Source: Haloferax sp. Q22 (GTDB lineage: Archaea > Halobacteriota > Halobacteria > Halobacteriales > Haloferacaceae). Taken from it: a DNA stretch of 64,000 nt. Under the pieces are notes generated by a model. That model searched no databases. It worked only from the letters and a program-made list of their open reading frames with translations, and had not been told where the DNA came from. The stretch spans positions 1 to 64,000 of the forward strand of contig NZ_LOEP01000009.1 in assembly GCF_001482285.1 (NCBI RefSeq), in the 5' to 3' direction. Positions 1-64,000 of this stretch are shown piece after piece; the first letter of the stretch is position 1, and each line of letters starts with the position of its first letter. The position numbers were made by a program, and so were the translations under genes.

Positions 1-40
1 TCGGCTCGGCGCGACCCACGAGGTCGGCCTCATAGCTCAG

Positions 41-95
41 TAGATTTGAACCGGGGAGCGTCAGCGACCGGGGTTCAAATCTACCTCCCGCTATT
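41..95. repeat. tRNA-3'-half-like hairpin, copy A
   Basis: A perfect 12-bp inverted repeat pairs 41-52 (TAGATTTGAACC) with 72-83 (GGTTCAAATCTA). The right arm contains GGTTCAAATC, the T-arm consensus of tRNAs, followed by CTCCCGCTA, which resembles an acceptor-stem end. A five-pair T-stem and a complete cloverleaf cannot be built, so this is not a functional tRNA. Positions 73-95 recur exactly at 211-233. Confidence 0.55.
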
Positions 96-168
96 CTCCT
101 GAAAACTACACCCCAAGCAGCGCGGTTTATCGCGTTGCGGCGGCCCGTTTTACGTGGCAATCGCAACA

Positions 169-233
169 GGTAGTTTGAACCAGAGAATCGAGCGAAGCGA
201 GATTCGCGTCGTTCAAATCTACCTCCCGCTATT
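169..233. repeat. tRNA-3'-half-like hairpin, copy B
   Basis: The right side (211-233) is identical over 23 bases to 73-95. The left arm, GGTAGTTTGAAC at 169-180, pairs with 211-223 with one bulged T. The loop contains a nested hairpin (GAATC with GATTC around AGCGAAGCG). The loop differs from copy A while the 3' arm is conserved, so selection or mobility appears to act on the 3' segment and the stem rather than on the loop. Confidence 0.5.
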
Positions 234-402
234 GTTTTGCCGACCGCAACTCCTGAGCGCCGAGTCTCGGCTCGGCGCGACCCACGAGGTCGGCTTCATA
301 ATCAGTCAGTCGAACCGGTGAGCAACACCTCATGTTCCGAGTGAGGTCCGCTCTCCCCGACCATCAAGAGAAGACCGGGTTCGGAACGAGGAGACTGGCA
401 AC

Positions 403-1236
403 TCAGTTGTCGGCCAACTTACCGTGTTTCTCGGAGACGACCGACCCAACTGCCGACCGCAACGCCTTCCAATCGACTCGACCGGAGTCGAGTCGGGCGT
501 ACTCCTCTCGGACGACCATCTCGAACACGCGTGCGTGAATCTCGGCGGTTGTGGGTGTCTTTTGGGACGTTTCGACGGCTTTGATAGCGCGACCGACTCG
601 CGCGTCGGTGACGAACTCGTCGGCGAGTTCCGCTGGCTCGCCTCGTATCGGCTCGTGGTCGTCCATCTCGTCGAGGACGGGGCCTTCGATGAGCGCGCAT
701 CCGCCACGCCGGTTCTCGATGACGACACCTGCGGCGGGTCCGGCGTACCACGCGGATTCGGGGATGTCGAGTCGCTCCGGGTGGAAATCTCGGACGTGTA
801 GTTCCTTCTGGAAGGTGTTCACCGGTGTCAGACCCAGCCGTTCGAACACCTGCTCGGCTTTGTCGATGGGGAACAGCCGCTCTTTGGTCCCGTTCCAGAT
901 GGCCCAGCCGAGAACTGCCGGGAGTCGCTCCCAGTCGTAGTCGATACCGACATTGCACGGTGCCACACCGAAGAAGACGTACGCTCCCGGCTCGTCAACC
1001 GCGTCGTGGAACGCGTCGCGGTCGAACTGCTCTCGAACGTGCCGAACGGCGTATTCGTACGGCGGAGGCACGTCATCGAAGACTCGGTCTCGGTCGCCGA
1101 ACAGTAGACGCCCCGACGGTTTCATCTGAAACCGTAACCGAGGACCAGCGACGTACTCACGGAGCCACAGGTGACCGCTCGACAGCAACTCATCTGGGGC
1201 ATCTTCGAGATGAGGCGTCGATGGATACGGTTGCAT
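403..1236 (-). CDS. RNA/DNA-ligase-like protein, catalytic residues apparently lost
   Basis: A 277-residue protein. By eye the middle aligns with the nucleotidyltransferase fold of RNA ligases: a motif I region (REYVAGPRLRF, residues 26-36), FGDRDRVF (46-53), a motif III region (VFFGV...GIDYDWERLP, 87-106) and a motif IV region (AGVVIENR, 169-176). The residues expected to do catalysis are replaced: the motif I lysine by Tyr28, the motif III and IV glutamates by Val and Ala, and no motif V lysine pair is seen. It may bind nucleic acid or nucleotide, or be a family-specific non-adenylating form. It stands alone and ends next to the repeats on its left. The family assignment is my recognition from motifs, not a search result. 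Confidence 0.55.
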   Translation of the reverse strand: MQPYPSTPHLEDAPDELLSSGHLWLREYVAGPRLRFQMKPSGRLLFGDRDRVFDDVPPPYEYAVRHVREQFDRDAFHDAVDEPGAYVFFGVAPCNVGIDYDWERLPAVLGWAIWNGTKERLFPIDKAEQVFERLGLTPVNTFQKELHVRDFHPERLDIPESAWYAGPAAGVVIENRRGGCALIEGPVLDEMDDHEPIRGEPAELADEFVTDARVGRAIKAVETSQKTPTTAEIHARVFEMVVREEYARLDSGRVDWKALRSAVGSVVSEKHGKLADN

Positions 1237-1414
1237 GAGTGATTCGTTCCACTACGAGACGGATAGTCTTGGGTGTGCGCGCTGGCACACCTTGCACACC
1301 GTGTGCCGCGTTCCGAGCACCCACGGGGAGCGCCTTCGCCGTCGAGCTCTCCCGAGCCGACTGACTCGCCAGTACACCTGAAGGGATTATCCCGCTCGAC
1401 GACTGAGAACGGGT

Positions 1415-1504
1415 ATGCAGTTGTTGGACGAACCGACGAGGGCGTCCGAGAGCGAGGCTGTGACGGCTCGGAACGGAGGCCGAACGGAGGTCCCGGTGGC
1501 GTGA
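1415..1504 (+). other. Possible 29-codon upstream ORF overlapping the next start
   Basis: A short ATG-initiated frame ends with a TGA whose first two bases lie within the GTG start codon at 1501 (GTGA overlap). Its sequence resembles no protein I know. It could be a translationally coupled leader peptide or chance. I list it because such overlaps are the usual form of coupling in this genome, as seen in the hut and liv operons here. Confidence 0.2.
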
Positions 1505-2154
1505 CCGAGAAGTCACTCCCTTCCGAATACCTCTCGCCGCTCGCCACGCTCGTCGACGAGGTGCTTGCAGGGGTCGGTTACGAGATGGCCGCCGCCACCG
1601 ACGCCATCGACGACGCCGTGCCCGGTTACGGCGGCCTGTTCGACCCCACGACGACCCCGGGCGAGTTGCGGCGCGCGCTCGATGAACTGCTGGCGTCGGA
1701 GCTCGCTCAACCACCCGTTTCTGAGCCGACCGACGACTCGTTCATCCTGTACGTCGACGGCAGTTCGCGCGGCAACCCCGGCCCGGCGGGTGCGGGCGCG
1801 GTCATCATGGACTCGGGAGATACCCAGCTCGCCCGACTCGGCCGTCCCGTCGGCTCCCGGACGGGGAACAACACTGCCGAGTACGTCGCGCTCCAACTCG
1901 GGCTTTCCGAACTGCTGGCGCGCTACGAGCCGCACCACCTCGAAGTGCGAATCGACTCGATGACCGTCATCCGAGACGTATGGGGCGGTGACGACCCGAC
2001 GGAGCCGGGAGTCGACGCGTACAGCGAGGCCATCGCCGCGGCACTAGCGAACGTTCCGAACCACCGCTACACGCACCTGGCCGACAGCGACCCGAACCCC
2101 GCCGACGCGCTGGCGACGGTTGGTGCCGACATCGCGGCGTTGGGGCCCGGGTAG
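1501..2154 (+). CDS. rnhA: Type 1 ribonuclease H family protein
   Basis: A 217-residue protein with an N-terminal alpha-helical extension (about 1-75) and a C-terminal RNase HI domain (about 80-215). The domain shows FILYVDGSSRGNPGPAG (first catalytic Asp), NNTAEYVAL (catalytic Glu), RIDSMTVI (second Asp) and DPNPADALA (last Asp), so it should be active on RNA in RNA-DNA hybrids. The frame is open upstream to 1273, but that part is proline/serine-rich and unlike the rest; I chose the GTG at 1501 because the acidic, haloarchaeal-looking sequence (VTEKSLPSEYLSPL) begins there. A role in replication and repair follows from the family. Confidence 0.8.
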   Translation: MTEKSLPSEYLSPLATLVDEVLAGVGYEMAAATDAIDDAVPGYGGLFDPTTTPGELRRALDELLASELAQPPVSEPTDDSFILYVDGSSRGNPGPAGAGAVIMDSGDTQLARLGRPVGSRTGNNTAEYVALQLGLSELLARYEPHHLEVRIDSMTVIRDVWGGDDPTEPGVDAYSEAIAAALANVPNHRYTHLADSDPNPADALATVGADIAALGPG

Positions 2155-2249
2155 CGACGACACAACCAGTTGTCCTTGAGCGGTCGTTGACCGCCAGAGT
2201 TCCTTTCAAAAAAGAACGATTTTGACAGTCCGGACAGAGGTGGCTAGTC

Positions 2250-3239
2250 GTGCCCTCCGAAACAACCACGCGGCGACGACTCTTAGCGACCGGCGGCGCG
2301 TTGCTGACGGCGACGTTTAGCGGCTGTTCGCAACTCAGACCAGAGTCAGAGACCGACGCTCGACAACTCGTCCTGTCGCTGTCCCCGCTCGACGGGCCGC
2401 TCCGCGAGCGATACGTCGTCGACCTGACCGAGACGCGGCCGCCGTGGGACGAAACGGCATTCAACATCACCCTCGACGGCGAGGAATACACGACCCAACA
2501 TCACACGCCGTTCCTCGCTCGAGGGGACGACACCCCGACCTACGCGCGACGAAACGGGACGTACTACCACCTCGATTCACTCGTCGTCGGCGAGGAGACC
2601 GTCACCCACCCAGTGCTCCGGCTGTTTGAAGTCGGCCGCCCCGACGAACTCGAAACCGTCCCAGACCACGTCACACACTCGTCGCTCCCCGAGGCCGACC
2701 AACGAGCGGTGCGAATCGCGTATTTTGCCGCACGGGCGCGAGGTAACGCTGGTGGTGTTCCGCGCGGGCTCGTCCAGCGCGACGGCTACGTGTACCGAGA
2801 CGACGATGCAGCGGGGGCAAGTGATCTCCTCGAAGAAGCCGGTCCGTCCCACGTCGAGTATCGAGACGCAGTCTACGAAGTCGAAGTCACACGAGAGACG
2901 TTTCACGAAGCGGTCTACCGAGCCGACGTCGACCCGGTCGCCGACTCGGCGTCCGAAGTCGAGACGGTTCTTCGAGCGTCACTACTCGACGCGCGAGTGA
3001 CGCGGGCGGACCTCTCGCAAGCGGAGCGTGAAATTCTCCGGGAAGCGACGGTGGAGTCCTACCGCGAGTCGTACCCGTACTCCACCGCGTTCGCATCGCT
3101 ACTGAAGCGACTCGGCCACTGGTCGTATCTCGATGGCAACGTCGAGAAAGACGCGGGCGTCGAGACGGGGTCGGAGCGTCGGTTCCTCCTGTACGACGAG
3201 CGCTACTTCACGTACGGGCTCAGATTCACGTCCGAGTGA
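2250..3239 (+). CDS. Tat-exported lipoprotein of unknown function
   Basis: A 329-residue protein with a twin-arginine signal (TTRRRLLATGG) followed by a lipobox ending in Cys26 (TATFSGC), so it is predicted to be lipid-anchored outside the membrane. The mature part is acidic with no enzyme motif I recognise. The start is GTG at 2250; the signal peptide fixes it within a few residues. It has its own spacing of 95 bp from the preceding gene. Function unknown. Confidence 0.65.
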   Translation: MPSETTTRRRLLATGGALLTATFSGCSQLRPESETDARQLVLSLSPLDGPLRERYVVDLTETRPPWDETAFNITLDGEEYTTQHHTPFLARGDDTPTYARRNGTYYHLDSLVVGEETVTHPVLRLFEVGRPDELETVPDHVTHSSLPEADQRAVRIAYFAARARGNAGGVPRGLVQRDGYVYRDDDAAGASDLLEEAGPSHVEYRDAVYEVEVTRETFHEAVYRADVDPVADSASEVETVLRASLLDARVTRADLSQAEREILREATVESYRESYPYSTAFASLLKRLGHWSYLDGNVEKDAGVETGSERRFLLYDERYFTYGLRFTSE

Positions 3240-3430
3240 CGCGTCCGTGCCGGTTGGTTCGGACCGAACTAACTTGGCCGCAGGAACGCTCGTAACCGAG
3301 ACCGCCGGACTCAATGTTCACGGCCAACAGTTTGATGTTCACTCAAACGCGACTTCGCGCGACTCTCCTGCCGATATCAGGGCTAGGACAGGCATAACCG
3401 TCGTGAACCCTTTTTACTAGAGAGTTACCT

Positions 3431-4639
3431 ATGGATATCTCTGAGATACTCTCGACGAAGTTCACCGAGTTCGACATCGGAACCCCCCTCTCGAAAGTCG
3501 CCGGAGCGTTCGAGAATCAGGAACTCGACGCCGTCATCGTAACGGACGGAGACGAATATCGCGGCATCGTGAGTCGCCGACAGCTGGCGTCCTCGTCCAA
3601 CCAGCCGTCTGCGAAGGTCGGATCGCAGGTTCAGCACGTCCCGACTGTCGACCGAACCGAGGATGTCCGCGAGGTCGCGCGACTCATGATCGGAAGCGAC
3701 GCCAAAACACTCCCCGTACTTCGCGACGACCGTGTCGTCGGTGTGGTGACTGGTGATGCCATCCTCGAAGCCGTGCGTCCGTTTCTCGACGCGGCGGTCG
3801 TCGACGACGCGTACACGGCGGAACTGATTAGCGCGACCCCCGAAACCACGATCGGGAAAGCGCTCAATCTGCTTCGAGAAGCCGGGATCGCTCATCTCCC
3901 AGTCGTCGATGGGGACGACCTCGCGGGCATGCTGAGCCTGTACGACGTCATCGAGTTCACGACGTGGGGCGGCAGCAAGAGCCAGGGCGGGTCGTCGGGT
4001 GGTACTGGTGGCCGCGGCGGTGGCAGACAGAACCGTGGCGGGTTCGGGGCGCGGGAGGGCGATTCCGACCGAATGCTCGACCTCCCGGTACGGAACCTGA
4101 TGTCCGACGCAGTCTTCACCGTCAAGCGGAGCGCTCCGCTCGACGAGGTCGTCGAGACGATGTTCGACCAGGAGATCTCCTCGCTCGTCGTCACGGCCGA
4201 CGAGACCGGCGACCCGGTCGGAATCATCACGAAAACGGACGTCATCGACGCACTCACCTGGGAACGTGACGACCGCAACGCCGTGCAGGTGTTCGGCCTC
4301 GAGTTACTGGAGGGGATGGACTACGACGATGTCTCCGCCCTAATCGAGGATATGACCTCGAAGTACGGCGACATGAGCGTTATCAAGGCCAGTATCGAAC
4401 TCAAGGAACACAAAGAACAATCCAGGGGCGTACCGCTGGTACTGGCACGAATTCGACTGGTCACCGATCGCGGCTACTTCACGGCTGACGGAGAGGGGTA
4501 CGGTGCTTCCCACGCTCTCCGTCTGGCTGCGAACGCCGTCGAACGCCAGCTCCTCAAGGGGAAAACCTACGGCCAGTCGAAGAAGCGTCCCGATATCGAC
4601 GATCAGGCACAGCTCTACGGCTGGTGGCTCGGCAGGTAA
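3431..4639 (+). CDS. Four-CBS-domain protein with ribosome-hibernation-factor-like C-terminus
   Basis: A 402-residue protein. Four CBS modules lie at about 10-60, 65-120, 128-180 and 217-280, the last two separated by a glycine-rich linker (180-212) with repeated GG and RGGG. The C-terminal part (285-376, e.g. KEHKEQSRGVPLVLARIRL and ALRLAANAVERQLLK) resembles the beta-alpha fold of hibernation-promoting factors (RaiA/HPF). CBS domains bind adenine nucleotides, so an energy-sensing ribosome-silencing role is my inference. The T-rich CTTTTTAC about 15-20 bases before ATG suggests a leaderless transcript. Alternative: a CBS-regulated factor for another RNA complex. Confidence 0.7.
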   Translation: MDISEILSTKFTEFDIGTPLSKVAGAFENQELDAVIVTDGDEYRGIVSRRQLASSSNQPSAKVGSQVQHVPTVDRTEDVREVARLMIGSDAKTLPVLRDDRVVGVVTGDAILEAVRPFLDAAVVDDAYTAELISATPETTIGKALNLLREAGIAHLPVVDGDDLAGMLSLYDVIEFTTWGGSKSQGGSSGGTGGRGGGRQNRGGFGAREGDSDRMLDLPVRNLMSDAVFTVKRSAPLDEVVETMFDQEISSLVVTADETGDPVGIITKTDVIDALTWERDDRNAVQVFGLELLEGMDYDDVSALIEDMTSKYGDMSVIKASIELKEHKEQSRGVPLVLARIRLVTDRGYFTADGEGYGASHALRLAANAVERQLLKGKTYGQSKKRPDIDDQAQLYGWWLGR

Positions 4640-4736
4640 TCGCTAGTATCTACGAACGGGCAACCGTTGCTGGCTGGAACTCCTTTATCCGTCAAAGTAA
4701 GACCGGGCCGTCATCTGAAAGTGGCTCCGTCCGGGC

Positions 4737-5165
4737 TTACTCGCGGGTCTGACGGATGAACTCGTCGAGTGCTTCTTCGATGAGCGTCGCAACCCGCTCG
4801 CTGTATCTCCAGAGTGCAGCGTTGAGCCGCTCTTCGGCCTCGTCCTCGAGATCGTCGGCCCCACGGAGGACGGAGTCTTTGGTTATCTGTGGGTGGTACA
4901 CACAGACGACTCCGAGTGAGGTATCCGAACTCGAAGTTCCAGCGGTGTGGATTCCGTATTGGTCAGTTCCCCAGACACCATCCCCGCCTTCTCGCTCCAG
5001 TTCGGAGTCGAGCGCGTCGAGCAGTTGTACCTCTTCGGACGAGAGGATGGGGTCGTCACCTTCGAACAGTTCAGTGTACGCCTCCATTCGGGCGTTTCTC
5101 GTCCACTGGTCCAACTGGGACCGCGCGCGGAGGACGAGCTGACGCTCGTCTGGGAATTCTGCCAT
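4737..5165 (-). CDS. Conserved haloarchaeal hypothetical protein
   Basis: A 142-residue acidic soluble protein (starts MAEFPDERQLVLRARSQL, ends EFIRQTRE). It is rich in charged helices at both ends and has no signal peptide or membrane segment. I recognise it only as the kind of small conserved haloarchaeal protein that carries a DUF label; no function can be given. It is convergent with the CBS gene to its left. Confidence 0.65.
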   Translation of the reverse strand: MAEFPDERQLVLRARSQLDQWTRNARMEAYTELFEGDDPILSSEEVQLLDALDSELEREGGDGVWGTDQYGIHTAGTSSSDTSLGVVCVYHPQITKDSVLRGADDLEDEAEERLNAALWRYSERVATLIEEALDEFIRQTRE

Positions 5166-5425
5166 AGTTCTAGATGGACGGCCAGGTCAATCAACGTTCG
5201 TACGGTGGATCAGAGCGCCAGGGATGATGATGAGCCTGCGTTAGGTACATCCAACCGTGCGATTGCCACGACAGACCTGTGCTAGAAGATTCGTGACGCG
5301 GGCGCTTGGACAGGATATGACGGGAGCGACACACTCTCAGCCGTGGTGCAGAAGGCGACTGTTCACTACCTTCTCCAGCGAAGGGAGCCCTCCACGTTAT
5401 GCACCTGGCCGATCTACACTGATTC

Positions 5426-5608
5426 ATGGCAACAATTGTCTATCGAGGTGTTGATGATACTATCACGGAGGATGTCGACGACGAGCAACTGAACTACCGA
5501 GAGGACCACTGGCAGATTCATCACGGCGACGATGAGTTCACGTACATCCCGAGAGAGCGCGTCTATACGGTGCAGATGAACGACCCGCACGTCATAACAG
5601 ACGAGTAG
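5426..5608 (+). CDS. Small acidic hypothetical protein (60 aa)
   Basis: A 60-residue protein rich in Asp and Glu with a beta-strand-like pattern (TIVYRGV, EFTYIPRERVYTVQM). The acid-rich composition and codon use match the surrounding genes, which supports it being real. No family recognised. It stands alone, with about 220-260 bp of unassigned sequence on each side. Confidence 0.5.
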   Translation: MATIVYRGVDDTITEDVDDEQLNYREDHWQIHHGDDEFTYIPRERVYTVQMNDPHVITDE

Positions 5609-5769
5609 ACACTCTGGAAGAGAACGCTCTGGACCTCGATACTCACGCTCTCTCGTCCGTTCGTTGAGGTGAGAGACGTACGGCCCTGATGAACTCCCGG
5701 TGGTTCGACACCTTCGGGCTGACACAACCAATCGAGGAGTGTTCGAAGTTCCCCGGCACCGATTGTCCG

Positions 5770-5820
5770 TTATTTAAGACCCAAGTCATAAACGGCCACA
5801 GACAATCCACCTTAGGGAGG
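5770..5820 (+). promoter_or_regulatory. TATA box and strong Shine-Dalgarno for the small membrane protein
   Basis: TTATTTAAG at 5770-5778 is a good archaeal TATA element. GGAGG at 5816-5820 lies 10 bases before the ATG at 5831. Predicted transcription would start near 5800, giving a leader of about 30 bases with a Shine-Dalgarno site, which contrasts with the mostly leaderless starts in this window. Confidence 0.55.
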
Positions 5821-5830
5821 TTACCAACTG

Positions 5831-6064
5831 ATGGGATTGCTTGATTCGTTCGGTTCGTTAGTCAGTAGTATCATCGCGTCGATCGTCTTACTGGTATTCG
5901 CAATTGCCAGCTTCTTTGTGACCGTGTTCATCGTGCAGGCCGGAGCAGGACTGGCTGGGTACACACCAAGCGGCGATTTCGTTGTCCTCTCGGCTGCAGT
6001 TCTGGCTACTGGCGCAATCGTTGCCGGTGCCACTCCCATGACCAGTCTGGGTGGTACCGAATAG
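5831..6064 (+). CDS. Small membrane protein with two helices (77 aa)
   Basis: A 77-residue protein with two hydrophobic stretches (about 9-38, SSIIASIVLLVFAIASFFVT onward, and 50-67, VVLSAAVLATGAIVAGA) and a short hydrophilic tail. The start is fixed by a GGAGG site. No family recognised. It lies 195 bp before the MscS-type channel gene on the same strand, but co-transcription is not shown. Confidence 0.6.
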   Translation: MGLLDSFGSLVSSIIASIVLLVFAIASFFVTVFIVQAGAGLAGYTPSGDFVVLSAAVLATGAIVAGATPMTSLGGTE

Positions 6065-6258
6065 CGCCGCCTCAGTACTGCTCGGTAGGCCACCTGTCTT
6101 CATCGAGTAGCAGGTCCTACAATGCGTGAACCCGGTGGAACCTGTACGTCGAGGGAACCAACGGAGCGATATCTTCAACAGTCACCTGCAGAACGCGACA
6201 TCACCTGTTCTTTATCGGAGTAGCCCGTCTCTGGACGACTCATGCGAGGACTCTCGTA

Positions 6259-7365
6259 TTGATTCTGCCTTTTCAAACCCCGCTCCAGTTCAGTCCTTTG
6301 TTCGACGAGACCCTGACGATCATCGCCGGAGCAGTCGTCATCGGAGGAGTGGTCTGGTATCTCGGAACGTATCTTCAGTCCTACGTTCGGCCCGAGATCG
6401 CCGAAATCGTGCGAGCGGGACTGCTTCTCGTGCTGGCGACCGTCGTCTCCTCCGTCCTGTTGAACAGGTGGAACGCAACGACTGACGCGCTAGAAATCGC
6501 GGGTTTCGTCCAGGTCGGTGTCGATACTGGTGTCCGCGTACTCCTCTCGGTCGTCCTCTTCGTCGCCGCGTATACTGGCACGCGGCTTCTCAAAGGATTG
6601 CTTCTGGACGGCGCCCGTTCCAGAACCCGAGTGACATCGGCCCACCAGCGTCGTGTCATCTTCTACGTCGGTCAGATCGTCCTCTATATCCTCGCGGTGT
6701 TTGGAACGTTCTCACTCTGGGGATTTCGACTGAGCAATCTCCTGTTGGGTGCTGGCGTCCTCGGGATTATTCTCGGCTTGGCGTTCCAAAGCACGCTCGC
6801 GTCGATTCTCGCGGGGTTCGTCCTGATGCTCTCACGGCCGTTCGACGTCGGCCACTGGGTCAGAATCGGGGAGCACGAAGGCTTCATCACCGAAATCACC
6901 GTTAATCACGTCCGGCTCCGTAATCTCGACGGAGAGCACGTCATCCTCCCGAACGAGGCCGTCGGAAATCGAACGATCATCAACCGAAGTGTGGAGGGAA
7001 AACTACGACAGCGTGTCGAAATCGGAATCGATTACGACGTGGACCCCGAGCGTGCGGGGGCGATCGCGCTCGAGGCACTTACAGACCTCGACGAGATTAT
7101 GACTCAACCTGCCCCTCAGGTCTTTCCGGTCCGATTCGATGATTCAGCAGTCGTACTCGAACTCCGGTTCTGGATAGAAAACCCAACACCACAGCGAAAG
7201 TGGCTGTCGGTCCAGGCCGTCATCCACAGCGTCAAATCTGCGTTCAACCGAGAAGGAATCAAGATTCCCTTCCCGCAGCGGGAGCTCACCAAGCGGGGAG
7301 AAGGGGACTCAGTTCGAATCCGGGGTACTGAGCCAACTGATACTAGGAGAGGTCAGTCGAAATGA
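6259..7365 (+). CDS. MscS-family mechanosensitive ion channel
   Basis: A 368-residue protein with about five membrane segments in the first 200 residues. A pore-lining helix and beta-domain signature follows (GLAFQSTLASILAGFVLML, then RPFDVGHWVRIGEHEGFI and LPNEAVGNRTI), typical of MscS. The channel opens under membrane tension to release solutes during hypo-osmotic shock, relevant for a halophile. The start is TTG at 6259; the ATG at 6242 is out of frame and closes quickly. The C-terminal tail is polar. Confident in family, not in gating details. Confidence 0.85.
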   Translation: MILPFQTPLQFSPLFDETLTIIAGAVVIGGVVWYLGTYLQSYVRPEIAEIVRAGLLLVLATVVSSVLLNRWNATTDALEIAGFVQVGVDTGVRVLLSVVLFVAAYTGTRLLKGLLLDGARSRTRVTSAHQRRVIFYVGQIVLYILAVFGTFSLWGFRLSNLLLGAGVLGIILGLAFQSTLASILAGFVLMLSRPFDVGHWVRIGEHEGFITEITVNHVRLRNLDGEHVILPNEAVGNRTIINRSVEGKLRQRVEIGIDYDVDPERAGAIALEALTDLDEIMTQPAPQVFPVRFDDSAVVLELRFWIENPTPQRKWLSVQAVIHSVKSAFNREGIKIPFPQRELTKRGEGDSVRIRGTEPTDTRRGQSK

Positions 7366-7503
7366 GCCCAAACAGGGTCGAACGCACCTAGTGAGCACCT
7401 AGTGGAACCAGCGGACAAGAAGGGATGTGCTCATCCGAGCGGCGACACACGCGACACGCCGAGTCACAGACGGAAACCGGACGGTTCCCGGGAGTCCGCC
7501 GCC

Positions 7504-7740
7504 TCACTCCGAGAAGTCGTCGTGCTGTTCGTAGATAATGGTCAACCGCCCCGACGCAGGCCGCTTCGCTGCGTCTCGAAGCGTCCGGAACTCTTCCAAG
7601 AGTTCATCGGCGTCGTCCGCCTTCTCCCGAACGCTCCGGGATTCTTCTCGTATCGTATCGTACACCTGCTCCAGCATGCGCCGAGCGGCGTACGAATCGG
7701 CCTTTGAGTCAATTTCGAAGGACGCCTCGTGGCGGGACAT
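7504..7740 (-). CDS. Small conserved haloarchaeal protein (78 aa)
   Basis: A 78-residue protein (MSRHEASFEIDSKADSYAAR...) with two long amphipathic charged helices and a C-terminal strand (GRLTIIYEQHDD). I chose the ATG at 7740 over a start 13 codons upstream because the upstream residues look like promoter DNA. No known motif. The helical part could form a coiled coil or dimer; function unknown. Confidence 0.55.
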   Translation of the reverse strand: MSRHEASFEIDSKADSYAARRMLEQVYDTIREESRSVREKADDADELLEEFRTLRDAAKRPASGRLTIIYEQHDDFSE

Positions 7741-8210
7741 ACTCGTAGTTAGTGCGCCACTGGGATAACTTACCTTCATGACATACGGGAGGGTACCGTC
7801 CGTTTACTGCGGAGTGTGAACATTCGTCGATGATTACAGCGGACAACACGCCGCCGCCGAAGAAGGAGCGGGTGGTGAGGTGGTCTTCGGTGAGTGGTAG
7901 TGCGAGCAGAACGGCCATTAGAGCAAGTCTGTAGTGTGTTCCACGGATCGAATCGGTCGAATTCGCGTAGTAGAGCTGTCCTATTCCAACAGCAGTCTAA
8001 CTCCTCGAGAGACGATTTTTGTATAGCGTTATACAGTTTATTGCAAAGGCTCGCAAATTAACCGAGCGTTTGCTAAAACTCATTGTCTGGCACCGACAAC
8101 GACACAACAAAAATAGACAGTTATCAAATACATCTCGCCTTTCACTCGAAATCGGGGCTCACAGAATTATCGAGGGGCCGGTGTTCAGTCTTCTCTCGAC
8201 GGTTGACCGG
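7741..8210. other. Intergenic region, AT-rich in its right half
   Basis: No convincing gene. From about 8005 to 8170 the sequence is much richer in A+T than its surroundings. It holds a short inverted repeat, TGTATA-gcgt-TATACA, at 8020-8035. Two genes flank it: one reading left from 7740, and one whose stop is at 8211. The inverted repeat therefore sits in a terminator or unassigned region rather than an obvious promoter. Confidence 0.4.
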
Positions 8211-9239
8211 TCAGATGCGCCAGTTCAGCGAGAACGAGTCGTTCGTCGCGGTATTGTTCGTTCCGGTCGTGCTGTTGGTCGTCCCGTTCGTGGAGTTTGT
8301 GGTCGTCTTCGTCTGCTCGGCCGGCTCACCCGTATCGGCCGTGACGGTTCCGCTCGTCAGTTCGCCCAGCGGGGCCTGGATAGCGTAGCTCGGCGTCTCG
8401 ACTTGAATCGTGCTCTGGGCGTCGACCTGCACGAACTTCAGTTCGAGCGCGTACGAGCCGTCGGACCCGATTTCGGTCGCTTCGACCTGGTCGGTCTGGG
8501 GGTGGAACGCCCACGCCGTCTCGCCGGCGTCGAGCCGACTCGTCTCGCCTTCGATGGTGCGAACCGTGTAATCCCGGTTCGTATCGGACCCCGCGAGCGG
8601 GTAGTTGCGGTCGAGCCACGCCTGGAAGCCTTCGTCGATTGCGTACACGTTCTCGAAGCCGGTTGCGAGCAGCATCGCCGCCCGGAGCGACGACAGGTGG
8701 TGCGGGCAGTGGCAGTAGGTCACCACGCGGTCCGCCTCGTTCCAGTCGTCCGTGGGGTCGAGCGTCCGACCGTCCGGTGCGGGGCTGAGAACGGATCCGA
8801 AGATGTGGGAGACATCGTATCCGGTCTCGCTGCGGGCGTCGACGAAGCGCGCCTCCCCGCGCGCGTACCAGTAGTACGCGTCCTCGATGGGGACGAGAGG
8901 GACTTCGACGGTCACGTCGTGCACCTCTCGCGTGAGCGTGTCGTACGAACTCGTGTCGATGGACCGCTCTTCCGGCACGGTGTCGAACTCCGGCGGGTAG
9001 CCGTCCGAGGGCTTGGAATCGGTCGGCAGGTCGTCGCCCTCGCGCGGGCCTCGCATCTGATTCTCCGGCGCGGCCGTCGTCGTTTGCGTCGTCGTCTGCG
9101 TCGCGTTGGCGGTGGTCGTCTGGGTCGACGTGGACGTCGTCCCTTCGGGGGACCCGCTCGAACAGCCCGCGAGCCCGGCAATCGTCGCTGCACCGGTCAA
9201 CTGGAGGAACCGTCTGCGGCTCGACTGTCGTTCTGTCAT
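8211..9239 (-). CDS. Tat lipoprotein with rhodanese-like domain
   Basis: A 342-residue protein: a twin-arginine lipoprotein signal (SSRRRFLQLTG, lipobox Cys26), a Thr/Gln-rich low-complexity linker, a rhodanese domain (about 100-210) and a C-terminal beta domain ending in another Thr/Asn-rich tail. The rhodanese active loop reads YCHCPHHLSS, with cysteine at the usual sulfur-carrying place. It probably handles sulfur or a thiol outside the membrane. The ATG at 9239 is preferred to the GTG one codon before it. The Asn-Ser/Thr-rich tail offers N-glycosylation sites. Confidence 0.75.
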   Translation of the reverse strand: MTERQSSRRRFLQLTGAATIAGLAGCSSGSPEGTTSTSTQTTTANATQTTTQTTTAAPENQMRGPREGDDLPTDSKPSDGYPPEFDTVPEERSIDTSSYDTLTREVHDVTVEVPLVPIEDAYYWYARGEARFVDARSETGYDVSHIFGSVLSPAPDGRTLDPTDDWNEADRVVTYCHCPHHLSSLRAAMLLATGFENVYAIDEGFQAWLDRNYPLAGSDTNRDYTVRTIEGETSRLDAGETAWAFHPQTDQVEATEIGSDGSYALELKFVQVDAQSTIQVETPSYAIQAPLGELTSGTVTADTGEPAEQTKTTTNSTNGTTNSTTGTNNTATNDSFSLNWRI

Positions 9240-9356
9240 CACCCATCCGTACTGAGCAGTAGTGGTTTATTATATACAGAGTAAGCGCTGTACGCCCGTA
9301 CTCGCGTGGAAAGACGGACTACGAGCGACGAACGTATCGAGCCGCTAAACCGCCGG

Positions 9357-9644
9357 TCACGCGGTCTGCTTGAGATACCGTTTCTCCCAGCGACGACGCG
9401 TCTCGACCGCTTCGCGGCCCTCGTCAGTGAGTGAGTACTCGTTGGTCCGTCCGTTCTTGCTCCCTTTGTTGACGAGGTCCTTGTCGACGAGTTCGTTCAG
9501 GTTCGTGTACACGCGGCCTGTGAGCAGGTCGCGCCCCTGCGTCTTTTCGAGTTCGGTCTTGATAGTCTGTCCCGAGGAGTCGCTCATTCCTCGCACAACG
9601 AACAGCAAATCGCGTTGAATCGCGGTTAATTCGTGTACGCACAT
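9357..9644 (-). CDS. PadR-family transcriptional regulator
   Basis: A 95-residue winged-helix protein (MCVHELTAIQRDLLFVVRGM...). The PadR pattern is clear: a helix with QGRDLLTGRVYTNLNELVDKDLV and the wing GRTNEYSLTDEGREAV. Haloarchaeal PadR proteins of this size are stand-alone dimeric regulators. A longer start five codons upstream is possible. Its target is unknown; the glmM gene lies divergently 334 bp away. Confidence 0.75.
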   Translation of the reverse strand: MCVHELTAIQRDLLFVVRGMSDSSGQTIKTELEKTQGRDLLTGRVYTNLNELVDKDLVNKGSKNGRTNEYSLTDEGREAVETRRRWEKRYLKQTA

Positions 9645-9978
9645 AGGGGATGCCACGGACGCACCCTACATGAACTTCGGAGATAGTTGTGGTACTAAAG
9701 AACCCCTAGAACGGGTGGAACGGTCGTTTCTCGGAGTTTGCTCTCATAACCGACGACGACTGAGTGAATAGACACATCATAAATCGGGGTCGCCCCGACC
9801 GCTCGAACGCACGAAATCACGCACACCCGGACGAGCGCGCCATCGTTCCGCGACTGCCGACCAGCGGACGCCGGGCGATGACCGGCCCGCTAACTGCGCC
9901 CATCCGGAAGCGAACGCCCCGACCCAGCAGTTCCTTACTCATCCCATAGTAAGGAACCCCGCCGACCACGTGCAGAGT
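9645..9978. other. Divergent intergenic region between padR-like gene and glmM
   Basis: No gene supported. It carries the promoters for the leftward PadR gene and rightward glmM. I see no clear strong TATA box; ACATCATAAATC near 9774 is a weak candidate. A PadR operator would be expected close to 9650 if the gene is autoregulated, but I could not identify one. Confidence 0.4.
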
Positions 9979-11304
9979 ATGTTTGGAACGAGCGGCGTTC
10001 GCGGTGCCGTCGGCGAAGACGTGACGGCGGAAGTGGCGCTCTGTATCGGAAGGGCGCTCGGTAGCGAGGTCTCCGGACGCGTCGTCGTCGGCCGCGACGC
10101 GCGCGAAAGCGGAACGATGCTCGAACACGCACTCGTCGCCGGGATTCTGGAGTGCGGAATCGACGTACTCCGACTCGGAACCCGGCCGACACCGTCTATC
10201 GCCCGCGCCGTCGAGTGGTTCGACGCCGACGCCGGTGCCGTCGTCACCGCCTCGCACAACCCGCCGGCCGACAACGGCGTGAAGCTCTGGACCGCGTCCG
10301 GCCGGGCGTTCGATTCGGCCCAGCGCGCCGCCATCGAGCGACGTATCGAAGACGAGGACTACGAACTCGCCGCGTGGGACGGCGTCGGAACCGAGCGAGA
10401 CCGAAGTATCGAAAACCGCCACCGCGACGCGCTCAAATCGAGCGTCGACCTCGAAGACAACCTCTCGGTCGTCGTCGACATCGGGAACGGGACGGGGCGG
10501 CTCACGGCGGACGCGCTCTCGGACCTCGGCTGTACGGTGTCGACGCTCAACGGCCAACGCGACGGTCGGTTCCCCGCCCGTCCGAGCGAACCGACCGACG
10601 AGACGCTTCGCGGGCTCAAGTCCCACGTCGCCGCGACCGACGCGGACCTCGGCGTCGCCCACGACGGGGACGCAGACCGGATGATGGCCGTCGACGGCGA
10701 CGGAAACTTCGTCGACGGCGACGCGCTCCTCGCCCTGTTCGGGCGCGAGGCCGCGTCAGAGGGCGACCGAATCGCGGTTCCGGTGAACACGAGCCTCGCC
10801 GTCGACGACGCGGTCGCGACCGTCGGCGCAGACGTAGTCCGGACGCGCGTGGGCGACGTGTTCGTCGCCGAGAGGTGTGCCGAACCGGGCGTCGTCTTCG
10901 GTGGCGAGCCCTCCGGTGCGTGGATTTGGGCCGACGAGACGCCCTGTCCCGACGGCCCGCTCGCGGCGTGCAAACTCGTCGAGTTCGTCTCGCGGCGCGG
11001 CCCGCTAGCCGACCTCGTGGACGATATCGACGCCTACCCGCTTCGCCGCGAGAGCGTCGAGACGACCGACAAAGCGGGCGTCCTCGAACGCGTCGAAGCG
11101 ACGGTGCGCGAGGAGTACGACGACATCGATGACCGCGACGGACTCCGTGTCGAGACCGACGACGGGTGGTTCCTTGTCCGGGCGAGCGGAACACAACCGC
11201 TCGTGCGGGTCACCGCCGAGGGCCGGTCCGAAGCGGCGACTGACCGACTGTTCGACGAGGCGCTGGCACTCGTCGAGTCTCGCACCGACACCGTTCGCGC
11301 CTGA
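9979..11304 (+). CDS. glmM: Phosphoglucosamine mutase-type phosphohexomutase
   Basis: A 441-residue alpha-D-phosphohexomutase. It begins MFGTSGVRG; the catalytic serine loop is TASHNPPADNG (Ser92); the metal loop is DGDADR; the sugar loop is GGEPSG; and the phosphate loop is RASGTQPLVRV. Interconversion of glucosamine-6-P and glucosamine-1-P is inferred from the neighbouring glmS and glmU genes; phosphomannomutase or phosphoglucomutase activity is possible since the family overlaps. The ATG at 9979 is preferred to the GTG three codons earlier because the family starts at this motif. Confidence 0.85.
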   Translation: MFGTSGVRGAVGEDVTAEVALCIGRALGSEVSGRVVVGRDARESGTMLEHALVAGILECGIDVLRLGTRPTPSIARAVEWFDADAGAVVTASHNPPADNGVKLWTASGRAFDSAQRAAIERRIEDEDYELAAWDGVGTERDRSIENRHRDALKSSVDLEDNLSVVVDIGNGTGRLTADALSDLGCTVSTLNGQRDGRFPARPSEPTDETLRGLKSHVAATDADLGVAHDGDADRMMAVDGDGNFVDGDALLALFGREAASEGDRIAVPVNTSLAVDDAVATVGADVVRTRVGDVFVAERCAEPGVVFGGEPSGAWIWADETPCPDGPLAACKLVEFVSRRGPLADLVDDIDAYPLRRESVETTDKAGVLERVEATVREEYDDIDDRDGLRVETDDGWFLVRASGTQPLVRVTAEGRSEAATDRLFDEALALVESRTDTVRA

Positions 11305-11531
11305 ATCGGGGATAATCCTCGTTGAAGGAGGGTGGAGATTCGAGCGTCCCGCGGGGTTCACCACCGAGTGACACCGCCGGACTGTTGGCCAATCGAACAG
11401 CGTTGCGGACGCGTAGACTCGGTGAATCTCGTTCTCGTCCCGCGTGGAGTCGAGGAATATCTAAATTTGACCGTCAGAGAGTGTGACACACCTACAAATC
11501 GCCGATATTTAGTGCGTTAACTGTACGCACA

Positions 11532-11541
11532 GATATAAAAA
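11532..11541 (+). promoter_or_regulatory. TATA box upstream of DsbA-AstE fusion gene
   Basis: GATATAAAAA at 11532-11541 is a close match to the archaeal TATA box. Expected transcription would start near 11560-11565, compatible with either candidate start codon (11578 or 11602). Confidence 0.55.
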
Positions 11542-11601
11542 GACTGGACATGTGAAGGCTCGAAGTTTCTCCGTTTTATGACGTTCAGTAAATTGGATAC
11601 A

Positions 11602-12969
11602 ATGAACTCGAAATTTACTCGTCGCACCTTTCTCACCGCCGCCGGCGGACTCGCGCTGCTCGGAGCTGTCGGAACTCGACCCGCCGCTGCGGGGTTCTCG
11701 CCGGGCGTCGTCGGGACCGCGCCGTACCTCCGCGACAGGCTCTACCCGACGATGGGCACCGACGATTCGAACCCGACGCTCGTCGTCTACGTGAACTTCC
11801 TGTCGGAGTCCTCGCAGTACTTCGTCCAGCACAACCTCGAAGACATCGTCCGCGAGTACGTCCAGACGGGCGACCTCAACCTCGAACTGCGGTTCCTCTC
11901 GTACAGGCCGGACGCCATCGACACCTACCTCGTCGGCGACGACGAGGGCGAAGCCCGCGCCGCCCGCGCCGCTCACGGCGTCTGGGACGTCGAACCGGAG
12001 AACTTCTGGCAGTTCTTCGAGTTCATGTTCTGGAACTTCACGACCAAGACGTACACCCACGCTCGGTTGGAATCCTACATGGACCTCGCGGGTGTCCGCA
12101 ACATCACGAAAATCGCCAACCGCGCCTACGAGGACCGCTACGACAGCCTCGTCCGCTCGGCGACCGACGAGGCCGTCCGCTACGGCATCGCTGGCGTGCC
12201 GCGAGTTCGCTTGCTTCGAGACCACAAGGACGGCAACTATTCCGACATCCTCGGCTGGATTCGGACCCGTCTCGACCGGGTCGACGCGGGGTCGGTCAGC
12301 ACCCACTCGCTCCTTCCGGGAACGAAGTACGAAACGCCCGTCTACGTCATCGACTCCGGAAAGCCCGGCCCGACGGCGTTCGTCGTCGGCGGTATCCACG
12401 GCGAGGAACCCCAGGGCTACCACGCGGCGGACCATATCAGACATCTCCGCCCGACCGGCGGCAAGATCGTCGTCGTCCCCCACGCGAACGCGCCCGCAAT
12501 CAGCATCGGTGCTCGGTACACCGAAGACGGCGACCTGAACCGGCAGTTCCCCACGGGGGCGCAGCCCACGTCCCGACTCGCGCGGGCGCTCTGGGACGAA
12601 CTCGTCTCGCACGACCCCGACGTCGTCGTCGACCTCCACAGCTCCAGCGGCATCTACAAGCACGACGGGAAAGTCGGGCAGGCGGTCTTCCCGACCCGCG
12701 CAGCCCCGATGAACGCGGTGAACGCCTGCGACTACGTCAACGAGCAGTACATCGACCTCTCGGAGTACCCGTCGTACTACGACTTCGACTGCGGGAACTC
12801 CCTCGATGGTTCGCGACCGCTGTTCGTCCACAAGGTGTACGGCGACCTGCACCTCCCCAGCTACCTCGTCGAGACGACCCGCAAAGGGACGACCCTCGAA
12901 GACGCCGTGACGTGGGAAGTCGCCGTCGCTCGCGACCTGCTGTGGCAACACGGCGTCTACCACGGGTGA
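11602..12969 (+). CDS. Secreted DsbA-like domain fused to aspartoacylase/M14-type zinc hydrolase
   Basis: A 455-residue protein with a Tat signal (FTRRTFLTAAGG). A thioredoxin/DsbA-like domain lies at about 55-215 and has no CxxC: the usual place reads NFLSESSQYF. A hydrolase domain follows at about 235-455 with GGIHGEE (zinc ligands His266 and Glu269), DLNRQFP (Arg314) and VDLHSS (third ligand His346), as in succinylglutamate desuccinylase/aspartoacylase. The thioredoxin part is homologous to the protein encoded at 18370. It probably acts outside the membrane on an acylated amine or peptide. An in-frame ATG at 11578 would add eight residues. Confidence 0.75.
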   Translation: MNSKFTRRTFLTAAGGLALLGAVGTRPAAAGFSPGVVGTAPYLRDRLYPTMGTDDSNPTLVVYVNFLSESSQYFVQHNLEDIVREYVQTGDLNLELRFLSYRPDAIDTYLVGDDEGEARAARAAHGVWDVEPENFWQFFEFMFWNFTTKTYTHARLESYMDLAGVRNITKIANRAYEDRYDSLVRSATDEAVRYGIAGVPRVRLLRDHKDGNYSDILGWIRTRLDRVDAGSVSTHSLLPGTKYETPVYVIDSGKPGPTAFVVGGIHGEEPQGYHAADHIRHLRPTGGKIVVVPHANAPAISIGARYTEDGDLNRQFPTGAQPTSRLARALWDELVSHDPDVVVDLHSSSGIYKHDGKVGQAVFPTRAAPMNAVNACDYVNEQYIDLSEYPSYYDFDCGNSLDGSRPLFVHKVYGDLHLPSYLVETTRKGTTLEDAVTWEVAVARDLLWQHGVYHG

Positions 12970-13069
12970 ACCACTACGGCGCGCCTAACGCGACCAACTC
13001 GCCGAAAATCGCCGACAACGACCACTTATCTCACGTATAATAACGCCCGTCGTTCGACTACGGCGTGGT

Positions 13070-14251
13070 ATGCAAGCGATTCTACTGGCAGCCGGACGCG
13101 GCACGCGAATGCGCCCGCTGTCGAACGAGGTTCCGAAACCGATGCTGAGCGTGGCCGGACAGCCAATCGTCGGCCACACCGCCGCGGCGGCGGTCGAAGC
13201 CGGTGCCGACGAACTCGTCGTGGTCGTCGGGTACGGCCAAGAGACGGTGCGCGAACACTTCGGCTCGTCCTACCGCGGCGTCCCGGTCTCGTACGTCGAA
13301 CAGGACGAACAGCAGGGGACCGCAGACGCGGTTCGCGCCGCCAAGGAGCACATCGACGGCGCGTTCGCCGTCCTCTACGGAGACAACCTCTACGACCCCG
13401 CCGGAATCGACGCCCTGTTCGACGCGGCACCGAGCATCGCGTCGGTCCGCGTCCCGAACCCCTCCAACTACGGCGTGTTGAACGTCAGCGACGGCGCGGT
13501 GGCGGAAATCGTCGAAAAACCCGACGCTCCGCAGAACGACCTCGTCAACGCCGGCGCGTACGTGTTCCCCGCCGAGGCCCGCGACATGCTCGACGTACCG
13601 CTGAGCGAGCGCGGCGAGCGCGAGCTCACCGACGTTCTCGACCGGGTCATCGACCAGTTCAACGTCTCTCCGGTGACCCTCGACCGCTGGATGGACGTTG
13701 GACGACCGTGGGAACTCCTCGAAGCCAACGAGTGGAAGCTCAAGACGTTCGACCGCCGCATCGACGGCGACGTGAGCGACGACGCCACGGTCCAAGGCGA
13801 CGTGGTCGTCGAGGAGGGAGCGACCGTCAAAGACGGCTCCGTCGTCGAGGGGCCCGCCTACATCTCGGCGGGCGCGACGGTCGGACCGAACGCGTACGTG
13901 CGCGGTTGCACGTTCGTCGGGCCCAACGTTCACGTCGGCCACGCCGTCGAAATCAAAAACAGCGTCCTCCTCGCGGAGACGAGCGTCGGCCACCTCTCGT
14001 ACGTCGGCGACAGCGTCGTCGGCCGACGCGTCAACCTCGGCGCGGGAACGAACGTCGCCAACCTCCGCCACGACGGCGAGGCCGTCTCCGTGACGGTCAA
14101 AGGCGAACGGGTCTCGACCGGCCGCCGAAAGTTCGGCGCGGTCGTCGGCGACGACGCGAAGACCGGCATCAACACGGCGCTCAACGCCGGGGTGAAACTC
14201 TCCGAAGGCGCTCGTACCATGCCCGGCGAGACCGTGGCGACCGACCGATAA
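13070..14251 (+). CDS. glmU: Bifunctional sugar-1-phosphate nucleotidylyltransferase/acetyltransferase (GlmU type)
   Basis: A 393-residue protein. The N-terminal nucleotidyltransferase domain has LLAAGRGTRMRPL and PKPML (nucleotide binding) and GDNLYD (metal Asp). The C-terminal left-handed beta-helix is built of hexapeptide repeats (about 245-390: ATVQGDVVVEEGATVKDGSV and so on). It is predicted to acetylate glucosamine-1-P and couple it to UTP, making UDP-GlcNAc. This archaeal form is shorter than bacterial GlmU. It is one of two paralogues in this locus, the other at 20646-21893. Confidence 0.85.
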   Translation: MQAILLAAGRGTRMRPLSNEVPKPMLSVAGQPIVGHTAAAAVEAGADELVVVVGYGQETVREHFGSSYRGVPVSYVEQDEQQGTADAVRAAKEHIDGAFAVLYGDNLYDPAGIDALFDAAPSIASVRVPNPSNYGVLNVSDGAVAEIVEKPDAPQNDLVNAGAYVFPAEARDMLDVPLSERGERELTDVLDRVIDQFNVSPVTLDRWMDVGRPWELLEANEWKLKTFDRRIDGDVSDDATVQGDVVVEEGATVKDGSVVEGPAYISAGATVGPNAYVRGCTFVGPNVHVGHAVEIKNSVLLAETSVGHLSYVGDSVVGRRVNLGAGTNVANLRHDGEAVSVTVKGERVSTGRRKFGAVVGDDAKTGINTALNAGVKLSEGARTMPGETVATDR

Positions 14252-14460
14252 CGCGACGACAGCGACGAGACGGCCTTCTTCTCACACCGGTTGCGACACC
14301 TCGGAACAGTCCGAATCTCTCCGTACCGTCGCATATTCTTGTCAGTCGTCGTCGATGTCGAGGTGCGTCAGTACTGACAGCAGTCTGTGGCGGCGGAGAA
14401 CGAGCGAGACGACGTCGCGAGCACGAGTCGTCGATCAATCGGGGAGAAGGAACGGGGTGT

Positions 14461-16170
14461 TCAGGAGTCGGTGAGCATCCGCACCGGCGGACACAGCACG
14501 TCGTTGGGAGTGAGGACGCTGTCGTCGTCCGCGGCGTTCATCCACGTGGTGATGTCGTTGATTCGGAGTTTGACTCTGACCGGAAGTTCGTGGATGCTCG
14601 GGTAGCCGGGGAAGAGCTTCCGGTCGAGTTCGTTCCGTTCGTACTGCGCCTCCATGTCGGGCCACGGAGAACTGAACGGCTCGATACCGGGGACTTTCCG
14701 GCGGACGAACTTCTCGATTTGGTTCCTCCTGAACGAGTTGTGCGGTCTGTCCGGCGGCCGGTGGCGGAAGATGTCCGGGTTGAGTTTCTGCATCGCCGCC
14801 ATCATCGTGTTCGTGTTGCGCTTTTCGGGCGGGGTCTTCAGGTGCCAGTCGATGAGTTCGGCGTCGGCGGCGACGAACGACTCGATGTAGTTGTCCGATA
14901 GCTCGAAGTGGAACGGGACCGACGGCTGGTTTTGGATCCCGATGAGTTCGATACTGTCGTAGACGTTGTCGTATCGGTCCGACCACTTGTCGAGTTGCTC
15001 GTCGACGACATCGTTGATGAACTCCATGCTCGTGTCGAACTCGTCGTAACACTCGGGGAAGACGTGGTCACACGCCGGGTGGTAGCCAAACTTCGACGAC
15101 AGCACCTCAGCGGGGTCCGGGTCAGGGTCCAGACCCTGCAACGGGAACCGATTGCCGAACACTTCGACGACGTTCTGGGGAAGGAAGTGTCCGCGGAGGA
15201 ACGTATCGAAGAGCAGTCCGTGAAAGACGGTGTCGGCGTCCATCTTTTCGTCACAACCCGCGTGGTGGACGTGGACCGACTCGCGCGTGCCGAGCGAGTA
15301 CTCGATGACGTCCTCGTCGACGTTGATGTAGTCGTCGTCGGGGACGAGCGTCTCGTGGTCGGCACCGTACTGGTTCGCGATGTTCCGGGCGGCTTCGACC
15401 TCGGGGTGGTCGGGCGCGCCGAGCGTGTAGCAGACGTCGATGTCGGGGTGCTGGGCGACGATTGCTCGCGAGTCGTAGCCGCCGCTCAGGAGCACGCCCT
15501 GTTTGCCGGGGTAGTTCGCCCGACGGGCTATCGCCCGTTCGAGGCGCGCCGCGAGCTCGTCGACGTAGTCGAACTCGTCGGGGTCGGCGGGGTCGTAGAC
15601 GAACCGGGAGAGCGTCCCCGACTCGTCGGCGGTGAAGTAGCCGTCGAACGGGATACAGCTGAGTCGGCTGTAGACCGTCCGCTCGTCGACGACGACCCCC
15701 ATGTGGATGTACTCGAGGAGGCCGCGAGTGTCGACTTCGAGTCCGGTTGCCGCCGAGAGGACGCGCTGTGGGTTCGTACCGAACACCCGCCCGTCGGGCG
15801 TGTCGGTGTAGAAACACTGCCACGTGCGGGCGGGGTCCGAAGCGACCATCGCGTCGCCGTCGAATTCGACGAACACGAGGAACGACCCATTGAGTTCACC
15901 GAACGCGTCGGCTCCGACCGCGGCGTACCGTTCGAGGGCGTACTCCGCTGTCGGGGTCGAAACGTCATCGGGGGAGAACGCCTCGCCCCAGACGATACAG
16001 CTCCCTCGCTCGTCTCGATACGTCGACGAGCGCCCCGGGAACCCGAGCGCGGGGTCGCGGATAGCGACAGTCGCGCGCTCGCCGTCGGCGACCCAGTCGA
16101 AACTCGACCGAGACGCGAGGTCGTCGAACGCCCCGTCGTCGTCGAGGACGCCAAACAGTTCTTTGTTCAT
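14461..16170 (-). CDS. Asparagine-synthetase-like amidotransferase lacking glutaminase cysteine
   Basis: A 569-residue protein with an N-terminal Ntn-type glutaminase-like domain (about 1-180) and a C-terminal ATP-pyrophosphatase synthetase domain. The PP-loop LLSGGYDSRA (SGGYDS at 229-234) is intact. The N-terminus is MNKELF: the nucleophilic Cys after Met, present in true glutamine-dependent AsnB, is missing, so the enzyme cannot use glutamine in the usual way. It follows glmS by 24 bp on the same strand. Homologues of this type often modify small molecules or surface sugars; an amide or lactam-forming role is possible. True asparagine synthesis is less likely. Confidence 0.75.
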   Translation of the reverse strand: MNKELFGVLDDDGAFDDLASRSSFDWVADGERATVAIRDPALGFPGRSSTYRDERGSCIVWGEAFSPDDVSTPTAEYALERYAAVGADAFGELNGSFLVFVEFDGDAMVASDPARTWQCFYTDTPDGRVFGTNPQRVLSAATGLEVDTRGLLEYIHMGVVVDERTVYSRLSCIPFDGYFTADESGTLSRFVYDPADPDEFDYVDELAARLERAIARRANYPGKQGVLLSGGYDSRAIVAQHPDIDVCYTLGAPDHPEVEAARNIANQYGADHETLVPDDDYINVDEDVIEYSLGTRESVHVHHAGCDEKMDADTVFHGLLFDTFLRGHFLPQNVVEVFGNRFPLQGLDPDPDPAEVLSSKFGYHPACDHVFPECYDEFDTSMEFINDVVDEQLDKWSDRYDNVYDSIELIGIQNQPSVPFHFELSDNYIESFVAADAELIDWHLKTPPEKRNTNTMMAAMQKLNPDIFRHRPPDRPHNSFRRNQIEKFVRRKVPGIEPFSSPWPDMEAQYERNELDRKLFPGYPSIHELPVRVKLRINDITTWMNAADDDSVLTPNDVLCPPVRMLTDS

Positions 16171-16194
16171 TGTGGGTGGCTGGTCTCCGTGAGA

Positions 16195-18003
16195 TTATTC
16201 GACCGTGACACTCTTCGCGAGGTTTCGCGGCTTGTCTATCTCGCGGTCCAACTCGGTCGCACAGTAGTACGACAGAAGCTGTAGTTGGACGTTCGCGAGG
16301 AGGTTCTCACAGACGGGATGTCTGTCGGGAACGTAGAGCTGTTCGTCCGCAGTGTCCATTATCTGGTGGTCCGACGGGCCGAGCGCGACGATAGGCGCGC
16401 CGCGAGTCTTCGCCTCCTTGGCGTTTGTCACCGTCTTGTCGCTGCCGTCGGTACAGACCGCGAAGACGGGGGTCCGGTCGGTGACGAGCGCCAGCGGACC
16501 GTGCTTGAGCTCGCCGGAGGCGAACCCCTCCGCGTGCTCGTAGGTGATTTCCTTGAATTTGAGCGCGCCCTCCTTGGCGACCGAGCAGCCGAGTCCGCGG
16601 CCGATGAAGAAGTACGCGTCCATGTCGAGGTACTCGCGAGCGAGTCGCTTGGCGTCGCTCGTCTGGAGCACCCGTTCGACGGCGTCTGGGAGTTCGGCCA
16701 GATCGGAGACGAGTCGGTCGAGGTTGTCCGCGGGGACGCCGGATTCGACGATGTCCGAGAGGTGCTGGCTGAGGAGCGTGAGCACTGCCGCCTGCGACGA
16801 GAACGTCTTCGTGGCCGCGACGCCGATTTCGGGGCCGGCGCGGATGTAAATCGGTTCGTCGGCCTCGCGGGCGGCGGTCGACTGCACGACGTTCGTCACC
16901 GCGAGCGTTTCGACGCCCTCGTCGTTGACCTGCCGAAGTGCGCTGAGCGTGTCCGCTGTCTCGCCGCTCTGCGTAACCGCGATGAACAGCGTGTTGTCCG
17001 TCAGCGACCCCGTCGTCAAGTCGTACTCGCTCGCGCGAATCGCGCGCGCCGGAACGTCACAGCGGTTCAGGAGGCTCGCACCGAACAGCGCGGCGTGGTA
17101 CGAGGTGCCGCATCCGACGAGTTGGACGGAGTCAATGTCCGAGAGGTCGGTCTCGATGTCGAGGTTGATGTCGCCAGCCTCCTGGTCGAGACGGCCCTCG
17201 AGCGTCTTCTGGAGCGAGGTCGGTTGCGTGTGAATCTCCTTGAGCATGAAGTGGTCGAACTGCCCCTTTCCGGTCTCGTCGGGGTTCCAGTCGACCGTCT
17301 CGACTTCGCGCCGCACCGTCTCGTCGTTCTCGTCGGTGATGTCGACGCCGTCGGCGCGGACCTCGACGGTGTCGCCGTCTTCGAGGTAGACGACGTTCCG
17401 CGTGTGGTCGAGGAAGGCGGGCACGTCGCTCGCGAGGTAGTAACTACTCTCGTCGACGCCGAGGACGAGCGGCGACCCCTGCCGGGCGGCGTAGATGGAG
17501 TCGTTGCCGTCGACGACGACCGCGATTGCGTAGCTTCCTTCGAGCGCATCGACCGCGTGCTGGAACGCCGCCAGCGGTTCGTTTCCGCGGTCGAGGTAGT
17601 GGCTGACGAGGTTCGGAATGACCTCGGTGTCGGTGTCGCTCGTGAACTCGTAGCCCTCCGCTTCGAGGGTCTCCTTGAGCGTCGCGTAGTTCTCGATGAT
17701 GCCGTTGTGGACCGCAGCGACCTGATTCGTCTGGTTCGTATGCGGGTGCGCGTTCTCGTCGGTCGGCGGCCCGTGGGTGCTCCACCGAGTGTGTCCGACA
17801 CCGAGCGTCGCGCTCGATTCGACCCCGTCGATGGTGTCCTTGAGGTCGGAAACCTGACCCGAGCACTTCCATACGTCGAGTCCCGAGCCGTTTTTCACCG
17901 CAATACCGGCGGAGTCGTAGCCGCGGTACTCCAGTTTCTCGAGTCCGGTCACGAGCGGGCTGATAGCCCGCTTCTCACCGACGTGAGCGATGATTCCGCA
18001 CAT
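16195..18003 (-). CDS. glmS: Glutamine-fructose-6-phosphate aminotransferase (isomerising)
   Basis: A 602-residue protein with the full GlmS layout. MCGIIAHVG starts it (Cys after Met is the glutaminase nucleophile), followed by GHTRWSTHG and HNGIIENY. Two SIS domains (about 285-600) carry CGTSYHA, TQSGETADT and EGALKFKEITYEHAEGF, ending KSVTVE. It makes glucosamine-6-P from fructose-6-P and glutamine, the entry to amino sugars. I chose the ATG at 18003 because the cysteine must follow the initiator; GGAGG at 18013-18017 supports it. It is first in a two-gene operon with the asparagine-synthetase homologue. Confidence 0.95.
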   Translation of the reverse strand: MCGIIAHVGEKRAISPLVTGLEKLEYRGYDSAGIAVKNGSGLDVWKCSGQVSDLKDTIDGVESSATLGVGHTRWSTHGPPTDENAHPHTNQTNQVAAVHNGIIENYATLKETLEAEGYEFTSDTDTEVIPNLVSHYLDRGNEPLAAFQHAVDALEGSYAIAVVVDGNDSIYAARQGSPLVLGVDESSYYLASDVPAFLDHTRNVVYLEDGDTVEVRADGVDITDENDETVRREVETVDWNPDETGKGQFDHFMLKEIHTQPTSLQKTLEGRLDQEAGDINLDIETDLSDIDSVQLVGCGTSYHAALFGASLLNRCDVPARAIRASEYDLTTGSLTDNTLFIAVTQSGETADTLSALRQVNDEGVETLAVTNVVQSTAAREADEPIYIRAGPEIGVAATKTFSSQAAVLTLLSQHLSDIVESGVPADNLDRLVSDLAELPDAVERVLQTSDAKRLAREYLDMDAYFFIGRGLGCSVAKEGALKFKEITYEHAEGFASGELKHGPLALVTDRTPVFAVCTDGSDKTVTNAKEAKTRGAPIVALGPSDHQIMDTADEQLYVPDRHPVCENLLANVQLQLLSYYCATELDREIDKPRNLAKSVTVE

Positions 18004-18369
18004 GTCAGCAACCCTCCGAGGACTGCGAGACACGCGCGGTCCCGGTCGTCGTTGGCTGTGGTCGGTTCAGAGCGGACGGGGTGGAGATGTTCGACTCCCC
18101 CAGGAGTTGTTTCTGATGTGTCATGGTTTGTGGGGTCAGCGGGTGAGCTGTCCGTGAAACCACGATACGGGGAAGCGGCCATTACTATAGACGCGCTAAG
18201 GGACGGTGGCGACTCCACAACCGAAACAAACGCGTCGCTGTCGTGCGGTTTTTCGGAAACGTGACATCGGCGGGTCGAACGACGAATTAGGCACCGAACA
18301 GGTCGTAGAGCGCGCGCCGGGATGGCTTACACGGCCGATAATAATGCCGTTTACGACTAGGTGTGGTGT
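18004..18369. other. Divergent promoter region between glmS and DsbA-like lipoprotein gene
   Basis: No gene supported. On the left it holds the glmS Shine-Dalgarno (GGAGG on the minus strand, 18013-18017). On the right, GATAATAAT at 18337-18345 sits about 28 bases before the ATG at 18370, the spacing expected for a leaderless transcript. The minus-strand TATA-like CTATAGTAA near 18185-18192 may serve glmS, leaving a leader of about 160 bases. Confidence 0.45.
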
Positions 18370-19398
18370 ATGGTTGACCGAGAGACAGACAGACGGAGTA
18401 TTCTCAAGCTATCCGGCGTCGCGGCCATCGCATCACTGAGCGGCTGTGCGAGCTTCGCCAAGCAGGCGAACAGCGGCGGAGCGGACACGCCGGCGGGGCA
18501 GTCGGAACAGCAGACGACGACCGCGCAGCCCGAGACGCGGACGGCCGCAGGCAACGAGACCGACGCGAACGCGTCCGTCGAGATGCGTCCGAAGACGGTG
18601 TCCGACCCGTCGTTCGAACTCCAGACGGGTGCCCTCCGGTCGCTGCAGACCGACGCGCGGTATCCGACCATCGGCACGGCCGCCACGACGGTAACGGTCT
18701 ACGGGAGCTGGAAATGCCCGTACACCCAGGAGTTCGTGCGACAGCAGTTCGGCGGGCTGGTCGAGGACTTCGTCGCGACCGGAGACCTCTCCATCGAGTT
18801 CCGGAACGTGGCGTACATGGACGGCGAGCCGTATCTCGGGCCGGACGCGCCCCGGGCGAGCGAAGCCGGGCTCGCGGTCTGGAACATCGACCCCGAGTCG
18901 TTCTGGACGTACTTCTCCTACGTCTTCGTGAACCAGCCGCAGGAGCGCCGCGACTGGGCGACGACCGAGAACCTCGTCCGATTCGCCGAGGAGGCGGACA
19001 CGAACGGCATCGACCAGATTCGGCGGGCGATTCGCTCGCGCGCGTACGCCCAGAGCGTCCAACTGTCCGCCGACAGCGCGGCCGAACTCGGCATCACGAC
19101 CGTCCCGCGCGTCGCCACCGACGACGAGGTGACGGCACCGACGGTCGACCCCGAAGCCACGAGAGAACAGCTTGAGCGGGTCGCGAACGGCGGGTCGACG
19201 TTCGGCGGAACCACAGAGAACAACTCCACGTTCGGCGGCAATTCGACCGAAAACGACACCTCGTTCGGAGAGTCTACGACTGAAAACGACACCACCTTCG
19301 GGTCGTCGTCCGGCGGAAACGAGACCGGAGCGACGAACAACAGTTCGACGACGTTCGGAAGCAACGAGACGACCGAGTCGGACGACGACGCGTTCTAG
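18370..19398 (+). CDS. DsbA/thioredoxin-like Tat lipoprotein with sequon-rich tail
   Basis: A 342-residue protein: Tat lipoprotein signal (TDRRSILKLSG, lipobox Cys26), then a DsbA-like domain (about 95-265) with WKCPYTQEF, a C-P-Y-T form keeping only the first active-site cysteine, and the cis-Pro region TTVPRV. The last 70 residues are degenerate repeats around STFGGTTEN and TSFGESTTEN, dense in N-X-S/T sites. A single-cysteine DsbA-like protein cannot form the usual internal disulfide, so it may act as a reductant, isomerase or scaffold. It is homologous to the first domain of the protein at 11602. Confidence 0.8.
   Translation: MVDRETDRRSILKLSGVAAIASLSGCASFAKQANSGGADTPAGQSEQQTTTAQPETRTAAGNETDANASVEMRPKTVSDPSFELQTGALRSLQTDARYPTIGTAATTVTVYGSWKCPYTQEFVRQQFGGLVEDFVATGDLSIEFRNVAYMDGEPYLGPDAPRASEAGLAVWNIDPESFWTYFSYVFVNQPQERRDWATTENLVRFAEEADTNGIDQIRRAIRSRAYAQSVQLSADSAAELGITTVPRVATDDEVTAPTVDPEATREQLERVANGGSTFGGTTENNSTFGGNSTENDTSFGESTTENDTTFGSSSGGNETGATNNSSTTFGSNETTESDDDAF
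19190..19380 (+). repeat. Degenerate tandem repeat encoding Thr/Asn/Gly-rich tail
   Basis: The coding sequence repeats a unit of about 11-13 codons of the form (S/T)-(T/S)-F-G-(G/E/S)...T-E-N-(N/D) at least four times. The repeat is clearer in protein than DNA, so it is old or selected. At least eight N-X-S/T sequons occur in this span, suggesting a glycosylated stalk next to the cell surface. Confidence 0.55.
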
Positions 19399-19535
19399 TT
19401 CTTCGCGGTTCTGTCGCAGTCTGGTTTTTCGGTGTGAGCCGTCTGCGTCGGCCGGTCGCCGTGCGATGCAGATAACTCGTTGACGGAGATACGCGCCCAG
19501 CACCAGGAATCCGCGAGAATTAGTTGACTATGTAA

Positions 19536-20605
19536 GAGGGTGTCATAGAACGATTAGCACACCAAAGAGCAGGGTGAATGCTGAGGTGGAATGAGCTCAG
19601 CGACCCTGCAAGATGATCCTTCGGTCGAGTCGTTCTTCAATGTCGTGGAGACAGAGACCCTAGCGCTGTTCGAGCACCTCTCCTTCGACTTTCTCGAAGA
19701 GTTCGACGTGTTCGCCCCGACGCAGACGGGGCGAACACGAGACCACGAGCCACCAGATCTGATGCGTGGCTTTCTCCACTGCTACTACAAGGACATCTAC
19801 GGCATTCGACCGGTTGAACGAGAGCTTCGGAACACGGTTGTCTGGTTGAGCTGTGGCTTCGATCGACCGCCGTCGAGAGACGCGGTCGATCGCTTCCTCA
19901 CCGACCTCCAACACGTCGTTGACGATGTCTTCACCCACCTCGTCGAACAGGCCGCCTGCCGCGGCCTGCTTGACTTGACCTACTGCATCGATTCGACCGA
20001 CGTGAGGGCGATGCCAGCCGACCCAGACGCGTCAACGTGCTACGATCCAACCGACGACGAGTACTACTACGGCTACGGCTGTACGATCGTCTCGACCGGG
20101 CAAAAGATACCGATTGCAGCGGAGTTCACCGAGAGCAAACAAGCGCCAGAAGAGACGGCGATGCGCGTCACACGTGACGCGCTCGCCGTCGAGCAACCGA
20201 TCTGGATGGTTGGTGACAGCGCCTACGACACGCTCGACTGGCACGACCACCTGCTGGCCGCAGGGATCGTGCCAGTCGCTCCGTACAACGCACGAAACAC
20301 CGACGACCCGAAAGACATCGAGTACAGGGTCGAAGACCGGATCGACGAACACAGTGAGGACGTTCATCTGAAGCAATCGACGCTAGACAAGACGTACAAC
20401 CGCCGGAGTGGCGTCGAACGAACCAACGAATCAGTCAAGGACTGCGGCCTCGGGCGAACGCACGCCCGAGGCCGCGTTCACGCACGAGCGCAGGTGGTTC
20501 CTCGCGCTGTGTCTTCGCCTCGTCGTCGCAATCACCAACTACGAACGTGGAGACAATCCGGGAAGTACCGTGATCACGGTGTGAGAACTCTTCTATGACA
20601 CCCTC
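19536..20605 (+). mobile_element. Insertion sequence, 1070 bp, IS4/ISH-type with 15-bp terminal inverted repeats
   Basis: GAGGGTGTCATAGAA at 19536-19550 is perfectly repeated in inverse orientation at 20591-20605. Beyond 15 bp the ends still partly match. One transposase frame fills the element. No perfect target duplication is visible: the flanking bases (ACTATGTAA before, ACCATGAAC after) agree at 6 of 9 positions only, so the target copy has decayed, or the element arrived by rearrangement. It lies between the DsbA-like gene and the second glmU. Confidence 0.85.
19591..20598 (+). pseudogene. DDE transposase with C-terminal frameshift
   Basis: The DDE motifs are present: IDSTDVRAM (first Asp), VGDSAYDT (second Asp) and RSGVERTNE (Glu). 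After the GRVHARAQV segment (about 20460-20500) the reading frame changes. The conserved-looking end (FLALCLRLVV, then AITNYERGDNPGS, ending STVITV and a stop) is found one base out of frame, stopping near 20583. A single extra G in GGTGG near 20492-20497 would explain it. The in-frame tail is basic and unlike a transposase. The element is therefore probably inactive on its own, unless the frameshift is programmed or a sequencing error. Confidence 0.75.
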
Positions 20606-20645
20606 ACCATGAACTGGTGAGGTGGGCGTTCTCGCGGCGTCTCGG

Positions 20646-21893
20646 TCAGTCGTCGTCGGTGGTCGGCGAGTCGCCGTCCGTCTCGCCGCTCGCACCGTCG
20701 TCGATGCGGTCGTAGAGCACGGACTCGCCGGGTTTGACCGTGCCGTCGGTCGGGATTCTGACGCCCGCGTTCAGCGAGGCGTTGATGCCGGTTTTCACCC
20801 CGTCGCCGAGGACGACGCCGTACTTCCGACGGCCCGAGGAGACGAGTTCGCCCTTGAGCATCTGCCGGACCGGTTCGCCGTCGTGGCGGAGGTTCGCGAC
20901 CTTGGTCCCCGCGCCGAAGTTCACGTCGCGGCCGAGGAGGCTGTCGCCGACGTACGAGAGATGGCCGACCGTCGCGCCCTCCATCAGGACGCTGTTTTTC
21001 ACCTCGACCGCGTGGCCGACCTTGGCGTTCTCACCGACGAGCGTGTGCCCGCGGATGTAGGCCTTCGGCCCGACGGTGGCTCCGTTGCGGACGAGCACCG
21101 GCCCTTCGATGACCACGCCGGAGCGAACCGTCGCGCCCTCCTCGACGACGACCGGTCCGTCGAGTTCGGCGCGCTCGGACACGTCGCCGTCGATTCGCGG
21201 TTCGAGTTCGCCGAGTTTCCACTCGTTGGCTTCGAGGAGTTCCCACGGGCGACCCACGTCGAGCCAGCGGTCGAAGGCGACGCCGCGCACGTCGTAGGCC
21301 TCGCAGGTCGCCGCGAGCACGTCGGTCAGTTCGAGTTCCCCGCGGTCGCTCTCGTCCACGTCGAGCCAGCCGTGGGCTTCGGCCGGGAAGACGTATGCAC
21401 CGGCGTTGACGAGGTCCGACGGCGGGTGCTCAGGTTTTTCGACGACGCCGGTGACGAAGCCCTCGTCGTCGGTGTCGAGGACGCCGTAGGAACTCGGGTC
21501 GTCGACGCGGAACGAACCGACCGCAGGCGTCCCCTCGTACAGCGTCGAAAGCGACGGCACGTCGTACAGCGCGTCGCCGTTGAGCACGACGAACGGTTCG
21601 TCGGGGTCGAGATGGGGGGCCGCGGTGCGGACCGCGTCGGCCGTCCCGCGCTGTTCTGACTGCACGGCGAACTCGACCGGGACGCCGCCGCGCTCGTCGC
21701 CGAAGTAGTCACGCACGTCAGCGGCCTCGTAACCGACGACGAGCGTGATGTCCGTCGCGCCGGCCGCGACGGCGGCGTCGGCGGTGTGCGCGACGAGCGG
21801 CCGGTCGGCCACGGGGAGCATCGGTTTGGGTCGGCGGTCCGTGAGCGGACGCATCCGGGTGCCGCGGCCGGCGGCGAGAATGACGGTCTGCAT
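20646..21893 (-). CDS. glmU: Second GlmU-type nucleotidylyltransferase/acetyltransferase
   Basis: A 415-residue paralogue of the protein at 13070. Nucleotidyltransferase motifs are VILAAGRGTRMRPL, PKPML and LNGDALYD; a hexapeptide-repeat acyltransferase domain covers about 250-390 (GDVSERAELDGPVVVEEGAT...). The two share long near-identical stretches (GRPWELLEANEWKL, VEKP, VGHLSYVGDS, VANLRHDGE). It has an extra acidic C-terminal tail. Two copies suggest two different amino sugars or two acceptors rather than simple redundancy. The IS element ends 40 bp beyond its stop. Confidence 0.82.
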   Translation of the reverse strand: MQTVILAAGRGTRMRPLTDRRPKPMLPVADRPLVAHTADAAVAAGATDITLVVGYEAADVRDYFGDERGGVPVEFAVQSEQRGTADAVRTAAPHLDPDEPFVVLNGDALYDVPSLSTLYEGTPAVGSFRVDDPSSYGVLDTDDEGFVTGVVEKPEHPPSDLVNAGAYVFPAEAHGWLDVDESDRGELELTDVLAATCEAYDVRGVAFDRWLDVGRPWELLEANEWKLGELEPRIDGDVSERAELDGPVVVEEGATVRSGVVIEGPVLVRNGATVGPKAYIRGHTLVGENAKVGHAVEVKNSVLMEGATVGHLSYVGDSLLGRDVNFGAGTKVANLRHDGEPVRQMLKGELVSSGRRKYGVVLGDGVKTGINASLNAGVRIPTDGTVKPGESVLYDRIDDGASGETDGDSPTTDDD

Positions 21894-22312
21894 ACTCCAT
21901 TAAGGGACTGCGCGGAAGAAATTCCTTCGGTCCGAGAAGTACCGAAGTTGGGGACCAATCACGACGCTGTGGGTTGCCTCTGATCCACCTACCGGTACCG
22001 ACTCGAGGTGGTGCGGTCGGTACGGCGTTCTGTCTGTCGCTATCAGTCTAACAAAATGCTTGCGAACTCCGTGCCGGATTCGAGTCCGATATTCGCTCCC
22101 TCGCGACGCTGTCGCTCCCGGACGGTTCGAACCACACGGCCCGCGAACGGCGAATGTCTTGGGGTTACGATGGGTTGGAGATTCGCACGAGACGCGGCGC
22201 CGTGTGTTAGTGAACAGACGAACGCCAGCGCGTAATAGTTTCGTTCCGCGGCGAGGCGAACCGCGTTCGTGGGCGTTATTACCGTCCCACCCTTCGGCTG
22301 TGGAGGGTTACG
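21894..22312. other. Divergent intergenic region between glmU paralogue and IMPDH-like gene
   Basis: No supported gene. GTTATTACC near 22274-22282 is a plausible TATA element for the rightward gene at 22313. On the left, TTAATGG on the minus strand lies just before the start at 21893 and is too close to be a TATA box. The rest shows nothing recognisable. Confidence 0.35.
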
Positions 22313-23401
22313 ATGGAGATTCGCACAGGACTCTCTTACGGAGACGTATTGCTGGTTCCACAGCGCTCCCCGGTCGACAGCCGGAGCGACGTGGACCTCT
22401 CGACTAACGTGACGCCGGGCTTGCGCCTCGACACGCCGCTCGTCAGCGCGGCCATGGACACTGTCACCGAAGCGGACCTCGCGGCGGCGCTCTCCGGCCT
22501 CGGTGGCCTCGGCGTCGTCCACCGCTTCCTCGACGTGGACGAGCAGGCCGAACAGGTCCGCCGCGTCGCCGAGGCGGGCGGGACCGTCTCGGGCGCGGTC
22601 GGTATCAACGAAGACTACCTCGACCGGACCGAGGCGCTCCTCGACGCCGGTGCGGACGCTATCGTCATGGACATCGCCCACGGCCACATGGAGCGGTGTC
22701 TGGACGCCGTCGAACGGATTCGCGACGAGTTCGACCCCGAAATCGTCGCGGGTAACGTCGTCACGCCGGCGGCCGTCGAAGACCTCTGGGAGGCCGGCGC
22801 GGGCTGCGTGAAAGTCGGTGTCGGTCCCGGCTCGCACTGCACGACCCGAGAGGTCGCGGGCGCGGGCTACCCACAGCTCACGGCCGTCTCGGAGTGCGCC
22901 GAGCGGGCGCACGACCTCGGTATCCACGTCATGGCCGACGGGGGGATTCGGACCTCCGGCGACGCCGCGAAGGCCCTCATGGCCGGCGCGGACACCGTCA
23001 TGATGGGGAGCTTCTTCGCCGGGACCGACGAGGCACCGGGCCGCGTCGTCGAGGTCGACGGCGAGACGTACAAGCGCTCCCGCGGGATGGCCTCCACGGA
23101 GGCCGCCGCCGACCGCGATGACAAACAGAGCGACGTGGACGCCGGCGAGGGCGTCGAGGCGCTCACGCCCTACAAGGGGCCGGTCGAACCGCTCGTCGAG
23201 GAGTTCCTCGGCGGGGTTCGCTCCGGCGTGAGCTACTGCGGCGGTCACACTATCGCGGACGCCCGCGAGAAGGCGTCGTTCGTCCGCGTCGCGGCGAGCG
23301 CGAAGGAACGCGAGGGCGCCCACGGCGTCGTCTTCGCCGAGGGGCCCGTTGAGGTCGACGAGGAGGCCGAACGCGAGTTGCAGGCCCCGATGGCCGACTG
23401 A
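22313..23401 (+). CDS. IMP dehydrogenase/GMP reductase family protein without CBS domains
   Basis: A 362-residue TIM-barrel protein. It shows [14 protein letters not shown], the catalytic loop [18 protein letters not shown] (Cys176), DGGIRTSGD and the C-terminal flap ([27 protein letters not shown]). The tandem CBS domains of standard GuaB are absent, as in GMP reductases and CBS-less IMPDHs. The flap keeps IMPDH-like RGMAS and [12 protein letters not shown], so I cannot decide between making XMP from IMP and reducing GMP to IMP. It is not obviously linked to its neighbours. Confidence 0.8.
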
Positions 23402-24086
23402 CTCCGGGAGTCGGGAACCGCCCCCGACGCGATACGACGAGATGGGGCGAGAGTGCGGACCGCCACGCCGGCGATCGCGCTCCCGCAGAGCGACGGCGTT
23501 GGCCCTGACTCACCGGCGTCGCCGCGCTCGAAAAATATTTCAGATTCAATAGTATTTCTTCTGTATTTTTGAATATTGGTAGTTATTGAGTTCGAGTAAG
23601 TAGCTTCGGTGTGAATTCAAACACTCGGCAGTCGGGGCCACCGCAGGCAGACCAGTCGAGTTCACTTGTCACCCCCAAAAACCGAAATTTCGCTCGAACA
23701 ACGGGTTAAAGACGTGAAAACGCGTCGTTCGTCTGTTTTGAATCGACGCCGGCACGTTCGAATCTCGGACGGGAGAACTCGGTCACCGAAACGGGTCCGT
23801 TGCTCCCATGACGCTCTTCGACGATTACCTATCAATTTTCAATGTGCACTTTGATACTGATAGGTTTGCCGACGAGCACCACAGAACTCGACCGGATCGC
23901 GTGACAGCCGTATCTGTGTCACGGGAAACGGGAGTCGGCTCGCTCCTTGGCGTGACAAGGCTAATTTTGTAATGAATTTCTGCGTCGGCCGGCTCGCGTC
24001 CGAACAGTTCCGGGAGCAGACCGTCCGGCGTCAAATATCGCTCGCAACCCACCGTAGACGAACACCTGTTCAGTATAGCTGGACGA
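23402..24086. other. Long convergent intergenic region with AT-rich patches
   Basis: A 685-bp gap between two convergent genes with no convincing gene. Positions 23530-23600 are strongly A+T-rich and would slow or end transcription of the gene at 22313. An inverted repeat, CCTATCA at 23828-23834 and TGATAGG at 23858-23864, brackets GTGCAC. The left half is too poor in acidic codons to be coding. It may be the scar of an old insertion or the edge of the catabolic island. Confidence 0.4.
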
Positions 24087-24857
24087 CTACGAGTAGGTCG
24101 CGCGGATGCCGATGACGCGGGCGGCCTGCGTCACCATCTCCGGGACCTCCGTGTGGTACCACTCGCCTTTCATCCGGGTGGTCGGACCGGAGACGCTGAT
24201 TGCGCCGAGGATAGTCTCGTCGTCGGAGAGAATCGGCGCGCCGACCGCCCGCATACCGGTGATGCGCTCTTCGTCGTTGAAGGCGTAGCCGCGCTCGCGA
24301 ATCGTCGCCAACTCGGCTTCGAGGGCGTCGCGGTCGTCTATCGTCTTCGTCGTCAGGCGTGTCAGTTCGCCGTCGAGAATCTCGCTTCGGCGCTCCTCGT
24401 CGCAGAAGGCGAGGTAGGACTTGCCGACCGACGTGGTGTGGAGGTCGACGGTCGTACCGATGTGCGAGTCGGTCTGGAGGCCCTGTTCGGACTTCACCTG
24501 GTAGATGTAGACGCCCCGGCCGTTCTCTTCGACCATGACCTGCCCACGTTCGCCGACGGCCTCGACGAGGTCGTCCATCTCGCCGATGGAGGCGTGGTAC
24601 AGCGCGTGTCGCGTCCGGGCGTGGTCGCCGAGGTCGAGGAACTTCAGGCCCAGCGCGTACTCGTCGCCCTGCCTGACGACGTAATCGAGCTCTGCGAGCG
24701 TCTTGAGGTGGTTGTGGGCCGTACTCTTCGAGATGCCGAGGTCGTTCGCTATCTCCGACACCCCGCTCGCGTCGTGGTCTCTGATGTGTTCGACGATGCC
24801 GAACGAGGTTTTCGTAGCGCCGATTGTTCCCGTCGCATCGTTCCCGTTCGTGGTCAT
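24087..24857 (-). CDS. IclR-family transcriptional regulator
   Basis: A 256-residue protein with an N-terminal winged helix (about 15-75: SFGIVEHIRDHDASGVSEIA, GISKSTAHNHLKTL) and a C-terminal IclR effector domain (about 85-250, with TSVGKSYLAF and ERGYAFNDEERITGMRAVGAP). IclR proteins bind a small catabolite and control degradation genes. Its place, directly downstream of the PrpD/Liv operon on the same strand, makes it the likely regulator of the catabolic island. ATG at 24857 chosen; a TTG three codons upstream is possible. Confidence 0.88.
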   Translation of the reverse strand: MTTNGNDATGTIGATKTSFGIVEHIRDHDASGVSEIANDLGISKSTAHNHLKTLAELDYVVRQGDEYALGLKFLDLGDHARTRHALYHASIGEMDDLVEAVGERGQVMVEENGRGVYIYQVKSEQGLQTDSHIGTTVDLHTTSVGKSYLAFCDEERRSEILDGELTRLTTKTIDDRDALEAELATIRERGYAFNDEERITGMRAVGAPILSDDETILGAISVSGPTTRMKGEWYHTEVPEMVTQAARVIGIRATYS

Positions 24858-24926
24858 AGTTAGCAATCAGGGAGTGAGGTAATAATTGTTGGTGTTTCGT
24901 TCGGGCAGGCCGAACAAGTGTTCGCC

Positions 24927-26300
24927 TTAGTACCGAGTTAGCGCGGCCACGATCTCGCGGACCGGCCTCGAACCGACCGCCGAGAGCGCGTCGAGCGCCG
25001 CATCTGCGGCGTCGTCGCCGAGGCCGAACGCGAGCAGGTCGCGGTTGCGCGCGGCGAGGTCGGACTCCGACAGCGGGTCGCGGTAGTCGCCGCGGGGGTA
25101 CTCGCGCTCGCCGACGTATCGGCTCCCGTCGCGGGCGGTCACTTCGACGCGCGCGCCCCAGTCGTCGGGGAAGGCCCGCTCGAACGCCTCGTCCGCGTGG
25201 AGGTGGACGCGCTCCGAGAGCGCTTGGACGGCCTCGTCGCCGAGCGCGTCGTCGAGGAAGTGGTCGAGTTCGACGCTCCCGTCCGCGACCCAGCGGGCGA
25301 GGACGTACGGCGTCGAGAACTTCGCCGCGGTGAGCGTCTCGGGTCGCGCGTGATTCATATCGACGCCGTTGCGGTAGGTGTACACGTCGATTCGGTCCAC
25401 GTCGTCGGGCGCGAGTCCGTCCGCGCCGGCGTCCCGTAGGGCGTCGAGCGGGGCGTGGGTGTAGCGACACGACGGGTACGGCTTCTGGTAGGCCTCGGTA
25501 ATCCACCAATCGTCGCCGAGGGAGTCGAACAGCGCGGCGAACTCGCCGTCTCCGAGGAGCGTTTCGAACGGATCGTAGACGGCTTCCATCGCGGCGGGCG
25601 ACCCCCGGAGTCCGGCGGCGGCCAGCGTCGCGGCGCTTACGCCGGCCTGCGCGGAGAAGCCGGCGGTGACGTTCCGCGACGGCGCGCCCTCCGCGAAGGG
25701 GTCGTGCATGGAGACGACCGCGAGGTTCAGCGCGGTCCGGACCGTCTCGCGCACCTCGTCGGGCGACTGCCCCGCGCAGACGGCGGCGGTCAGCGCCGGC
25801 CCGAGGGTCGTCCACGTCGAGTGCGGGTCGCGGACGAGCCATGGAATCGCCTCGTTCATCCGGGCCTTCATCGTGAAGATGGCGTACTCGAAGCGCGCGC
25901 AGAGTTCGTACGAGCGGACGCAGGCGTCTACGAACGTCTCGCCGTCCACGTCGTGGGCTTCGGCGACGCCGACCGCGCCTGCGACGATGCTCGCGCCGAC
26001 GTGGCCGCCGCGGTTGTGGCCCTCCTCTATCTCCTGTGTTATCGCCGCCGTCGCGTTCAACAGTGCCGCCTGCGCCGGGTCGGCGCGGCGGTCGGTCCCG
26101 AGGACGGACGCCGGGCCGTCGGCCAGATTCGCGTCGCGGAAGACGCCCACGTGCTGCGGAGCGGCCGCCCCCGCGACGGTCGCCGCGAGCACGTCCGCGA
26201 CGATTCGCTCGCCGTCGGTGCGCACGTCGTCGGGTAGCTCCTCGGTCAGAAAGCGGTACACCTGTCGTTCCCAGTCGCGGACTGGTTCCTGTGAAATCAT
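24927..26300 (-). CDS. MmgE/PrpD family protein (copy 1)
   Basis: A 457-residue protein with the PrpD fold: ADVLAATVAGAAAP near the start, TAAITQEIEEGHNRGGHVGASI, and YPSCRYTHAPLDAL with the conserved Lys/Cys/Arg/His cluster. Known members are 2-methylcitrate dehydratase, cis-aconitate decarboxylase and iminodisuccinate epimerase, all acting at the alpha-carbon of di- or tricarboxylates. It lies 27 bp downstream of a paralogue at 26328. In this setting it probably isomerises, dehydrates or decarboxylates an acid made by the island's enzymes. Confidence 0.85.
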   Translation of the reverse strand: MISQEPVRDWERQVYRFLTEELPDDVRTDGERIVADVLAATVAGAAAPQHVGVFRDANLADGPASVLGTDRRADPAQAALLNATAAITQEIEEGHNRGGHVGASIVAGAVGVAEAHDVDGETFVDACVRSYELCARFEYAIFTMKARMNEAIPWLVRDPHSTWTTLGPALTAAVCAGQSPDEVRETVRTALNLAVVSMHDPFAEGAPSRNVTAGFSAQAGVSAATLAAAGLRGSPAAMEAVYDPFETLLGDGEFAALFDSLGDDWWITEAYQKPYPSCRYTHAPLDALRDAGADGLAPDDVDRIDVYTYRNGVDMNHARPETLTAAKFSTPYVLARWVADGSVELDHFLDDALGDEAVQALSERVHLHADEAFERAFPDDWGARVEVTARDGSRYVGEREYPRGDYRDPLSESDLAARNRDLLAFGLGDDAADAALDALSAVGSRPVREIVAALTRY

Positions 26301-26327
26301 GGTCTGAATACGTGGTCGAAAGGCGGC

Positions 26328-27656
26328 TCAGGCCCGGGTGAGGGCACAGAGCACGCGGGGGGCGGCGGGTTCGGTCGCCGCGGTCCAGAGGTCGTTGACG
26401 CCGCCGTCGCCGATGACGGGCGCGACGAGTCGGTCGAACTTCGCTCTGAGTTCCGATTCGGTGAAGGGGTCGCGCTCGCCGCCGCGGGCGGCGCGCACCT
26501 CGCGGGCGTACTGCTCGCCGTCGGCCGTCTCGACGGTGACGCGCGCGCCGCGCTCGTCGGGGGCACGGGTCGCGAACTCTTCGGTGGCGACCACATCGAC
26601 GCGGCGGGCGAACCCGAGCGCGGTCTTCGTGATCGCCTCGTCCATGAACGCCTCCTTGCCGGTCTCACCGGTCGTCAGGGCCGAAGCGACGGCGAAGGGA
26701 ACCGAGAACTTCGCCTGCAACGCGTTCTCGGGTGCGGGGTCCGACAGCGCGGCCGCGGCGGGGTACGTCTCGACGCTGACCGACTCGATGTCGGCCGCGC
26801 CGACGCCCGTCTCCTCGACGAGGAGCGCCACGGCGTCGAGGGCAGCGTGGGTGTAGCGGCAGGCCGCGTGGACCTTGAAGTAGCCCCGCTCGATTTCCCA
26901 GCGCTCGCCGAGCGCGTCGGCGAGGGCGCTCCGGTCGGGGCCGTCCGCAGCGACGGGCTCGAGGTGTCGGACCACGCCGTCGTCGAGGCCGGTGAAGCCC
27001 GATTCGGCTTGGTCGACTGCGAGGACCCCCGAGAGGTTGCTCATCCCGACGTAGCCGTTCCTGACGGTCGCGCCCTCGGTGGCCGCCTCGAACCGGGTGT
27101 GCTGGGCGTAGTTCGCCGCCATGCGCATCGCGTCGAGCGTCGTCTCGGCGTCGAGGCCACGGAGTCGGGCGACGGCCGCGGCGGTCCCGACGCCGCCCCA
27201 CACGCCGTGGGGGTGGAGGCCGTCGGCGAGCGGGACGACTGCCTCGGCGGTTCGAACCGCCGCCTCGTAGCCGGCGACGAACGCCGTCAGGAACTCGTCA
27301 CCGCTGCGGTAGGCCGACTCGCCGTCCGCGAGGAGCGCGGGGAGGACGTGAATCGCGGGGTGGCCGGCCGCGAAGCGGTGGCCCTCGTCGAGTTCGAGGA
27401 CGCTCCCGGCGGCCGCGTTAACGAACGCGGCGCGGTACGCGGTGGTCCGCTCGCCTGCAGTCCCCATGATGGTCGATTCGCCGCCGTTTTCGTCGGCCCA
27501 CCGGCGCGCCAGTGCGGCGACCGCAGGGTCCGACGCGCCGCCCAGCACCGCGCCGATGGTGTCGGCGACGACGAGGGACGCGCGGTCGGCGACCGACGCG
27601 GGGAGGTCGCCCCGGTCGAGGTCGGACACGAACGACGCGAGCGCTTCGTCGGTCAT
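26328..27656 (-). CDS. MmgE/PrpD family protein (copy 2)
   Basis: A 442-residue paralogue of the preceding entry with VADTIGAVLGGASDP, GSVLELDEGHRFAAGHPAIHVLP and VHAACRYTHAALDAV. The substrate-contact residues differ between the two copies (SCRYTHA versus ACRYTHA; EIEEGHNRGGHVGAS versus ELDEGHRFAAGHPAI), so they probably act on different compounds or stereoisomers, or form a heteromer. It starts one base after livF stops, so it is translationally tied to the importer operon. Confidence 0.85.
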   Translation of the reverse strand: MTDEALASFVSDLDRGDLPASVADRASLVVADTIGAVLGGASDPAVAALARRWADENGGESTIMGTAGERTTAYRAAFVNAAAGSVLELDEGHRFAAGHPAIHVLPALLADGESAYRSGDEFLTAFVAGYEAAVRTAEAVVPLADGLHPHGVWGGVGTAAAVARLRGLDAETTLDAMRMAANYAQHTRFEAATEGATVRNGYVGMSNLSGVLAVDQAESGFTGLDDGVVRHLEPVAADGPDRSALADALGERWEIERGYFKVHAACRYTHAALDAVALLVEETGVGAADIESVSVETYPAAAALSDPAPENALQAKFSVPFAVASALTTGETGKEAFMDEAITKTALGFARRVDVVATEEFATRAPDERGARVTVETADGEQYAREVRAARGGERDPFTESELRAKFDRLVAPVIGDGGVNDLWTAATEPAAPRVLCALTRA

Positions 27657-27657
27657 C

Positions 27658-28362
27658 TCACACCCCGAGGTACGCCTCGACGACGCCCTCGTCTTCGAGG
27701 AGTTGGTCGCCGTCGGCGGTCATGCTGATGCGGCCATTTTCCATGACGTAGCCCCGGTCGGCCAGCTTGAGCGTCTGTTGGACGTTCTGTTCGACCATGA
27801 GGACGGTCATGCCCTGCGCGTGGATGTCTTCGATGATGTCGAACACCTCCTGAACGAGGTGCGGCGCGAGGCCGATGGAGGGCTCGTCGAGGATGAGCAG
27901 GTCGGGTTCGCCCATGAGCGCGCGGGCGAGGGTCAGCATCTGCTGTTCCCCGCCGGACATAGTGCCGGCGCGCTGGTTCTTGCGCTCCGCGAGCCGGGGG
28001 AACAGCTCCAGCATCTCGTCGAGGTTCTCCTTGCGGTCCGCCTTCGCCTCCTGGGTCTGCGCGCCGAGTAGCAGGTTGTCGATGACGGTCATGTTGGTGA
28101 ACAGGTCGCGGTTCTCCGGGACTTGTACGATGCCGCGCTCGACGATTTCGTGGGACGCCTTCGAGTGAATCGGCTCGCCGCGGTAGGTTATCTCGCCGCG
28201 GCTCGGCGAGAGGATGCCGCAGATGGTGCGCATCGTCGTCGTCTTCCCCGCGCCGTTCGAGCCGATGAGCGCGACGATTTCGCCCTCGTCGACGTGCATG
28301 TCGACGCCGTGGAGCACCTCGATGTCGTCGTAGCCGGCGCGGACGCCGCTCAGTTCAAGCAT
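27658..28362 (-). CDS. livF: Branched-chain-type ABC transporter ATPase
   Basis: A 234-residue ABC ATPase with Walker A GSNGAGKTT, signature TMSGGEQQMLTLARAL and Walker B LLILDEPSIGLAP, of the LivF subtype. It overlaps livG by eight bases, showing translational coupling. With LivG, LivM, LivH and LivK it forms a complete HAAT-family importer. HAAT importers carry amino acids but also urea, amides and short organic acids; the catabolic neighbours point to the last group. Confidence 0.92.
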   Translation of the reverse strand: MLELSGVRAGYDDIEVLHGVDMHVDEGEIVALIGSNGAGKTTTMRTICGILSPSRGEITYRGEPIHSKASHEIVERGIVQVPENRDLFTNMTVIDNLLLGAQTQEAKADRKENLDEMLELFPRLAERKNQRAGTMSGGEQQMLTLARALMGEPDLLILDEPSIGLAPHLVQEVFDIIEDIHAQGMTVLMVEQNVQQTLKLADRGYVMENGRISMTADGDQLLEDEGVVEAYLGV

Positions 28363-29134
28363 CGACGTCGAACCCCCCGATGTAGGCCTCGATGACGCGG
28401 TCGTCTTCGACCACCGTCTCCGGCGCGCCGAAGGCGATGCCCTTCCCCTGGTCCAGCACTTTCACGTAGTCCGAGATGTTTATGATGGCTTTCATGTCGT
28501 GTTCGATGATGAGGAGGCTCGTCCCGCGCTCGCGCAGTTGGCGGAACAGGTCGAGCATCTGCTTCGACTCCGACGGGGTGAGCCCCGCCATAATCTCGTC
28601 GAGGAGCAGGATTTCCGGCCGCGTCGAGACGGCGCGGGCGAGTTCGAGGCGCTTCTGTGCGCCGACGGTGAGTTCGCCCGCCTCCTCTTCGGCCTTGTCG
28701 GCGAGCCCGACGAATTCGAGAGTCTCCATGGCGATTTCGCGCGCCTCGCTCCGGCGGCGGGTGTGGATGTGCGCGCCGACCATCGCGTTCTCGACGACGG
28801 TCAGTTCCTCCAGCGGGCGCGTGATTTGGAACGTCCGCGCCAGCCCCGCCCGCGCGATTTTGTGCGCCGGGAGGCCGGAGATGACGTCGCCGTCGAGCTT
28901 GACGGTCCCGCTCGTCGGCGGGAACGCCCCGCTGATGCAGTTGAACAGCGTGGTCTTGCCCGCGCCGTTCGGCCCGATGAGGCCGATAATCTCGCCGCGG
29001 TTGACGGTCATGTCCACGTCGTCGAGCGCCTGCAGGCCGGAGAAGCGCTTGCCGACGCCTTCGACCGACAGAATCTGCTCGCCGTCGCGGTCGATGTCGG
29101 CGTCGGGCGCGTTCGTCTCGTCTGCCGACATCAC
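28355..29134 (-). CDS. livG: Branched-chain-type ABC transporter ATPase
   Basis: A 259-residue ABC ATPase of the LivG subtype: Walker A GPNGAGKTTLFNCISG, signature LTVGAQKRLELARAVS (VGAQ in place of SGGQ, common in LivG) and Walker B ILLLDEIMAGLTP. The N-terminus has an acidic haloarchaeal extension (about 20 residues). Start and stop overlap livM and livF, indicating one operon. Confidence 0.92.
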   Translation of the reverse strand: MMSADETNAPDADIDRDGEQILSVEGVGKRFSGLQALDDVDMTVNRGEIIGLIGPNGAGKTTLFNCISGAFPPTSGTVKLDGDVISGLPAHKIARAGLARTFQITRPLEELTVVENAMVGAHIHTRRRSEAREIAMETLEFVGLADKAEEEAGELTVGAQKRLELARAVSTRPEILLLDEIMAGLTPSESKQMLDLFRQLRERGTSLLIIEHDMKAIINISDYVKVLDQGKGIAFGAPETVVEDDRVIEAYIGGFDVDA

Positions 29135-30207
29135 TCGCTCACCTCCTCGTCACCGCGGACGCGCTTCCAGAGAGCGCGCGCCTGACTCGGCCAACTGACG
29201 ACGCCGCGCGGCGAGTAGATGACGATGGCCACGAGAAACGCGCCGTAGATGATGCGGTCGAGGCCGTTGATGTCGGAGAACGTCGTCCGCGCGATTTCGC
29301 TGACGGGCGTGACGATGAACGAACCGACGATGGGCCCCAGAAGCGTCCCCGGTCCGCCGACGACGGCGGGGAGGAGCAGTTCGACGTTCTTGAACAGCGC
29401 GAACACGGTGTCGGGGCGGATAGTGTTGAAGTACATCGACCAGTAGGCACCGCCGAGGGCGGTGAAGAAGGCGCTGACGGCGACGCCGATGAGCTTGTAC
29501 CGGAAGCTCGGCACGCCGACGCTGGCGGCGGCCCGCTCGTCCTCGCGGATGGCGAAGAAGTACAGCCCGACCCACGAGTTCTTGATGACCCACGAGACGA
29601 GCGTCACGACGAGCAGGAAGCCGACGATGAGGTAGTAGTACGGCAGGTCGTTCTGGAACTGGAAGGCGACGAGGCCGTACTCCGCACCGTAGTCCCGCGG
29701 GAACGCTTTGAAGTAGCCGTTGGCCCCGTTGAGTTCAGACATGTTGGTGACGACGAAGCGGAGCAGTTCCGCGAACGCGAGCGTCGCCAGCGCGAAGTAG
29801 TGACCCTGCAGTTTGAAGCGGAACGAGAGCGCGCCGATGATGAGGCCGTAGCCCCCGGCCAGTACGCCGCCGACGAGCATTCCGATCCACGGGTTCACCG
29901 CGGCGTCGACGACGAGCGCCTGCGTGGCGTACGCGCCGATGCCGAAGAACGCCGCGTGCCCGAAGGAGAACTGCCCGGTGTAGCCGGACATGATGTTCCA
30001 CGCTTGGGCCGTGTAGGCATAGATGACCGTGAGGATGAGAACTTTCAGGCTCAGCAATGCCGCGAGCTCCATCCCGGCGACGTCGATTTCGATAATCGTC
30101 GGGAGCGCCGCGAGCAGGCCGAACAGCGCGACGCCCTTCACCAGCGGGGCGTACCGCTGGTCGTCGAACGTCCGGTAGCGGTCGCGGACGGTCTCGATTG
30201 CGCTCAC
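29131..30207 (-). CDS. livM: Branched-chain-type ABC transporter permease
   Basis: A 358-residue membrane protein with eight to ten hydrophobic segments and the LivM signatures SGYTGQFSFGHAAFFGIGAY and the permease loop AIREDERAAASVGVPSFRYKL. It forms the channel with LivH. It overlaps both neighbours by four bases (ATGA type). Confidence 0.92.
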   Translation of the reverse strand: MSAIETVRDRYRTFDDQRYAPLVKGVALFGLLAALPTIIEIDVAGMELAALLSLKVLILTVIYAYTAQAWNIMSGYTGQFSFGHAAFFGIGAYATQALVVDAAVNPWIGMLVGGVLAGGYGLIIGALSFRFKLQGHYFALATLAFAELLRFVVTNMSELNGANGYFKAFPRDYGAEYGLVAFQFQNDLPYYYLIVGFLLVVTLVSWVIKNSWVGLYFFAIREDERAAASVGVPSFRYKLIGVAVSAFFTALGGAYWSMYFNTIRPDTVFALFKNVELLLPAVVGGPGTLLGPIVGSFIVTPVSEIARTTFSDINGLDRIIYGAFLVAIVIYSPRGVVSWPSQARALWKRVRGDEEVSE

Positions 30208-31169
30208 GCCTCAGCACCTCCGAAGAGGCCCTCGGGCTTGACGAGGAGCGTCCCGATGAAAAGCAGGAAGATGAGCACCTGCGCGGTGGTTCCGGGGAGG
30301 TAGTAGCCGCCGAACACCTGAATCATCCCGACGATGAGACCGCCGACGAACGCGCCGGGGAACGAGCCGAGGCCGCCGAGGATGACGATGACGAAGGCGT
30401 TGATGAGGTACGTCTCGCCCGTGAAGGGGTCGAATCGCTGGAACAGCGCGATGGAGCCGCCGGCCACGCTGGCCAGCGCCGCGCCGATGCCGAATGTGAG
30501 GTAGTTGATGCGGCGGACGTTGATGCCGACGTAGCGCGCGCCGTCGCGGTTGTCGGCCGTGCCGCGAATCTTCCGGCCGAGGTCGGTCCGGTTCAGGAAC
30601 GCCCGCACGGCGAGCATCGTCCCGAGCGCGATGACGAGCGCGTAGAACTGCCCGAGCGGGATGAAGACGCCGCCGACCTGTATCGAACCGAGCGAGAGTT
30701 CGACCTGCTGGGGGTCGGGCGTGAACACGATTTCGATGGCCGACTGGATGATAAAGAGGACGCCCAGCGTCGCGATGAGCTGGTTCTGCTGGGGTGCCTC
30801 GATGATGGGCTCGACCGTGAGAACGTGGACGACCACCCCGAGGACGAACAGCACGGCGGCGGCGATGGGGATGCCGAGGAACGGACTGATGCCCGCCATC
30901 TCGGAGACCAACCACACCGAGTACATCCCGACGACGAGGAAGACGCCGTGGGCGAAGTTGATGACGTCCATCACGCCGAATATCATCGTCAGCCCGAGCG
31001 CCGTCAGCGCGTAGACGCCCCCGAGCAGGAGGCCGAACGCGAGCAACTGCAGGAGGACGGGCTCCAAGTTGGTGATGTCGGTCAGGAACTGTACGAACGG
31101 GTCGATGAATCGGCCGAGGCCACCGCCCTGCAGCGGCAGCGGCGCGACCGATGTGACTAGGTGTCCCAT
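30204..31169 (-). CDS. livH: Branched-chain-type ABC transporter permease
   Basis: A 321-residue membrane permease of the LivH subtype (ALTALGLTMIFGVMDVINFAHG, and the loop AFLNRTDLGRKIRGTADNRDGARYVGIN). The ATG at 31169 is preferred over a TTG ten codons upstream because the upstream residues are basic and out of character. It is preceded by livK with 93 bp between. Confidence 0.9.
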   Translation of the reverse strand: MGHLVTSVAPLPLQGGGLGRFIDPFVQFLTDITNLEPVLLQLLAFGLLLGGVYALTALGLTMIFGVMDVINFAHGVFLVVGMYSVWLVSEMAGISPFLGIPIAAAVLFVLGVVVHVLTVEPIIEAPQQNQLIATLGVLFIIQSAIEIVFTPDPQQVELSLGSIQVGGVFIPLGQFYALVIALGTMLAVRAFLNRTDLGRKIRGTADNRDGARYVGINVRRINYLTFGIGAALASVAGGSIALFQRFDPFTGETYLINAFVIVILGGLGSFPGAFVGGLIVGMIQVFGGYYLPGTTAQVLIFLLFIGTLLVKPEGLFGGAEA

Positions 31170-31262
31170 GCGGTTTCTACGCTCGGGAATTGTTGGCAAC
31201 CCCCATAAAAGGTGGCTATCTTTCGGGACGGTTCGTTGACGTGACGGGCGCGAGGGGTGCGG

Positions 31263-32585
31263 TCAGACCTGCGGAGGTGCCTCCGCGTACTCCTCGGGGT
31301 AGACGACCTTGACCGAGAGGTCCTGGACCTGGTTCACCGGGCCGAGCGCGTTGACGTTCTCGCCCTGGTCGTCGAACTCGATAGCGCCCATCGCGGAGAT
31401 GTGGTCCTCGTAGCTGAGACCCTTGAGCGCCTCGTTGATGTCGTCGGGTTCGACGCTACCGGCCTCCTCGACCCCCTGGATGATGACCTCCGCGGCGGTG
31501 TAGGCCATCCCGACCGACGCCGAAAACTCCTGGTCATAGTTGTCGAGGAACTGCGAGCGGACCTCGGCGGTCTTGTCGACCGTCGGGTTCAGCGCGTAGT
31601 TGTTGTCCAGCACGCCGTTTGCGAACTCGCCGATGTCGCTGACCGCGTCGTCGTCGGTGAACGTCGCGGACGCGGACGCGGTCAGGTACGGCGGTCGGTA
31701 GTCTTGGTCCTGCAGCGCCTGTGCGAGCAGGACGCCGCCGGCGACGTAGGTCGTGGCGATGATGGTGTCGGGGTCGGCGCTCCGGAGTCGCGACACCTGC
31801 GTGTTGGCGTTCGACGCGCCGAACTCGATGGCCGTCTCCTCGACGATTTCGACGTTCTGCTCGGGGAGGAACTCGCGGAGGCTGTCGCGAATCGCCTGCC
31901 CGTAGCTGTTGTTGATGTAGAACAGTCCCGCCGTGTCGATGGTGCCGCCACCGTCGCGGATGACCGTCGGCACGAGGTCCGCGTAGTCGCTCGCCAGCCG
32001 GCGCGCCGGGGGCTGCGGCCGGTAGACGTAGTTGAAGTCGCGGCCCTGCAGGATGTTGTCCGCCGCGGCGATGGAGATGACGAACGGGACGCCCTGCCGT
32101 TCCGCGACCTGCGTCGCCGCCGTCGTCACCGGCGAGGAGTAACAACCGGTGAGGACGTGCGCGCCCTCGCTGAGCAGTTCCTCGCTGACCTGCCCGCCGA
32201 GTTCCTGTGCGCCCTGGTTGTCGCCTTCGATGACTGTCACTTCCGCGCCGTCGAGCGACTCGATGCCACCCTCCTCGTTTTTCCGCATCGCGGCGAGTTT
32301 GATGGCGTTGCTCATCCCGACGCCCGTCGCGGCGAGACTGCCCGAAAGCGGGTGGTTCGAACCGATGATGACCTCGTCGACGGACTGCTCGGGCGTCCCC
32401 GTCGTGGTCCCCGTGTCGCCGCCGGACCCACCCGAGTCACCGCCGGAGTCGCCGCCCGAATCGCCGCCGCCGTTTCCGGCGTCGTCGCTCGCACAGCCGG
32501 CTAATGTCAATGCCGCGACGCTCGCGCCCGTTGCTTTGAGGAAGCGCCGCCTGTTGCTCGTCGAAGACTTGAGAGTCTTACCCAT
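31263..32585 (-). CDS. livK: ABC transporter substrate-binding lipoprotein
   Basis: A 440-residue protein with Tat lipoprotein signal (NRRRFLKATG, lipobox Cys31), a Gly/Asp/Ser linker made of GGDSGGDS repeats, and a type I periplasmic binding fold (VIIGSNHPLSGSLAATG, VIEGDNQGAQELG, TGCYSSPVTTA). It captures the substrate outside and hands it to LivHM. Its ligand is unknown but should be the compound processed by the neighbouring enzymes. ATG 32585 chosen over a TTG three codons before. Confidence 0.9.
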   Translation of the reverse strand: MGKTLKSSTSNRRRFLKATGASVAALTLAGCASDDAGNGGGDSGGDSGGDSGGSGGDTGTTTGTPEQSVDEVIIGSNHPLSGSLAATGVGMSNAIKLAAMRKNEEGGIESLDGAEVTVIEGDNQGAQELGGQVSEELLSEGAHVLTGCYSSPVTTAATQVAERQGVPFVISIAAADNILQGRDFNYVYRPQPPARRLASDYADLVPTVIRDGGGTIDTAGLFYINNSYGQAIRDSLREFLPEQNVEIVEETAIEFGASNANTQVSRLRSADPDTIIATTYVAGGVLLAQALQDQDYRPPYLTASASATFTDDDAVSDIGEFANGVLDNNYALNPTVDKTAEVRSQFLDNYDQEFSASVGMAYTAAEVIIQGVEEAGSVEPDDINEALKGLSYEDHISAMGAIEFDDQGENVNALGPVNQVQDLSVKVVYPEEYAEAPPQV

Positions 32586-32714
32586 GGCAATCAATCACGA
32601 GGTTGGTGCCAATTGTAATAAATGCTATCGTACTCGTGTTGTCACGTTCCGAAGGTATTCCCGCGTCGAACCGGTCGAGCCGGCCAAACCGGCCGAATCG
32701 GTCGAGGTGGCGCG

Positions 32715-34148
32715 TCAGTCGAGCGACTCACGGGCGTGAATGCCCGCGAGGCGGCCGTAGCCGAGCGCGGTCGTCAGTCCGTTGCCGGAGAGGTAGCCGC
32801 CCGCGCCGTGACCGCTGATTCCGCAGGCGGTGCCGCCGCCGGCGTAGAGGTTCTCGACGATGCTCCCGTCGGTCCGGAGGACGCGCCCGTCTTCGTCGAC
32901 GACGAGTCCACCCTGCGTGTGAAAGAGCGCGCCGGTGACTTTGGTCCCGTAGAAGGGCGCTTCCAGTGGGTTCGCGCCGTCGACGCGACCCACCTCGTCC
33001 GGTTCGCCCGCCGCGGCGGCCTCGTTGTAGTCGGCGACCGTCTCCGCGGCGCGCTCGCCGTCAGCACCGAGTCGCTCGGCGAGGTCAGCGACTGAGTCGG
33101 CGCTGTGGTAGGTCCCCTGCTCGATGGCCTCGTCGAAGTCCTCGAACTGCCCGCGGAGCCGCTCGAAGATGCGCTCGTCGAACAGCTGAATCGCCTGCCC
33201 GCCGGGCTGTTTGAGCACCGAGATGGCGAACTCGCTGTAGCCCGCGGACTCGTCGCCGAAGCGCTCGCCGTCCTGATTCACGAGGATGCCTCCGTTCATC
33301 GTGACCGCGTACGTCGAGAGCATCCCCGTCTGGCTCGCCACCGTCGCGTGGCCCTGATAGGCGTCCATGCAGGCGAGTTCGCCGCCGAGTTCCGCGCCGA
33401 AGCGGACGCCGTCGCCGGTGTTTCCGTCCGCGCCGAAGTACAGCGCCCGCTCGATGTCCGCCTCGCAGTAGTCGGTGACCATTTCGCGGTTGCCGGCGAA
33501 GCCGTCGGTCGCGAGGATGACCTTCTCGGCCTCGATGGCCTCGTCGTGGCCGAGGCCGGCGACGACGCCCCGAACCGCGCCGTCGTCGGCGATGAGCTGC
33601 TTCACGGGCGCGTTCGTCAGGAGTTCGATGTTCGGCGTCGCCTCGACGCGGTCGACCAGTTCGGCGACGAGGTTCTCGCCGTTTCGTCCCGCCGGCGCGT
33701 GCATCCGGTACTCGGAGTGCTTGGGGTATTTGAAATCGTCCACGATGTGGAGCGTGATGTCCCAGTCGTCCACGAGCCAGTGGATGAGGTTCGTGCTCTC
33801 CTCGCAGAGGTACCGCACGCGCTCCTCGTCGGCCTCGTAGTCGTTCTTCTCTAAGATGTCGCGGGCCATGTCCGCGGGCGTCTCCTCGATACCCGCCTCG
33901 CGCTGGAGTCGCGTCCCCGCCGCGGGAATCATCCCCGTCGAAAGCGAGGTGTTGCCGCCGCACTCGGGCGCTTTCTCCAGCACCGTCACGCGAACGCCGG
34001 GGTCCTCGCTGGCCGCGAGCGCGGCGACGAGGCCGGTGCCGCCGCCACCTGCGACGAGCACGTCCGTGTCGATGTCCCACTCGATGTCGTCGACCGAGAC
34101 GACTTCGGCGACGCCGTCGCTCGGCGTCCGCCGGGCTAGTTCGTCCAT
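32715..34148 (-). CDS. FAD-dependent dehydrogenase/fumarate-reductase-type flavoprotein
   Basis: A 477-residue flavoprotein. The N-terminal dinucleotide loop is DVLVAGGGGTGLVAALAA with FAD-ribose Glu (TVLEKAPECGGNTSLS), and the C-terminal FAD loop reads GHGAGGYLSGNGLTTALGYGRLAG. It belongs to the fumarate reductase/3-ketosteroid dehydrogenase group, which introduces or reduces a double bond next to a carbonyl or carboxylate. No Tat signal, so cytoplasmic. It is the most upstream leftward gene of the island and divergent from the rightward operon. Confidence 0.85.
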   Translation of the reverse strand: MDELARRTPSDGVAEVVSVDDIEWDIDTDVLVAGGGGTGLVAALAASEDPGVRVTVLEKAPECGGNTSLSTGMIPAAGTRLQREAGIEETPADMARDILEKNDYEADEERVRYLCEESTNLIHWLVDDWDITLHIVDDFKYPKHSEYRMHAPAGRNGENLVAELVDRVEATPNIELLTNAPVKQLIADDGAVRGVVAGLGHDEAIEAEKVILATDGFAGNREMVTDYCEADIERALYFGADGNTGDGVRFGAELGGELACMDAYQGHATVASQTGMLSTYAVTMNGGILVNQDGERFGDESAGYSEFAISVLKQPGGQAIQLFDERIFERLRGQFEDFDEAIEQGTYHSADSVADLAERLGADGERAAETVADYNEAAAAGEPDEVGRVDGANPLEAPFYGTKVTGALFHTQGGLVVDEDGRVLRTDGSIVENLYAGGGTACGISGHGAGGYLSGNGLTTALGYGRLAGIHARESLD

Positions 34149-34376
34149 GCACTCTGCTAGGTAGACTCTATCGTAAAACTACCGCCTCCGGCGGCGGTGG
34201 TGTCGTCACGGCCCCTCCGCGTCGTCTCCGAGTCCGTGGGTTTCAGAGATACGCGCGTGAGTAGAACGGTTCGCTGTTGCATCGCCCGCTGCCGTTCCGC
34301 CTCGAACGTTCAGGAAGAACAGACAGTCAGCGATACCGGAGTGAAAAACTATGTGGGTTGAGAACACGCATAGCGC

Positions 34377-34778
34377 ATGGACTCGCCACGAGACATCGTC
34401 GAGGAGTTCTTCGACCGCATGGAAGACGACCGCAGGGACACCGTCGGCGACCTGTTCGCCGAGGACGCCGTCATCACCCTGCCGGGAGCGACCTTCGAGG
34501 GACCGACCGCGGCCTACGACTTCCTCGCGCACCTCGAACCGCGCTACGAGTGGGCGGCAAAAGAGTTCGACCGCTGGATCGAGGCGGGCGACACCGTCGT
34601 GAGCGTCGGGTCGCTCTACGGCGTCGACAACGGCGGCGCGGACTTTTCTGACGTTCGGTACGTCGATATCTACGTCGTCCGCCGGGGCCTCATCGAGCGC
34701 CTCGACATCTGGAACGACCTCGCGGTCGACGGCGTCGTCCCGGCCGAGGACGCGGTCGCAGTTCCGGCGGAGGAATGA
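34377..34778 (+). CDS. NTF2-like (SnoaL-type) small protein
   Basis: A 133-residue protein with the cone-shaped NTF2 pattern (DIVEEFFDRMEDDRRDTVGDLFAEDAVITLPG ... VRRGLIERLDIWND). The family includes isomerases, dehydratases and non-enzymatic binding proteins. Its stop overlaps the start of the LLM oxidoreductase gene (ATGA), so the two are probably made together. Function here is open; a dehydratase or hydrolase acting on a ring compound is conceivable. Confidence 0.75.
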   Translation: MDSPRDIVEEFFDRMEDDRRDTVGDLFAEDAVITLPGATFEGPTAAYDFLAHLEPRYEWAAKEFDRWIEAGDTVVSVGSLYGVDNGGADFSDVRYVDIYVVRRGLIERLDIWNDLAVDGVVPAEDAVAVPAEE

Positions 34779-35752
34779 GCGACCGAACCGCGGTCCTGTT
34801 CGCGCTCCGCGACGACCCGTCGCTCGTCGTCCGCGCCGAGGAACTCGGCTACGAGTCGGCGTGGGCCGCAGAGGGGCAGGGCAAGACCGCCTTCGGAAAG
34901 CTCGAACGGTGGGCCGTCCATACCGACGAAATCGGCCTTGCGACCGGCATCGTCAACGTGTTCTCGCGGACGCCGGCGGCGCTCGCGGCGGCCGCGGCGA
35001 CCCTCGACGACCACTCCGACGGCCGCGCGATTCTCGGCCTCGGCGTCGCCCACCCCGGCGTCGTCGAGACGTTCCACGGCGTCCCTTTCGACCGCCCGCT
35101 CTCGCGCCTCCACGAGTACGTCGAACTCGTCCGGCGCTATCTCCGCGGCGACGCCGACTCCTTCGACGGGGAGTTCTTCTCGCCCGAGCGCACGAGTTTC
35201 TGGGAGGCTTTCGACCCCGTCCGCGAGGAGATTCCCATCTACAACGGCGCGCTCGGCCCCGCGAACGTCCGGTTGACCGGGCAAGTCGCCGACGGCTGGC
35301 TCCCGAATCTCTACCCGCGCCCGCAGTTCGAGGAGGCGCTGGAGTGGCTCGATACGGGGGCCGCCCGCGCCGGGCGCGACGCGAGCGACGTGGACGTGGC
35401 GATGTACGTCCTCACAGCCGTCCACGACGACCCCGACGAGGCGCGGCGGGCGGCGGCCGAACACGTCGCCTACTACCTGCGGGACGTGCCGGGCTACTAC
35501 GACCGCGCGGCCGAGCAGGCCGGCTTCGGAGACGAGGTCGAGGCGGTCCGGGCCGCGCCGACGACCGAGGTCGGGGCGCGCGAACTCTCGGCCGACTTCC
35601 TCGACCTCGTGGCGCTGGTCGGCACGCCCGACGACGTGCGGGGGCGACTCGGCGAACTCCGCGAGATGGGCGTCGACCTGCCGGTCGTCCGCGCGCCCGC
35701 CGGCGTCGACCGCGAGTGGGTGGCGCGGACGCTGGAGGTGTTCGCCCCGTAA
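34775..35752 (+). CDS. LLM-class flavin/F420-dependent oxidoreductase
   Basis: A 325-residue luciferase-like TIM barrel (EELGYESAWAAEG, LATGIVNVFSRTPAALA, AILGLGVAHPGVVE, and IYNGALGPANVRLTGQVADGW). Haloarchaea make F420, so an F420-dependent dehydrogenase/reductase is likely; an FMN monooxygenase such as the pyrimidine-opening RutA is another family member. It is followed 66 bp later by an isochorismatase-family amidohydrolase, an order reminiscent of rutA-rutB, though similarity to RutA itself is not evident. Confidence 0.82.
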   Translation: MSDRTAVLFALRDDPSLVVRAEELGYESAWAAEGQGKTAFGKLERWAVHTDEIGLATGIVNVFSRTPAALAAAAATLDDHSDGRAILGLGVAHPGVVETFHGVPFDRPLSRLHEYVELVRRYLRGDADSFDGEFFSPERTSFWEAFDPVREEIPIYNGALGPANVRLTGQVADGWLPNLYPRPQFEEALEWLDTGAARAGRDASDVDVAMYVLTAVHDDPDEARRAAAEHVAYYLRDVPGYYDRAAEQAGFGDEVEAVRAAPTTEVGARELSADFLDLVALVGTPDDVRGRLGELREMGVDLPVVRAPAGVDREWVARTLEVFAP

Positions 35753-35818
35753 CATGACCTCGCCGAACCGTGCCGTACTTTTATGCTGGATGCCACCGCA
35801 TCTCAGGCGAAGCGAGTC

Positions 35819-36478
35819 ATGACAGACCGTATCTGGGAGGACCTGCTCTCCGAACAGGACAGGCAGGTCATCACGAAGGCTGGTTACGACAAGGAGGGCG
35901 CCTCGTCGTGGGAGTCCCGCGGCATGGGCGAGAACCCGATGGTTCTCGTCATCGACATGCAGCGGCTCATCGTCGGCGAGAACGTCCCCATCCTCGACGC
36001 TATCGAGGAGTATCGAACCGCGATGGGCGACATCGCGTGGGACGCCATCGAACACATCGACCCGTTCCTCGACTTCGCGCGGGAGCAGGGGCTTCCGGTG
36101 ACGTACACGCGGGTCGTCCCATCGAGCTACGACGATCCCGACCACCCCGACCTCGACATCGTCGACCCGGTCGCGCCCGAGGAGGGTGACACCGTCGTCG
36201 ACAAGTCCTACGCGTCGGCGTTCTACGGGACCGACCTGCTCTCGCGGCTCGTCCGCGGCGACCACGACTCGGTCATCATCGTCGGCAACTCCACGAGCGG
36301 GTGCGTCCGTGCCACCGCGGTCGACGCAAAGCAGAACGGCTTCAGCGTCGTCCTGCCGCAGGAGTGCATCTTCGACCGCATCGAGGCGTCGCACAAAATC
36401 GGCCTCCTCGACCTGTGGATGAAGTACGCCGAGGTGCTGGAGACCGGGGCGGTCGAGGAGTGGGTCGAGACGCTATGA
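35819..36478 (+). CDS. Isochorismatase-family amidohydrolase
   Basis: A 219-residue cysteine hydrolase with the full triad: Asp46 (VLVIDMQRL), Lys129 (VDKSYASAF) and Cys162 (NSTSGCVRAT). The cis-peptide before the cysteine is kept. Relatives hydrolyse N-carbamoylsarcosine, ureidoacrylate, maleamate or nicotinamide. Given the hydantoinase-type enzyme immediately downstream (four-base ATGA overlap), it probably removes ammonia or carbamate from the ring-opened product. ATG at 35819 chosen; an upstream in-frame ATG at 35783 would add 12 residues. Confidence 0.85.
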   Translation: MTDRIWEDLLSEQDRQVITKAGYDKEGASSWESRGMGENPMVLVIDMQRLIVGENVPILDAIEEYRTAMGDIAWDAIEHIDPFLDFAREQGLPVTYTRVVPSSYDDPDHPDLDIVDPVAPEEGDTVVDKSYASAFYGTDLLSRLVRGDHDSVIIVGNSTSGCVRATAVDAKQNGFSVVLPQECIFDRIEASHKIGLLDLWMKYAEVLETGAVEEWVETL

Positions 36479-37875
36479 CCCACGACCTCGTCATCTCGAA
36501 CGGCACCGTCGTCACTCCCGAACACGGCACCTTCGAAGCCGACGTGGCGGCCGACGACGAGACCATCTCCGCCATCGCCGCGCCCGGCACGCTCTCGGGC
36601 GAGACGGAAATCGACGCGACGGGCAAGCACGTGCTCCCGGGCGCGATCGACCCGCACACCCACCACGGCATCTACCGCGGACTGGAGGCGGACGCCGAGT
36701 CCGAGTCCAAGTCCGACCTCGTCGGCGGCGTGACCACCATCGGGAACTACTTCCGCCGGGCCGGGGCCTACGAGGAGATTATGCCTGGCTACTTCGACGA
36801 GGCGGAGCCGAACTACTACCACGATTACTTCTTCTCGCTCGGCCTGCTCTCGATGGAGCACGTCGAGGAGATTCCCACCATCATCGAGGAGTTCGGCATC
36901 ACGACGTTCAAGTGGTACATGAACTACAAGGACGCCGCCCGCGAGAAGTTCGGCGTCGACTGCGACATGCACGACGACTTCGGCGACGCGTTCGTCCAGA
37001 AACTCGCCGAACAGGACGTGCCGACGACGCTCGGCTACCACTCCGAGAACGTCGAAATCACGAACGCGCTCGCCGGCGGCAACGTCTACGTCACCTCCGA
37101 GTCCGACGACACCGACGCCGACGCCGACGAGGGCTACGAGGTGATGGTTGAGGAGTTCCCCGGCTACGCCGAGACGCAGAGCATGGTCGCCGGGGCCGCG
37201 CTCGCCAAGGTCCACGGCTACGACGACCGCTTCTACGCGGTCCACATCTCCGCCGGGGGGACGGCCGACGAACTCGCCGCGCTCCACGATGCGGGCTACC
37301 GGGCGTGGGGAGAGACGTGTATCCACTACCTCGCGCTCACCACCGAGGAGTGCGACGAGCGCATGAAAGTGAACCCGCCGGTCCGGTCGAAAGCCGACCA
37401 AGAGACGCTCTGGGAGCGCCTCGCCGACGGCACCATCTCGACTATCGGCACCGACCACTGCGCCAACCTTGCGGAGAACAAGTTCGGCGAGGGCATCCGC
37501 GACAGCCTGCTCGGATTCCCCTCGACGCCCGTGATGCTCCCGCTCATCCTCTCGGAGGGCGTCAACGAGGGCCGTCTCTCGCTGGAGCGCGCCGTCGAGG
37601 TCACGAGCACCAACGCGGCGAAGGCGTTCAACCTCTACCCCAAGAAGGGCACTGTCAGAGTCGGCAGCGACGCCGACCTCGCCGTCGTCGACCTCGACGA
37701 GACGAAGACGGTCACGCCGGAACTGTTACACAGCGTCAGCGGCTACTCCCCCTACGAGGGTCGGGACGTCACCGGCTGGCCGACCCAGACCGTCGTGAAG
37801 GGCGAACTCGCCTTCGACGACGGCGAAATCGTCGGCACGAAGGGTCGCGGCACGCACATCGACCGGCCGGTGTGA
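36475..37875 (+). CDS. Dihydropyrimidinase/hydantoinase-type cyclic amidohydrolase
   Basis: A 466-residue amidohydrolase: HxH zinc motif DPHTHHG (His61, His63), carbamylated lysine candidate Lys146 (TTFKWYMNYK), GYHSENVE and VHISAGGTADE (metal histidines) and GTDHCANL (Asp). It opens cyclic amides, imides, hydantoins or dihydropyrimidines. The loop after the lysine (DAAREKFGVDCDMHDDFGDAF) is family-specific. Coupled to the preceding amidohydrolase by ATGA overlap; a 152-bp gap separates it from the CoA-transferase. The frame is open upstream, but MTHDLVISNGTVVTPEHG is the typical family start. Confidence 0.88.
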   Translation: MTHDLVISNGTVVTPEHGTFEADVAADDETISAIAAPGTLSGETEIDATGKHVLPGAIDPHTHHGIYRGLEADAESESKSDLVGGVTTIGNYFRRAGAYEEIMPGYFDEAEPNYYHDYFFSLGLLSMEHVEEIPTIIEEFGITTFKWYMNYKDAAREKFGVDCDMHDDFGDAFVQKLAEQDVPTTLGYHSENVEITNALAGGNVYVTSESDDTDADADEGYEVMVEEFPGYAETQSMVAGAALAKVHGYDDRFYAVHISAGGTADELAALHDAGYRAWGETCIHYLALTTEECDERMKVNPPVRSKADQETLWERLADGTISTIGTDHCANLAENKFGEGIRDSLLGFPSTPVMLPLILSEGVNEGRLSLERAVEVTSTNAAKAFNLYPKKGTVRVGSDADLAVVDLDETKTVTPELLHSVSGYSPYEGRDVTGWPTQTVVKGELAFDDGEIVGTKGRGTHIDRPV

Positions 37876-38027
37876 ACCGGCGGCGACCCGACGCGACTCT
37901 GCCGATCCGCCGCCGCCGGCCCACTGACAACGCTGACTGACCGGCCACAGCCGACCGGGCAACGGCCACCCACACGCACTACCAGACGACCACCACACGC
38001 GACACAGAACGAGAAGACACACACGAC

Positions 38028-39233
38028 ATGACGAACGACACGAACGGACCACTCGACGGCCTCGTCGTCCTCGAAGCCGGGTCGATGATATCCGGCCCGA
38101 CCGTCGGCCGCTTCATGGCCGACTTCGGGGCGACGGTCATCAAAATCGAACACCCGGCGTTCGGCGACCACATCCGCCGCTTCGGTCCACAGAAAGACGG
38201 CGTCGGCCTCTGGCACAAGTACCTCTCGCGGAACAAGCAGTCCGTCACCCTGAACATCTCCACCGACGAGGGTGCGGCGGTGTTCGAAGACCTCGTGAGC
38301 GATGCCGACCTCCTCATCGAGAACTTCCGGCCCGGCACGCTCGAACGCTGGAACGTCGGCTGGGAGCGACTCTCCGAGGTCAACGACGACCTCGTGATGC
38401 TCCGGATGTCCGGCTTCGGCCAGACCGGCCCGTATTCCGAACGCCCCGGCTTCGGGACGCTCGCGGAGGCGATGTCCGGGTTCGCTTATCTCAACGGCTT
38501 CCCCGACTCGCCCCCGCTGCTCCCGCCGACGGGTCTCGCCGACAACATCGCGGCGCTGTTTTCGACGTTCGCGGTGATGTTCGCACTCTACCACCGCGAC
38601 GTCCACGGCGGCGGCGGCCAGTACATCGACACGAGTCTCATCGAACCCATCTTCGGCCTGCTCGGCCCGCAACCGCTCCGCTACGACCAGCTCGGCGAAA
38701 TCGAGTCGCGGTCGGGCAACCGCTCGACCTCGTCGGCCCCGCGGAACGTCTACCGGACGGGCGACGACCGCTGGGTCGCCATCTCCGCGAGCGCGCAACC
38801 GCTCGCAGAACGGACCTTCGACGCCATCGGCCGGCCCGACCTGAAAGACGACCCGCGGTTCGAGACCAACGAGGACCGACTGGAGCACGTCGACGAACTC
38901 GACGCCATCATCCAAGACTGGATGGACGACCACAGCCGCGAGGAGGTGCTCGCGGCGTTCGAGGAGGCAGACGCGACGCTCGCGCCGGTGTACAACGTCG
39001 AGGACATCCTCAACGACGAGCACTACGCGGCGCGCGAGGCGTTCCTGACGGTCGACGACCCCGACCTCGGCGAGGCGGTCGTCCAGAACGCCTTCCCGAA
39101 GTTCTCGGAGACGCCCGGGCGGGTCGACCACCTCGGCCCGTCGCTCGGCGAGCACAACGACGCGGTCTACCGCGACCGACTCGGGTACGACGAGTCGGTG
39201 CTTTCGGACCTCGAAGCGGAGGACGTGATATGA
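38028..39233 (+). CDS. Class III (CaiB/BaiF) CoA-transferase
   Basis: A 401-residue protein with DGLVVLEAGSMISGPTVGRFMADFGATVIKIEHP at the N-terminus, RNKQSVTLN and ENFRPGTLERW, all hallmarks of formyl-CoA transferase-type enzymes. They move CoA from a donor thioester to a carboxylic acid. In this operon it would activate the dicarboxylic or hydroxy acid for the lyase encoded next (four-base overlap). Confidence 0.9.
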   Translation: MTNDTNGPLDGLVVLEAGSMISGPTVGRFMADFGATVIKIEHPAFGDHIRRFGPQKDGVGLWHKYLSRNKQSVTLNISTDEGAAVFEDLVSDADLLIENFRPGTLERWNVGWERLSEVNDDLVMLRMSGFGQTGPYSERPGFGTLAEAMSGFAYLNGFPDSPPLLPPTGLADNIAALFSTFAVMFALYHRDVHGGGGQYIDTSLIEPIFGLLGPQPLRYDQLGEIESRSGNRSTSSAPRNVYRTGDDRWVAISASAQPLAERTFDAIGRPDLKDDPRFETNEDRLEHVDELDAIIQDWMDDHSREEVLAAFEEADATLAPVYNVEDILNDEHYAAREAFLTVDDPDLGEAVVQNAFPKFSETPGRVDHLGPSLGEHNDAVYRDRLGYDESVLSDLEAEDVI

Positions 39234-40189
39234 GCCTCCTCGACTCGCTTCCCGAGCGCGTCCACGTCGTCGAGATGCTGCCCCGCGACGGGTTCCAGCG
39301 CCTCGACGAATTCGTCCCGACCGACGAGAAAGTCGAGATCATCGACGCCCTCTCGGACACCGGCGTGGACGAAATCGAGGTTTCGTCGTTCACCCACCCG
39401 AAGGCCGTCCCGACCCTGCGGGACGCCGACGAGGTGGCGAAGCGAATCACCCGCCGCGACGGCGTGACCTACCGGGCGCTCGTCCCCAACCTCCGTGGCA
39501 TGGAGCGCGCCGTCGAGGCGGGGGTTGACAAGGTGAACGCGCTCGTCACGGTGAGCGAGACCTACACGAGGAAAAACCAGAACCGCACCCGCGAGGAGGT
39601 GCTCGCGGAGATGGACGACATCGTCGAACTCGCCCACGACCACGGCATCGAGGTCGAAGCCGGGATGGGGACGAGTTTCTACTGCCCCTACGAGGGCGCA
39701 ATCGACCCCGCGGAGACCCTCGCGGTCGTCGACAGCGTCGTCGAGTCCGGCGTCGACGAGGTGACGCTGGCGACGACGATGGGCCTCGCCAACCCGGTCG
39801 AAATCACGGAGCGCTTCACCGCGGCGTTCGAAGCCCATCCGGGCCTCGACATGGGCCTGCACCTCCACGACACGAACGGGATGAGCCTCGCCAACACGCT
39901 GGCCGCGATGGCCGTCGGCGTCGACCGCTTCGACGCCTCGGTCTGCGGTCTCGGCGGCGGCGTCGTCCTCCCCGGCGACATGTCCGGCGTCGGCAACACG
40001 CCGACCGAGGACCTCGTCCAGATGCTCGAACGCATGGGCGTCGGCCACGGCGTCGACTTCGGCCGCATCGAGGCGGCCGCCCACGACGTGTCCGACCGCT
40101 TGGGCCTCGGCCTGACGAGTCACGTCCTCGCGGGCGGCACCGTCGAGGGCGTCCTCGACACCGTCGCGGCCGACGGGGAGGAGGACTGA
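39230..40189 (+). CDS. HMG-CoA-lyase-like DRE-TIM metallolyase
   Basis: A 319-residue TIM barrel with EMLPRDGFQ (Arg19, Asp20), GTSFYCPYEG and the metal histidines GLHLHDTNG (His211, His213). The signature that in HMG-CoA lyase reads GLGGCP...G-x-GN is GLGGGVVLPGDMSGVGNTPTED here: Gly244 stands where the catalytic cysteine should be. It therefore probably cleaves or forms a carbon-carbon bond of a different hydroxyacyl-CoA, such as a citramalyl- or alkylmalyl-type thioester. The operon partners (CoA-transferase before, hydro-lyase after) agree with that. Confidence 0.82.
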   Translation: MSLLDSLPERVHVVEMLPRDGFQRLDEFVPTDEKVEIIDALSDTGVDEIEVSSFTHPKAVPTLRDADEVAKRITRRDGVTYRALVPNLRGMERAVEAGVDKVNALVTVSETYTRKNQNRTREEVLAEMDDIVELAHDHGIEVEAGMGTSFYCPYEGAIDPAETLAVVDSVVESGVDEVTLATTMGLANPVEITERFTAAFEAHPGLDMGLHLHDTNGMSLANTLAAMAVGVDRFDASVCGLGGGVVLPGDMSGVGNTPTEDLVQMLERMGVGHGVDFGRIEAAAHDVSDRLGLGLTSHVLAGGTVEGVLDTVAADGEED

Positions 40190-40190
40190 G

Positions 40191-41504
40191 ATGTCCGGCA
40201 AGACCCTCGCGGAGAAACTGCTCTCGGCGAAGTCCGGCACCGACGCCCGCGCCGGCGACTACGTCGAGGCCGACGTGGACGTGGCGATGGCCCACGACAT
40301 CACCGGGCCGCTCGCGTTCCAGACGTTCGACGAGGTGACGGGCGACGACGGCGAGCTGTTCGCGCCCGATCGGACCGTCTTCACCATCGACCACCACGCC
40401 CCCGCCGACGGGGTGCAGGCCGCGAACAACCACAACGCGGTCCGCGAGTTCGCGGCGAAACACGGCGCGCACCAGTTCGACGTGGGCGACGGCATCTGCC
40501 ACGCCGTCCTCGTCGAGGAGGGCTTCGTCGGTCCCGGCGACCTCGTCATCGGCGCGGACTCCCACTCGACGACCTACGGCGGCATCGGCGCGTTCGGGAC
40601 CGGCGTCGGCTCGACCGACCTCGGAACCGCGCTCGCAACGGGCGAACTCTGGTTCCGCGTCCCGAAGACCCTGCGCTTCGAGGTCGACGGCGACCTCCAG
40701 GACGGCGTGTACGCGAAGGACCTCATCCTGCGCTTCATCGGCGACGTGGGCTTCGACGGCTGTACCTACATGGCCGCCGAGTACGCCGGGAGCACCATCG
40801 AGTCGCTTCCGATTCACGAGCGCCTCGTCCTGTCGAACATGGCCATCGAGATGGGCGGTAAGACGGGCCTCGTCGCGCCCGACGAGCGGACCGAGTCGTA
40901 CCTCGAACGCCAGACCGGGAACGAAATCGACCTCTCGGACGCGTTCGTCTCCGACGACGACGCCGACTACGAGGCGGTCCACACGTACGACGCGGCCGCT
41001 CTCGCCCCGCAGGTCTCGAAGCCGTCGAACCCCGAGAACGCGGTGGACGTGACCGAGGTCGCGGGCACCGAAATCGACCAGCTGTTCGTCGGCACCTGCA
41101 CGAACGGCCGGTACGAGGACATCAAAATCGTCGCGGACATCCTCGCGGGCGAGACCATCGCCCCGAACGCCCGGATGGTCGTCGTCCCCGCCTCGAAGTC
41201 CGTCTACCAGCACATGCTCCAGACGGGCGTCTTCCAGACGCTCACCGACGCCGGCGCGGTCATCCAGAGCGCCGGCTGTGGCCCCTGCGCGGGCTACCAT
41301 CAGGGCGTCCTCGGCGACGGCGACGTCTGTCTCGCCACGGCGAACCGGAACTTCCCCGGCCGCGAGGGGTCGATGGAGTCGTCGGTCTACCTGTCGAGTC
41401 CGGCGACCGTCGGCGCGAGCGCGCTGTACGGCGAAATCACCGACCCCCGCGAGGTCGAGACGAAACGCTACGACGACACGGTGTTCGCGGAGGTGCTGCC
41501 ATGA
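40191..41504 (+). CDS. Aconitase-family hydro-lyase, large subunit (LeuC/HacA/DmdA type)
   Basis: A 437-residue protein with iron-sulfur ligands Cys303 (GTCTNGRYED), Cys363 and Cys366 (SAGCGPCAGYHQG), and GADSHSTTYGGIGAFGTGVGSTD. It is the isopropylmalate-isomerase-like two-subunit type, which hydrates or isomerises branched dicarboxylates (isopropylmalate, citraconate, dimethylmaleate, homoaconitate). The catabolic neighbours argue against leucine synthesis. Its stop overlaps the small-subunit start by four bases. Confidence 0.88.
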   Translation: MSGKTLAEKLLSAKSGTDARAGDYVEADVDVAMAHDITGPLAFQTFDEVTGDDGELFAPDRTVFTIDHHAPADGVQAANNHNAVREFAAKHGAHQFDVGDGICHAVLVEEGFVGPGDLVIGADSHSTTYGGIGAFGTGVGSTDLGTALATGELWFRVPKTLRFEVDGDLQDGVYAKDLILRFIGDVGFDGCTYMAAEYAGSTIESLPIHERLVLSNMAIEMGGKTGLVAPDERTESYLERQTGNEIDLSDAFVSDDDADYEAVHTYDAAALAPQVSKPSNPENAVDVTEVAGTEIDQLFVGTCTNGRYEDIKIVADILAGETIAPNARMVVVPASKSVYQHMLQTGVFQTLTDAGAVIQSAGCGPCAGYHQGVLGDGDVCLATANRNFPGREGSMESSVYLSSPATVGASALYGEITDPREVETKRYDDTVFAEVLP

Positions 41505-42031
41505 CGGACGCGTTCGCCGGCGACGGCGGCCGCCCGGACCCGGCCGAACCCGGCCGCGCGTGGGTCTTCGGCGACAACATCGACACCGACCAGATAACCC
41601 CGTCGCGCTTCATCGTCTCGTCGGACCCCGACGAACTCGCCACCCACGCCTTCGAGGACCTCAGACCCGACTTCTCCGAAGCGGTCGAGACCGGCGACTT
41701 CGTCGTCGCCGGCGAGAACTTCGGCAGCGGGTCGTCGCGGGAGCACTCGCCGCTGTCGCTCGTCGGCGCGGGCGTCTCGGCGGTCGTCGCGCAGTCGTTC
41801 GCGCGCATCTTCTTCCGCAACGCCATCAACCTCGGCCTGCCGGTGCTCATCTGCCCCGGCGCGGACGCCATCGAGGACGGCGACGAGATTCACGTCGACC
41901 TCGACGCGGGCGTCGTGACGAACCACACGCGAGACGAGACCTACGAGGCGGAGGCGCTCCCCGAGTTCCTCCAGTCGCTCGTCGAACAGGGCGGACTGAA
42001 AGCCTACACGAAGGCGAAACTCGACGGCTGA
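41501..42031 (+). CDS. Aconitase-family hydro-lyase, small subunit (LeuD/DmdB type)
   Basis: A 176-residue swivel-domain protein with the signature GENFGSGSSREHSPLSL and AQSFARIFFRNAINLGLPVL. It carries an acidic N-terminal extension (about 20 residues) and GDNIDTDQITPSRF. It completes the active site of the large subunit encoded just before. It is the last gene of the rightward operon. Confidence 0.9.
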   Translation: MTDAFAGDGGRPDPAEPGRAWVFGDNIDTDQITPSRFIVSSDPDELATHAFEDLRPDFSEAVETGDFVVAGENFGSGSSREHSPLSLVGAGVSAVVAQSFARIFFRNAINLGLPVLICPGADAIEDGDEIHVDLDAGVVTNHTRDETYEAEALPEFLQSLVEQGGLKAYTKAKLDG

Positions 42032-42148
42032 GCGGGCACTCGGCTCACGTCATACCGCTTCCGCCGCACCGACCCCGACCGTACAGAGGCACCTGCGAAC
42101 GCCATTCCGGGACGGCTGTTTTCCACGACTTTCACGCTCCGAGACCGG

Positions 42149-43336
42149 TTAGCGCTTGCGCGCGTCCCAGTAGAGGAGTCCGGCGGCGACGACGAGACAG
42201 ACCGCGAGCCCCGCGAACGCGGCGACGTAGCTCGCATAGGTGGCGACGATGCCGACGTAGGCCGGACCGACCGCGTTCGCGCCGAGGAACAGCGCCCGCG
42301 CGGCCCCGAGGTCGGCCCCCCGGTCGGCGTCGGGCGCGTTGTCCATGATGATGGCGTCTGCGAGGGGGAACTCCGTCTTGTAGCCGGCCGCGAGCGCGAC
42401 GACGGAGACGTAGATGAGCGGGCGCGCCTCCACGGCCGAGAGGACGGCGAGCGCCCCCGCGGCCGCGAGCATCCCGACGACAGCGATTGACTCGCGTCGG
42501 AACCGGTCGCTCAGGCCGCCGGCGACGGGTTTGATGGTGATGCCGACGGCGAAGACGATGGCGAACGTCGCGCTCGCCAACTGCTGGTCGAAGCCCTTCG
42601 CCTCGATGAGGTAGGTCGGAAAGAAGTTGATGAAGCCGCCGACCATGAAGTAAAACAGCCCGAACGCGAGGAGCGTCCGGCGCTGTTCAGCGCTGGCGAA
42701 GAGGCGTCGGAGCGTCCCCGAGACGTGGAGCTCGGGCGACCCCACGGCGTAGCCGTCTCTCGACCAGAACGCGTAGAGGAGGGTGAGGCCGGCGAGGGCG
42801 ACGGCGACCGGCAGGAACGGCGTCCGCCACGTCGCGTAGGTCAGCGCGAGGATGGCGAGCCCCGACGAGACGAGGCCGCCGAGGTCGGTGCCGGCGGCGT
42901 AGAGGCCGAGCGCCCGGCCGCGGCGTTCGACGAACAGGTCCGACAGGAGCGCCCGCGAGGGGATGGCGAACAGCCCTTTCCCGAGCCCCGTGATGACCGC
43001 GGCGGCGACGAAGCCCGCGAGTCCGCCGGCGAGGCCGAACGTGGCGAACCCGAGGACGAGAATGCCCAGTCCGGGGACGATGAGCGTCGTCCGTGTCCAC
43101 CGGTCGGAGTACTCGCCGCCGGGGTACTGGGTGATGGCGTAGACGCCCTGAAACAGCGCCAGCGCGATGCCGGCGGTCGCCTCCGTTATCTGTAGCTCCT
43201 CGATGATAGTCGGCAGCAGCGGCGACAAGAGAAACCGACCCGTCTGGAGGACCGCCCACGCCAGCGACACGGTGACTAACATCCGACCCGGGTAGCCCGC
43301 AAGCAAGCGCTCGTCGGATGTCGGCTGTTGGTTCAC
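42149..43336 (-). CDS. MFS transporter
   Basis: A 395-residue membrane protein with about twelve helices and the MFS loop 2-3 motif (GGEYSDRWTRTTLIVPG) plus the loop 8-9 relative (GGLSDRFRRESIAV). It belongs to the NarK/oxalate-formate-antiporter-like branch by appearance. I chose the GTG at 43336 (VNQQPTSDERLL); a TTG at 43363 or the ATG at about 43285 are alternatives. It faces the island's rightward operon convergently and may carry a substrate or product of it. Confidence 0.8.
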   Translation of the reverse strand: MNQQPTSDERLLAGYPGRMLVTVSLAWAVLQTGRFLLSPLLPTIIEELQITEATAGIALALFQGVYAITQYPGGEYSDRWTRTTLIVPGLGILVLGFATFGLAGGLAGFVAAAVITGLGKGLFAIPSRALLSDLFVERRGRALGLYAAGTDLGGLVSSGLAILALTYATWRTPFLPVAVALAGLTLLYAFWSRDGYAVGSPELHVSGTLRRLFASAEQRRTLLAFGLFYFMVGGFINFFPTYLIEAKGFDQQLASATFAIVFAVGITIKPVAGGLSDRFRRESIAVVGMLAAAGALAVLSAVEARPLIYVSVVALAAGYKTEFPLADAIIMDNAPDADRGADLGAARALFLGANAVGPAYVGIVATYASYVAAFAGLAVCLVVAAGLLYWDARKR

Positions 43337-43652
43337 ACCCTCCGTACACCGACCTGCTACCAATGGGTTACGATTGCGGAACGACGGTTCCGGTTGTCGG
43401 CGTCGCGGTCCTCCGTAATGCTGAGCAATCGGTAAATAAATATCAGTTTATTTCAGATTGCCTAGATCGATATGTCGAGACTGAAAGCGCTATAATGGCC
43501 GACGAAACAACACAATTTTTACAAATTCTACAATTTCTAGAAATTCTACAGTTTTAAACACTGTATAGTTTATTCACACCCCCGGTTCAGCCCCTCTGTC
43601 CCCGATAGCCGCCGCACAAATTTTTACCACCCGCGGCCGCGACGGTTCGGAC
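43337..43652. other. AT-rich intergenic region with palindrome and direct repeats
   Basis: From about 43425 to 43580 the base composition drops sharply in GC compared with everything around. It contains a perfect 14-bp palindrome AATTTCTAGAAATT (43532-43545) and a direct repeat AAATTCTACA at 43523-43532 and 43541-43550. A 20-codon frame (43495-43557) runs through it. ACAAATTTTTACC at 43616-43628 is a plausible TATA box for the VOC gene at 43653. Confidence 0.5.
43495..43557 (+). other. Possible 20-residue peptide with internal repeat
   Basis: An ATG-initiated frame encodes a short acidic start followed by QFLQILQFLEILQF and a stop. The peptide repeat arises directly from the DNA repeat. It would form a small amphipathic helix. 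Without homologues I cannot tell a real peptide from translation of a regulatory repeat; codon use is unlike that of neighbouring genes. Confidence 0.2.
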
Positions 43653-44054
43653 ATGGACGCGACGGCAATCGACCACGTGAACCTCCGCATCCCCGCCGAC
43701 GGCCTCGACGCCGCGGTCGAGTTCTACCGCGACGCGCTCGGCTTCGGAATCGAGAACCGCGACCTGTACGAATCGGGCGAAAAGCCCTTCTTCTCCGTGC
43801 GACTCACCCCGGCGAGCGTCATCCACCTCCGACCGGCCGAGAACTTCGAACCGCCGGCGGAGACCGCCTTCGACCACGTCGCCATCGAGTTCGCCCACGA
43901 CATCGACGAACTCCGGGATCACCTCGAAGCGGCGGGCGTCGAAATCGACCGCCAACTCGAACCCCTCGGGGCGACGGGCGTCGCGCCCGCGGTGTACGTC
44001 ACCGACCCGTTCGGCTACACGCTGGAACTGAAAGCCGCGCCGGACGACGACTGA
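43653..44054 (+). CDS. VOC-family (glyoxalase-like) metalloprotein
   Basis: A 133-residue protein with paired beta-alpha-beta-beta-beta units: IDHVNLRIPADGLDAAVEFYRDALGF at the start and FDHVAIEFAHDIDELRDHLEAAG in the second half, ending VTDPFGYTLELK. Metal ligands His8, His62-like and the last Glu are in usual places. VOC enzymes are dioxygenases, lyases or epimerases. It ends four bases before the convergent HTH-10 gene. Confidence 0.85.
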   Translation: MDATAIDHVNLRIPADGLDAAVEFYRDALGFGIENRDLYESGEKPFFSVRLTPASVIHLRPAENFEPPAETAFDHVAIEFAHDIDELRDHLEAAGVEIDRQLEPLGATGVAPAVYVTDPFGYTLELKAAPDDD

Positions 44055-44057
44055 GCC

Positions 44058-44708
44058 TTACAACACGTACTGCGCGACCGAGTCCATCACTTTTCGCTCC
44101 GCCCGGCGCAGGTGTTCCTCGGCGGTGCGCCGCGAGACACCCATCTCGTCGGCGATGGTCGCCGTCTCGATACCGCGCGGGAGGTCGTAGTAGCCGCCGG
44201 CGTGGGCCAGTCGGAGCGCCTCGCGCTGGCGGCCGGTGAGCGCGGGCATCGCGTCGGCGGGGGCCAAAAGCGGACCGCTCCCGCTGGCGAACGACACCGC
44301 GCGCTTGGACTCGACGCTCACGTCGAAGCCGCTGTCCACGAGGTCGCGGAAGCACGCCGTCAGGTCGTCGGCGGAGACGGCGAGCAGGCGGCAGACCTTC
44401 GCGCCGTCGCGGTAGCGAAGCGGCGGCACGAGGAGCAGGCCGTGTTTCTGGACGTAGCCCTCGATGTGGTCTATCTCGTGATCTCGGAGACAGTCGGCGG
44501 TGACGACGACCAATTCGTCGCCGCGCTTGACCGACGCCGCCACGCCGACGGTGTCGCCGACGCGGTCGAGCACGTCGCTTCCGACCCCGCCGCTCACGTG
44601 GAGCATGTCGCAGTGCTCGTTGCACCACAGTTCGACGCTTGCGGCGTTGCCCGCCGTCGCCGCCGCGTAGGCGCTGTCGTCCCTGATTCGGAGGCTCGCC
44701 TCGTACAT
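44058..44708 (-). CDS. HTH-10 (Bat-type) transcriptional regulator, likely controls hut
   Basis: A 216-residue protein: an N-terminal sensor part (about 1-150) and a C-terminal HTH-10 domain (about 155-210, [20 protein letters not shown], then [22 protein letters not shown]). This is the usual haloarchaeal activator architecture. It is divergent from hutU with 87 bp between starts, so it is the best candidate regulator of histidine breakdown. The start ATG at 44708 lies about where a TATA box at 44731 would place transcription, suggesting a leaderless message. Confidence 0.85.
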
Positions 44709-44714
44709 ACGTGG

Positions 44715-44760
44715 ACGGTGGTCCGGCGGCAATATATAAATACCACACCGCACGGTGGGG
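44715..44760. promoter_or_regulatory. Shared divergent promoter of the regulator gene and hutUGIH
   Basis: AATATATAAA at 44731-44740 is a strong TATA element readable in both directions. Directly beside it, CCACACCG-ca-CGGTGGGG (44743-44760) is an inverted repeat matching at 7 of 8 positions. ACGGTGG occurs again at about 44715-44721 on the other side of the TATA box. These are candidate operators for the HTH-10 regulator. Confidence 0.55.
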
Positions 44761-44795
44761 GAATCGCTACCCGTCTCGCGCCCGAAGTCTGTGGT

Positions 44796-46622
44796 ATGCA
44801 CGACCAGCAATCGTCGGCACGCCGGAACCGACTCGGCGACCCGAGCGACGAGTGGCGCGCGTACCAGGGCGCGCCCACTGGGACGGACATCGAGTGCAAG
44901 GGGTGGCGACAGGAGGCGGCGCTCCGGATGCTCAACAACAACCTCGACCCCGAGGTGGCCGAGCGCCCCGAGGACCTCGTCGTCTACGGCGGAACCGGCC
45001 GCGCCGCCCGCTCGTGGAACGCCTACGACGCGATTCTCGCCGAGCTCCGCGACCTCGACGACGACGAGACGCTCCTCGTCCAGTCGGGCAAGCCGGTCGG
45101 GAAGTTCCCGACCCACGAGCGCGCCCCGCGCGTCCTCATCGCCAACTCCAACCTCGTCGGCCGCTGGGACGACTGGGAGCACTTCCACGAACTGGAGGCC
45201 GAGGGGAAAATCATGTACGGCCAGATGACCGCCGGGTCGTGGGCGTACATCGGCACGCAGGGCATCATCCAGGGCACCTACGAGACGCTGGCCGAGCTCG
45301 CCCGCCAGCACTACGACGCCGACCTGCGGGGCAAACTCGTCGTCACCGGCGGTCTCGGCGGCATGAGCGGCGCACAGCCCCTCGCGGTGACGATGAACCA
45401 CGGGGTCTGCATCGCCGCCGAGGTGCAGCCCGACCGCATCGAGCGCCGGGTCGAGACGGACTACCTGATGGAGTCCGCCGACTCGCTGGATGAGGCGCTC
45501 GAAAACGCCAAGGACGCGATTGAGGCGGGCGAGCCCTACAGCGTGGGCGTCGAGATGAACGCCGCCGACATGCTCGAAGAACTGCTCGCGCGCGACGAGA
45601 TTCCGGACGTGGTCACGGACCAGACGAGCGCCCACGACGAACTCGAAGGCTACTACCCGAGCGGCTACACCGCAGCGGAGGCCGACCGACTCCGCGAGGA
45701 CGACCCCGAGAAGTACGTCGAAGCGAGCCTCGACACGATGGAGCGCCACGTGCAGGCGATCCTCGATTTACAGGACGCGGGCGCAATCGCCTTCGAGTAC
45801 GGCAACAACATCCGCGGGCAGGTCCAGGACCACCGTGGGATGACGACCGCCTTCGACTTCCCCGGCTTCGTCCCGGCGTACATCCGCCCGATGTTCTGCC
45901 GCGGGCGCGGGCCGTTCCGGTGGGCCGCGCTCTCCGGCGACCCCGCCGACATCCACCGCACCGACGAGGCGATTCGAGAGCTGTTCCCCGACCACGAGTC
46001 GCTCATGCGCTGGATAGACCTCGCACAGGAGCAGGTGTCGTTCCAGGGGCTCCCCTCGCGCGTCTGCTGGCTCGGCTACGCCACCGACGACGAGGGACTC
46101 ACGGAGCGCGCCCGCTTCGCGCTGAAAATCAACGACCTCGTCGCCTCGGGCGAGGTCTCCGCGCCGGTCGTCGTCACCCGCGACCACCTCGACGCCGGGT
46201 CGGTCGCCAGCCCGTACCGCGAGACCGAGGCGATGCGCGACGGCACCGACGCGGTCGCCGACTGGCCCATCCTGAACGCGCTTCTCAACACCGCCGCGGG
46301 CGCGGACATCGTGAGCGTCCACGACGGCGGCGGCGTCGGCATCGGCAACTCGCTGCACACGAACAACCACGTCGTTCTCGACGGTTCCGACCTCGCGGCG
46401 AAGAAGGCCCGCGCCGTCTTCACGACCGACCCCGGCATGGGCGTCATCCGCCACGCCGACGCCGGCTACGAGGACGCACTAGACGAGGCCACCCAGTCGA
46501 ACGTCCGAATCCCGATGCGGGACCACGACGCGGCCGACCGCGCCGAACGTGCCGACCGCGCGGCCGAAGGCGACGGCCACGCGACCGAGACCGGCGAATC
46601 CACCGACCGAGGTGACGAATGA
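44796..46622 (+). CDS. hutU: Urocanate hydratase
   Basis: A 608-residue protein that matches urocanase throughout: [24 protein letters not shown] at the start, [24 protein letters not shown] (NAD-binding), EYGNNIRGQ and [10 protein letters not shown], then [16 protein letters not shown]. It converts urocanate to imidazolonepropionate. A charged tail of about 35 residues ([14 protein letters not shown]...) extends past the usual end. The frame is open far upstream, but the family start is at 44796. First gene of hutUGIH. Confidence 0.96.
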
Positions 46623-47569
46623 CCCGCACCGAACCGCCCGCGTGGGAGGGAACGTCGTCGGACCCGAACGACGAGCAGTTCGGCCACGTCGTCTCCCCGA
46701 CCGACATCGAGGACACGGGCGACTACCGTGCCGTCCTCGTGGGCGAGCCGTACGACGGGGCCGTTATCGGCCGGCGCGGTGCCCGCGAGGGACCCGCCGC
46801 GATTCGGCGTGCCCTCGCCGGCGTCAAGACCCACCACTTCGACGAAGGGCCGGTCGCCGGCGTCGCCGACCTCGGCGACCTCCCGGTCGAGGCGTACAAC
46901 GACGGGGACGACCCCGCGAACCACGTCGCGGACGTGCAGGCTATCGTCGCCGACGAGGCCGCGGCCATCTACGAGCGCGGCGCGCTCCCGGTCTTCCTCG
47001 GCGGCGACAACTCCCTGACGGTCGGGAACGTCACGCCGCTTCTCGGCGGCGACGACTCGGTCGGGGTCGTGAGCTTCGACGCCCACCTCGACTGCCGCGA
47101 CCCCGCCGGCGGCCCGACGAGCGGGACGCCCTACCGCCAACTGTTCGACGCCGGACTCGACCGCCTCGCCGTGGTCGGGGCGCGACATTTCGAGACCTCG
47201 ACGGCCTACGCCGACTTCCTGCGCGACGCTGGCGGAACCATCCTCACCGCCGACGAGGTCGGCCGCGGCCCCGTCGAGACGGCCGATTTCGCCCTCGACG
47301 CGGTCGCCGCCTGCGACCGCGTCTTCGTCAGCCTCGACGTGGACGTGCTGGACCAGACGGCCGCGCCGGGCGCGAGCGCGCCGACCCCCGGCGGCGTCAC
47401 TCCCCGCGAACTGTTCTCGATGCTCCGCCGCGTCGCGGCCGACCCCCGCGTCGTCGGCTTCGAGGTCGTGGAGTGCGCGCCGCCGCTGGACGACGAGGAC
47501 GGCCGAACCGTCAGCGCGGCCGCCCGTGCGGTCGCCCACTTCCTCGCGGGGGTGATGTCGCGTGACTGA
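46619..47569 (+). CDS. hutG: Formimidoylglutamase
   Basis: A 316-residue ureohydrolase that would split N-formimidoylglutamate to glutamate and formamide. Metal motifs: FDAHLDCRD (Asp154, His156, Asp158) and SLDVDVLDQ (Asp240, Asp242). The first motif, usually GGDHS or GGGHE, reads GGDNS, so Asn131 stands where the first manganese-binding histidine is expected. It overlaps hutU (ATGA) and hutI. Confidence 0.9.
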
Positions 47570-48800
47570 CGCGGGTTCCACGGCCGGCCTCACAGTCGTC
47601 CACGATGCGGCCGAACTGGTCGTCGGCCCCGACGAGGGAACCGGCGTCGTCGTCCTCGAAGACGCCGCCTTCGCCGCGCTCGACGACGAAGTCGTCGCCG
47701 TCGGGTCGACAGACGAAGTACTCGCGGACTACCCGCTCGCCGACGCCGACACCGCCGTCGACGCGACCGGCAAGACGGTCCTGCCGGGCTTCGTCGACCC
47801 GCACACCCACGCGCTGTTCGCCGGCGACCGCTCCGACGAGTTCGTGGCGAAGCTACGCGGCGCGACCTACGAGGAGATTCTCGCCGACGGCGGCGGCATC
47901 CTCCGCACCGTCGACGCGGTCCGAGAAGCCTCCGACGAGGAGTTGGCGGCGAACCTCACGGAACACCTCGACGCGATGCTCGCCCACGGAACGACCACGG
48001 TCGAGGTGAAGAGTGGCTACGGCCTCGACACCGAGACCGAACTGCGGATGCTTTCGGCCATCGACGCGGCCGGTTCGGACCACCCGGTGGACGTGGTTCC
48101 GACGTTCATGGGCGCGCACGCCGTCCCGCGCGGCGTGGACGCCGAGGAGTACACCAAGTCGGTCGTCGCCGACCAACTCCCCGCGGTCGCCGAACAGGGC
48201 ATCGCGGAGTTCTGCGACGTGTTCTGCGAGCGCGGCGTGTTCACCGCCGAGCAGTCCCGTCGGATTCTGGAGGCGGGCCGCGACCACGGCCTCGCGCCGA
48301 AGATTCACGCCGACGAGTTCGCCGCCATCGGCGGCACCGACGTGGCGGCCGCGGTCGGCGCGGCCAGCGCGGACCACCTGCTTCACACCGACGACGCGGG
48401 CCGAGACGCGCTCGTCGAAGCCGGCGTTACTCCCGTGATGCTCCCGGGCACGGCGTTCGGCCTCGGTGCCGACTACGCCGACGCCCGCGCCTTCCTCGAC
48501 GCGGGCCACGAGGTCGCGCTCGCCACCGATTTCAACCCGAACTGCTTCTCTCGAAGCATGGGATTCGTCGCCACGCTCGCCAGCGTCGGCATGCGAATGA
48601 CTCCACACGAGGCGATTCGGGGCGTCACGAGCGCCGCCGCAGGCGCACTCGACCGCGACGACGGCACGGGCACGCTCCGCGCCGGGGCTCCCGCCGACGC
48701 CGTCGTGCTCGACGTGCCGACCGCGTCGCACTTCTCGTACCGGTTCGACACGAACCCCGTTTCGACCGTGCTGAAATCGGGGGTGGTCGTCCATGAGTGA
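47562..48800 (+). CDS. hutI: Imidazolonepropionase
   Basis: A 412-residue amidohydrolase with the zinc motif [41 protein letters not shown] and the late metal Asp in [10 protein letters not shown]. It hydrolyses imidazolone-5-propionate to formimidoylglutamate. It starts with GTG and overlaps hutG by eight bases and hutH by eight bases, so the four hut genes form one coupled message. Confidence 0.95.
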
Positions 48801-50379
48801 CCGCTCACGCCTCCCCGAGTCGGTCGTCCTCGACGGCGCGTCGCTGACGCCGGAAGACGTGGCCGCCGTCGCCCGCCACGACGCCCCGGTCGACCTCGCC
48901 GCCGAGTCGCGCGAGCGGATGCGCGAGTCGCGCGAGCGCGTCGAGTCCGTCCTCGACTCCGGCGAACCGGTGTACGGCGTCAACACCGGCTTCGGCCACC
49001 TCGTGGAGACGCATATCGACCGCGAGGACATCGAGCGCCTCCAGACGAACCTCGTCCGCAGCCATGCCGCCGGCGCGGGCCGCGAACTCACCCGCGAGGA
49101 GGTCCGGTCGATGATGGTCAGCCGGGCCAACACGCTCGCCAAGGGCTTTTCGGGCATCCGGCCCTCGGTGGTCGACCTGCTCGTCTCGATGCTCAACGAG
49201 GGCGTCCAGCCGGTCGTCCGCTCCCGCGGGAGCCTCGGTGCGAGCGGCGACCTCGCGCCTCTCGCGCACATGGCGCTCGTCCTCATCGGCGAGGGCGAAG
49301 CCCGCGTCGACGGCGACCGACTGTCGGGCGACGACGCCCTGCAAGCGGTCGGTTTGGAGTCGGTGACGCTCGCCTCCAAGGAAGGGCTTGCACTCATCAA
49401 CGGGACACAACTCACGGTCGGCCTCGCCGCGCTGTTCGTCGTCGACGCCGAGCGGACCGTCGAGGCGGCCGACGCCGCTGGCGCGCTCGCGACCGAAGTC
49501 ACGATGGGAACCACGGCGAACTGCGATCCAGCCATCCACGACGTTCGTCCCCATCCCGGTCAGCAGGAAAGCGCGGCCGCGATTCGCCGGCTCACCGCCG
49601 GTTCGACCGTCCTCGAATCGCACAAGGACTGCGAGCGCGTGCAGGACGCCTACTCGATTCGCTGTCTCCCGCAGGTCCACGGCGCGGTCAGAGACGCCGT
49701 CTCGCACCTCCGCGAGGCCGTCGAGGTCGAACTCAACAGCGTCACCGACAACCCGCTCGTCTTCCCCGCGGGCGCGGTTGACGAGCGTGCACCCGGAACC
49801 GACGTGGCCGCCGTCGTCTCCGCCGGCAACTTCCACGGCGAACCGCTGGCGCTCCGCCTCGACTACGCCGCCGGCGCGCTGACCGAACTCGCGGCCATCT
49901 CCGAGCGCCGGACCGACCGGATGCTCAACCCGGACGTACAGGAATCGTACCTCCCGCCGTTCCTAACCGAGCGCAGCGGGCTCCGCTCCGGCTACATGAT
50001 TGCGCAGTACACCGCCGCGGCGCTGCTCAACGAGTGCCGGTCGCTCGGTCGCCCCTCCATCGATTCGACGCCCGTCAGCGGCGGGCAGGAAGACCACGTG
50101 AGCATGAGCGGCCAGAGCGCCCTCAACGCCCGCACGGTCGCCGAGAACGTCGCGACCATCGTCGGCGTCGAACTCCTCTGTGGGTCGCAGGCGGCGGAGT
50201 TCCTCGACGAGGACCTCGAACTCGGGGCCGGAACGGGGGCCGTCCGCGACGCGATTCGGTCCGTGGTTCCGCCCCTCGACGAGGACCGCCGACTCGACGG
50301 CGAACTGGAGACCGCGGCCGACCTCGTCCGGTTCGGCGCGATTCGCGCGGCTATCGTGGACGCCGGGCGCTCCAGCTGA
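48793..50379 (+). CDS. hutH: Histidine ammonia-lyase
   Basis: A 528-residue lyase. The cofactor triad Ala150-Ser151-Gly152 (SLGASGDLAPLAH) forms the MIO group; YGVNTGFGHL and QDAYSIRC are also conserved. It removes ammonia from L-histidine to give urocanate, the first step, although its gene is last in the operon (order U-G-I-H). Complete length for the family. Confidence 0.96.
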   Translation: MSDRSRLPESVVLDGASLTPEDVAAVARHDAPVDLAAESRERMRESRERVESVLDSGEPVYGVNTGFGHLVETHIDREDIERLQTNLVRSHAAGAGRELTREEVRSMMVSRANTLAKGFSGIRPSVVDLLVSMLNEGVQPVVRSRGSLGASGDLAPLAHMALVLIGEGEARVDGDRLSGDDALQAVGLESVTLASKEGLALINGTQLTVGLAALFVVDAERTVEAADAAGALATEVTMGTTANCDPAIHDVRPHPGQQESAAAIRRLTAGSTVLESHKDCERVQDAYSIRCLPQVHGAVRDAVSHLREAVEVELNSVTDNPLVFPAGAVDERAPGTDVAAVVSAGNFHGEPLALRLDYAAGALTELAAISERRTDRMLNPDVQESYLPPFLTERSGLRSGYMIAQYTAAALLNECRSLGRPSIDSTPVSGGQEDHVSMSGQSALNARTVAENVATIVGVELLCGSQAAEFLDEDLELGAGTGAVRDAIRSVVPPLDEDRRLDGELETAADLVRFGAIRAAIVDAGRSS

Positions 50380-50524
50380 GCGGGCGCGCTCTCGTCTTTA
50401 TCGGACGGAACTGCGGGCGTCGAATCCGAGACCGACGGGCGACCGTCGTCCCCGACTGCAAAAAACACCCACCGCGACCGCGTCACCGATGCTGACGGTG
50501 CTACCGGCACCGCCGGTCGCCGAC

Positions 50525-51754
50525 TCAGAGGTTCCCGTTGATGATGTCGGCGACGCGCTGCCGGTCGAACAGCTGTTCCTCCTCGGGGATCTCGGGGTAC
50601 GGCCCCTCGCTGTACTCCGGCCACGCGCCGAACTGGTTGGGGTAGAGCTGTTTGGCGGTCATCTCCAACTGGAACAGATTGAGTATCGGTCCCTGGTAGC
50701 GGCCGCCCTGCGCGTAGATGCGGTCGTTCTGCACCGCTGCGATTTCGGCTCCGACGGGGTCGTCCTGGAAGCCCGTCCGGATGTCGGGCATGCTCGTGTT
50801 CGGGTGCATCCCGCCGAGCGTGAGAATCACGTCGGGGTCGGCTTCGAGGAGCGTCTCGAAGTCGACGGTCGAGCCGGACTCCACGTCGTCGCCGAACGCG
50901 CTGACCGGCTTCAGCGGGCGAGTGTGGGCGGTCAGGAAGCCGGGCGTGCTCAGGTTGTACGCGTAGATTGACTCCAGGTCGCTCGGGCCGAGGAGCACGG
51001 CGGTCGGGCGGTCGTCCTCAGCGGGGAGGTCCGCCGCAATCGCCGCGAGCAGTTCCTCGCGGACCGCCGTGAGCGCCTCGTACTTCGCTTCCTCCTGCAG
51101 CACCTGCGCGACCTTGGCGAATATCTCCCAGAGGCCGTAGTACTCGTAGGTGTCAGTCCACTCGGTCGGCGGCGCTTGATGCCGCGCGCTGAAGCTGTTG
51201 CCGAACCACGGACTGATGTTCTCCTCGATTTCGTCGAGGTCGTCTTGGCTCCAACTGCCGAGTGCGGAGACGCTGGCTGGGTCGGCGAGGTGCACGTCGC
51301 TGTCGAGTTCGTAGAGCCGCTCTTTCGACGGCTCCCACGACGAGTACAGCCCGGTCCAGTCGAGTTCGACGCCGGGGAGCCGCGGCGTGAACTGGTTCCA
51401 CAGCGCGTCGTAGTAGTCCGGTGCGTGCATCGAGTTGACGGCGTCGCCGTGGCCGAGCGCGAACGCCATCCCCGCGTGGTGGGTCAGCCGCGTGAAGATG
51501 CTCTCGGGGACGTGCTCGAAGGTCACCTCTCCCATCGGGGCCATCGACACCGTGTATGAGTCGGTCTCCGCCGCCGGTCCCGTGGTCGACTCGGTCGCCG
51601 TCGATTCGGCCGCGGCGGTCTCCGTCGCGGTCGCACTGGTCGTGGTCGCGTCCGACTCGGACGAACCGGTACAGCCGGCGAGTAGTCCGCCGGCGGCGAC
51701 CGAACCGCCGTAGGTCAAGAACTTCCTGCGAGTTGGTCCGTCGCTGTCTGCCAT
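50525..51754 (-). CDS. Iron/siderophore-type ABC substrate-binding lipoprotein (copy 1)
   Basis: A 409-residue protein with Tat lipoprotein signal (TRRKFLTYGGS, lipobox Cys28), a Ser/Thr/Ala linker and a class III (BtuF/FepB-like) binding fold (VTFEHVPESIFT, MAFALGHGDAVNSM, VDFETLLEADPDVILTLG). It shares its last 60 residues closely with the divergently encoded protein at 51849 (NLFQLEMTAKQLYP, PEIPEEEQLFDRQRVADIIN). No permease or ATPase genes lie beside it. Iron regulation is inferred from the operators between the two. Confidence 0.85.
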   Translation of the reverse strand: MADSDGPTRRKFLTYGGSVAAGGLLAGCTGSSESDATTTSATATETAAAESTATESTTGPAAETDSYTVSMAPMGEVTFEHVPESIFTRLTHHAGMAFALGHGDAVNSMHAPDYYDALWNQFTPRLPGVELDWTGLYSSWEPSKERLYELDSDVHLADPASVSALGSWSQDDLDEIEENISPWFGNSFSARHQAPPTEWTDTYEYYGLWEIFAKVAQVLQEEAKYEALTAVREELLAAIAADLPAEDDRPTAVLLGPSDLESIYAYNLSTPGFLTAHTRPLKPVSAFGDDVESGSTVDFETLLEADPDVILTLGGMHPNTSMPDIRTGFQDDPVGAEIAAVQNDRIYAQGGRYQGPILNLFQLEMTAKQLYPNQFGAWPEYSEGPYPEIPEEEQLFDRQRVADIINGNL

Positions 51755-51761
51755 CGTATTT

Positions 51762-51810
51762 TTAGGCCCACCTAATACATATAGGCGTACCGATTTAGGC
51801 TCGCCGAAAT
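51762..51810. promoter_or_regulatory. Two DtxR/IdeR-like palindromes between divergent binding-protein genes
   Basis: TTAGG-ccca-CCTAA (51762-51775) is a perfect inverted repeat with the TTAGGC/CCTAA core of DtxR-family iron boxes. ATTTAGGC-tc-GCCGAAAT (51793-51810) is a second, 7 of 8 matched. Their centres are 33 bp apart, about three helical turns, so bound dimers would face the same side. One lies just before each gene. I infer iron (or manganese) repression of both. Confidence 0.7.
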
Positions 51811-51848
51811 TCCGAAACGGACTTATCCGTCTGGGAGTGGCTAAAACC

Positions 51849-53105
51849 ATGGACCAAGACCTCGTCGACCAGGCGACGCGCACGCGCCGAGCGTACCTCA
51901 AGGGCGGCGGCGCGCTTCTCGCGGGTGGTTTGCTGGCCGGCTGTGCCGGGCAGAACGACGCGGAATCAGCGACGGACGCGACCGAAACGGCCGCGGCGAC
52001 GGCGGCCACGACCGAAGCGTCTCCCGAGGCAGAGACGGAGGCTGAACAGGCCGGCTACACGGTGTCGATGTCACCGGCCGGCGACGTGACGTTCGAGTCG
52101 GTCCCGGAGGACGTGATGGTGTACAACCTCGTTTACGCCGACGCGGCGGTCGCCTTCGGCCACGGCGACGCAGTGAACTCCCTCGGCTTCGACAGCGACG
52201 CCGGCGGCCGGACGCTCGACGCCTACTACGAGCGCCTCGACGGCGTCTCGTTCGACCGGAGCGACCTCGCGCAACTCAACTCCGGGTCCGGGAACGTCAA
52301 CATCGACAAGGAACTCGTCTACGAACTGGACTCCGACCTCCACCTCGTCGACCCTGCGCTCGTGGCCGGCTTCGACGGCTGGGACCAGTCGGATGTCGAG
52401 GAGATTCGCGAGCAGGTCGGCCCGTGGTTCGGCAACGCTTACAGCCGTACGCACGCCCAGCCGCCAGAGCCGTACGCCGCCGACTACGAGTACTACACGC
52501 TCTGGGAAATCGTGGAGAACGTCGGGCAGGTGTTCCAGGAGGAAGACCGCTTCGCGGCGCTCGAAGCGGTCCACAGCGACCTCCTCGACACGATTCAGTC
52601 GGACCTCCCGCCCGAGTCGGAGCGGCCGACCGTCGGTGTCGTCATCTACATGGACGAGACGTTCTACCCGACGAAAATCAACGCACCCGGCTTCGCGACC
52701 TCGCACATCCGCCCGCTCGGTGTCACCGACGCCTTCGCGGCCGGCGACGTGACGTTCGAGACCTCCTACGACTTCGAGACGATGCTGGAAATCGACCCCG
52801 ACGTGTTGCTCCACAGCTACGGTATCGACTCGTACTACGACGTGGCGTCGACTCGCGAGACCCTCGAAGACCACCCCATCGGGAGCGAACTCAGCGCGGT
52901 CCGGAACGACCGCGTCTTCCCCTCGGGCACGCCGGTACAGGGGCCGATTATGAACCTGTTCCAGACCGAGATGACCGCCAAGCAGCTCTACCCCGACCGC
53001 TTCGGCGCGTGGCCGGAGTACACCGGTGGTGCGTATCCCGAGATTCCCGAAGACGAACAACTGTTCGACCGCGAGCGCGTCGCCGACATCATCAACGGGA
53101 ACTGA
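51849..53105 (+). CDS. Iron/siderophore-type ABC substrate-binding lipoprotein (copy 2)
   Basis: A 418-residue paralogue of the protein at 50525. Tat lipoprotein signal TRTRRAYLKGGG with lipobox Cys32, an Ala/Thr/Glu linker, then the binding fold (VTFESVPEDVMV, VAFGHGDAVNSL, TSYDFETMLEIDPDVLLHSYG). ATG at 51849 chosen; a GTG four codons earlier is possible. The pair probably arose by inverted duplication and now binds related but different metal complexes. Confidence 0.85.
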   Translation: MDQDLVDQATRTRRAYLKGGGALLAGGLLAGCAGQNDAESATDATETAAATAATTEASPEAETEAEQAGYTVSMSPAGDVTFESVPEDVMVYNLVYADAAVAFGHGDAVNSLGFDSDAGGRTLDAYYERLDGVSFDRSDLAQLNSGSGNVNIDKELVYELDSDLHLVDPALVAGFDGWDQSDVEEIREQVGPWFGNAYSRTHAQPPEPYAADYEYYTLWEIVENVGQVFQEEDRFAALEAVHSDLLDTIQSDLPPESERPTVGVVIYMDETFYPTKINAPGFATSHIRPLGVTDAFAAGDVTFETSYDFETMLEIDPDVLLHSYGIDSYYDVASTRETLEDHPIGSELSAVRNDRVFPSGTPVQGPIMNLFQTEMTAKQLYPDRFGAWPEYTGGAYPEIPEDEQLFDRERVADIINGN

Positions 53106-53194
53106 GAACTGAGCCGACCGGCTTTCACCGGCCGCTCCTCTCGCCACCCGGCGCTGGCGGGTGTTTGTCCGACCCGCTCGGCCCGCTCAGGCGC

Positions 53195-53338
53195 TTACCA
53201 GAGCTGGACCGCCGGCGTCCCGCAGTCGTCGCAGACGATGGCGTCGTTGTCTTTGTAGCTCCCCGTCACGAGGTCGCCGTCGCAGTAGGTGCAGTCCTCT
53301 TCGTCGAACGAATTGAGCAGGTACGCGGATTCGGCCAT
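53195..53338 (-). CDS. Small zinc-finger protein (47 aa)
   Basis: A 47-residue protein with two cysteine pairs (CTYC and CDDC, spaced by about 18 residues, second followed by G), a zinc-ribbon pattern common in haloarchaeal micro-proteins. It begins MAESAYLLNSFDEEDCTYC and ends TPAVQLW. GATATATC at 53382-53389 is a TATA-like element about 45 bases before the start. Such proteins act in stress responses, biofilm and swarming in Haloferax; the target here is unknown. Confidence 0.75.
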   Translation of the reverse strand: MAESAYLLNSFDEEDCTYCDGDLVTGSYKDNDAIVCDDCGTPAVQLW

Positions 53339-53593
53339 ATCCGACGATTCGGCTCCAGTCGTAAGAACATTTCTCCGGTTCGATATATCGCGGTCCGTGA
53401 CACTCCCGAGAACTGTCCGGTTCGAGCCGCCGTTTCGTCGGCGACGGCCACGGCTCACGACGCGGGACTGCAAAACGGTGAATCCCGGGGGAACGGTGGT
53501 GGGATGCCCGGTGCGGTGGTGGTGATGGATTGTCCGGGCGCAGGAAGCTCCCCGGAGGAGGTGGGGACGCGTTGAGGGGGAGGCGAGCCGGAC

Positions 53594-54250
53594 TTAGTAG
53601 CCCAGTTGCTCGCGGATGAGGACGACGGTGGTGCGGCCCTCTTCGACTTCCTGCCGGAAGATGAGCTGCTTCGCAATCATCGATTCGACGCCGTAGGCCT
53701 CCTTCGCGCGCTCGTTTTCGAGGGGGTACGCGACGGATTCGAGGCGGTCGAGCGCGTCGTCGAGCGTCGGCACGATTTTGTTGACGCCGCTGACGATGAC
53801 GACGTTGCTGGCGGCGAAGGGGTACGCGCCGATGCGGCTCCCGGAGAGGTCCGCGGCGACGAGGTCGCCCGTCTGCGAGATGGCGTTGATGCCGCCGAGG
53901 AAGTAGTCGGCGGTCTGGGAGTCGCGGCGGGCGGCCTGTCGCTCCGCGTCGTCGTCGATGCTCCAAATCTGGTCCGGCAGGCTCTCCCACTCGTGGTCGC
54001 CCTCGCTCAGATAGTCGTCGAACCCGATTTCTTCGAGGGTGGTCGAGTGGCCGTTCATCACGGAGACGCCGGCGGGGATGTGCGACTGCAGGGTTTCGAG
54101 CGCCTCGTCGGCCGTGTCGACGACGACGACGTCGAACCCGCTCGCTTCGAGGTTCTCGACGGTCGCTTCGACGGTCTCGTCGTCGGGGAGTTGGTCGAGT
54201 TCTGCGTCGATGTCGGCGTCGTCTGCGTAGTCGGATTTCTGTTGAGACAT
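53594..54250 (-). CDS. LUD-domain (LutC/YkgG-like) protein
   Basis: A 218-residue protein with the lactate-utilisation LUD fold: GVSVMNGHSTTLEEIG, QTADYFLGGINAISQTGDLVAADLSGSR and VVIVSGVNKIVPTLDDALDRL. In bacteria LutC helps oxidise lactate with LutAB iron-sulfur partners. Those partners are not adjacent, so it may act alone in a different role. A 218-residue length is normal for the stand-alone form. Confidence 0.82.
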   Translation of the reverse strand: MSQQKSDYADDADIDAELDQLPDDETVEATVENLEASGFDVVVVDTADEALETLQSHIPAGVSVMNGHSTTLEEIGFDDYLSEGDHEWESLPDQIWSIDDDAERQAARRDSQTADYFLGGINAISQTGDLVAADLSGSRIGAYPFAASNVVIVSGVNKIVPTLDDALDRLESVAYPLENERAKEAYGVESMIAKQLIFRQEVEEGRTTVVLIREQLGY

Positions 54251-54412
54251 GTGTGAGTGTGGTGGTGGAGTTCGGTGGGTGCTCCGACGAACGTGTGTAG
54301 CGCCTATCGGGTGTTAAACGCTCGCTGACGGTGGTGTCAGGTGGTTACAGACGTGTTACCGGGATCGCTGGCGACCGGTCGCCGATGTGGTGACTCCCCT
54401 CCGCGACTCCCC

Positions 54413-55963
54413 TTACTCTAGCCCGAGCGCATCGCAGAGCGCCGCAACGTCGAGGTTGTCGGCGACGAGCGCGGCGGCGCGGTCGTAGGGGTCGCCCGAC
54501 GCGCCGGCGTCCGCGTCCCCTTCGGCCCTTCCCATCCCGCGTGTCGCCCCCGACGCTCCCGCCGTCGGTCGGTCGCGCCCGGCCGACTCGTACACGGCGT
54601 CCACGAACGCGTTCCGCGGCGAGTCGTTGGCGAACAGGTCGTGAATGTACGTCCCCGCGACCCGCCCGAGCGCCGCGCCGTCGCCCGAAACCGGGGTCGC
54701 GTCGCCGACGATTCGGCTGTCGCCCATGTGTATCTCGTAGCCGTCGACGGCCCCCGTCGCGCCGGCCAGCGGTCCCGCGCCGTCGAACTCGACCGAGACG
54801 GGTTCGACCCGCTTGTCGCGGGAGAATCGCGTGACTACCGGCAGCAGACCGAACCCCTCGACCGTCTCGTCGGCCGCCGTCCCCTCGATATCGGCGTTCT
54901 CGATGGTCTCGCCGAGCAGTTGGTAGCCGCCGCAGATGCCGACGACCGGGCCGTCGAAGTCCGCGAGTTCGTCGCCGAAGCCGGCGTCTCGAAGTGCGAG
55001 CAGGTCGTCGACCGTGTTCTTGCTTCCGGGGAGGACCACCCCGTCGATACCGTCGAGTGTCGCGTCGAGCGGGAGGTAGGCGACCCGGACGCCCGGCGTC
55101 TCGGCCAGCGGGCCGAAGTCCGTCGCGTTCGAGATGCGCGGGAGTCGCGGCACGCCGATAGTGACCGCGTGCTCGGCCGCGACGCCGTCGTCGTCGCCGA
55201 CGGTGGCGCGCTCGCCTTCCGCGGGGAGCGCGAGGCTGTCTTCCTCCGGGAGACCGGGGTCGTCGTAGGGAAGCACGCCGAGGACGGGCACGCCGGTCCG
55301 CTCCTCGATTTCGTCGAGCCCCGGTTCGAGGAGGCTCGGGTCGCCGCGGAACTTCGTGATGACCGCGCCGACGACTCGCTCGCGCACGTCTTCGGGGAGC
55401 AGTTCGAGCGTTCCCAGCAGGCTGGCGAAGACGCCGCCGCGCTCGATGTCGGCCGCGATGAGGATGTCGGCGTCGGCGAAGCGGGTGGTCTCGATGTTCG
55501 CCAAATCGCGATCGTGGAGGTTTATCTCGGCAATCGAGCCGGCCCCCTCGGCGACGACCACGTCCGACTCGGTCGCCAGCCGACGATGCGATTCGACCGC
55601 CGCCTTGCGGGCGTCGTCCCAGTGGGTCGCGTAGTAGTCGCCCGCGGAGTTGAGGCCGACCGCTCGGCCGTGGACGACCAGTTGCGAGGTGCCGTCGCCG
55701 TGGGGCTTGAGCAGGACCGGGTTGTGGTCGGTCGTCGGCGCGACCCGCGCGGCGCGGGCCTGCACGTACTGCGAGACGCCGATTTCGCCGAAGCCGTCGC
55801 CGTCGGCGGTCGCGACTGCGCGGGCGTTGTTGCTCATGTTCTGCGCCTTGAACGGCGCGACCGAGAGGCCGCGGTCGGCGAACAGGCGACAGAGTCCGGC
55901 CGCGACGGTGCTCTTGCCCACGTGGCTCGCGGTCCCCGCGACGAGGAGGGTCGGCGTCGTCAT
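54413..55963 (-). CDS. cobQ: Cobyric acid synthase
   Basis: A 516-residue protein. An N-terminal ATP-binding domain opens with [21 protein letters not shown] and [10 protein letters not shown]; a C-terminal triad glutamine amidotransferase domain has [13 protein letters not shown] (nucleophile Cys) and GTYIHDLF (His). It amidates adenosylcobyrinic acid diamide during cobalamin synthesis. A Gly/Ala/Asp-rich insert (about 455-480) is a haloarchaeal addition. ATG at 55963 chosen since the P-loop follows at once. No other cob/cbi gene is adjacent. Confidence 0.93.
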
Positions 55964-56158
55964 CTGCCGGGAGTCAGGGCCGCGCGGTTCAAAGGTGTTC
56001 GTTTCGGCGGCGCGAAGGGGAGTCCGCGCCTGCTCCAGTGGAGGGGCCAAACCACTCGCCGACGACCTTCCCCGCCATACTGTGGTGGTCACGTCGGTTT
56101 TGTGAAATGTTGCCGGAAGTGGTGCGTTTAGTTCGCTCGACTGCCCGGTCTATCATGA

Positions 56159-57775
56159 ATGAAGAAACAGTTACTCGTGACGGACTTCCTCGACCGGGCT
56201 CGGACGTACTACGGCGATTATGAGGCCATCGTCGGCGTCGACGGTGAGCGCTTTACCTACGCGCAGTTCGGCGAGCGGGTGGACAGGTTTTCAGCAGCGC
56301 TCCAATCCCACGGCGTCGAGAAGGGCGACCGGGTCGCGGTGCTCGACCCGAACACGCACTACCACCTCGAAGCGGCCTTCGGTGCGATGCAGTGCGGCGC
56401 GCTCCACGTCCCGCTGAACTACCGACTCACGACCGAGGACTACGAGTACCTGCTCTCGGACTCCGGCGCGAGCGTAGTCTACGCCGACTACCAGTACGCG
56501 GGCAAAATCGAGGCCGTCCGCGACGACGTGCCCGCTGAGGTGTTCGTGACGAACGACCCCGCCGCCGTCGACGGCGACTGGCTCGACTTCGAGGCGTTCC
56601 TCGACGACGCGGACGCCGACGACTACGAGCGCCCCGAGATGTCCGAGGACGAACTCATCACCATCAACTACACCTCGGGGACGACCGGCGACCCGAAGGG
56701 AGTCTGCCGCACCCACCGCACCGAGTCGCTCCACGCCCAACTGGTGACGATTCACCACCACATCGCGGACGACGACGTGTATCTCTGGACGCTCCCGATG
56801 TTCCACGTCAACGGCTGGGGCCACATCTACGCCGTCACCGGCCGCGGCGCGAAACACGTCTGCACCCGCGGAGTCGACGCCGAGCACGTGTTCGACGCCA
56901 TCGCCACCGAGGACGTGTCCTTCTTCTGCTGTGCGCCGACCGTGCTGTCCATCCTGCGCGAGTACGCCGAGGAACACGACCCGGCTTACACCGGCGACAA
57001 CCCGGTCCGCGTGACCGCCGCCGGGAGCGCCGCGCCGAGCGCGACGATTCGTCACACCGAATCCGAGTTCGGCTGGGAGTTCACCCAACTCTACGGCGCG
57101 ACCGAAACCGGCCCGCTCATCGCCACCTCGGACGCGAACCGTCTCATCCCCAACGAGGGCGGCCTGCGCTTCTCGCTCAAACAGCGGCAGGGCGTCGCCC
57201 CGCTCGGGACCGACCTGCGCGTCGTCGACGAGGACGGCGAGCGGGTCCCGCGCGACGACGCCACCATCGGCGAGGTGGTCGTCCGCGGCAATCAGGTGAT
57301 GGAGAAGTACTGGAACAAGCCCGACGAGACCCACGACGCGTTCAACGACCGCCTCGAAGGCTGGTACCACACCGGCGACCTCGCCGTCGTCAACGAGGAC
57401 GGCATGATAGCGATTCAGGACCGCAAGAAGGACATCATCATCTCCGGCGGAGAGAACATCTCCTCGGTCGAACTGGAGGACACGCTGTTCGACCACGACG
57501 CCGTCGGCGACGTGGCGGTCATCCCCGCGCCGTCCGAGAAGTGGGGCGAGACGCCGAAGGCGTTCGTCGTCCCCGCGAACGGCGACGTGGAGCACCCCGG
57601 CGTCACCGCCGAGGAACTGACCGAGTACACCCGCGACCGCCTCGCCGGCTACAAGGCCATCCGCGAGTTCGAGTTCGTCGAGGAGATTCCCAAGACCGCG
57701 ACCGGAAAGATTCAGAAGTACGAACTCCGCAAGCGCGAGTGGGACGACGAAGAGCGGATGGTCGGTCAGGGGTAG
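56159..57775 (+). CDS. AMP-forming acyl-CoA synthetase/ligase
   Basis: A 538-residue ANL-superfamily enzyme with the AMP motif YTSGTTGDPKG (171-181), QLYGATETGP, GWYHTGDLAVVNEDG, DRKKDIIISGGENISSVE and the catalytic lysine near the end (KTATGKIQKYELR). It activates a medium- or long-chain, or aromatic, carboxylic acid to its CoA ester. The substrate cannot be read from sequence. It stands alone, with 125 bp before the kinase gene. Confidence 0.9.
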   Translation: MKKQLLVTDFLDRARTYYGDYEAIVGVDGERFTYAQFGERVDRFSAALQSHGVEKGDRVAVLDPNTHYHLEAAFGAMQCGALHVPLNYRLTTEDYEYLLSDSGASVVYADYQYAGKIEAVRDDVPAEVFVTNDPAAVDGDWLDFEAFLDDADADDYERPEMSEDELITINYTSGTTGDPKGVCRTHRTESLHAQLVTIHHHIADDDVYLWTLPMFHVNGWGHIYAVTGRGAKHVCTRGVDAEHVFDAIATEDVSFFCCAPTVLSILREYAEEHDPAYTGDNPVRVTAAGSAAPSATIRHTESEFGWEFTQLYGATETGPLIATSDANRLIPNEGGLRFSLKQRQGVAPLGTDLRVVDEDGERVPRDDATIGEVVVRGNQVMEKYWNKPDETHDAFNDRLEGWYHTGDLAVVNEDGMIAIQDRKKDIIISGGENISSVELEDTLFDHDAVGDVAVIPAPSEKWGETPKAFVVPANGDVEHPGVTAEELTEYTRDRLAGYKAIREFEFVEEIPKTATGKIQKYELRKREWDDEERMVGQG

Positions 57776-57901
57776 GTGGCGACTCGTCGCCCGCCGAACC
57801 CTGACTCAGCCACCCGTCAGACCGTTTCGATTTCCGTCTTCCGATAGTCCGACCGTTCGCCCGCAAGATATTATTGGCTCTCTGAATATCTCGTATCTAA
57901 C

Positions 57902-60517
57902 ATGTTTCCCCCGAGTTCAGGGAGCACCTCCGCCGGCGAGATTCTCTACGTTGCGGCCGACGGCGCTGCTTCCGATTCGGTCGTCTCAGCGCTTCGGGGC
58001 GCCTTCGAGCGTCCGGTCGCGCATGCTGAGAGCGCCGACGCCGCGCGCTCTGCGCTCGCCGACCGGCCCGTCTCCTGTCTCGTCGTCGCCGCCGCCCTCC
58101 CCGACGGAACCGACTTGGACACGCTCGTCTCCTCCGACGACGACGCTCGCACCGGGTTCCCGGTGGTCGTCTACGCCGCCGCCGGCGACGAGGCGTTCGC
58201 CGCCCGTGCCGTCTCGCTCGGCGTCGACGACTATCTGGTCCGCGACGACGCCGACGACTCCCACGCGGACCTCGTCAAGTCGGTCCGGTCGCTCGTGGAC
58301 TCCGATATCGGGGACTCCCGTCCCGACACACGGAGTCACCGCGTCATCGTCGAGGCGATGGAAGACGGCGCGTTCGTCCTCGACGAGGACTGCCGCGTCG
58401 AGTACGTGAACCCCCGAATCGAGGCGATAACGGGGCGAACCTCCGAGTCGCTCCGCGGCGAGCAGTTCGAGTCGCTCGTCGACGCCGGCCTGTTCCCCGC
58501 CGACGAGTACGAGCGGTACCAGAACGCCGTCTCGCGCGTCCTCTCCGAGGGCACCACCGAGCGCCTCGACGTTCGGTTCGTCGACGCCGAGGGCGACCCG
58601 CGGTTGTTCGAACTCTTGCTTTCGCCGGCCGCCGACGGTGAGAAGGTGACCGGCGTCGTCGGCATCCCGCGAGACGTGACCGACCGCGAGGTCGCCACCA
58701 CCCAGCGGGGCGAACTGCTCGAACGCATGACGGACGCCTTCTTCGCCCTCGACACTGACTGGCGTTTCGTTTACTTCAACGACCGCGCGAGAACCGTCTT
58801 CAGCGAGATCCGAGAACCGGACCTCGGCGAGTGCATCTGGGACCTCTACCCGTCAGTCGTCGACACCGAACCGTATGAGAAGTACCACGAGGCGATGCGG
58901 ACGCAGGAGCCGGTGACGTTCGAGACTTACGCCGAGCAGCACGACGGCTGGTTTGAGGTCCGGGCGTACCCCTCGCCGTCGGGACTGTCAGTCTATTTCC
59001 GCGACGTGACGACGCGGAAGCGCTACTTCCAGGCCCTCGAATCGACCAATCAGCGCCTCGAGACGCTGCTGCAGAACCTGCCGGTCATCCTCTCGGCGTT
59101 CGACTCCGAGGGCGTGTTCACCTTGTCCGAAGGGGCCGGTCTGGAGGCGCTCGGCCGCGACTCCGGCGAGGTGGTCGGCCGGTCCGCCTTCGACCTGTAC
59201 GACGACACCCCCGCGGCCACCGACGCCATCGCCCGCGGCCTGTCGGGCGAGGCGGTCGACACGCGAATCGAGTACCGCGGCGCGGTCTACGACGTGTGGT
59301 ACCGCCCCGTCTTCGACGACGACGGCGAGGTGTCGAAGCTCCTCGGCGTCGCCATCGACGTCACCAATCGCGCCCGGTTGGAGGACGGTCTCCGGTCGCT
59401 ACAGGTGGTCACGAGAGATCTCATTCTCACCGAGAGCGTCGAGGAGGTCGCGGCGCTGGCGGTCGAGGCCGTCCCCGAACTCGTCCCCGATACCGAGGCC
59501 GCCATCTGGCTCGCCGACGACGGCGGGGGGCTGTCGCCGGCCGCTTCGACCGGCGACGGGTTCGAGTCGGCGGTTCGAATCGAGACCGTCCCGGGCGGTT
59601 CCGATTCGGACGCGATCACCCGAGTCGACTCCGCGGCCGTCGATGACCGACTCCTTCCTCCCGAGTCGGACGCGGCGTCGGTCCTCCGCGTCCCGCTCGG
59701 GAGCCACGGTCTTCTCGTCGTCTCGACCGACGCCGACGCGTTCCTCGACGTGAACGTGGACCTGCTCGAACTCTTCGGCTCGACGGCCGCCACCGCGCTC
59801 TCGGGAACCGTCCGCGAACAGGAACTCCGCAACCGCGAGGCGGACCTCGCCGCGGCCAACGAGCGGCTCGACGATTTCGTCTCTATCGTCGCCCACGACC
59901 TCCGAAACCCGCTCGCGGTCGCCACCGGTTACCTTGACCTCGGGATTGAGTCGGGCGAGCGGGCGCACCTCGAACGCGCCGCCAACGCGGTCGAACGGAT
60001 GTCCGAGCTGGTCGACGAGGTTCTCGACCTCGCTCGCCAGCGGACGCCCGTGGTCGACGCCAAACCCGTCGACCTCGCCCGCATCGTCGACCACGCGTGG
60101 CGCTTCGTCGACACCGGCGACACGACGCTCGTCCGCGGGGAACTGTTCGTCGTCGAGGGCGACGACGGCCGCCTGCTCAGGCTCTTCGAGAACCTCTTTC
60201 GGAACGCCGTCGAGCACGCGGAGCCGCCCGACGACCCGCTCGCCGTCCGCATCGGAGCGCTCGACGACTGCACCGGGTTCTACGTCGAGGACAACGGCGT
60301 CGGAATCCCCGAAGAAATCCGCGAACGCGTCTTCAACCACGGCTACACCACGACGCCACGGGGAACTGGTTACGGCCTCGCTATCGTCCGCGACATCGCC
60401 GACGCCCACGGCTGGTCCGTCTCGCTCGCCGAGTCAGTTGAGGGCGGCGCGCGGTTCGAGTTCGTGACGCAGTCGGGACGACCGACGACGACCGATTCAG
60501 AGGGTTCGAACGACTGA
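57902..60517 (+). CDS. Multi-domain sensor histidine kinase (REC-like, PAS x3, GAF)
   Basis: An 871-residue soluble kinase. Order: receiver-like domain (about 15-135) in which the phospho-accepting Asp is replaced (CLVVAAALPDG), three PAS domains (about 150-265, 270-380, 390-500), GAF-like domain (505-640), dimerisation/phosphoacceptor with His665 (FVSIVAHDLRNPLAVATGY), and ATP-binding domain (NLFRNAVEHA, VEDNGVGIPEE, GTGYGLAIVRDI). No membrane segment, so it senses a cytoplasmic signal such as redox, gas or light. No response regulator is adjacent. AATATCTCGTATCTAAC before the ATG may be the promoter. Confidence 0.88.
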   Translation: MFPPSSGSTSAGEILYVAADGAASDSVVSALRGAFERPVAHAESADAARSALADRPVSCLVVAAALPDGTDLDTLVSSDDDARTGFPVVVYAAAGDEAFAARAVSLGVDDYLVRDDADDSHADLVKSVRSLVDSDIGDSRPDTRSHRVIVEAMEDGAFVLDEDCRVEYVNPRIEAITGRTSESLRGEQFESLVDAGLFPADEYERYQNAVSRVLSEGTTERLDVRFVDAEGDPRLFELLLSPAADGEKVTGVVGIPRDVTDREVATTQRGELLERMTDAFFALDTDWRFVYFNDRARTVFSEIREPDLGECIWDLYPSVVDTEPYEKYHEAMRTQEPVTFETYAEQHDGWFEVRAYPSPSGLSVYFRDVTTRKRYFQALESTNQRLETLLQNLPVILSAFDSEGVFTLSEGAGLEALGRDSGEVVGRSAFDLYDDTPAATDAIARGLSGEAVDTRIEYRGAVYDVWYRPVFDDDGEVSKLLGVAIDVTNRARLEDGLRSLQVVTRDLILTESVEEVAALAVEAVPELVPDTEAAIWLADDGGGLSPAASTGDGFESAVRIETVPGGSDSDAITRVDSAAVDDRLLPPESDAASVLRVPLGSHGLLVVSTDADAFLDVNVDLLELFGSTAATALSGTVREQELRNREADLAAANERLDDFVSIVAHDLRNPLAVATGYLDLGIESGERAHLERAANAVERMSELVDEVLDLARQRTPVVDAKPVDLARIVDHAWRFVDTGDTTLVRGELFVVEGDDGRLLRLFENLFRNAVEHAEPPDDPLAVRIGALDDCTGFYVEDNGVGIPEEIRERVFNHGYTTTPRGTGYGLAIVRDIADAHGWSVSLAESVEGGARFEFVTQSGRPTTTDSEGSND

Positions 60518-60695
60518 CGCACAGGAGACTCATCGCCGAACGGACTCTGTGGCGGCGGTTCCGAGCCCCACCGTGCTCGATTCGCCCGACAACTGAGTTT
60601 TGCGTCCGAACCGACGACCGAATCAGAGGGTATGGGTTCTCAAACGCTGACTTTCGGTCGTTCTCGATTCCTTAGATTCGGAAATCACGCTCTCT

Positions 60696-60702
60696 TTATA
60701 TG
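60696..60702 (+). promoter_or_regulatory. TATA box of the doxX-like gene
   Basis: TTATATG at about 60696-60702 in an AT-rich patch, about 40 bases before the ATG at 60742. AGGTGA just ahead of the start is a Shine-Dalgarno-like site. Confidence 0.5.
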
Positions 60703-60741
60703 CTCTGGGGGGTCGTTCGTTCACTTGTTAGGTGAAAGACA

Positions 60742-61263
60742 ATGGCCGCTAACTCACAAATCGAGATGCTGGGGAACAGAATGGACTTCGACTACTCGCA
60801 GGGCGTCACGGGCTACGTGCTCGTGCTGACCCGCCTCATCACCGGCTACTGGTTCTTCCACGCCGGTGTGACGAAGCTCGGCGGCTTCAACGCCGCGGGC
60901 TACCTCGCGAACGCCCCCGCCGCCTCGCCGCTGCAGGGCTTCTTCGCGTGGGCCGCCGCGACCCCGTGGCTCCTCGAGTTCACGAACTTCATGATTCCCG
61001 TCGGTGAGACGCTCATCGGCCTCGGGCTCATCGTGGGTGCCCTCGTCCGGCTCGCCGCCTTCTTCGGTGGCGTCCTGATGGTGTTCTTCTACCTGGGGAA
61101 CGCCGACTGGGGCCACGGCCTGGTCAACGGCGACCTGTTCGGCCTCATGATGTTCGCCATCGTCGGCACGCTCGCGGCGGGCCGCATCCTCGGCCTCGAC
61201 GCCATCATCGAGAAGATGGAGTTCGTCCAGCAGCGCCCCGTGCTCAAGTACCTCCTCGGCTGA
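60742..61263 (+). CDS. DoxX-family membrane protein
   Basis: A 173-residue protein with four membrane helices and the DoxX pattern (LVLTRLITGYWFFHAGVTKL, FMIPVGETLIGLGLIVGALV, LAAFFGGVLMVFFYLGN). DoxX relatives are quinol oxidase subunits or redox-linked membrane proteins; most haloarchaeal members are uncharacterised. Its promoter looks strong. Confidence 0.85.
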   Translation: MAANSQIEMLGNRMDFDYSQGVTGYVLVLTRLITGYWFFHAGVTKLGGFNAAGYLANAPAASPLQGFFAWAAATPWLLEFTNFMIPVGETLIGLGLIVGALVRLAAFFGGVLMVFFYLGNADWGHGLVNGDLFGLMMFAIVGTLAAGRILGLDAIIEKMEFVQQRPVLKYLLG

Positions 61264-61385
61264 GCGGGACCTTCCTTCCCCCGCGCGGCCCTGTCGGTGC
61301 GCCGCGGTGACCCACCAACTCCACCGCACCCGGCGCGCTTCGACGACCGAAAGAACGTGTGAACGACGAGACTGATTTTACCGGA

Positions 61386-62369
61386 TTACTTCCTGTCGAG
61401 CCTGCTGAGGCCCTGCCAAATCGCCTCGATGAGCCGCGCCTCTCCGCCGAGTTCACCCGTCGCGTCGTCTTCTCCCGCCGTCTCGCCCTCGTCCGCCGTC
61501 TCCCCGCCATCAACGTCGTCCCAGCCGCGGGCGATGGCGTCTTCGAGGACCGAAAGCGAGTGGTTCTCGAAGTTGTTCATACCCCGGAACGATTCGAGCG
61601 CCGCCGCGGCCTCGTCGTCGAACTCGCCGCTCGGCGTTCCGTCGTAGAAGCCGAGGTCCGACAGCGTTTCGAGGACCGATTCGGCCGTCTCGCCCGACAG
61701 CGACTGCATTTCGGCGGGCGCTTCGCGCTCCAAGAGCGTGATGTCGTACAGTTTGAACACGCGTTCGAGCTCGTCTATCGGGTGGTCGTGGTCGTCGACG
61801 CGCACGTCGACCCAGCGGTCGTTGCCGCCGTCGTAGCCGCCCTCGGGCTTGGCGATGTACATCGCCGCCGACTGCTCGCCGCGCTTGTCGCCGCCGGCGT
61901 CGTTGCCGGCGTGGAGCGCCGCGAGCAGGCGCTCGGGGAGGCCGCCGTCGGTCGTCTCGAACGCCTCGGCCATCGCGTCGAGCGTCGCCTCGTTTTCGAG
62001 GATGTTCCCCTGAACGGTGTAGTTGTCTCCTTGGACATCGCCGGCCACGTCGAAGCACTTGTCGCCGGTGAACGCCGCAATGCTCCCGTCCGCCCCCACG
62101 ACGCCGACCTGCCTGCTCGGGGCCTCGTCGTCGGCGTCGGTCAGTTCGTCGACGACTTCCTCCGCCGAGTGCCCCTCGCGCAGGAGGTCCAATCCGTCGG
62201 GGCCGTAGGCGACGTTTGCGAAGCTCTGGGTGGCGATTGCGCCGGCGTCCGCGCTGACGAACGGGACGACAGAGCCGACGCTCACGAACTTCGACTGGAC
62301 GGCCACGCCGACGGCGTCCTGTTCGGGGTCGCGGGCGACGATTGAGAAGGTCGACGGTCGCGGTGTCAT
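61386..62369 (-). CDS. DUF1028 Ntn-hydrolase-like protein with C-terminal PG-binding-like domain
   Basis: A 327-residue protein. The DUF1028 core (about 1-215) opens with TFSIVARDPEQDAVGVAVQSKF and has GAIATQSFANVAYG, KCFDVAGDVQGDNYTVQGN and RGEQSAAMYIAKPEGGYDG. The C-terminal 70 residues (SDLGFYDGTPSGEFDDEAAAALESFRGMNN) look like a peptidoglycan-binding-type helical module, odd in an organism without peptidoglycan. DUF1028 proteins often accompany amino-acid or peptide metabolism. Ends in an acidic GE/DE linker and LSRLDRK. Confidence 0.82.
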   Translation of the reverse strand: MTPRPSTFSIVARDPEQDAVGVAVQSKFVSVGSVVPFVSADAGAIATQSFANVAYGPDGLDLLREGHSAEEVVDELTDADDEAPSRQVGVVGADGSIAAFTGDKCFDVAGDVQGDNYTVQGNILENEATLDAMAEAFETTDGGLPERLLAALHAGNDAGGDKRGEQSAAMYIAKPEGGYDGGNDRWVDVRVDDHDHPIDELERVFKLYDITLLEREAPAEMQSLSGETAESVLETLSDLGFYDGTPSGEFDDEAAAALESFRGMNNFENHSLSVLEDAIARGWDDVDGGETADEGETAGEDDATGELGGEARLIEAIWQGLSRLDRK

Positions 62370-62480
62370 GGTCGGAACCGACGGACGCCGGGCGAATAAG
62401 GGTTCACCTCTCGGCGGAACCGTTGGAGAGGAGTGTTGTCGTCGCGTCGTCTGCTCGGCGGCCGCGCTCTCCGGCATGGG

Positions 62481-63080
62481 CTACGCCGAGATGCGGTCAA
62501 TGTGCGACTCGATGGCCGCCCGGAGCGACTCGATGGACTCGTCGGGTTCGAACACCGTCAGCCGGCGGGCGCGCGTCCCAGTCAGAATCGAGAGGAACAA
62601 CTCGGCCTCGGCGTCGAGGTCGATCGCTTCGAACTCGCCGGCCTCGACTCCGCGTTCGAGAATGTCCCGCAGGTGCGCCGTGAGTTCGTCGTCGATGTGG
62701 CGGTACTCATCGCGGTAGTCCTCGTCGTGCCGGGCGTTCATCCGCAGTTCGAACATCGATAGTTGGAGTCGGTAGGCCTCCTCGGAGAGCGTCTCGGGCA
62801 GGAGCGCGTCGACCAGCGTTTCGAGTTCTTCCCTGGGCGTGCGGTCCCCCCGCGGGAGGCCGTTCAGGAACTCCGCGAGGACGTAGTCGAGGAAGTCCAC
62901 CAGTAGCTCGTCTTTCCCGTCGTAGTGGTAGTACAGAAGCGCCTTGCTGTTCTCGAACTCGTCGGCGATGTCCTGCGTCGTCAGGTTGCCGTAGCCGTGT
63001 TTCCGTAACGCCCTGTACGTCGCCTCCATGATGCGCCGCTTCGCCGGCTCCAGCTCATCGGCGCGCCCGTCCCGCGTCAT
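62481..63080 (-). CDS. TetR-family transcriptional regulator
   Basis: A 199-residue regulator with a TetR N-terminal helix-turn-helix (about 15-60: RIMEATYRALRKHGYGNLTT, IADEFENSKALLYYHY) and a ligand domain ending in EPDESIESLRAAIESHIDRI. The C-terminal domain resembles the BetI/TetR_C_6 type. The target is unknown; no divergent partner lies beside it. ATG at 63080 chosen for the usual short N-terminus. Confidence 0.85.
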   Translation of the reverse strand: MTRDGRADELEPAKRRIMEATYRALRKHGYGNLTTQDIADEFENSKALLYYHYDGKDELLVDFLDYVLAEFLNGLPRGDRTPREELETLVDALLPETLSEEAYRLQLSMFELRMNARHDEDYRDEYRHIDDELTAHLRDILERGVEAGEFEAIDLDAEAELFLSILTGTRARRLTVFEPDESIESLRAAIESHIDRISA

Positions 63081-63147
63081 GCTAGGGGGTTCTCGTTGGA
63101 CGGAAGTGTCGTTTTCGGGTCGGTGCGGTCGGCGTTTGGGTTCCGAC

Positions 63148-63663
63148 TCAGTCCCGTGCCTGCAACGCGAACAGGAGCGCCACGGCCCCGACGAGGAGCG
63201 CGAGGAGCGCGACAACCGACCGTCCGCCGGTGACGCTGGCGTATATCCCGTAGCCGAGCGTCGCACCGGCCGCATACACGAGAGCGCTGCTCAGCCCGTG
63301 GACGGTCTCGATTCGGAGCGTCGAGGGTTCTCGGCCGACCTCTCGTGCGATGCCGAACCCGTGTTTCCCCACGTCCCACGCGAGGAGTACGAGGAACGCG
63401 GCCGCGAGCAGGAACGGCGGTGTCAGACCAAGGACGCCCGCGAGCACGACTGCCCCCGCGAGGAGCGCAATCCCCGGCGTGTAAACCGATTCGATGCCGA
63501 ACGTGAGGGCACCGGCGAGCGAGAGCACCCCCAGCACGCCCATCGCGAGCGCGGGGACCGAGACCGCGGTAATGACGGCCGCACCGGTCGCGGCCACGAG
63601 CGCACCGCCGCTACTCCGGAGCGGCGGGGCGCTATCCGGACGTCGTGGCATGGCTTCGGCCAT
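63148..63663 (-). CDS. Haloarchaeal membrane protein, DUF7519-like
   Basis: A 171-residue protein with four or five hydrophobic segments (VSVPALAMGVLGVLSLAG, GIALLAGAVVLAGVLGL, FLLAAAFLVLLAWDVG, SVVALLALLVGAVALLFAL). In haloarchaea proteins like this lie at the end of moxR-DUF58-DUF4129-type clusters; the partial gene upstream here fits. It overlaps that gene by 32 bases. A start four codons in (63651) is also possible. Function unknown. Confidence 0.7.
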   Translation of the reverse strand: MAEAMPRRPDSAPPLRSSGGALVAATGAAVITAVSVPALAMGVLGVLSLAGALTFGIESVYTPGIALLAGAVVLAGVLGLTPPFLLAAAFLVLLAWDVGKHGFGIAREVGREPSTLRIETVHGLSSALVYAAGATLGYGIYASVTGGRSVVALLALLVGAVALLFALQARD

Positions 63664-64000
63664 CTCTCGTCACCTCCCGTAGCGGCTCGGACGGGTCCCA
63701 ATCACTCGCGGGAATGCCGACCGCTCGAAGCCGCCGCAGCCGGCGCTCCCTCGCGAGCGACGCGTATCCTGACTCGTAGCCGCGAGCGCGCGAGGGAGCG
63801 GTCGGGTCGGGACTGAGAACCGAAACGGGGTGCCCGTGCGCGTCGAACCGCCGCGCGGCGGTCACACTCGCGTCGTCGGAGAGCGGCGAGACGAAGACGA
63901 TCCGCGTGTCCGCCCGTACCCGCCGGTGAATCTCGCGAACCGCCGCGGACGCGTCCACCTCGCCATCCGGAGCCTCCCACCCGAACGCGGGATGGGTCGC
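63632..64000 (-). CDS. DUF58-type protein, C-terminal part (cut by window end)
   Basis: Only the last 122 residues are present; the gene continues beyond 64000. The frame runs open from the window edge (HPAFGWEAPDGEVDASAAVREIHRRVR) through TRIVFVSPLSDDASVTAARRFDAHGHPVSVLSPDP, which resembles the C-terminal part of a von Willebrand A/DUF58 domain, to SHATTSG. DUF58 proteins work with MoxR AAA ATPases. The stop lies within the start of the downstream gene. Confidence 0.65.
   Translation of the reverse strand, partial: ATHPAFGWEAPDGEVDASAAVREIHRRVRADTRIVFVSPLSDDASVTAARRFDAHGHPVSVLSPDPTAPSRARGYESGYASLARERRLRRLRAVGIPASDWDPSEPLREVTRDGRSHATTSG

Follow-up and report, generated by a model that had tools for sequence, protein, structure and literature searches.

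A cysteine-less DsbA-like domain fused to a predicted exported zinc hydrolase in a haloarchaeal glycan cluster

The closest described relatives of the protein considered here fall on either side of a domain boundary. On one side are the DsbA/BdbD oxidoreductases (Thioredoxin_4 / DSBA in Pfam; BdbD, 3eu3), to which its N-terminal domain, D, is homologous over the whole length and with which it shares the cis-proline loop and a predicted extracytoplasmic location; unlike them, D is without any cysteine and is fused to a hydrolase. On the other is the succinylglutamate desuccinylase/aspartoacylase family (PF24827; DoeB, 3cdx), whose HxxE...H zinc ligands, DLNR motif and catalytic Glu recur in the C-terminal domain, H. 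H differs from AspA-type proteins in its predicted export and in a catalytic domain of about 220 aa, as against 330-354 aa in the matched chains, and from DoeB in lying far below the equivalog cut-off. The M14/M99 peptidases Csd4 and MpaA are of the same superfamily, with Csd4 the top PDB profile match, but the gene for H has glycan-cluster neighbours and its host is archaeal, with no peptidoglycan. Thioredoxin folds without active cysteines, used for binding, are familiar from the b domains of PDI; unlike these, D is on an exported archaeal hydrolase and is exchanged between enzymes of one glycan cluster. A literature search found no paper on a thioredoxin-aspartoacylase fusion, nor was a reported activity, structure or glycan product found for any member of the fusion family.

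The fusion gene and its distribution

The gene lies in a 64,000-nucleotide stretch of Haloferax sp. Q22 DNA (contig NZ_LOEP01000009.1; hereafter the window), and its features and neighbours are collected in Table 1. A sequence-only reading of the window had taken the ORF for a secreted fusion, in one gene, of a DsbA-like domain with a hydrolase, and that the ORF is real and a one-gene fusion is now confirmed. Orthologues are of equal length with 77-93% identity, and the domain-architecture check put forward at the time found both halves in one ORF in 10 of 391 genomes sampled from the class; with the fusion conserved in these ten, it is not an annotation artefact. On length conservation and dN/dS the artefact or pseudogene reading is rejected for the window copy. 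(The ORF has a further in-frame ATG at 11578.) The aligned orthologues have an RR motif and a hydrophobic stretch, as candidate Tat substrates would, with a TAT_signal Pfam score of 13.7 bits against a cut-off of 22.7. Public H. gibbonsii and H. mediterranei records call the gene ‘succinylglutamate desuccinylase/aspartoacylase family protein’, a name that misses both its architecture and its context.

Table 1. Features of the fusion gene, its product and its neighbours (positions in the window)
Feature	Position	Strand	Basis or remark
Rhodanese-domain protein, Tat-type	8211..9242	-	syntenic island member
PadR-like regulator	9357..9656	-	syntenic island member
glmM-like phosphohexomutase	9970..11304	+	conserved upstream neighbour
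D-H fusion gene	11602..12969	+	455 aa; Pfam domains, orthologues
Tat-type signal peptide (TRRTFLTAAGG)	11602..11691	+	sequence; Pfam TAT_signal 0.064, sub-threshold
Cys-less DsbA/BdbD-like domain D (residues 31-226)	11692..12279	+	Pfam, 18370 alignment, profile matches to BdbD
S68-E-S-S71 in place of CxxC	11803..11814	+	alignment with KCPYT family members
V199-P200 cis-proline loop motif	12196..12201	+	VP or IP in every fused copy
AspA/M14-superfamily zinc hydrolase domain H (about residues 232-455)	12295..12966	+	PF24827 5.4e-15; profile matches
H266-G-E-E269, predicted zinc ligands	12397..12408	+	invariant in family alignment
N313-R314, predicted substrate-carboxylate binding pair	12538..12543	+	invariant
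H346, predicted third zinc ligand	12637..12639	+	invariant
E424, predicted catalytic base	12871..12873	+	invariant
glmU-like sugar-1-P nucleotidyl/acetyltransferase	13070..14251	+	conserved downstream neighbour
Asparagine-synthase-like (AsnB) protein of glycan cluster	14461..16170	-	conserved neighbour
glmS (GlcN-6-P synthase)	16195..18033	-	conserved neighbour
D paralogue, secreted, single domain cysteine (KCPYT)	18370..19398	+	Pfam, alignment to D, synteny

Nine of the genomes with the fusion are Haloferacaceae-type (family f1) and the tenth, G047, is of another family; named carriers are Haloferax gibbonsii, H. prahovense, H. larsenii, H. elongans, H. mediterranei and Halobellus rufus. At the site of the redox motif the fused copies have SxxS-like, SDPA or SSYS sequences, with cysteines absent throughout, and the motif state on the D tree needs three changes, so that cysteines were probably lost more than once, a single origin still being compatible. 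Comparison of the window gene with six orthologues (dS 0.11-0.8) gave dN of 0.03-0.13 for D and 0.035-0.165 for H; purifying selection on D is no weaker than on H. A search of viral contigs gave no match.

Second copies exist. H. massiliensis has two at different loci (L041:6001-6871, L042:6001-6847), both broken by one identical out-of-frame deletion (about codons 89-252). Outside it they differ, one being 93% and the other 83% identical to the gene in the window; the common deletion suggests that a broken gene was duplicated late or that gene conversion took place. The second copy in G243 (L088:6443-13611; L091) adjoins a gene for a Tat-type protein of 1310 aa whose C-terminal domain is of the heparinase II/III kind, and beside it is also a 464-aa propeller-like protein with weak ASST/BNR similarity. 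The broken H. massiliensis counterpart of this copy has the same heparinase-II/III-like and propeller neighbours.

The two domains

The absence of CxxC from D, seen at the outset, is borne out: SESS occupies the motif, the only cysteines of the whole protein (C376 and C397) are both within the H half, and the motif cysteines are missing from every fused copy. The cis-proline motif is VP in fused copies and IP in G047, with none lacking it. Pfam matches to D are sub-threshold (Thioredoxin_4 2.7e-4 on residues 50-202, DSBA 8e-4). The resemblance to the protein encoded at 18370, also part of the original claim, holds at 33% identity over 165 aa (E 3e-19), with LSESS opposite KCPYT. Seven fused sequences, all Cys-less, make a profile that finds BdbD at 5.2e-5, and a wider D-family profile (A3) does so at 9.3e-15 over the full domain length. 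By homology D is a DsbA/BdbD relative, and from its motif one that would not act as an oxidoreductase. Structure prediction, another check envisaged, was less informative: AlphaFold (AF2) gave a pLDDT of 33.6 for the full protein (7-row alignment) and 46.2 for D alone (10-row alignment), and although the top 20 Foldseek matches of the D model are all DsbA/BdbD-type, their TM is ~0.4 or less, which agrees with the homology without proving it. Because both models are of low confidence, the thioredoxin fold of D rests on sequence homology. NF041057 (the Rcas_1661 family of thioredoxin-like (seleno)lipoproteins) matches D weakly (2.6e-5) and the 18370 paralogue at 3.6e-11, but neither belongs to it, their scores being 24 and 43 where 190 is required.

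Haloarchaeal relatives of D mostly have a single cysteine (KCPxT/S) instead of two. An exported DsbA-like family of this kind (L057-L073, L081-L084) includes members with acidic or lectin-like tails, and some members adjoin H genes outside glycan clusters.

For H, AstE_AspA_cat (PF24827) matches residues 255-385 at 5.4e-15 (55.9 bits against a cut-off of 25). His266, Glu269 and His346, named from the outset as zinc ligands, are present, and in a diverse alignment of the H family they are invariant, as are N313, R314 and E424; we take N313-R314 to be the substrate-carboxylate binding pair of the superfamily and E424 the catalytic base. When the family profile is run against the PDB, Csd4 is best (5.6e-13), followed by AspA-type proteins (2e-12) and DoeB (2e-10), with MpaA also matching, whereas a single-sequence search with H matches DoeB and AspA-type proteins; Pfam and the single-sequence search favour the AspA type. 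Membership of two narrower families was considered and rejected: the DoeB equivalog (TIGR02994) matches weakly (6e-9) with 35.3 bits against a cut-off of 402.7, and Peptidase_M99 (Csd4-like) is a near miss at 25.1 against 27 bits. One H relative passes the latter cut-off (38.2). H is predicted to be a zinc-dependent amide hydrolase, with deacylase and peptidase-like activities both in play. The term ‘deacylase’ used in the sequence-only reading names one candidate activity; the profile fits the carboxypeptidase Csd4 as well as it does AspA-type proteins and DoeB.

Glycan clusters and the exchange of domains

What the sequence-only reading lacked is the glycan-cluster context, which is the main functional clue. 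The order rhodanese-PadR-glmM-fusion-glmU is common to Haloferax, Halobellus, G142, G218 and G291; AsnB and glmS follow at every such locus except in Halobellus and G218, and an 18370-type paralogue lies farther along the island in most fusion loci. Eight fusion-less Haloferax genomes are also without the island glmU copy, having only a ~60% copy. The gap between fusion and glmU gave no RNA-fold signal (z -1.0). H. gibbonsii and H. mediterranei carry the island on megaplasmids, where it runs on into genes for GT39, ATP-grasp, DUF354 and two nucleotide-sugar dehydrogenases. In the window genome this further part is at the end of another contig, C6. The last 88 bases of C6 are identical to window positions 20518-20605, the end of the transposase region, so that an insertion element separates the two parts of the island, and the window to the right of the transposase may have been joined through an IS copy or a rearrangement. 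The transposase-type element itself (19535-20605) directly follows the 18370 gene and splits the glycan island. Beyond it, at 20646-21893, is another glmU-like gene, probably the core copy, which has 60% identity with that of the island.

The genes with which the fusion is co-located recur in other haloarchaea as a cluster of glmSMU, NSD, DUF354, GT39 and AsnB, often with NodB deacetylases. H is 8-16 kb from a GT39 gene in 37 of 42 hand-matched genomes, which were picked from listed rows, are mostly of one family and are not a random sample. Three of these clusters were inspected, and in each NSD, DUF354, AsnB and NodB-like deacetylases are also present and H bears a C-terminal PKD domain. H is a recurrent member of the haloarchaeal glycan cluster. 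The cluster includes genes for uronic sugars derived from GlcNAc. In published EPS, GlcNAcA is a constituent in H. mediterranei and 2,3-diacetamido-glucuronic acid in H. denitrificans, and a neutral EPS without amino-uronic sugars is reported for H. gibbonsii ATCC 33959 (PMC3191746). Since this last strain carries the fusion, the known EPS may be distinct from what the cluster makes.

Most H proteins are without D, and many are exported proteins of about 270-300 aa. That the halves are separate genes in relatives, which had been named as potential evidence against a fusion, is so in many genomes, with the two adjoining in several lineages, but the conservation of the fusion in ten genomes stands beside it. 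An unfused long-type D is within 2.5 kb of an H gene in 10 of 22 genomes (genera g60, g71 and g27), where chance would give 0.077, though 7 of the 10 belong to one genus and the independent count is accordingly small. The adjacent H partners fall in two separate H clades, neither being the fused clade, and in g60 and g27 the pair is outside any recognisable glycan cluster.

The module that accompanies H varies (D, PKD, lectin-like or none), and D is not restricted to H. In homologous clusters of G376, G213, G233 and G328 its fusion partner is a beta-helix protein. In G233 and G328 the C-terminus of the right-handed beta-helix protein is a Cys-less D (YPNT), and the cluster has, besides this protein, an H with a lectin-like extension (an H_lectin match of 0.0015 in G328), NodB deacetylases and a GT39 relative. 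G376 and G213 have the beta-helix-D proteins in an NSD-DUF354-GT39 cluster, and a search of either genome gave no strong H match. The converse holds in Haloferacaceae, the window genome included, where beta-helix proteins are without D and D is on H. Within this one pathway, then, the exported protein that bears D differs between families. In G123 D is joined to lectin-like repeats (weak H_lectin, 0.095). The NSD end of the cluster encodes exported beta-helix proteins (L121, L122, L125, L129) that are homologues of the corresponding half of the beta-helix-D proteins and have a weak pectate-lyase/epimerase-type Pfam match.

Possible function

We give a probability of roughly 0.55 to the reading that the fusion is an exported zinc hydrolase of a surface or extracellular glycan cluster in which D is a non-redox docking or binding module. 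The protein would be exported by Tat and act within the pathway for that glycan, where H would most likely trim or edit acyl or amide groups on a glycan of GlcNAc-derived uronic sugars; D, its redox chemistry lost, would bring the hydrolase to the glycan or to a partner from that pathway. Carboxylate binding and amide cleavage of the AspA/M14 type would suit N-acyl uronic sugars or amide-linked substituents, and the AsnB-like and ATP-grasp genes could add substituents of the latter kind. Where NodB deacetylases occur, N-deacetylation may be their task. The binding role for a redox-dead D, first suggested from the sequence, is plausible and gains from purifying selection, from the absence of cysteines in all fused copies and from the exchange of D within the glycan cluster, such exchange between exported proteins being the pattern expected of a docking or binding module. 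Similarly, H occurs with D, with a PKD or lectin-like module or with none, which suggests that a single enzyme is directed to its target by different means. A broader proposal, that the Cys-less DsbA-like fold is a transferable, non-catalytic glycan- or partner-binding module traded among exported hydrolase, beta-helix and lectin-like proteins of one surface-glycan cluster, with H editing that glycan, is offered tentatively, at somewhat less than even odds.

Against glycan editing are the neutral EPS reported for H. gibbonsii, a carrier, and the close fit of the H profile to a peptidase, Csd4, no worse than to AspA. H could instead be a carboxypeptidase-like M14 enzyme, akin to Csd4 and MpaA, that trims surface peptides or glycopeptides, with the groove and cis-proline of D binding peptide. 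The PDB ranking, the short catalytic domain, the Peptidase_M99 Pfam matches and the retained cis-Pro are all in its favour, but Pfam and the single-sequence search point to AspA-type proteins, the neighbouring genes make sugars and glycans rather than peptides and, to our knowledge, archaea have no murein; we regard it as unlikely. The resemblance to DoeB and AspA in the PDB, with the weak NCBIfam DoeB match far under its cut-off, could alternatively reflect extracellular deacylation of small N-acyl amino acids or osmolyte precursors for nutrient scavenging, the glycan neighbours being incidental. This is less probable still: H is linked to the GT39 glycan cluster in many genomes, and its modules (D, PKD or lectin-like) suggest that the target is a macromolecule.

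Other alternatives concern D. Thioredoxin folds can serve as chaperone-like domains, and D, directly N-terminal to H and under purifying selection, might be an intramolecular folding or stabilising domain that helps the hydrolase to fold after export in high salt, with no part in targeting. Most H proteins of the same family nevertheless occur without D, and D is also found attached to beta-helix or lectin-like proteins, or as a free-standing protein with one cysteine, which makes this role rather improbable. That D is functionless, the fusion being in decay or an accident of in-frame joining, is very improbable: the two broken H. massiliensis copies would fit, but from Haloferax to Halobellus D is conserved at least as much as H, and the fusion is kept in several genera and present in a distant genome.

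The making and modification of archaeal extracellular polysaccharides are little known, and a pyrF knock-out system for H. mediterranei is cited in the same source (PMC9943897). The exported enzymes around the fusion gene define a recurrent haloarchaeal glycan cluster that includes a predicted zinc hydrolase, and they point to a non-redox use of a thioredoxin-type fold as an exchangeable module. Haloferax, with gene knock-outs available, allows both ideas to be tested. The fusion itself is a variation on an AspA/M14 hydrolase with an inactive thioredoxin-fold module, and its interest comes mainly through the recurrent glycan cluster.
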